In this document: positions 1 through 22,424 of the stretch, piece after piece
How the letters are laid out: each line of letters begins with the position of its first letter
Position numbering within the stretch: position 1 is the stretch's first letter
Source of the DNA: a virus
Strand: one strand, 5' to 3'
DNA: 22,424 nt
Virus record (IMG/VR): IMGVR_UViG_3300021962_000707
Coordinates: 1-22,424 of that record
Made by a program: the position numbers and the translations under genes
Notes under the pieces: generated by a model
The model's database searches: none
Seen by the model: the letters and a program-made list of their open reading frames with translations, nothing else
What the model was told of the DNA's origin: nothing

Positions 1-2016
1 GTGCGAAGAAAGTTGTAAACTATTTGCAAAGTTATCCATATTGTAGAGAACATCACAACTTTGAACAACTTCTTGTGTTTCTTGATTAGCCACAGGATTA
101 GATTGATTACTAATTGTTCCTTGATCTAATTCATCAGCATCATACAAGCCACGATTAACGTTAAAGTCTCTGAATGGTGTAGAGTTACCCTCTTCTGGAA
201 CCTCATACGATTCTCTTTGTCTTGCGCTACGTGAGTTAACAATCAATGGAGTAAACTCTGGCATTTCGTTATCTTTTGCGTCAACGTCAATTACAGGAGT
301 ACCAAGTCCAGTTCTTGGAGCACCATTACCAATGTCAATTCTAGAGCCATCAATTTTAACTCCAGCATCACCATTAACGTTGTATGTTCCTCTTGCCTCT
401 AAGTAAATACTATCAGCACGAACTCTATAATCTCCCTTAACTGCTGTGCTCATATCACCACCGACTTGTAAATCGGTATTACCTTGCACACGAGCATCCA
501 TATTTCCACCAACAGTTACGTTAGCGTTTCCGTTGACAACGATATCACATTGTCCTTGAATATTTAATTTTGCGCCATTCTTAACTACGACATCAACTTC
601 ACCCTCAACATACATAATCTTAGAACCATGTAATGCTTCATAGTGATTTCTTTCGTTGAAGTCATAACGATCTCCAACTGTTCGATTTATTTGAGTACCA
701 TTGTGATCGATTTCATAGTATGAACCTGTACGATGATATAAATTAATACGTTCAGCACGAGGTGTATCGTCTAATTCGAATACGTGTCCTGATTCTGTCG
801 CAGTTACTTTATTAAATGGATAATCTGAGTTGTAAGGAATCTCAGGTTGATTCCAAGTTGTTCCATCAAATCTTTCTGCACCTCTCCAACGTCCTGCTTC
901 TTTTTGATAGACAGAAGTCTTATCAATATCTTCGTGTCTTGCTAGTCGGTTGGTATCTGGTTCATTAAAATAACTTGGAACTCCAGTACTTGCACCATAG
1001 TTACCTGATTGAACTGAAGTAGGATTACCAATAATTCCACCATCTGGTGCTGCATCACCTACAGCTGTGTTTCCAGTATTACCTTCATAACCAGCAGCAG
1101 GAACTGTATCACCAGATCCGTTTGGTATACCACCACTTAAGAAAAATTGTTCTTCGGCTCTACGTCTACGAACTAATGCAGGTAAAACGTTACCAGCAGA
1201 TTTGTTCCACATATTAAATGCAGACGCAGATGCTTCATAATTTTGTCTATTAATTTCAGCGACAACAGTTGAACGACCAAAGCCACCTGTACCAATATTG
1301 TATGAAAGCGAAACCATCGCATCATACATTTGTTGTGTAATTAATGCACGAACATTACGTTTAACTGCTGCACCAAACGTTCGTTCAGCTAATGATTTTA
1401 ATTCTTGTGCAGCCTCTGCCTCAGTTACTGTTCCAGGATATGATGGAGTGACAGGTTGTCCTCTCCAAGTACCAGAACCATAACCGATAGAATATTGTGT
1501 GTTGTCAACATAAGCAGTTGCACTAAATCCTTCGAATTGTTTAATTAAATTTACACCAGCATCAGACAAAGTAAATGTTCTTGCTGGTCTTGCACCTGTT
1601 AATTGATTGTTAAGATCTGCTGGCTCTCCAGTAACATCTGGTTCAGGAACGTTAGGAATTACAGCCTGTTGTGTATTTTCATCAAAGGTAATTTCGCTTT
1701 GTTGAACTGATAAAGGATTTGCTGAATCATCTTGAGGAATACCAGCAACAGATCCTAGAATAATTGGTAGCTGTTGACTCTTATCGCCATCAGCAAACCA
1801 AACAATAACAATACTTCCTTCTTGAATACCTGTACTTGAAATACCCACGCCACCTACTGAACTTGAGGCAACAGGGTTTACTGGATGTGACCATGGAAGA
1901 TCGTGAGTTGGTAATACCGAAGCATCAGAAGTGTGAACTCCCATTACTCGAACTTGACATCTACCAAGTTTAAGAGGATCGTTTCTGTTTTCTACTTTAC
2001 CTGTATATAACATCAT
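1..2016 (-). CDS. gp5: Baseplate central spike / tail lysozyme, gp5-like (3' end outside window)
   Basis: The reading frame starts at 2016 (ATG, with GGAG 10 nt upstream; a second ATG follows immediately) and is open to the window edge, so at least 672 residues are present and the C-terminus is missing. An N-terminal OB-fold-like segment (about 1-95) is followed by a GH24 lysozyme domain (about 150-290) with E162 (FEGF), D171 (YVDN) and S176 (YSIGYG), matching the Glu-Asp-Thr triad of T4 lysozyme with Thr replaced by Ser. Residues about 466-560 carry short Val/Gly octad-like repeats (VNGNANVTVGG type) typical of the gp5 beta-helix needle. A further >110 residues follow the needle, unlike T4 gp5 (575 aa), where the needle is near the end. 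In T4 the protein forms the trimeric puncturing spike on gp27 and digests peptidoglycan at entry. It is last in the gp48-gp53-gp27-gp5 operon. Family known; details inferred. Confidence 0.88.
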   Translation of the reverse strand, partial: MMLYTGKVENRNDPLKLGRCQVRVMGVHTSDASVLPTHDLPWSHPVNPVASSSVGGVGISSTGIQEGSIVIVWFADGDKSQQLPIILGSVAGIPQDDSANPLSVQQSEITFDENTQQAVIPNVPEPDVTGEPADLNNQLTGARPARTFTLSDAGVNLIKQFEGFSATAYVDNTQYSIGYGSGTWRGQPVTPSYPGTVTEAEAAQELKSLAERTFGAAVKRNVRALITQQMYDAMVSLSYNIGTGGFGRSTVVAEINRQNYEASASAFNMWNKSAGNVLPALVRRRRAEEQFFLSGGIPNGSGDTVPAAGYEGNTGNTAVGDAAPDGGIIGNPTSVQSGNYGASTGVPSYFNEPDTNRLARHEDIDKTSVYQKEAGRWRGAERFDGTTWNQPEIPYNSDYPFNKVTATESGHVFELDDTPRAERINLYHRTGSYYEIDHNGTQINRTVGDRYDFNERNHYEALHGSKIMYVEGEVDVVVKNGAKLNIQGQCDIVVNGNANVTVGGNMDARVQGNTDLQVGGDMSTAVKGDYRVRADSIYLEARGTYNVNGDAGVKIDGSRIDIGNGAPRTGLGTPVIDVDAKDNEMPEFTPLIVNSRSARQRESYEVPEEGNSTPFRDFNVNRGLYDADELDQGTISNQSNPVANQETQEVVQSCDVLYNMDNFANSLQLSSH

Positions 2017-2017
2017 A

Positions 2018-3301
2018 TTATAAATTCTCCACGTCAGTTACATATGAATCTTTAATTAGTTGCATTACGCAAGTATGTTCTTTCGCATTAATTCGATGAG
2101 TTACTGTACCAACCATATACTTACCTGAAATAGTTGGATCAACATCTTCTGCATTTTCTCCAGGACGATTACTAACTGGCTGTGCACGATAAGTTGTTAA
2201 ATCAACTACTTTACCGACAGTATAATCTGTTCTTCCTGGAACAGTAATTTCTACTCTAAATGCTTCAGCTTGTGCTAATAAACTTCTTCTTTGTAAATAG
2301 AATGGCGTATTAGAAGTATCGCCATAACCATTGTGTAAACCATAATGAGTAAAGTTATTAAAGTGTGCTGCCTCTGCTGTTGCTAAGGCATTACCACTCA
2401 TTAATGGAAAGTTATTTAAATGAGGATAAGCATTAAAGTTAGTATAACCATCATACTTAAATGTTTTAAATCTTTTCGTTACGAAGTCATAAGAGGTTAA
2501 ATTAGATCTATACATACCCATATTAATACGTTCAATAAAATTAAATCCCTCTGGAATTAGCATATTCGTAACACGTTTATAATCTTCGTTTGGATTACGA
2601 CTACCTTTACCTTGAGTATCAATATCACGACGATAGTTATCTTGAATAAAACTTTGCATAGTTGATTGACGATACAAAGTGTTTAATGATAGGAAGTTAA
2701 ATCCATCTCTGTTTTCAAAGAATAAAAATGAACCAATGTTTCTTTTACTTACTGATTGTGCACAAGTGTATTGTATACAGTCAACAGGACTCCAATCATT
2801 AGCAACAAACTTAATACCATTTGCAGTATCTTCAATGTTTACTGATTTAATTGAAGTAAGTCCTATTGGATCTTCAACTAAAATTCTTTTAATAATATCG
2901 TGACAATAGCCAGATTGTGCCGAACGTAATCTTAAGTTTACATCTTTAATTGCTTCAGTAGAAATAAAATGAAGTGTGTAGGCAACAGAACGATCATTTG
3001 CACTCATACGTTCTGATAGTTTGTAGACGTAATATCTACCTTTGAATTCTTTTTCTGGGGATCCTTCGAATCCTGGAGTATAGACGTGCATCTCCAGATA
3101 CTCTTCACCGATAAGTGGGAGTTGATTAATTAAATCTAACGATTCATTAAGAACGATATTCCCTGATATAAAAGGAGAGAATAGATCCTCAAAGATCGTC
3201 ATATTCATCATTAGCATTCGAACGTCTACTTTACCTTTTTTACCAACTATTTCTAGCTGGGAAACTGAGACGTCTCCTGCAAATCGTAAATTACTAGGCA
3301 T
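2018..3301 (-). CDS. gp27: Baseplate hub protein, gp27-like
   Basis: A 427-aa protein that I call gp27-like mainly from context: it lies one base upstream of gp5 and just downstream of gp53, and its length is close to T4 gp27 (391 aa). Its N-terminal half has alternating beta-rich segments (GKVDVRMLMMNMTIFEDLF, FKGRYYVYKLSERM) resembling hub domains that form the trimeric torus linking tail tube to spike. The C-terminal segment (GKYMVGTVTHRINAKEHTC) resembles the end of hub/gpD-type proteins. In T4, gp27 trimer caps the gp5 spike and is the adaptor to the sixfold tube. No catalytic motif is visible. It could alternatively be another hub component; the structural role is fairly sure, the exact T4 number less so. 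Confidence 0.68.
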   Translation of the reverse strand: MPSNLRFAGDVSVSQLEIVGKKGKVDVRMLMMNMTIFEDLFSPFISGNIVLNESLDLINQLPLIGEEYLEMHVYTPGFEGSPEKEFKGRYYVYKLSERMSANDRSVAYTLHFISTEAIKDVNLRLRSAQSGYCHDIIKRILVEDPIGLTSIKSVNIEDTANGIKFVANDWSPVDCIQYTCAQSVSKRNIGSFLFFENRDGFNFLSLNTLYRQSTMQSFIQDNYRRDIDTQGKGSRNPNEDYKRVTNMLIPEGFNFIERINMGMYRSNLTSYDFVTKRFKTFKYDGYTNFNAYPHLNNFPLMSGNALATAEAAHFNNFTHYGLHNGYGDTSNTPFYLQRRSLLAQAEAFRVEITVPGRTDYTVGKVVDLTTYRAQPVSNRPGENAEDVDPTISGKYMVGTVTHRINAKEHTCVMQLIKDSYVTDVENL

Positions 3302-3302
3302 A

Positions 3303-3794
3303 CTACTTAATCAATCTATCAAATTGTTCCAATAATCCAAATACTAAATTTGGCTCAACCATTTTAATTCTTCTTTTTTTCTCGTTCTCTGCTATTTCCC
3401 AATCCCTATAACTTAATGGAATAGCACCTTGTGTTGATGAATCAACAACAAGACCATCTTTAACATAATGCTTTGTTGCACTAGGATTAGTATACTTAGT
3501 GGCAATAAGTTCTTCTAAGTTTGTAGCTGTTAAAGGAAAATCATTATAAACATCATAACGATCATTAACTAACATAATTACCCAGTGTAGTTCTGCATTC
3601 TTATAAAACTTTTCTGCTACGATTTCTGGTGTTTCACCATCTTTCATATCGTAGTATTGCCACATTGTTAAGCCAGAAAGTGCTTGCTTTTTAACTCTAA
3701 CATTTGTAGTAATATCAGATAAAACTTTCAATACATCTTTATTGTTTTCTTTTAACTGATAATAAATCTTAGGGAATTTTTGGAAGTAAGCCAT
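3303..3794 (-). CDS. gp53: Baseplate wedge protein gp53
   Basis: A 163-aa protein matching T4-type gp53. The N-terminus (MAYFQKFPKIYY) and the central stretch MWQYYDMKDGETPEIVAEKF followed by NAELHWVIMLVND are characteristic; the latter resembles a LysM-like fold described for gp53. In T4, gp53 joins neighbouring baseplate wedges around the hub. It shares an overlapping junction with the upstream gp48-like gene (its ATG overlaps that gene's TAA by one base) and is separated from the gp27-like gene by one base, consistent with one translationally coupled baseplate operon. Confidence 0.85.
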   Translation of the reverse strand: MAYFQKFPKIYYQLKENNKDVLKVLSDITTNVRVKKQALSGLTMWQYYDMKDGETPEIVAEKFYKNAELHWVIMLVNDRYDVYNDFPLTATNLEELIATKYTNPSATKHYVKDGLVVDSSTQGAIPLSYRDWEIAENEKKRRIKMVEPNLVFGLLEQFDRLIK

Positions 3795-4966
3795 TATTTA
3801 ACTACCTCACCAGTTGCTGCTAAAGTTTCTCTAGTCATAATTGTAAGTTCTTTAAACTCAAGCGTTAAGTTGATTTGAGTAGGTGCACCATTAGCAAAAG
3901 AAGTAAACTGTCCTTGTGGAGAATAGTTTACGTTCATTGATGTTAATACACAAGCTGTGTGTCTATGCACATAATCGTTTTCGTTTCCACCTGCATAATA
4001 GTAAATATCAAATTCAGATGGATAAGTAAATAAGAAACCACTAGCATCTTTAAACTCAGGATGCATATGGTACTTGAATTCGTCTATAATTCTTTTAACG
4101 TTGTCTGTTTCTGTTAAATCACGAGGATAAAACTGATAATCAAAAGTGAATGATCTAAAATCAACACCTTTGAACACTTGTTCTTTTTTAGGGTTTGATG
4201 CGACACCAGAAAGAGCAGATAAAGAATCTCCTAATGGACTTGCTGCAAGTCCTGCAGATGCTGCAATTGGTCCAAGATCTCTAGCTAAATCTCTACCAAG
4301 AGATGATGCTGCTCCAGTTATACCACCCTCAGAAAATGCACCGACAGTATTTACCCCAGCATTAACAAGAGCAGTACCACCTGCCATCATTGCTTGTGCA
4401 CCCATTGTATCGGTATCTTCGTAATTAACACCGTAACGAATAGCCCAGTTATTTGGTAAGTGTAATGCGATTGCTGTTTTAAGTCTTTTAAGTGGCTTAC
4501 TAAATTCTCTTTGTGCTGCTACACTGGCAGTGTCTAAACCATTTGTAACATCTGATGCAGTCATATCAGATAGATAAGTACTTGTTCCAAATCCTATTGC
4601 TGCTCCAATTGGTCCACCACCTCGAACTCCTAAAGCATCACCAATAAAAGTACCAGCTATTAAACTTGCGCCAGTATTTGCTCCGATAACTGCTGCATTC
4701 GTATATCCTCTTCCATTTAGATCTCTACCAACTCGACTTGTTACATTCGGAATTGTAGATCCAGGATTGTCTCTAACTAACTTAGAATCTTCTTGAACAT
4801 TAATATAGAACATAACATAGTTGTTACCATATTGATTAACTCCATTTTCACCTACACCTAGCAAATCCGAAGGATACGTATGTTCCTCTGGTTTATATGA
4901 TTCTGCTGCACTACCTGAAGAGGTATTGCCGATGTTAGCGTCTGAAATTGGATCTAGAAATGCCAT
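3794..4966 (-). CDS. gp48: Baseplate tail tube cap / tube-initiator protein, gp48-like
   Basis: A 390-aa protein. The C-terminal third (from about residue 265) carries the tail-tube fold signature seen in gp19/gp48/gp54 relatives (VDFRSFTFDYQFYPRD, then IDEFKYHMHPE and LTSMNVNYSPQGQFTSF, then INLTLEFKELTIMTRE). The middle is Ala/Gly-rich with low complexity (about 90-260), including hydrophobic stretches. In T4, gp48 and gp54 sit on top of the hub and nucleate tail tube polymerisation. A second, distinct tube-like protein lies at 6108-6959, so I assign gp48 here and gp54 there; the two labels could be swapped. It is the first gene of the leftward baseplate operon, about 80 nt downstream of a CTAAATA late-promoter motif on the same strand. 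AGGA lies about 10 nt before the ATG. Confidence 0.75.
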   Translation of the reverse strand: MAFLDPISDANIGNTSSGSAAESYKPEEHTYPSDLLGVGENGVNQYGNNYVMFYINVQEDSKLVRDNPGSTIPNVTSRVGRDLNGRGYTNAAVIGANTGASLIAGTFIGDALGVRGGGPIGAAIGFGTSTYLSDMTASDVTNGLDTASVAAQREFSKPLKRLKTAIALHLPNNWAIRYGVNYEDTDTMGAQAMMAGGTALVNAGVNTVGAFSEGGITGAASSLGRDLARDLGPIAASAGLAASPLGDSLSALSGVASNPKKEQVFKGVDFRSFTFDYQFYPRDLTETDNVKRIIDEFKYHMHPEFKDASGFLFTYPSEFDIYYYAGGNENDYVHRHTACVLTSMNVNYSPQGQFTSFANGAPTQINLTLEFKELTIMTRETLAATGEVVK

Positions 4967-4982
4967 TTGTTAGTTATTCCTA

Positions 4983-4989
4983 CTAAATA
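4983..4989 (+). promoter_or_regulatory. Late promoter motif CTAAATA (rightward)
   Basis: CTAAATA resembles the T4 late -10 box TATAAATA and the related motif of marine T4-like phages. It points rightward into the gp4-led structural operon, 65 nt before the gp4 start. A second copy follows at 5004-5010. Confidence 0.5.
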
Positions 4990-5003
4990 TGTTTACGCAT
5001 GAA

Positions 5004-5010
5004 CTAAATA
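5004..5010 (+). promoter_or_regulatory. Late promoter motif CTAAATA (rightward, second copy)
   Basis: Second CTAAATA in the gp48/gp4 divergent spacer, 44 nt before the gp4 start. It fits a late promoter read by sigma gp55/gp33-modified RNA polymerase; a gp33 gene is present in this window. Confidence 0.5.
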
Positions 5011-5043
5011 GAATGCGAATTGTTTTTTCTTAACTACATAGAT

Positions 5044-5050
5044 TATTTAG
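5044..5050 (-). promoter_or_regulatory. Late promoter motif CTAAATA (leftward)
   Basis: On the minus strand the sequence reads CTAAATAATC, about 78 nt upstream of the gp48-like start. It would drive the leftward baseplate operon, making 4967-5053 a bidirectional late control region. Confidence 0.5.
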
Positions 5051-5053
5051 GCG

Positions 5054-5491
5054 ATGTATCATAAACGAAAATATAAACCCATGTTCCCTGAAAAATATAA
5101 AGGGGATCCTACTAGTATTATAATGCGAAGTTCGTGGGAGACCAGATTTGCAAACTGGTGCGACAGAACCTCATCTGTTATAAGTTGGAAGTCCGAAGAG
5201 ACGATTATACCTTATCGGTCACCGATCGACAATCGTATACATCGTTATTTCGTAGACTTTCAAATACAAGTCCGTGATAAAGATGGACTACTCAAGACTT
5301 ATTTAGTAGAAATTAAACCATTTAATCAAACAAAACCACCTATTTTTCCTGGAAGAAGGACTGTTAGATACCTAAATGAAGCAAAGGATTACGTAATAAA
5401 CCAAGCGAAATGGGAGTTTGCTCGTAAATACGCTGAAGATAGAGGGTATCAGTTTATAGTTCTTACAGAAAACGAATTAGGATTAGCATAG
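5054..5491 (+). CDS. gp4: Head completion protein gp4 (nuclease-fold)
   Basis: A 145-aa protein, close to the 150 aa of T4 gp4 (also called gp50/65). It shows a TnsA/PD-(D/E)XK-like layout: SWETRFANW (E29), FVDF (D68), then LVEIKP with E86 and K88. These are the residues expected of the nuclease core. In T4, gp4 acts on the packaged head before neck and tail attachment. It is the first gene of the rightward structural operon, opposite the gp48-like gene, which matches the T4 pattern of gp4 lying near gp53 and gp5. The Shine-Dalgarno is poor (AGG close to the ATG), so a start at Met10 (5081) cannot be excluded. Confidence 0.85.
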   Translation: MYHKRKYKPMFPEKYKGDPTSIIMRSSWETRFANWCDRTSSVISWKSEETIIPYRSPIDNRIHRYFVDFQIQVRDKDGLLKTYLVEIKPFNQTKPPIFPGRRTVRYLNEAKDYVINQAKWEFARKYAEDRGYQFIVLTENELGLA

Positions 5492-5496
5492 GATAA

Positions 5497-5503
5497 CTAA
5501 ATA
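5497..5503 (+). promoter_or_regulatory. Possible late promoter motif CTAAATA
   Basis: CTAAATA occurs between gp4 and the next gene but only 5 nt before its ATG, so transcription from it would give an almost leaderless message. It may be real or chance. Confidence 0.25.
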
Positions 5504-5508
5504 ATAAT

Positions 5509-6108
5509 ATGGCAAAAGCACAAACAGCATCAGACGTCTTTGCAAAGTATCAGCAAGATCGAAACATAGCAAAGAAAGCACAAAGTTGGTTCAACAAACA
5601 AGCTGTTGAACTAAATCGTGCACGTATTCAACCTAATAAGTTGATGCGAGCAGGAGGTGGCTCAGACGCACAATTAAAGAATCGTGTAATGCCTGGAAAG
5701 TTATACATGTTCTTTTATGAAGCAAAAGGTAAGGACGATCTTCCTTATTGGGATCAGTTTCCTTTAGTATTTCCTTTTGATAGAACAGCAGATAGTTTTA
5801 TAGGGTTAAATATGCATTACTTGCCTTATATACTTCGTGTTCGTTTATTAGATCGTTTATTATCGTATTCAACAAACACAAAGATGGATCAAACAACTCG
5901 ATTAAAGTTTCAATGGGCAACTGTTAAATCAGCAAGTAGACTTGCTTTAGCCAAACCTTGTGTTCATAAGTATTTAATTAGCCACGTTAAAAGTCAATTT
6001 TTAGAAGTAGACGCAAGCCAGTGGTTTACTGCGATGATGTTACCTGTAGAAAGATTTACAGGTGCTAGCAAACAAGCAGTATGGGCAGAAAGTTTTGGGA
6101 GAGTATAA
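5509..6108 (+). CDS. Conserved T4-type virion/assembly protein of unknown function
   Basis: A 199-aa basic protein. It contains a block I recognise as conserved among T4-like phages (PGKLYMFFYEAKGKDDLPYW, then FPLVFPFD and IGLNMHYLPY) but to which I cannot attach a sure function. The C-terminal part (KPCVHKYLISHVKS, MMLPVERFTGASKQAVW) is also of conserved appearance. The gene sits between gp4 and a tube-initiator gene and shares a TAATG stop/start overlap with the latter, so it is expressed with structural genes. By synteny with T4, where gene 2 (DNA end protector, 274 aa) neighbours gene 4, a gp2-like role is conceivable, but the length differs and I do not claim it. No SD is close to the ATG (AGGA is 15 nt away). 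Confidence 0.8.
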   Translation: MAKAQTASDVFAKYQQDRNIAKKAQSWFNKQAVELNRARIQPNKLMRAGGGSDAQLKNRVMPGKLYMFFYEAKGKDDLPYWDQFPLVFPFDRTADSFIGLNMHYLPYILRVRLLDRLLSYSTNTKMDQTTRLKFQWATVKSASRLALAKPCVHKYLISHVKSQFLEVDASQWFTAMMLPVERFTGASKQAVWAESFGRV

Positions 6109-6959
6109 TGTCAGTTAACGAAGCACCAGTATTAAATTTATCCGATTTTATCTCTAAGGTAAAAACTGGAGGACTAGCACGTGCAAATAGATTTGGTGTA
6201 GTTATAACTCCACCACGATCATTAGAAGTTGTAAGATCTCCATCACGTGGTCGTGTTATTAATACAGATTTCACTACTCGTGATCTATTTTTATTTTGTG
6301 ATTCAGCCCAACTTCCTGGACTTAACTTTGCATCAACACAAGCAAGAACGTTTGGCGAATATCGTGAAATGCCATACGAGAAATTGTTTGATACAGTAAC
6401 TCTTACTTTTTTTGTTGACAATCAAATGCATGTTCGTAGATTTTGGGAAGGATGGCTAAACGTAATTCAAGATCCGTATACAAGACACATGAGTTACTAC
6501 AACGACTATGTCGCACCTATTACTATTCACGTATATGATGTTCAAAATTTACATCGTTATGCTATTACTTTACACGAAGCATATCCAAAAACAGTTGCAT
6601 CAATGCAGTTAGATAGTACATCACGTGATCTATTAAAAATTTCCGTAACGATTCAATATAAATATTTTACGACAACATTCTTCGGAAAACCTAATAATGA
6701 ACAAATAGAACAAGCAGCAATATTTTCTACTTCAATTGGCGATGTTGCATCACAAATTACTGCACAGACAACTTCTGTTCCGAATGATTATATGAATGCA
6801 TGGGATAACTACCAAGAAAGTTTTAATAATCTAGCAGTACAGCAAGAAAACCAATTTAATAATCCGATTTCTTCAGCAACTCCAGTGGGGCAAGAAGAAC
6901 CAACAACTGATCCTATGGCTCAATGGGCAGCAGCGAATCCACTAGACGTTAGTGCATAA
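6108..6959 (+). CDS. gp54: Tail tube-like baseplate protein, gp54-like tube initiator
   Basis: I place the start at 6108, where the ATG overlaps the previous TAA (TAATG) and follows a GGGAGAG Shine-Dalgarno; the frame is open 27 nt further upstream but lacks a ribosome site. The 283-aa product has the tail-tube fold pattern: SKVKTGGLARANRFGVVI near the N-terminus, LFLFCDSAQLPG, VTLTFFVDNQMHVRRFWEGW, and a terminal strand series ending KISVTIQYKYFTT. This pattern is shared by gp19 tube protein and gp54. In T4, gp54 crowns the baseplate and primes tube growth. About 80 C-terminal residues are Gln/Asn/Pro-rich and likely disordered. gp19 itself is less likely, since gp19 is usually shorter and next to the sheath gene. 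Confidence 0.72.
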   Translation: MSVNEAPVLNLSDFISKVKTGGLARANRFGVVITPPRSLEVVRSPSRGRVINTDFTTRDLFLFCDSAQLPGLNFASTQARTFGEYREMPYEKLFDTVTLTFFVDNQMHVRRFWEGWLNVIQDPYTRHMSYYNDYVAPITIHVYDVQNLHRYAITLHEAYPKTVASMQLDSTSRDLLKISVTIQYKYFTTTFFGKPNNEQIEQAAIFSTSIGDVASQITAQTTSVPNDYMNAWDNYQESFNNLAVQQENQFNNPISSATPVGQEEPTTDPMAQWAAANPLDVSA

Positions 6960-6969
6960 GGTATAAAAA

Positions 6970-7395
6970 ATGACAAAAATAGATAATAATTTAAGTGAAA
7001 CATTTGGTTTAGAAAAACCAATAGAGAATCCAATTGAAGTAATGCCTAAACGTGAGGTGGCTCCAGTTGATAAGAATTTAGATAAGATTGATAGTGATTA
7101 TAACGACAGTCGTGGTAATTTACACAATCTACTAGAAAAGGGTGAAGAAGCATTACTTCACGCTTTAGAAGTTGCAAAACAATCAGAACACCCAAGAGCA
7201 TTTGAAGTGGTGGGTAATATGATCAAGCAACTAGCTGATGTAAACCAACAATTAATGGAATTACATAAGCAACGACAATCCTTTGATGATAAAAAAGACA
7301 AGGGATCTGATGCGAGAAGTGTAACCAACAACGCAATCTTTGTTGGATCTACATCTGAATTAAATAAAATGATTGGTAAATTAAAAGGAGAATAA
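6970..7395 (+). CDS. gp16: Small terminase subunit gp16
   Basis: A 141-aa protein matching T4-type gp16 (164 aa in T4). The first 45 residues are variable. The core then has DYNDSRGNLHNLLEKGEEAL, SEHPRAFEVVGNMIKQLADV and QQLMELHKQ, a helical hairpin that in gp16 forms the oligomeric ring. Near the C-terminus is NNAIFVGSTSELNKMI, corresponding to the NATVFMGSPTELM segment of T4 gp16. The protein regulates the gp17 packaging motor and recognises DNA for packaging. It lies among tail genes rather than beside gp17, which is not in this window. It is followed after 3 nt by gp26, with AAAGGAG near its own 3' end serving as the next ribosome site. Confidence 0.88.
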   Translation: MTKIDNNLSETFGLEKPIENPIEVMPKREVAPVDKNLDKIDSDYNDSRGNLHNLLEKGEEALLHALEVAKQSEHPRAFEVVGNMIKQLADVNQQLMELHKQRQSFDDKKDKGSDARSVTNNAIFVGSTSELNKMIGKLKGE

Positions 7396-7398
7396 ATT

Positions 7399-8136
7399 AT
7401 GGCTTTGCCTATTTCGAGTACTCCTACGTATACCGTAGTTGTACCAAGTTTAGAGAAGGAAGTTAAGTTCCGTCCTTTTCTAGTAAAAGATGAAAAAGCA
7501 TTACTTATTGCTCAGCAGTCAGAAGATCCTAAAGTTATGGTCAACACTCTGAGGAATGTAATTACAAATTGCATAATTGATAAGGATGTAAATACAGAAA
7601 AACTAGCTACGTTCGATCTAGAGTATTTGTTTACTCAAATTCGTGCGAAGTCAGTAGGAGAATTAGTTGAGTTAATCTTTAGCTGTCAGCAACCATCGTG
7701 TAAAGATAACGATAAAGCAAAAGTAAAGGTTAGCATCGACATTACAGGAATTACAGTAGAAAAGAATCTAGAACATACTAGCAAGATTAGTTTGTTTGAC
7801 GATGTAGGTGTGGTAATGAAGTATCCATCAGTTGAGGCTCTGACTAGTATTCAGAAACAAACAGATGGTAAAAACGCTGAGTTGATCGCTAGTATTTTCG
7901 GCATTATGGCTGAGAGTATTGATCAAATTTATAAAGGCGAGGAAGTATACCACTCTAAAGATTCTACAAAAGAAGAGTTGTTACAATTCGTAGAGAATTT
8001 AACTTCTGAACAGTTTGCGAAACTACAAAAGTTTTTCAACACTATGCCGAAGTTAACTAAGACAGTTGAGTACGATTGTCCTGTATGTAAACATCATAAC
8101 GTCTCGAAGCTGGAAGGGTTACAAAGTTTTTTTTAA
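7399..8136 (+). CDS. gp26: Baseplate hub / tail assembly chaperone gp26 (0-frame product)
   Basis: A 245-aa protein of the T4-type gp26 family: opening MALPISSTPTYTVVVPSLEK, then KFRPFLVKDEKALLIA, a conserved N-terminal signature. Four cysteines form an apparent zinc site, C96/C101 (CQQPSC) and C227/C230 (CPVC), bringing the middle and the C-terminus together. T4 gp26 is 208 aa and needed for hub assembly. A strong AAAGGAG site precedes the ATG. The last codons run AGT TTT TTT TAA, and a -1 slip on this T8 run extends the protein (see the slippery-site entry). Its position directly before the tape measure gene is where lambda G and G-T chaperones lie, so gp26 probably helps load or protect the tape measure protein; that role is inference. 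Confidence 0.85.
   Translation: MALPISSTPTYTVVVPSLEKEVKFRPFLVKDEKALLIAQQSEDPKVMVNTLRNVITNCIIDKDVNTEKLATFDLEYLFTQIRAKSVGELVELIFSCQQPSCKDNDKAKVKVSIDITGITVEKNLEHTSKISLFDDVGVVMKYPSVEALTSIQKQTDGKNAELIASIFGIMAESIDQIYKGEEVYHSKDSTKEELLQFVENLTSEQFAKLQKFFNTMPKLTKTVEYDCPVCKHHNVSKLEGLQSFF
8127..8133 (+). promoter_or_regulatory. Slippery heptamer T-TTT-TTT for -1 frameshifting, gp26 to gp51-like extension
   Basis: Eight T residues (8127-8134) precede the gp26 TAA. Read in the gp26 frame the P and A sites are TTT TTT, both able to re-pair after a -1 slip. The -1 frame then continues without stop (FFLINLSHESLMNHYK...) to TAA at 8325-8327, giving a fusion of about 308 residues. A +1 slip meets a stop almost at once. 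The -1 frame is closed upstream by TAA at 8097-8099. A 7-bp complementarity, 8140-8146 with 8215-8221, begins 6 nt after the heptamer, and a 5-bp hairpin (TTGCA/TGCAA, 8182-8195) lies within its loop; either could stimulate slippage. Confidence 0.72.
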
Positions 8137-8159
8137 TTAACCTCAGCCACGAGTCTTTA

Positions 8160-8327
8160 ATGAATCATTACAAGACTAACTTTGCAATGATGCAATATCA
8201 TAAATATTCGTTGACTGAGGTGGAAGAAATGATGCCTTTCGAGAGAGAGATTTATGTGCATATGTTAGTCAAACATCTCGAGGAAGAAAAACAACGTTAC
8301 GAACAACAAAAGATGAAAAAACGATAA
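8160..8327 (+). CDS. gp51: gp51-like / lambda T-like frameshift extension of the tail assembly chaperone
   Basis: This short frame encodes 55 residues from ATG 8160, or more likely forms the C-terminal 60-odd residues of the gp26 fusion, because the frame is open back across the T8 slippery run. The sequence NFAMMQYHKYSLTEVEEMMP followed by FEREIYVHMLVKHLEEE has the pattern of tail chaperone T domains: short, helical, with a YH...S..E...M/P..ER signature, ending in a charged KQRYEQQKMKKR tail. Independent initiation is weakly supported (only GAG 6 nt before the ATG). In marine T4-like phages the ORF at this position is often called gp51 (hub assembly catalyst), but it is far shorter than T4 gp51 (249 aa). 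It ends 9 nt before the tape measure gene. Confidence 0.72.
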   Translation: MNHYKTNFAMMQYHKYSLTEVEEMMPFEREIYVHMLVKHLEEEKQRYEQQKMKKR

Positions 8328-8336
8328 GGTAATTAG

Positions 8337-10244
8337 ATGGCTATCGAACCAAACAACGCAGGTATGGGTACTATTCTGTTAGAGCAGTCACGTGCTCTTG
8401 AACAGAATAAAACCACAACTGTAAAAGAGATCGCATCAAAGGCATCGATTTTAGACGAAAAACTTCTAAGAAGTAACATTGAAATGTTAAAACTTAGAAA
8501 AGATCAAATCGAGTTTGATGAGAAATCTCTTGCTGCGATTAAAGATTTGACTGACGGAATACAAGAGATTCGTGGTCCAATCGCAAGAATGGTCGATGGC
8601 ATTAAAGGATTCGTAAAACCTTTCGGTGATTTTATTAAAAATCCAGGACGAGGTTTAATGAAAGCATTTAACTTCGGTGGTCTCTTTAATAAATCAATTG
8701 CCAAATCAGAATTCGTAGAACAACAAAAGAGATTAGGATCGACCAAATCTAATGAAGAACTCGCTTTAGACTTTGGAGCGAACTACGACGCAAGAAGAAA
8801 TTTATCTAAAACAAATAAAGAACTCCAGTACTTTAAAGATGCTGGGATGAATGAAGAGCAAATTGCTCGTACAGAACAAGGTTCTAAACTTTTAGCAAGC
8901 AGAGATGAAATGCTACAAGTTGTCGGTAATACTGACATTCGTGCAAGGTTTGCTACAGACCAAAACTTCTCAACTATTCAACCTGAAAAGGTAGATAGTG
9001 CTACTGGAGAAGAAGTTGGTCCAGCACCAAGTGCAGAAGAAAAAGAACAGCACTTGGAAAATGTTCGTCAAATGGATAGTCAAAATGACATCCTAGAAAA
9101 AATTGAAGCCAACACTAGAGCATCTGCTGGAGGTGGCACTCCAGGAAATCCACAACCTGCTGCTGGAGGTGGTGGTGGACTTATGGGTAAAATTGGAGAA
9201 GGAATTAAAGGTTTCGGTGGTATGGCTGGATCATTGCTTAAAGGTGCATTAGGTTTAGTCGGTATCGCAGGTGCTTTATGGATTGTAAGTAAAGCATTAA
9301 GTAATTTTGAAGATCTAGATTGGGAAACTCTAGCTAAAGGTGTAGGTACAATAGGTGCACTTGCTGTTATTGGAGTTATCGCAGGTAAAGCATCTGGATC
9401 TATGTTAATGGGTGCATTAGGACTTGCAGCAATTACAGGTGTAATGTGGTTAGCAAGTAAAGCACTTGAAGCATTTGAAGGTATCGGATGGGATACTGTT
9501 GCTAAAGGTTTATTAACTCTCGCAGGTGTGGGTGTTATTGGTGCAATCGCAGGTACTGCTGCTCCACTAATTATCGCTGGTGCAGTTGCTCTTGGCTTAA
9601 TGGGTGGTGCTTTGTGGATTATCGGCGAAGCAATGCAAGCAATCGGCGAGGGTATGAACTCAATGACTACTGGTCTAGAAAGACTAGGAGAACTTGATGG
9701 TGGTAATCTATTAGCTGTTGCTGCAGGTATTACAGCAATTGGTGCATCAATGGTTGCGTTTGCTGCAGGTAACGTTCTTGCTGGCTTGGGTAATCTAGTT
9801 ACAAAATTACTTTCTTTCGGACAGGATACTCCTGTTGAACAATTAATTAAGATTGGTGAAGCTGGTGCAGGTATTCAAGCAGCAGCAGCAGGATTAGATC
9901 AACTCGGTTTATCAATGGCGTCTTTCGCAGACGTTGACGCAGACAAATTAGAAAAAGCAATGGATGCACTCGGTGAGGCTCCATGGCGTAGAATGACATC
10001 ATTTGTTCAAGCTGGTGGCTATATGAATTCCGATGGAACAATAGTTACTAATGCTTCAGCAATGACATCAGCAGCAAGAGATGAATCTGCTGGTGGAGGT
10101 GGTAACGTAAATACAGTCGTTGCACCTACTTCTAACAACAATGTATCGACATCAGTTAATACTGTGTCGATCCCTGTAAGAAATACTGATTCTACTGTAC
10201 GTAGTCAATACAATAGCAGTAGAGCATACGTGGGAGCATTTTAG
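8337..10244 (+). CDS. gp29: Tail length tape measure protein (gp29-like)
   Basis: A 635-aa protein with tape-measure architecture, near the size of T4 gp29 (590 aa). The first about 200 residues are charged and helical. A Gly-rich linker (about 262-300) leads to a hydrophobic helical region of about 200 residues, then a Ser/Asn-rich C-terminus (PTSNNNVSTSVNTVSIPVR). The hydrophobic region contains three tandem 56-residue repeats starting at residues 303, 359 and 415 (GALGL..., GALGL..., GAVAL...), the first two closely similar. The gene follows the gp26/gp51-like chaperone, as tape measure genes follow G/G-T chaperones. AAGG precedes the ATG. In the tail it spans the tube lumen and sets length; the hydrophobic part may enter the host membrane at infection. 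Family call is firm, the gp29 label less so. Confidence 0.78.
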   Translation: MAIEPNNAGMGTILLEQSRALEQNKTTTVKEIASKASILDEKLLRSNIEMLKLRKDQIEFDEKSLAAIKDLTDGIQEIRGPIARMVDGIKGFVKPFGDFIKNPGRGLMKAFNFGGLFNKSIAKSEFVEQQKRLGSTKSNEELALDFGANYDARRNLSKTNKELQYFKDAGMNEEQIARTEQGSKLLASRDEMLQVVGNTDIRARFATDQNFSTIQPEKVDSATGEEVGPAPSAEEKEQHLENVRQMDSQNDILEKIEANTRASAGGGTPGNPQPAAGGGGGLMGKIGEGIKGFGGMAGSLLKGALGLVGIAGALWIVSKALSNFEDLDWETLAKGVGTIGALAVIGVIAGKASGSMLMGALGLAAITGVMWLASKALEAFEGIGWDTVAKGLLTLAGVGVIGAIAGTAAPLIIAGAVALGLMGGALWIIGEAMQAIGEGMNSMTTGLERLGELDGGNLLAVAAGITAIGASMVAFAAGNVLAGLGNLVTKLLSFGQDTPVEQLIKIGEAGAGIQAAAAGLDQLGLSMASFADVDADKLEKAMDALGEAPWRRMTSFVQAGGYMNSDGTIVTNASAMTSAARDESAGGGGNVNTVVAPTSNNNVSTSVNTVSIPVRNTDSTVRSQYNSSRAYVGAF

Positions 10245-10246
10245 TA

Positions 10247-10885
10247 ATGTCCAAATTGCTCTCACTAAAAGGTTTCTTGAAGGAATCGGAGGAATATCAA
10301 AATGGTGGACTTACTGTCTTTGATATTGATGATACTTTATTTCGTACTACGGCTAAAATTGCGGTCTATGATACGAAGTTACAAAAAGTAACTCGAGAGT
10401 TATCGACTTCTGAATATAATAGCTACAAACTGAAGCAAGGTGAAGTATACGATTATAAGCAGTTTAAAGATGCTGCTAAGTTTTATAAAGAATCTGTTCC
10501 AATTGCAAAGATGATGGCGAAAGCTAAAGCAATTCTAGCGAACAGTATTAAGAATCCTTTAAGCCGAGTAATTATTATCACTGCTCGAAATAACTTCGAT
10601 CATCGTGATAAGTTTTTAGCGACTTTTAGGAAATATGGTTTCGACATCGACAAAGTTCGTGTTGAAAGAGCAGGTATGATTGGCGACATTGATGTACCTG
10701 CGATAAAGAAGATGTTAATTATTCGTGCTTACTTAATGACTAAGCGATATGCACGAGTAAGAATGATTGATGATGATTTGAATAATCTAAGAGAATTTTT
10801 GAAAATGAAAAGAATGTTCCCTACTATACAATTCAGTGCGTATCTTGCACTTGAAGATGGATCTATTAGGACGATAAAACAATAA
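10247..10885 (+). CDS. HAD-superfamily phosphatase-like protein
   Basis: A 212-aa protein with HAD motifs in order: motif I FDIDDTLF with nucleophile D26 and D28, motif II IIITAR near residue 110, and motif IV MIDDDLNN near 173. The pattern resembles the 3'-phosphatase domain of polynucleotide kinase and related phage HAD proteins, but no kinase domain is fused. The substrate is unknown; nucleotide or nucleic acid 3'-phosphate is plausible. The N-terminal about 20 residues (LLSLKGFLKESEEYQNGG) are an extension before the core. It starts two bases after the tape measure stop, with GGGAG about 10 nt upstream, so it is co-expressed with tail genes, an unexpected setting for a nucleotide-processing enzyme. 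Confidence 0.75.
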   Translation: MSKLLSLKGFLKESEEYQNGGLTVFDIDDTLFRTTAKIAVYDTKLQKVTRELSTSEYNSYKLKQGEVYDYKQFKDAAKFYKESVPIAKMMAKAKAILANSIKNPLSRVIIITARNNFDHRDKFLATFRKYGFDIDKVRVERAGMIGDIDVPAIKKMLIIRAYLMTKRYARVRMIDDDLNNLREFLKMKRMFPTIQFSAYLALEDGSIRTIKQ

Positions 10886-11071
10886 ATGCTGACAATGTGG
10901 GAGTTAATGCAAAATATGAATAAGGAAAAGAAGTTCTTATTCCACCACAAACGATATGATCATTGGTTTTGGCATAGAGGTATCTTCGGCTGGTTTTGGA
11001 ATAAAGTCGAGAAATATGCCAGTAAGTTTAATAATTGGATATGGAACAAAAGGTGGAGAAGAAGAAATTAA
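10886..11071 (+). CDS. Small Trp-rich basic protein of unknown function
   Basis: An open frame of 61 residues directly abutting the HAD gene stop (TAA-ATG) and ending inside the following terminator. The first two ATGs lack an SD; GGGAG at 10899-10903 suits an internal ATG at 10916 (51 residues), so the start is uncertain. The product is rich in Trp, Phe, Lys and Arg (HWFWHRGIFGWFWNK, WNKRWRRR), with about seven tryptophans, and could form a membrane-active amphipathic helix. It resembles no family I know. It may be a real late small protein or an unselected frame; the tight packing and absence of other content favour real. Confidence 0.5.
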   Translation: MLTMWELMQNMNKEKKFLFHHKRYDHWFWHRGIFGWFWNKVEKYASKFNNWIWNKRWRRRN

Positions 11072-11096
11072 AAAAATGGGGGACGAAAGTCCCCCA
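11070..11096 (-). terminator. Bidirectional Rho-independent terminator between convergent operons
   Basis: An 8-bp GC-rich stem TGGGGGAC / GTCCCCCA (11077-11084 and 11089-11096) closes a 4-nt loop (GAAA on the plus strand). On the minus strand it is followed by seven Ts, an excellent terminator for gp32. On the plus strand it is followed by CTTTAATT, a weaker one for the tail operon. Confidence 0.9.
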
Positions 11097-11128
11097 CTTT
11101 AATTATATAACGATAAGTCTATTACTGA

Positions 11129-12049
11129 TTATTCTGCTTCAGCAATTTTCTGGAAGTAAGACATCACGTCAGCGTCATCGTCAGAATCTGCATTCTTTGT
11201 TGCCAAAGCAGGAGCAGGTTTGCTCGGTGCAGGTTTAGCGACAGCTACTGGTTCGTCATCCATATCTGCAGCACGTTTAGTGCTTGGAGCCGACTCACCA
11301 CTTAACACATCGTTAAGACGTTTTTGAAGTTCTTCGAAAGATTTGAACTTATCAGGTGAGACAAATTCAGAAAGTTTATGTTGTTTTCCTACAACTTCCA
11401 ATAGTGCAGATTCTTCACCACTGTGTAATGCAGCAGGTTCCATAAACGCAGACTGATCATAGTTAGAATAACCATCTACTTTACGCATTCTGATTTTAAA
11501 GTCAGCACCTTCCCAAAGATCGAAAACGTTTACTGGCTTTTCATCTTCGAAAGTTGGACGTGCTTTGTCCATAATCTTATCAAAGATTTTCTTACCAAAC
11601 TTGAACAGTTTTACTTGTCCTTCGTTTTCTGGATGTTTAGGATCTGAAATCACTAGTACGTTAGCAATATAACCAAGACGTCTCTTTTGTTTTCGAGCGA
11701 TCTCTTTATTTGCTTCAATACCAGAGTTCCATAGTTTTGAATTTAATTCTCCGACAGGATCTTTTCCACCGATAGTAGTCAATGAGTTTTCAATGTACCA
11801 CTTACCAGTTGGTCCTTGGAATCCATGAGAAAATACTCGTACCCATGGTAGTTCGTCACCCTCAACTCGAGGTAGGAAACGAATTACTGCAGTTGCATTA
11901 CCAGCTTTATCTGGATCAAGTCTCCAGAATCTAGTATCTTCGTTTGAGTTTTGGGATTGTGTTGCTTGAGGGTTCGCAAGTTTTTCGAATTCGCCAGCAA
12001 TTTTGCTGAAGTCATCATTGCGAAGTTTCTTAAGTGTATTAATATCCAT
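11129..12049 (-). CDS. gp32: Single-stranded DNA-binding protein gp32
   Basis: A 306-aa homologue of T4 gp32 (301 aa). The N-terminal basic B-domain contains LKKLRNDDFSKIA, the core has FLPRVEGDELPWVRVFSHGF, GKWYIE, YIANVLVISDPKHPENEG, FGKKIFDKI and KVDGYSNYDQS, and the C-terminal tail is acidic (DSDDDADVMSYFQKIAEAE) for partner binding. It coats single-stranded DNA during replication and recombination. The T4 zinc ligands are lost: H75 is kept but the three cysteines are replaced (IENSLTT, KDPVGEL), and the whole protein has no Cys. GGAG precedes the ATG. The leader is G-poor with five ACATA copies, consistent with autogenous translational control as in T4. A middle-type promoter overlaps the gp59 stop. 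Confidence 0.95.
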   Translation of the reverse strand: MDINTLKKLRNDDFSKIAGEFEKLANPQATQSQNSNEDTRFWRLDPDKAGNATAVIRFLPRVEGDELPWVRVFSHGFQGPTGKWYIENSLTTIGGKDPVGELNSKLWNSGIEANKEIARKQKRRLGYIANVLVISDPKHPENEGQVKLFKFGKKIFDKIMDKARPTFEDEKPVNVFDLWEGADFKIRMRKVDGYSNYDQSAFMEPAALHSGEESALLEVVGKQHKLSEFVSPDKFKSFEELQKRLNDVLSGESAPSTKRAADMDDEPVAVAKPAPSKPAPALATKNADSDDDADVMSYFQKIAEAE

Positions 12050-12099
12050 ATGTTTCTCCGTATGTTAATATGTCGTATGTTGTTATTATATTAGTATGT
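12049..12099 (-). promoter_or_regulatory. gp32 leader with five ACATA repeats (candidate autoregulatory operator)
   Basis: ACATA occurs at 12099-12095, 12080-12076, 12073-12069, 12065-12061 and 12053-12049 on the minus strand. The leader is almost unstructured and G-poor around GGAG, as expected where gp32 binds its own mRNA cooperatively. Role inferred from T4 gp32 autoregulation. Confidence 0.4.
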
Positions 12100-12113
12100 T
12101 TCTTGCAAAGCAA
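12085..12113 (-). promoter_or_regulatory. Middle-like promoter of gp32 (TTGCTT-17-TATAAT)
   Basis: TATAAT (12090-12085) with TTTGCTTTGCAA upstream. The -35 is poor for sigma70 but TTTGCTTTG resembles the T4 MotA box; the box-to-TATAAT gap of 15 nt is a little longer than in T4. The same arrangement occurs before the exonuclease gene at 20785-20813. Confidence 0.6.
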
Positions 12114-12114
12114 A

Positions 12115-12732
12115 TCACATACCCATAATATTTAGTTCCGATAAATCACGACGAAAAATATCGAAACCTTTTCCCAGCTTTGCACTAGGGAATTTTACAA
12201 AGCCACTTGTTTTGACAACTCGTTTAGCATCATCTTCAAAGATGATATCGCTAGACTTCCAGTTATCAAAGAATGGTCTGTAACTGTTAAGGATTACCAA
12301 ACTTTGCACTGCTACCTTTCGTCCAAGTAACAGTTTAAACACTTCTGGTATTCCCTTTTCCTCAAAATCAAATAGAGAAGTAATCTCTTTTCGATTCTTT
12401 TCACAATGTAATGTAATTACATCGAGATCGTTTTGGAAACTTTGAGATAATGATTCCTTGTATTTTAACCAAGACTTCCAGTAATCATCACCGACACTAC
12501 CAGTATAGAGTACGCTATCATTTCCATAAGATAAATTGGAAACGAAATACTCAATACATTCAAATGGTGTCTTAAATCTTTTACCAAGTTTTTCATATAA
12601 ACCCATATCATTTCGTTGCGTGTAACTAGCATAAGGTTTTCTCCCTACATTTGTCGTAAAGGCATCAAAGGAGTAGTTCCGATAATGCAGTTTAATACGT
12701 AGGTGTAATTTGTATACTTCATAACCATTCAT
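12115..12732 (-). CDS. gp59: Replicative helicase loader gp59
   Basis: A 205-aa protein, size and position matching T4 gp59 (217 aa). The N-terminus GYEVYKLHLRIKLHYRNYSFD matches the T4 KSVYKLYLMIKQH region, and the rest is helical and basic (YFVSNLSYGN, IPEVFKLLLGRKVAVQSLVI), consistent with the two-domain HMG-like/helical fold of gp59. The protein loads the gp41 helicase onto gp32-covered forks and contacts gp32, which is encoded next. Its ATG overlaps the gp33 stop (TAATG), implying coupled translation. A CTAAATA motif lies in its last codons. Confidence 0.8.
   Translation of the reverse strand: MNGYEVYKLHLRIKLHYRNYSFDAFTTNVGRKPYASYTQRNDMGLYEKLGKRFKTPFECIEYFVSNLSYGNDSVLYTGSVGDDYWKSWLKYKESLSQSFQNDLDVITLHCEKNRKEITSLFDFEEKGIPEVFKLLLGRKVAVQSLVILNSYRPFFDNWKSSDIIFEDDAKRVVKTSGFVKFPSAKLGKGFDIFRRDLSELNIMGM
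12129..12135 (-). promoter_or_regulatory. Possible late promoter motif CTAAATA before gp32
   Basis: CTAAATA inside the gp59 C-terminal codons, about 80 nt before the gp32 ATG. T4 gene 32 also has late transcription; here the motif may be chance. Confidence 0.25.
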
Positions 12733-12962
12733 TACATATCCAGCTTAGCTGTTTTAGGTAAGTAGTTCAAGTCCTGATAACAAACTTCTAATTTCTCTTT
12801 AAGTGGTCCTTTGATTAGATGTTTGATATCAGAGGGTTCGATAAAATTTACTTCACAGTACGCAATGATTGCATCTAAATGAGTAAAGCCACCATTCTTA
12901 CCTTTGTTGATAACTTCCTTTTCGATATACATTGCAAAGTTTTGAGCATCTTTAAAAATCAT
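12732..12962 (-). CDS. gp33: Late transcription co-activator gp33
   Basis: A 76-aa protein in the gp33 position upstream of gp59. It has the typical composition and pattern: LDAIIAYCEVN in the middle, a conserved LIKGPLKEKLEVC helix, and a C-terminal DLNYLPKTAKLDM segment that in gp33 binds the sliding clamp. In T4, gp33 bridges RNA polymerase beta-flap and gp45 clamp and with gp55 directs late transcription. Its ATG overlaps the upstream stop (ATGA) and its stop overlaps the gp59 start. It is shorter than T4 gp33 (112 aa), as in other marine T4-like phages. Its presence fits the CTAAATA late motifs. Confidence 0.8.
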   Translation of the reverse strand: MIFKDAQNFAMYIEKEVINKGKNGGFTHLDAIIAYCEVNFIEPSDIKHLIKGPLKEKLEVCYQDLNYLPKTAKLDM

Positions 12963-13237
12963 ACTCGTGCTTTCGAGAGATAAAACTCAGTTGTCTTAAT
13001 CATATAATCAATGCTCTCATACTCTTTATACTTCTTACGATACATATTCCAGACAGGAGTAGTTCCTTCTTCTGGTTTCATATCTTTATCGAACATATCA
13101 AGATACTTGTCAAACCAACGATCAAGTTTCTCACGCTGAGTTGTCAAGAACGTCTTGTACTCGTTAATCTTTTTCACATCACGCTGTAGCGAAAGCATTG
13201 GCAATTCGCTTTGGATCTTACTCAACTCAACCATCAT
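12959..13237 (-). CDS. Conserved early protein of unknown function, 92 aa
   Basis: A charged, helical protein with no family I can name (LQRDVKKINEYKTFLTTQRE, DRWFDKYLDMFDKD). I choose Met5 of the longest frame (13237): GGAG lies 6 nt upstream of it, whereas the earlier ATG at 13249 contains that GGAG and has no ribosome site of its own. It is the first gene after the TTGACT promoter at 13261-13289 and couples to gp33 through an ATGA overlap, so it is probably expressed with the replication/transcription genes gp33-gp59-gp32. Confidence 0.78.
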   Translation of the reverse strand: MMVELSKIQSELPMLSLQRDVKKINEYKTFLTTQREKLDRWFDKYLDMFDKDMKPEEGTTPVWNMYRKKYKEYESIDYMIKTTEFYLSKARV

Positions 13238-13260
13238 ATTTTTCTCCATTGTTATAATAT

Positions 13261-13289
13261 ATTATACTCTATTTTGTCTTGAAAGTCAA
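13261..13289 (-). promoter_or_regulatory. Early sigma70-type promoter TTGACT-17-TATAAT
   Basis: TTGACT (13289-13284) and TATAAT (13266-13261) with a 17-nt spacer, preceded by an AAAAAA tract that also encodes the last lysines of the upstream gene. It drives the 92-aa gene, gp33 and gp59. Confidence 0.85.
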
Positions 13290-13290
13290 C

Positions 13291-13479
13291 TTATTTTTTC
13301 CACTCTTTCCACGGAATCAGTTCGTCTGTCTTTTCATCTAACTTAAGATAGCCATCTTCAATTAATTGATTGACGACTGTTTCGACTAGATCTCTGTATT
13401 TCCATTTACCCATTAGATAACCCAAGTAGCCAATGAGTGATGCAAAAAATACTGCAACATATCCCATGTCTATAAACAT
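13291..13479 (-). CDS. Small single-span membrane protein, 62 aa
   Basis: The start at 13479 has GAGG 8 nt upstream and follows the previous stop by 4 nt; the frame is open further upstream without a ribosome site. Residues about 6-22 (YVAVFFASLIGYLGYLMG) form one transmembrane helix with a short outside N-terminus; the C-terminal 40 residues are soluble (LIEDGYLKLDEKTDELIPW). Proteins of this shape are frequent in marine T4-like phages without known role. The final AAA AAA TAA overlaps the A-tract of the next promoter. Confidence 0.75.
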   Translation of the reverse strand: MFIDMGYVAVFFASLIGYLGYLMGKWKYRDLVETVVNQLIEDGYLKLDEKTDELIPWKEWKK

Positions 13480-13483
13480 ATGT

Positions 13484-13867
13484 TTAACCTCTTCGCATTC
13501 TAGCGATGTCTTTTGCATCCTGCTCCTCAAAAACTGGAACCATATTCGACTTATGCATTGTAGCTATACCAAGTAGTTTTCGTTCGCCACTATAAACCAT
13601 TGGTTCTTTTTTTGTACAAGGTGCAAACCCACCTGTTGATCGACTAGGATAGTGAGGTGTCTCTCGTACGACATACCCACTTGCCTCCCATGGAAGTGTT
13701 ACCACTCCCCTTAGTTCTTTGCCTTTTAACTGATCAGGATGAGCATTGTGTTTTCGTAGCCAAGCATCGTGTTCTGCTTGTCGTTTTTCCCATCCAGGTT
13801 TTTTCTTGATTTTCACTTTTTTACGACCATTGTTGGTAGTCGAAAACCATGCAGGCATTAGTCCCAT
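13484..13867 (-). CDS. Conserved basic protein of unknown function, 127 aa
   Basis: A 127-aa protein with a Lys/Arg-rich N-terminal third (GRKKVKIKKKPGWEKRQAEH) and a C-terminal segment LGIATMHKSNMVPVFEEQDA followed by KDIARM, which I recognise as recurring in T4-like marine phages but cannot tie to a function. GAGG is 9 nt before the ATG. It lies one base after the 70-aa gene and four bases before the membrane protein gene, in the unit led by the promoter at 14107. The basic N-terminus might bind nucleic acid; that is a guess. Confidence 0.78.
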   Translation of the reverse strand: MGLMPAWFSTTNNGRKKVKIKKKPGWEKRQAEHDAWLRKHNAHPDQLKGKELRGVVTLPWEASGYVVRETPHYPSRSTGGFAPCTKKEPMVYSGERKLLGIATMHKSNMVPVFEEQDAKDIARMRRG

Positions 13868-13868
13868 A

Positions 13869-14081
13869 TTATAGTTCCTCTACCGTAACACGATATTGTT
13901 TACCATGGACGTCTTCGACTTCAATGGTCTTTTTGGTAGAAAGGAAGTACCCTTCATCTGGATGTAAATCCATTTGAGGATGTGATGCACTCTTAATAAG
14001 CGATGTTACTTGTTTTGCTTCACCAAGTAGAGCCTTACTAATCGTAGCAGCAATATAGTCACAGTAAGCTAGTTTAAACAT
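13869..14081 (-). CDS. Small protein of unknown function, 70 aa
   Basis: Start chosen at 14081 (Met5 of the open frame) because GGAG lies 6 nt upstream; the first ATG at 14093 includes that GGAG. The product has a helical N-terminal half (FKLAYCDYIAATISKALLGE) and a beta-rich C-terminus (TIEVEDVHGKQYRVTVEEL). No family recognised. First gene of the unit led by the promoter at 14107-14135. Confidence 0.7.
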   Translation of the reverse strand: MFKLAYCDYIAATISKALLGEAKQVTSLIKSASHPQMDLHPDEGYFLSTKKTIEVEDVHGKQYRVTVEEL

Positions 14082-14106
14082 AATATTCTCCATAATCTAA
14101 AAACCT

Positions 14107-14135
14107 ATTATACTACAGGTTCACTCAAAAGTCAA
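14107..14135 (-). promoter_or_regulatory. Early sigma70-type promoter TTGACT-17-TATAAT
   Basis: TTGACT (14135-14130), 17-nt spacer ending GTAG, TATAATAG (-10 at 14112-14107). A short A-tract lies just upstream in the Lys codons ending the 144-aa gene. Confidence 0.85.
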
Positions 14136-14138
14136 CAA

Positions 14139-14573
14139 CTATTTTTTCTTTTTTGTTGTTTTCTTTACAGCAGTTTCGATCTCTACAGCAACGTTCTCTG
14201 TCGCACCATCAACCTTTTGTTTAGATGCTTCAGCAAACATTTTAGCAAATTGTGCTTTCTGATCGGTTAGATATTCTTCACCTTTTTCTAAGATTACCTT
14301 AGTAGATTTCATTTCTCTGTAACCAAGATCAACTGGTTCTGGAACAGGAAGTTCGTTTTCAATAATATCGATAATCGGATTACCATTGATAAAAGTATCT
14401 TCTTCGAATCTTTGTTTTGCCTCTTCTTCTGACTCTGCGTCAGTAGTCCAAGTCTTTTTACCTTTTAGAATAAATGTATAACGATACAAGTTTCTTACAG
14501 GTTCGGTTGTTTCAACTTCGTCATTCTCTACAATTGTAGTCGTTTCAACCATAGTCTTCATTTCTTCTTCCAT
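14139..14573 (-). CDS. Acidic protein with Lys-rich tail, unknown function, 144 aa
   Basis: A 144-aa protein: an acidic Thr/Glu-rich N-terminus, a short beta-alpha core (YRYTFILKGKKTWTTDAESE followed by EEAKQRFEED), then an extended C-terminus ending in a Lys/Thr tail (VKKTTKKKK). The core resembles small ferredoxin-like fold proteins in shape only; no function is assignable. GAGAGG lies 9 nt before the ATG, in the tail of the upstream gene. It is last in the unit from the promoter at 15359. Confidence 0.72.
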   Translation of the reverse strand: MEEEMKTMVETTTIVENDEVETTEPVRNLYRYTFILKGKKTWTTDAESEEEAKQRFEEDTFINGNPIIDIIENELPVPEPVDLGYREMKSTKVILEKGEEYLTDQKAQFAKMFAEASKQKVDGATENVAVEIETAVKKTTKKKK

Positions 14574-14579
14574 AGATTA

Positions 14580-14813
14580 TTACCTCTCTAATTTAGCTGG
14601 ATCCATTAAAATTTCTGTTTTTACTTCATCACCACGTTTGCAAATGTAAACTCCCCATCCTTGCTCAAGTGGTACGTCTTTATATTTAGCTGATACTAAA
14701 CAATCGGTTTTGTCGTAGTAGAACAGTCTTGCTTTTTTGTATTTATACCAATCGCAAACTATGTAAAGTCCAATGCCGATTAATAGTATAAAAAACGTAT
14801 ATTTTATTTTCAT
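14580..14813 (-). CDS. Small membrane-anchored protein, 77 aa
   Basis: Residues 5-20 (YTFFILLIGIGLYIVC) form an N-terminal membrane anchor after a short basic start (MKIK); the remaining 55 residues are soluble with two cysteines (C38, C58) that could pair in the periplasm. The ATG overlaps the previous stop (ATGA), so translation is coupled to the 172-aa gene. No family recognised; could be a small inner-membrane or superinfection-related protein, but nothing shows that. Confidence 0.72.
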   Translation of the reverse strand: MKIKYTFFILLIGIGLYIVCDWYKYKKARLFYYDKTDCLVSAKYKDVPLEQGWGVYICKRGDEVKTEILMDPAKLER

Positions 14814-15328
14814 ATGTATTTATATTTAGCCATGTAAGATCGAATCTCTTCCATGGACAATCCTTTGTTCCAGTAATAGTGTTCAACGTCTTGTTCGTTA
14901 ACTGGATCAGTGTTCTCAGCTTGCATATCCCAACGAATAGCAGTTTTCTCATCTACGTTATGATTAGTAATCATACAGTTAATGTGTTCTTCGAACTGCT
15001 CTTTTGCAAGAGATTGTTCTTTCTTTTCTTCTTCGATTTGTTTTTTGATTTGATTTGAAAGATAGTCTGCTTCAGCTTGCAACTCTTCTGTAGACATAGC
15101 AGAGAAATTCATAAAACGAGGACGAATACCATTAGCATCTTTGTAAGCATCCCAAATGTATGTTTCTAAATCGTGACGTTTCATATCTTCAACAGTGTAG
15201 ATACCTTGATCATTCCAGAATGATATATCTGTAATGATCATACTTGCCCAACGATTAGCAGGATCTTCATCGATCCATGCTTGAGTTTTTGCATTTTGTT
15301 CTGCGATATAAGTAGCCAAATCCATCAT
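14810..15328 (-). CDS. Conserved protein of unknown function, 172 aa
   Basis: I start at Met9 of the frame (15328), which has GAGG 5 nt upstream. The first ATG at 15352 falls at the predicted transcription start of the promoter at 15359-15387 and so has no leader. The protein has a conserved-looking segment (DLETYIWDAYKDANGIRPRF, then MNFSAMSTEEL), a coiled-coil-like Glu/Lys helix (QIKKQIEEEKKEQSLAKEQ), and a C-terminal WNKGLSMEEIRSYM. I recognise this RPRFMNF pattern as recurring in T4-like phages, without known function. Confidence 0.78.
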   Translation of the reverse strand: MMDLATYIAEQNAKTQAWIDEDPANRWASMIITDISFWNDQGIYTVEDMKRHDLETYIWDAYKDANGIRPRFMNFSAMSTEELQAEADYLSNQIKKQIEEEKKEQSLAKEQFEEHINCMITNHNVDEKTAIRWDMQAENTDPVNEQDVEHYYWNKGLSMEEIRSYMAKYKYI

Positions 15329-15358
15329 ATAAACCTCATTTTCAATTTTCATACTACT

Positions 15359-15387
15359 ATTATACTACACTTTTTTGCAAAAGTCAA
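15359..15387 (-). promoter_or_regulatory. Early sigma70-type promoter TTGACT-17-TATAAT
   Basis: TTGACT (15387-15382), 17-nt spacer ending GTAG, TATAATAG (-10 at 15364-15359). It leads the 172-aa, 77-aa and 144-aa genes. Confidence 0.85.
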
Positions 15388-15395
15388 CACTTATT

Positions 15396-15683
15396 TTATG
15401 CTAAAATTAACCTTGTTAACCCTACCATATCAATCCCTGTTAGAAAGATATAGTTTGCTAGGAGTCCAAAAGATTTACGTGTATAGGCACACCATGCATA
15501 CGTAGCACAGCTTACGATCCAGATAGGATAAAATATAATTAGAGGAGGGTTTGGAACTGTTACTGCCATTCCAATTGATACACCTATAGAACATGCCCAT
15601 GCTAGAACTTCTAATGTAAATCTTAGTGGGTAGGCTCTGAAGTCCGAAACTACCCAATTCTTCACAGCTATTAGTCTATTCAT
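15396..15683 (-). CDS. Integral membrane protein of unknown function, 95 aa
   Basis: Start taken at ATG 15683, which overlaps the end of the upstream gene by 8 nt; the longer frame would need a TTG start. Three hydrophobic segments are visible: FTLEVLAWACSIGVSIGMAV, IIFYPIWIVSCATYAWCAY and a weaker LLANYIFLTGIDMVGL. The motif YAWCAYTRKSFGLLANY recurs in membrane proteins of marine T4-like phages whose role is unknown. Expression probably relies on coupling with the upstream 77-aa gene because no SD is seen. Confidence 0.75.
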   Translation of the reverse strand: MNRLIAVKNWVVSDFRAYPLRFTLEVLAWACSIGVSIGMAVTVPNPPLIIFYPIWIVSCATYAWCAYTRKSFGLLANYIFLTGIDMVGLTRLILA

Positions 15684-15909
15684 AGTATGAGTTGTTCGGT
15701 AGATCAAATCCGTTTTCGTAAAGTATATCGTTTATAGAAGTATCGTCTTCTTCATAGGCAAGAATCGGTGCTTCATCATTAGCATCATAGATATCAGCAA
15801 TCAGCTTTTCTACTTCGTTAACATCGATCGACATTTTCTCTGCGATCTCAAAGGAATCGTATCCTTGATTCAACAACTTTTCAATTTTCTTTTTCACGTT
15901 TATCATCAT
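15676..15909 (-). CDS. Small HTH-like protein, 77 aa
   Basis: A 77-aa acidic protein with a short helix-turn-helix-like segment near the N-terminus (GYDSFEIAEKMSIDVNEVEK), similar in shape to sigma region 4 or LuxR-type HTHs, followed by an acidic tail (YEEDDTSINDILYENG). It could be a small regulator, but the HTH call is by eye. AAAGGA precedes two adjacent ATGs (15909 and 15906). It is the first gene after the strong promoter at 15961-15989. Confidence 0.65.
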   Translation of the reverse strand: MMINVKKKIEKLLNQGYDSFEIAEKMSIDVNEVEKLIADIYDANDEAPILAYEEDDTSINDILYENGFDLPNNSYYE

Positions 15910-15960
15910 ATATCCTTTTGTTATGTGTTAATTAGGAATTCTTCAACCCTAACACCGACT

Positions 15961-15989
15961 ATTATACTACAAGTCAACATAAAAGTCAA
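15961..15989 (-). promoter_or_regulatory. Strong early promoter TTGACT-17-TATAAT with A-tract upstream element
   Basis: TTGACT (15989-15984), 17-nt spacer containing a second GTTGACTT and ending GTAG, TATAATAG (-10 at 15966-15961). Upstream, A-tracts of 4, 6 and 7 bases at 15993-15996, 16004-16009 and 16014-16020 are spaced about one helical turn apart, like an UP element or bend. Confidence 0.85.
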
Positions 15990-16063
15990 CACTTTTCTTC
16001 AACTTTTTTCATCTTTTTTTCAAAAAAAAACCCTGTAAAATCAACGTTTTATAAAATAATAAC

Positions 16064-16090
16064 AAAAAACCCTCCAAAAAAGAGGGTTTT
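16064..16090 (-). terminator. Rho-independent terminator after the lysin gene
   Basis: Stem AAAACCCTC (16066-16074) with GAGGGTTTT (16082-16090), loop of 7. On the minus strand it ends GGAGGGTTTTTTG, a good terminator 21 nt after the SleB-like gene. Confidence 0.85.
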
Positions 16091-16111
16091 CTGCAAGTTT
16101 TTTAGTCTTTT

Positions 16112-16705
16112 TTAGTCGTGTCGATAGAAAATATGCCTATCAATCTTAGCTACATACGTTAATTCTGTTCTCCAATAAGGTTTAACATAGTCTGCGTGAT
16201 AGTGCGTAGCACCCTCAACCATACCAGAGTAGTATCCAGACAGCACCTTATAGGCAGCATCTAAACTTTGTTGAAAATTATAAGACATACGAGTTCGTTC
16301 TGATATTTCATCGGACTTACCATCACAATACCAACTGAATTGGCATTTGTTTTTGATAGGTACGATCTTACCAGAATTTTCTTTATGCCATTTACTGGTT
16401 GGTCCTTGGTAAATGACTTCGCATACGCTATTGGGGAATCGTGAGTCGTTGACTCTATTTAAAGTAACTAATCCGACAGCTATCTTTCCTGTCATGGATT
16501 CAGTACCAGATTCAAAGTAGATGTTTTTTGCTAAACATTCTACATCTTCATAAGTCCAAGCACTTACATTCTTTTTATACTTGGGATAGACTAGATCAAG
16601 ATCGGGATTGGTGTCCGCACTCGCTTGATTTGGTGGATAATATAAAACCATCGATAATATTACTGTCGCTATCAAAGGCATTATTAAAGTTCTCGTTTTC
16701 CACAT
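16112..16705 (-). CDS. Secreted SleB/CwlJ-type cell wall hydrolase (endolysin)
   Basis: A 197-aa protein with a Sec-type N-terminus: basic start, hydrophobic residues about 7-22, and a plausible signal peptidase site after QASA (residue 30). The rest is the Hydrolase_2 (SleB/CwlJ) domain: ECLAKNIYFESGTES with the catalytic glutamate E65, IAVGLVTLNRVNDSRFPNSV, CQFSWYCDG, and GATHYHADYVKPYW near the C-terminus. These enzymes cleave peptidoglycan glycan strands and act as phage lysins. The signal sequence suggests export independent of, or aided by, a holin. AAGGA lies before the ATG. It is last in the tmRNA-bS21-AbrB-lysin cluster, before a strong terminator, fitting late expression. Confidence 0.88.
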   Translation of the reverse strand: MWKTRTLIMPLIATVILSMVLYYPPNQASADTNPDLDLVYPKYKKNVSAWTYEDVECLAKNIYFESGTESMTGKIAVGLVTLNRVNDSRFPNSVCEVIYQGPTSKWHKENSGKIVPIKNKCQFSWYCDGKSDEISERTRMSYNFQQSLDAAYKVLSGYYSGMVEGATHYHADYVKPYWRTELTYVAKIDRHIFYRHD

Positions 16706-16785
16706 ACAGTTTCCTTTCTGTGTTGGTCAATTGCTTCAACTTGTTTCTTTTTATTCGCATAGTAGAGGTGGCTGTCACTTCTTTT

Positions 16786-17079
16786 CTACTTTACCTTTAT
16801 CTTCTTCATTACAAATCCTTGACGATCAGGCAACATGGTTAGAGAGATAGTATCACCCTCTTTCCAATCTGCATCTTCTGCAATCGCTTCAGGAATTTTC
16901 ATAATGACGTGTTCAGGATCTCCCTCAATGTCAAAGAAAATTTCTTCAACAGGATACGTTCTAGTTTTAGGACGCATAATAGCAGTAGGGGAGTATTTCT
17001 TAGGATCTTTCTTACCAAGATTCATATCTTTATTGAATTTCAGCTGAGAAACATCTACCTGTTTGTCTTTGTCTGCCAT
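16786..17079 (-). CDS. AbrB/MazE-like small protein, 97 aa
   Basis: A 97-aa protein with a basic N-terminal third (FNKDMNLGKKDPKKYS) and a C-terminal half in which KIPEAIAEDADWKEGDTISL resembles the swapped-hairpin AbrB/MazE fold (a 'hydrophobic-x-GD-hydrophobic' turn followed by a strand). It may be a DNA-binding regulator or an orphan antitoxin-like fold; no toxin neighbour is seen. It lies 6 nt after the bS21 gene. Similar proteins recur in marine T4-like phages. Fold call by eye. Confidence 0.62.
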   Translation of the reverse strand: MADKDKQVDVSQLKFNKDMNLGKKDPKKYSPTAIMRPKTRTYPVEEIFFDIEGDPEHVIMKIPEAIAEDADWKEGDTISLTMLPDRQGFVMKKIKVK

Positions 17080-17085
17080 AATTTC

Positions 17086-17385
17086 TTATCTCAATTCTTC
17101 TCTAAGTTTTTGGTTTTTCTTAAAACGTTTGATGGCTTGTTTCTTTGCCTCTTTACGTATTTCGCTAGGTTTAGAATAATATTGTTTTTCTCTAATATCA
17201 CGCATCAAACCTGAACGATCTACTTTACGTCTTAATTTACGGATCGCTTTTTCAATGTTATTATCTTCAACATAAACCATGAGTCCTTGCTCTCTCGGTC
17301 TTTCTGGTCGGCTATTTCTCTTGTTGTCGAAATGTTTGTTGCCGAATTTGTTTCCACCTCGAAAGTTTCTATTATTTGGTCTCAT
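17086..17385 (-). CDS. rpsU: Phage-encoded ribosomal protein bS21
   Basis: A 99-aa protein whose residues about 36-95 match bacterial bS21: VYVEDNNIEKAIRKLRRKVD, SGLMRDIREKQYYSKPSE, RKEAKKQAIKRFKK. An Asn/Arg/Gly-rich N-terminal extension of about 35 residues precedes the core, longer than in E. coli bS21 (71 aa). bS21 binds the 30S platform near the anti-Shine-Dalgarno end of 16S rRNA and affects initiation, and phage copies can replace the host protein. AGGAG lies just before the ATG. It sits directly downstream of the tmRNA coding piece, with no terminator visible between, so both may come from one transcript. Confidence 0.92.
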   Translation of the reverse strand: MRPNNRNFRGGNKFGNKHFDNKRNSRPERPREQGLMVYVEDNNIEKAIRKLRRKVDRSGLMRDIREKQYYSKPSEIRKEAKKQAIKRFKKNQKLREELR

Positions 17386-17414
17386 CGTTCTCCTATTATA
17401 AAAGTTAATAAAGT

Positions 17415-17650
17415 GGTAGGTTATTCTGTTGCCAAGAAACCTACCGAAACTCCGTCAGCCTAAATTAGGCAGCAAGTGCAAAGTTTTCGTTTGCGTTTGT
17501 GTTTTGCTGTCATCTCGTCTGATCTTCGTAAACCTGTCGAACCTAAAATCACCCCCATCATAAGCACACTCAGTAAATGTGTTTATGGTGGAGGTGGTGG
17601 GAATCGCACCCACGTCCAAGTATCTTCCAAGCAGAGTCATCAACTCAAGC
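17415..17650 (-). ncRNA. ssrA: Circularly permuted (two-piece) tmRNA, tag ANENFALAA
   Basis: Order on the minus strand: acceptor piece (about 17650-17586), 29-nt intervening segment (17585-17557), coding piece (17556 to about 17415). The acceptor piece ends with a T-arm GTGGG-TGCGATT-CCCAC (17613-17597), the 3' strand CACCTCC (17596-17590), A and an encoded CCA (17588-17586). The coding piece starts GGGGGTGATTTTAGGTTCGA, the classic tmRNA 5' end. GGGGGTG pairs with CACCTCC over 7 bp including G3-U70, the alanine identity element. The tag frame (17494-17465) reads GCA AAC GAA AAC TTT GCA CTT GCT GCC TAA, giving ANENFALAA, with a ClpXP-type LAA end; its stop lies in a GCCTA/TAGGC hairpin. A GGTAGGTT/AACCTACC stem (17445-17415) closes the coding piece. 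Exact termini and P2 pairing are not resolved. Confidence 0.93.
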
Positions 17651-17654
17651 ATAT

Positions 17655-17661
17655 TATTTAG
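17655..17661 (-). promoter_or_regulatory. Late-type promoter motif CTAAATA before the tmRNA
   Basis: CTAAATAATATG on the minus strand puts a transcription start near 17648, at the inferred 5' end of the acceptor piece. TTGCAAGAAA further upstream resembles the gp32 promoter region. Confidence 0.5.
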
Positions 17662-17688
17662 TATATTCTTTAATTTCTTGCAAGTAAA

Positions 17689-17826
17689 TCAGGCAGTTCC
17701 TCTGCTCTTGTAATACTTGTAAATCTTAACGTAATATTCAAAACACTTAGGATACATTTCTGGATTAGGAAGTTTAATTCCACGTCTTTCCCAATATGAT
17801 AGAAACTCTTGTATCTCTTTCTCCAC
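17689..17826 (-). CDS. Small conserved protein, 45 aa, GTG start
   Basis: An open frame from GTG 17824-17826 to TGA 17689-17691 encodes 45 residues (VEKEIQEFLSYWERRGIKLP, then NPEMYPKCFEYYVKIYKYYK). The aromatic-rich NP..YP.CFEYY pattern is coding-like and familiar from short proteins of T4-like phages. The frame is closed 9 nt upstream by a stop, no ATG exists, and no SD is visible; GTG lies 4 nt after the 162-aa gene's stop, so translation is probably by re-initiation. Function unknown. Confidence 0.7.
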   Translation of the reverse strand: MEKEIQEFLSYWERRGIKLPNPEMYPKCFEYYVKIYKYYKSRGTA

Positions 17827-17830
17827 ACAA

Positions 17831-18319
17831 TTATGCTAACTTGATAATAGTAGTAGTCACAGCAACAATTTCATCAATCTCTTTTGACACGTGTCCGAGG
17901 GACTCTTCTGACACTCTATTTAATTGTTCTAGGAATTGACTGTCTAGCATATCTGCTTTATTAAAACATAAAGCACAAGCATATCTAATTCTTAGTTCTT
18001 GTGGTGTGCCTGAAACAAATCCATGCATATCGTTTTTCATTAATGCAGGAATAGTTTCTGAGATAATAGTCATTACTGTATCACGTTCTTCTACTAATGA
18101 GTCATCAAAGTAATCTTGTGTGATATCGTGCATCATCTCAATTTGATGATTACAAACTGCAGTTACCAAACCAATCTCATTTGCATGATCATAGTTTTCA
18201 AATGCAATTAATCTATCTTTTAATTTATGTGCAAAGGTTGGGATTCCTACGGAATAATTAATATACCATGGATCAAACGATTCCACTTCTTGTTCTTTGA
18301 TATTTACATTATCTGTCAT
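17831..18319 (-). CDS. Helical protein of unknown function next to aminotransferase, 162 aa
   Basis: A 162-aa mainly alpha-helical acidic protein (FAHKLKDRLIAFENYDHANE, HQIEMMHDITQDYFDDSL, VEERDTVMTIISETIPALM). No motif is recognised; the H..N..E.....H spacing (HANE, CNHQIEMMHD) could suggest a metal-binding helical bundle, but this is weak. GGAGATAC lies before its ATG at the end of the aminotransferase gene, 8 nt away, so it belongs to the exonuclease-peroxiredoxin-aminotransferase transcript and may work with the aminotransferase. Confidence 0.72.
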   Translation of the reverse strand: MTDNVNIKEQEVESFDPWYINYSVGIPTFAHKLKDRLIAFENYDHANEIGLVTAVCNHQIEMMHDITQDYFDDSLVEERDTVMTIISETIPALMKNDMHGFVSGTPQELRIRYACALCFNKADMLDSQFLEQLNRVSEESLGHVSKEIDEIVAVTTTIIKLA

Positions 18320-18327
18320 TGTATCTC

Positions 18328-19608
18328 CTATACTCTCGTTGAGTTCATATAACCTTTGAGTGTTTCTTCCATTGCTCTTTTAGAAGCATAAACATCATCT
18401 AGTAAATTATAAACTCTGGTTTTTAATTCTGTAAAATAGTTATCATTGGCAATAGTTGGTACTACCAATTTTATTTGATCTGCTGCAGTTGTTGCTGCAA
18501 GACCAGCATTTGATAGTTTAGCTAAACTTACGTCAATACCAAAGGTATTAATACCCATAAAAGATCCTTGTCTTACGAATCCATCGGATAAACCTTTTTG
18601 TACTAACTCATTACCTAATGCATCTAACTGTTCGCCAATATACTTATGTTTGTTATCTTCAATGTGTTGAATATGTTCCATCAAACAAATATGTGCAGCA
18701 ACTACACCATTCATTGTAGGTTGCCACGTATGTCCGTGTTCCCATGTCTTACTAGCAATCATACTTGAAACTTTATCATTATGTAAACTAGCACTTAAAG
18801 GAACATAACCATTCGTAAGTGATTTACCAATGGTAATAATATCTGGTCGAATAGACAAATACTGATGTGTAAATAGTCTTTCGTTCTTACCGAAACATCC
18901 AGCTACATCATCCAATATAAAAAGAATATCGTATTCGTCTACAAGTGCTTCAATGTCTAGCCAAAACTCTTTACTGTAGGGAGCAATTTGATCATTCCAA
19001 GGTATCGATTCTAATATAATCGCACCTGTCTCTTTACTGTGTGTTTGTAGATACTCTTTAAGTTTGGCTATCTTATATAATTCGTTTGCACGTTGGTCTT
19101 TAACATCCTCCCAACGTTTACCAAGAATAACTCTTGTTCTATTAAACTCAGACCATCCACTATAGTTTGGTCTTTCTAATTCTGTTGATAATGTCTTTGT
19201 GGTATACGTTGTTCCGTGATAACAAGGAGCAATTGATATAATGTATGGACGATGTGCACCTTTAGAAGTCCAGTAACGATCCACAGCATTAATTGCTGAT
19301 TCGTTAGCATCACTACCACTTACAGCATAAGCAATAGATTTCATATTAGAAATATTGCATAATAAATCTGAAAGAGAATCTACTAATTCAGAAGACTCTC
19401 CAGTATTACCTCGAACAAAATCAACCTTATTGTCAAAGATGTGTTGTTTTAGTTTATTATGATTATACCCTAAAGTAAATGCAGCATTACCAGATTGAAT
19501 TTCGAGGGATTTAGAACCTCCCTCGTATTCAATCCAATAATCGTATGTAGCAATAACTTTCTTATTGCTCTCACCAAGACTAAAAGGTTTTAGTTCGTTG
19601 TTTAGCAT
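18328..19608 (-). CDS. Class III (BioA/GSAM-fold) PLP-dependent aminotransferase
   Basis: A 426-aa fold-type I aminotransferase of class III. Seen in order: AVSGSDANESAINAVDRYW (PLP phosphate loop, about 96-113), CYHGTTY (Y130, H131 stacking on PLP), ILESIP (about 198-203), ILDDVAGCFGK with D233 for the PLP ring nitrogen, and DIITIGKSLTNGYVP with the Schiff-base lysine K262. The usual DEVQTGFGR is altered to DDVAGCFGK, so it is divergent from BioA, ornithine and glutamate-1-semialdehyde enzymes and its substrate cannot be named. Length is normal. Its ATG overlaps the peroxiredoxin stop by 7 nt. It is an auxiliary metabolic or modification gene; it could also modify a phage component. Confidence 0.88.
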   Translation of the reverse strand: MLNNELKPFSLGESNKKVIATYDYWIEYEGGSKSLEIQSGNAAFTLGYNHNKLKQHIFDNKVDFVRGNTGESSELVDSLSDLLCNISNMKSIAYAVSGSDANESAINAVDRYWTSKGAHRPYIISIAPCYHGTTYTTKTLSTELERPNYSGWSEFNRTRVILGKRWEDVKDQRANELYKIAKLKEYLQTHSKETGAIILESIPWNDQIAPYSKEFWLDIEALVDEYDILFILDDVAGCFGKNERLFTHQYLSIRPDIITIGKSLTNGYVPLSASLHNDKVSSMIASKTWEHGHTWQPTMNGVVAAHICLMEHIQHIEDNKHKYIGEQLDALGNELVQKGLSDGFVRQGSFMGINTFGIDVSLAKLSNAGLAATTAADQIKLVVPTIANDNYFTELKTRVYNLLDDVYASKRAMEETLKGYMNSTRV

Positions 19609-20123
19609 ACTGTTTTTAAATGCGCAATCATTTGGTCAGCATCTGATACAAAGAATGGATCGTATGGACAGTTATCCATTAGATCTGGTTCTTTGAAAAT
19701 CGCTTTGACTTCCATGTTGTCAACCAACATAGAATATCTCCAGCTACGATGTCCGAATCCAAGATTACGTTTATCTACTAGCATACCCATAGACTTCGCA
19801 AAGTCTCCATTTCCATCAGGCAACAACTTTGTATGAACAAGGTTTTGTGACTTCGCCCATTGATGCATTACAAACGCATCATTAACAGACGTACACCAAA
19901 CTTCGTCAACACCAAGATCTTTAAACTCTTGATGACGTTGTTCATATTCAGGTAGTTGTGAGTTGGAACAGGTAGGTGTGAATGCTCCAGGAAGACCAAA
20001 AATTACAACTTTCTTATTCGCAAACAAATCATTTGTATGCTTATAAACCCACTTGTAAGGATTGTCTCCACCGATCGATTCATCACGCTCTCGCATGTAG
20101 AATAAAACATCTTGTAGTTTCAT
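19602..20123 (-). CDS. Peroxiredoxin, Prx5-type
   Basis: Start at 20123, where GGAAGGGA precedes the ATG; the longer frame lacks an SD. The 173-aa product has the Prx5-group active site FGLPGAFTPTCS with P45, T49 and peroxidatic C52, followed by LPEYEQRHQEFKDLGVDEVW, SVNDAFVMHQWAKSQ, LPDGNGDFAKSMGM and GFGHRSWRYSMLVD (active-site Arg). These reduce peroxides using thioredoxin, glutaredoxin or glutathione. Further cysteines (CTS after the core, NCPYDPFF, and the C-terminal VC) may act in resolution. It would protect the infected cell from oxidative damage. It begins 1 nt after the exonuclease stop and overlaps the aminotransferase start. Confidence 0.92.
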   Translation of the reverse strand: MKLQDVLFYMRERDESIGGDNPYKWVYKHTNDLFANKKVVIFGLPGAFTPTCSNSQLPEYEQRHQEFKDLGVDEVWCTSVNDAFVMHQWAKSQNLVHTKLLPDGNGDFAKSMGMLVDKRNLGFGHRSWRYSMLVDNMEVKAIFKEPDLMDNCPYDPFFVSDADQMIAHLKTVC

Positions 20124-20124
20124 C

Positions 20125-20781
20125 TTATATTCCCTTCCATTTTTTATATTCAATTCTCAGCTTTTTAAAGCCATCGATATAGTCATCTCGCTTACCCTCA
20201 AAGATGTCAATGCCTTGATCTTTGACAGACATAATAATTAACATTCTTTCAATGGGTCTTCCAAATAATTCTTCAAAACAAACAGCATAAGCAGATGTTT
20301 GCATAAAGTAGTTCGCAATCATCTCCCTCGTTTTTGGTTTTGAAGAAGTTTTAAAGTCAATGACTGATAACTTACCCTCATACTCAGCAATACAATCCAC
20401 TGTTCCAGCAACACCTAAGTGATCGCTGTACAGCTTATCTTCTAAGCAGTGAATGTTATTGATTTTGTGGAGGTAAGGTTTAATATGTGTGAATTCTTCT
20501 TGATCAAAGATGTCCGAAGTATCACCTTTATTAGATAGATAATCTTCACACAGTTTGTGAATGCTTGTCCCACGTTTTGCTGCACGAGTAGATATCTCGT
20601 TCGCAACTTTGGCACCAACTCTATCTCGCCATTCTTGAATGGCTTTTTTGTTTAGTAATCCAGTTACAGAAGTTACGGATGGATAGGATTTACCAGATGG
20701 TGTCTGATAAACCCTACCATGTTCTCCGTCTATTCTTTGTAACGTAGGAAAGTTATGTTCAATGTGTGTAAATTTCATCAT
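20125..20781 (-). CDS. PD-(D/E)XK exonuclease, MGME1/RecB-nuclease type
   Basis: A 218-aa nuclease with the RecB/MGME1 pattern: TSVTGLLNKK, GTSIHKLCEDYL (H75), GVAGTVDCIAEY (D129), LSVIDFKTSSKPK (D142 and K144) and QTSAYAVCFEELFG (Q161, Y165). These residues form the metal-dependent exonuclease centre of single-strand-end exonucleases. It likely acts in phage recombination or host DNA degradation. The promoter at 20785-20813 puts the transcription start at or within 1-3 nt of the first ATG codons (20781 and 20778) and no SD is present, so the message may be leaderless. Confidence 0.85.
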   Translation of the reverse strand: MMKFTHIEHNFPTLQRIDGEHGRVYQTPSGKSYPSVTSVTGLLNKKAIQEWRDRVGAKVANEISTRAAKRGTSIHKLCEDYLSNKGDTSDIFDQEEFTHIKPYLHKINNIHCLEDKLYSDHLGVAGTVDCIAEYEGKLSVIDFKTSSKPKTREMIANYFMQTSAYAVCFEELFGRPIERMLIIMSVKDQGIDIFEGKRDDYIDGFKKLRIEYKKWKGI

Positions 20782-20784
20782 AAT

Positions 20785-20813
20785 ATTATACTACATAATA
20801 AATTGCAAAGCAA
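20785..20813 (-). promoter_or_regulatory. Middle-like promoter TTGCTT-17-TATAAT before the exonuclease operon
   Basis: TATAAT (20790-20785) with ATTGCTTTGCAA upstream, the same TTGCTTTGCAA word and 17-nt spacing as before gp32. TTGCTTTG resembles a MotA box. Spacer ends GTAG as in the early promoters. Confidence 0.65.
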
Positions 20814-21266
20814 TTATGTAAGTTCGAAGTGTGGTGCGTCAATAAAAGGACGCTTGCCCTCTGCCCTACGTTTATCGATATACTCCATCATTGCATCATC
20901 CATAGTGCCTGAGAAGTCGCAAATGTTATTGATATGCCATGCTGCACCCCAACGAACAGATACACCTTGTTCGTCTGCTGCTTTCTTCATAGCATCTGCA
21001 ATATTATCATATACGTTTAATTCCCAAGTAACAGCACCATCTACGTATGCAACTAGATCGACTGCTTTACCCTCAAGATGCTTAGACTTCATAGTCTGTG
21101 ATTTGCCAGCCTCAACATACTTTCGTTGAGTTTCTTCTGAACGTAGTCCTTCGGTAACACCAAAGTCTACATCAGTTAATTCAATTGCTCGCTTGACCAC
21201 ATTGACTAGGGATTCATCAACTCCGTCTAGTCTGTCTAACGATCTTTGTGATAATTTAAATGTCAT
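20814..21266 (-). CDS. M15-family L-alanyl-D-glutamate-type peptidase (endolysin)
   Basis: A 150-aa protein of the Peptidase_M15_4 (T5 lysin/VanY) family: FGVTEGLRSEETQRKYV, KSKHLEGKAVDLVAYVDG with zinc ligands H63 and D70, WELNVYDNIADAM, VRWGAAWH and a terminal DAPHFELT with the third ligand H146. These enzymes cut peptide cross-links of peptidoglycan. No signal peptide is seen, so it would need a holin, unlike the exported SleB-type lysin at 16112-16705. AAGGA precedes the ATG. It follows the 38-aa membrane protein closely. Confidence 0.9.
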   Translation of the reverse strand: MTFKLSQRSLDRLDGVDESLVNVVKRAIELTDVDFGVTEGLRSEETQRKYVEAGKSQTMKSKHLEGKAVDLVAYVDGAVTWELNVYDNIADAMKKAADEQGVSVRWGAAWHINNICDFSGTMDDAMMEYIDKRRAEGKRPFIDAPHFELT

Positions 21267-21276
21267 TGTTTATTCC

Positions 21277-21393
21277 TTATTTTGCAACCCAAGATTTTAC
21301 TGTTGCTACCACTTTATCCTGAACAGCTTTTGCCCAGACTGGTTGTGGTAAATTCCAACCAATAAAAAGTCCAACGATTAACCATGTAAGCAT
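21277..21393 (-). CDS. Small membrane protein, 38 aa
   Basis: From ATG 21393 to TAA 21277-21279 (38 residues). GGAG is 9 nt upstream of this ATG; an earlier ATG at 21402 abuts the GGAG and is unlikely. The sequence MLTWLIVGLFIGWNLPQPVW is one membrane span ending in a WN.PQP.WA motif that recurs in tiny proteins of marine T4-like phages; a short amphipathic tail follows (VQDKVVATVKSWVAK). Its place between PhoH and a lysin makes a holin or lysis accessory role possible, but this is a guess. Confidence 0.72.
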   Translation of the reverse strand: MLTWLIVGLFIGWNLPQPVWAKAVQDKVVATVKSWVAK

Positions 21394-21405
21394 AGTTTTC
21401 ATCTC

Positions 21406-22152
21406 CTATTTTTCTTTATCTTCGTAATCAATACGTGCTAAGATATACTCTTTAACGAGATTACTTCGCACGATATCATTTGCATCAAACTCAATACGAG
21501 CATAACTCTTCATGAGTTTTAATACATCTAAAAATTTAAAGAGTCCTGATTTATCACCAGTCTTCTTCAAATCTGTTTGTCGATAGTCTCCACAAAAAAT
21601 AATTCTGGATCTATCGCCTACTCGAGTAGTAATAGTATCGAGTTCTTCCCAAGTCATATTTTGACATTCATCTACAATAATAACTGCGTCATCAAACGTC
21701 AACCCTCTTACAAAAGAAGTACTTGCGAATTCTACTGTTCCTTGATCAGCCAATAAACTATAAGCATCACGTCTACCGAATAGATGAGTACAAATCTGTT
21801 TATATGGTAATTGATACTGCTCTAACTTTTCAGCTAGATCTCCAGGAAGATGTCCAATTTCTCTTGTTTGAACAGCCGATCTAATAATGATCAATTTATC
21901 ATAGTGAGTTGCTCTATTTAATACTTCTTCTAAACCTTTGTATACTGCGATAAAAGATTTACCTGTACCAGCAACTCCGTGCAGTACAATCAATTCTTTG
22001 TTTGATTTGTATGAATCAAAAAAGAGTTCTTGATTCTTTGTTAGAGGTTTAATTACTTCTAACTGATCAATTTTAATTTTGGGTGGTGCTGGCTTTCTGC
22101 CAGTTGAGGGATTTACGTGATCATCCTCTTTACGTCTAGATGCTCTAGCCAT
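21406..22152 (-). CDS. phoH: PhoH-like P-loop ATPase
   Basis: A 248-aa PhoH-family protein: a basic N-terminal tail, TKNQELFFDSY (Q-motif-like), Walker A GVAGTGKS (59-66), IRSAVQTREIGHLPGDLAEK, VRGLTFDDAVIIVDECQN with Walker B D161-E162, and IIFCGDYRQTDL (sensor region). PhoH proteins are widespread in marine phages and have been linked to RNA metabolism and phosphate stress, with function uncertain; some relatives act as helicases. The gene follows the 83-aa gene and overlaps in SD with the 38-aa gene, in one leftward operon. Confidence 0.94.
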   Translation of the reverse strand: MARASRRKEDDHVNPSTGRKPAPPKIKIDQLEVIKPLTKNQELFFDSYKSNKELIVLHGVAGTGKSFIAVYKGLEEVLNRATHYDKLIIIRSAVQTREIGHLPGDLAEKLEQYQLPYKQICTHLFGRRDAYSLLADQGTVEFASTSFVRGLTFDDAVIIVDECQNMTWEELDTITTRVGDRSRIIFCGDYRQTDLKKTGDKSGLFKFLDVLKLMKSYARIEFDANDIVRSNLVKEYILARIDYEDKEK

Positions 22153-22163
22153 TTAATCCTTAC

Positions 22164-22415
22164 TTATAAGTCTGTTGTTTTATTAAGAACAGATCCAGGA
22201 GTCCGTTTATGAATGTTATTCAAGACTTCCTTAAATCCTTTATTCTTTCCGAGGTCGGTATTACCAGAACGATGTCCTTGTACTACCATTGGTGCTGATT
22301 TTAATATTTGAGTATGATTTTTGTTTTTCTTTACATACTCATCTCTTTCGGAGATTGACATTACGACATCAAATTCTTTTCCTGTATCGTTGTCTCTAAA
22401 ACTGTAAGTTGGCAT
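22164..22415 (-). CDS. Small protein, FmdB-like N-terminus, 83 aa
   Basis: An 83-aa protein beginning MPTYSFRDNDTGKEFDVVMS, the opening strand pair of FmdB-type zinc-ribbon regulators, but with no cysteines, so the ribbon is absent. The C-terminal half (GNTDLGKNKGFKEVLNNIHK) is conserved-looking in marine T4-like phages. Function unknown. It starts 9 nt inside the window edge and is complete; GAG just upstream may be part of its SD. It precedes PhoH by 11 nt. Confidence 0.78.
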   Translation of the reverse strand: MPTYSFRDNDTGKEFDVVMSISERDEYVKKNKNHTQILKSAPMVVQGHRSGNTDLGKNKGFKEVLNNIHKRTPGSVLNKTTDL

Positions 22416-22424
22416 ATTGTACTC

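Follow-up and report, generated by a model that had tools for sequence, protein, structure and literature searches.

A circularly permuted tmRNA gene with a T4-late-type promoter box in a virus with T4-like genes

Two-piece tmRNAs of T4-like phages and the gene in the window

The tmRNA frees stuck ribosomes and marks their unfinished proteins for destruction. A two-piece ssrA was described by Buchholz and co-workers in 2022 for the T4-like phage Melnitz, and a count of the tmRNA types of public phages yielded 53 two-piece tmRNAs, 50 of which are from marine or aquatic phages (PMC9004378). The window, i.e., the whole stretch of 22,424 nucleotides that was analysed, is a virus record with T4-like genes (gp33, gp32, a PD-(D/E)XK exonuclease, and PhoH). 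In light of the ssrA of Melnitz and the 53 published two-piece phage tmRNAs, its tmRNA gene belongs to an already known kind.

Like the window, Methylophilales phage Melnitz (MZ577097) contains a permuted tmRNA between the exonuclease and the gp33/gp59/gp32 block, and a late box (there TATAAATA) at the same place. However, it differs in its tag (ANDNYVPVDYALAA), a strong TTGACA -35 hexamer, a glutamine riboswitch after the tmRNA, and a bS21 gene that lies elsewhere in the genome. The Pelagibacter phages Mosig (MT647606) and HTVC008M (NC_020484) also have a permuted tmRNA and a phage bS21, but their tags are GEDNFALAA and ANFNEYALAA, respectively, they are without an NTAAATA box at the usual place, and their bS21 genes are far from the tmRNA. 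The position of the tmRNA beside the exonuclease is common to the window, Melnitz, Mosig, and HTVC008M. Small AT-rich alphaproteobacteria and a few betaproteobacteria share with the window the permuted architecture, the G3-U70 pair, and related tags. In contrast to the window with its spacer of 29 nt, SAR11-like cellular tmRNAs mostly have a 12-nt spacer, the alphaproteobacterial tmRNA genes tested have no late-type box, and cellular permuted tmRNAs reach much higher model scores.

The complete circularly permuted tmRNA gene of the window extends on the minus strand from the promoter box at 17661 to 17415 (Table 1). A preliminary description had proposed a phage-encoded permuted tmRNA in this interval without giving the strand, and had suggested an Infernal search with Rfam models as a check. 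The proposal was confirmed by ARAGORN, which independently called a tmRNA with the tag ANENFALAA, and by cmscan, in which two models scored above their gathering scores, namely RF04321 (permuted tmRNA; 92.2 bits, E 5.8e-17, gathering 47, full length 1-213 matched) and RF01849 (alphaproteobacterial tmRNA; 77.6 bits, E 8.5e-20, gathering 50, GGCAACAGAA 3' loop present). The folding energy of the tmRNA stretch has a z of -3.0. The individual parts were also found as described before: the acceptor piece with CACCTCC-A-CCA lies 5' of the coding piece and is separated from it by the 29-nt spacer, all seven pairs of the acceptor stem GGGGGTG/CACCTCC are present, including the G3-U70 wobble, and the resume frame has an Ala resume codon, a hydrophobic Ala-Ala end, and a stop codon (GCA...GCTGCCTAA). 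The loop of the 3'-terminal hairpin is the alpha-type end motif GGCAACAGAA, as in the alpha consensus.

Table 1. Positions of the tmRNA parts, the putative promoter elements, and selected genes in the window
Feature	Position	Strand	Basis or remark
PD-(D/E)XK exonuclease	20125..20781	-	PHROG 298, E 1.9e-72; conserved upstream neighbour of the tmRNA in related phages
Weak sigma-70-like element TTTACT-N17-TATACT (9/12)	17660..17688	-	overlaps the late box
Putative T4-late-type promoter box CTAAATA	17655..17661	-	sequence and position only; starts 76 nt before the CCA end
Acceptor (3' tRNA-like) piece, ~64 nt	17586..17649	-	ARAGORN, Rfam models; 5' end placed from the box
T-arm of the acceptor piece	17613-17597	-	
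3' acceptor strand CACCTCC	17596-17590	-	followed by discriminator A
CCA of the acceptor piece	17588-17586	-	CACCTCC-A-CCA = 17596-17586
Intervening segment, 29 nt	17557..17585	-	expected to be excised
Coding piece, ~142 nt	17415..17556	-	ARAGORN, Rfam models
5' acceptor strand GGGGGTG	17556-17550	-	start of the coding piece
Opening sequence of the coding piece, GGGGGTGATTTTAGGTTCGA	17556-17537	-	
Tag reading frame GCA...TAA, GCAAACGAAAACTTTGCACTTGCTGCCTAA, ANENFALAA-stop	17465..17494	-	ARAGORN
3'-terminal hairpin GGTAGGTT/AACCTACC, loop TCTTGGCAACAGAAT	17415..17445	-	RF01849 alignment, fold
Ribosomal protein bS21, 99 aa	17086..17385	-	PF01165, E 4.5e-16; PHROG 21469
Late promoter regulator/coactivator gp33	12732-12962		
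gp32	11129-12049		

Conservation, tag, and host lineage

When the 80 contigs with the most closely related exonuclease genes were compared, many of them short, 31 were found to carry a permuted tmRNA beside this gene. An IMG/VR scan with one acceptor pattern found at least 120 stretches, and most loci among the matches listed carry a permuted tmRNA according to ARAGORN. The preliminary description had named a lack of conservation of the tag and the acceptor stem in related phages as a sign of a decaying remnant. The stem is conserved in the sense that the viral copies show paired changes and keep G3-U70 (GGGGGTG/CACCTCC, GGGGGCG/CGCCTCC, GGGGCTG/CAGCTCC, GGGCCTG/CAGGTCC, GGGGAAG/CTTCTCC); because the script for this analysis misplaces the acceptor stem in 22 of 86 viral sequences, use was limited to the G3-U70 pattern of those copies that aligned well. 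The T-stems are likewise compensated among the window, Mosig, HTVC008M, and Melnitz. In contrast, the exact tag ANENFALAA was found at no other locus compared. The RNA body is strongly diverged: with RF04321 the window reaches 92 bits versus 132-166 bits in cellular genes (132-142 in SAR11-like genomes), and with the alpha model 78 versus 224-247 bits. This divergence together with the conserved location points to a long viral history of these tmRNAs rather than a recent capture. In a tree built from about 145 aligned sites of the tmRNAs, support was too low for the window to be placed.

Most tags of the relatives follow the pattern A-N-x...[FY]A[LMI]AA, and nearly all viral copies have a tag that ends in [LMI]AA or VAA. 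Nine-residue tags are found in SAR11-like alphaproteobacteria (ANESYAIAA, ANESYALAA, ANDKFALAA, ANNKFALAA, ANEQFALAA), a label that was assigned from a genome size of 0.8-1.6 Mb, about 30% G+C, and an alpha-type tmRNA, while betaproteobacteria with a permuted tmRNA have the tags ANDENFALAA, ANDERFALAA, and ANDEHFAIAA. The tag of the window has the ALAA end and the length of nine residues of the small AT-rich alphaproteobacteria (ANEQFALAA, ANDKFALAA). Several viral copies carry the tag ANESYALAA, which is identical to SAR11-like cellular tags. For one of them (L017) the RNA body scored only 84-97 bits, and these copies suggest that the viral tag is held to the form of the host.

A SAR11 host, as assumed before, was not upheld by the comparison. 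The beta tmRNA model gave 83.4 bits for the window, 0.6 below its gathering score of 84, against 77.6 bits with the alpha model, and those contigs whose exonuclease and gp32 come closest (e.g., L144 and L147) carry beta-type tmRNAs. The recommended comparison with SAR11 tags showed that ANENFALAA is one change away from ANEQFALAA, but it is also one residue shorter than the betaproteobacterial ANDENFALAA. Therefore, the tag does not settle the host, which may belong to an alpha- or a betaproteobacterial lineage.

The low model scores, which make a reduced or altered function possible, would also be expected for a decaying remnant of a captured host ssrA, derived, for example, from an integration site. 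However, every core part is intact, the stems covary across the viral copies, the location is kept over distantly related phages, and the promoter is of the phage type, so that this explanation is largely refuted and has very little probability left. The divergence from cellular genes would also fit with a decoy, i.e., a phage RNA that binds host SmpB or ribosomes and thereby dampens trans-translation of the host. Such a role has been suggested for the mycobacteriophage DS6A, whose tmRNA consists of the tRNA-like domain only (PMC4131195). No SmpB was found in the three complete relatives Mosig, Melnitz, and HTVC008M, with a control search that worked in 10 of 14 genomes. Their lack of smpB is in line with a decoy; it also means that a phage with a working tmRNA would have to use the SmpB of the host. 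A decoy would not need a tag, and thus the tag frame, stop codon, resume region, and 3' hairpin retained in the window, as well as the endings kept in nearly all viral tags, argue against this role, which we regard as improbable compared to an intact tmRNA.

The promoter region

The late-type CTAAATA box that had been noted before the acceptor piece gained strong comparative support. The following counts are not fully independent, because the viral contigs are related to one another. Of 52 dereplicated viral tmRNAs of the permuted type, 37 have [ACT]TAAATA at a distance of 60-100 nt upstream of the CCA end, most often 74-78 nt, where a Markov model of these stretches predicts 4.1 by chance, and 24 of the 52, including Melnitz, have a TTGACA-like sigma-70 -35 hexamer 16-17 nt upstream of the box (chance 0.1). 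A late-type box at that position was found in none of 43 cellular tmRNA genes. Counted across the window, CTAAATA is no more frequent than expected by chance, and therefore the placement of the sites was used instead: seven of the eight other sites are followed within 120 nt by a gene in the same orientation (p 3e-7).

The weak sigma-70-like element of the window occupies the site of the TTGACA-N16/17-TATAAATA of its relatives. As judged by its sequence, the composite viral element can be read in two ways, as a sigma-70 promoter or as a T4 late box. This double reading could explain why the promoter of the Melnitz tmRNA was called early by its authors, who used BPROM (PMC9004378). Early transcription is indeed plausible for the viral copies with a -35 hexamer. 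However, the -35 hexamer of the window (TTTACT) is weak, its sigma-70-like match on its own is no better than chance, and the late-type box is at the usual place. Early transcription is thus rather unlikely, and late transcription is the better guess for the window. Viral permuted tmRNAs seem commonly to have a T4-late-type box some 75 nt ahead of their CCA end, which in many cases is fused to a sigma-70 -35 hexamer. This promoter pattern looks new, as no description of it was found in the literature searched.

Gene neighbourhood and proposed function

The minus strand of the window encodes, in this order, PhoH, an M15 endolysin, the exonuclease, a peroxiredoxin, a class-III aminotransferase, a 162-aa protein, a 45-aa frame, the tmRNA, bS21, a 97-aa protein, and a cell wall hydrolase, and further down gp33, a gp59-like protein, and gp32; the name gp59 reflects the gene order of the relatives and not a match to a protein family. 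This matches the ssrA locus of T4-like phages, in which the tmRNA is downstream of the exonuclease and upstream of the hydrolase/gp33/gp59/gp32 block, and the order exonuclease, tmRNA, hydrolase, gp59-like gene, gp32 is common to contigs such as L026 (plus gp33) and L041. The aminotransferase and the peroxiredoxin between exonuclease and tmRNA (18328-20153) distinguish the window from Mosig, HTVC008M, and Melnitz, and two small genes are also inserted there. The 45-aa open frame (17689-17826, minus strand) has a GTG start followed by EKEIQEFLSYWERRGIKLPNPEMYPKCFEYYVKIYKYYKSRGTA, stops immediately ahead of the promoter of the tmRNA, and has the look of a genuine small gene. The DNA neighbourhood of the window had no close match among sequenced phages.

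The bS21 gene starts 30 nt past the 3' end of the tmRNA and is preceded by the ribosome-binding site AGGAG (17394-17390). No terminator-like site was found between the two genes on the minus strand, and they are probably co-transcribed. Among the sampled viral contigs this adjacency is restricted to the window, and the use of bS21 as a query returned no related contigs. The bS21 of the window has an extended N-terminus. In two phage contigs (L160:7679-7909, L167:2798-3028), the interval from the exonuclease to the gp59-like gene contains a bS21 gene, and a tmRNA was not detected in it. Structured RNAs are recurrent near viral tmRNAs, i.e., glutamine riboswitches (L003:4355-4403, after the Melnitz tmRNA; L087:5124-5172) and manA RNAs (L002:9376-9583, Mosig; L123:3180-3387, directly after the tmRNA). 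None is near the tmRNA of the window, and a glutamine riboswitch like that of Melnitz is absent from the window in a search down to E = 10.

Taken together, it is very probable that the window encodes an intact, functional-looking phage two-piece tmRNA that would use host SmpB and would be made at least late in infection. We infer its function, including the timing of transcription, processing, charging, and rescue, as follows. The late transcription machinery of the phage, with the coactivator gp33, would start at the CTAAATA box, so that the 5' end of the precursor would nearly coincide with that of the acceptor piece. The 29-nt spacer would be removed by tRNA-processing enzymes of the host, and the two pieces would be held together by the acceptor and neighbouring helices. 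The AlaRS of the host would charge the RNA via G3-U70, and host SmpB would deliver it to ribosomes that have stalled on truncated late mRNAs. With GCA as the resume codon, translation would continue and append ANENFALAA, a putative ClpXP-type degron, and the ribosomes would thereby be freed for the synthesis of virion proteins.

A wider reading can be put forward only tentatively. The permuted tmRNAs of T4-like phages may represent an old viral lineage equipped with a composite promoter of its own, whose T4 late box coincides with the sigma-70 -10 element and which might keep ribosome rescue running under phage control from early to late infection, and in the window the tmRNA and bS21 may be transcribed as a single unit by which the ribosome of the host is adjusted.

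The window bears out that a ribosome-rescue RNA is a lasting component of the genomes of T4-like phages whose hosts are streamlined aquatic bacteria. The fixed position of the promoter yields a direct and testable prediction of when the tmRNA is made, and is relevant to the early expression that its authors suggested for the tmRNA of Melnitz. Should bS21 and the tmRNA form one unit, phage control of translation would span from initiation to rescue.
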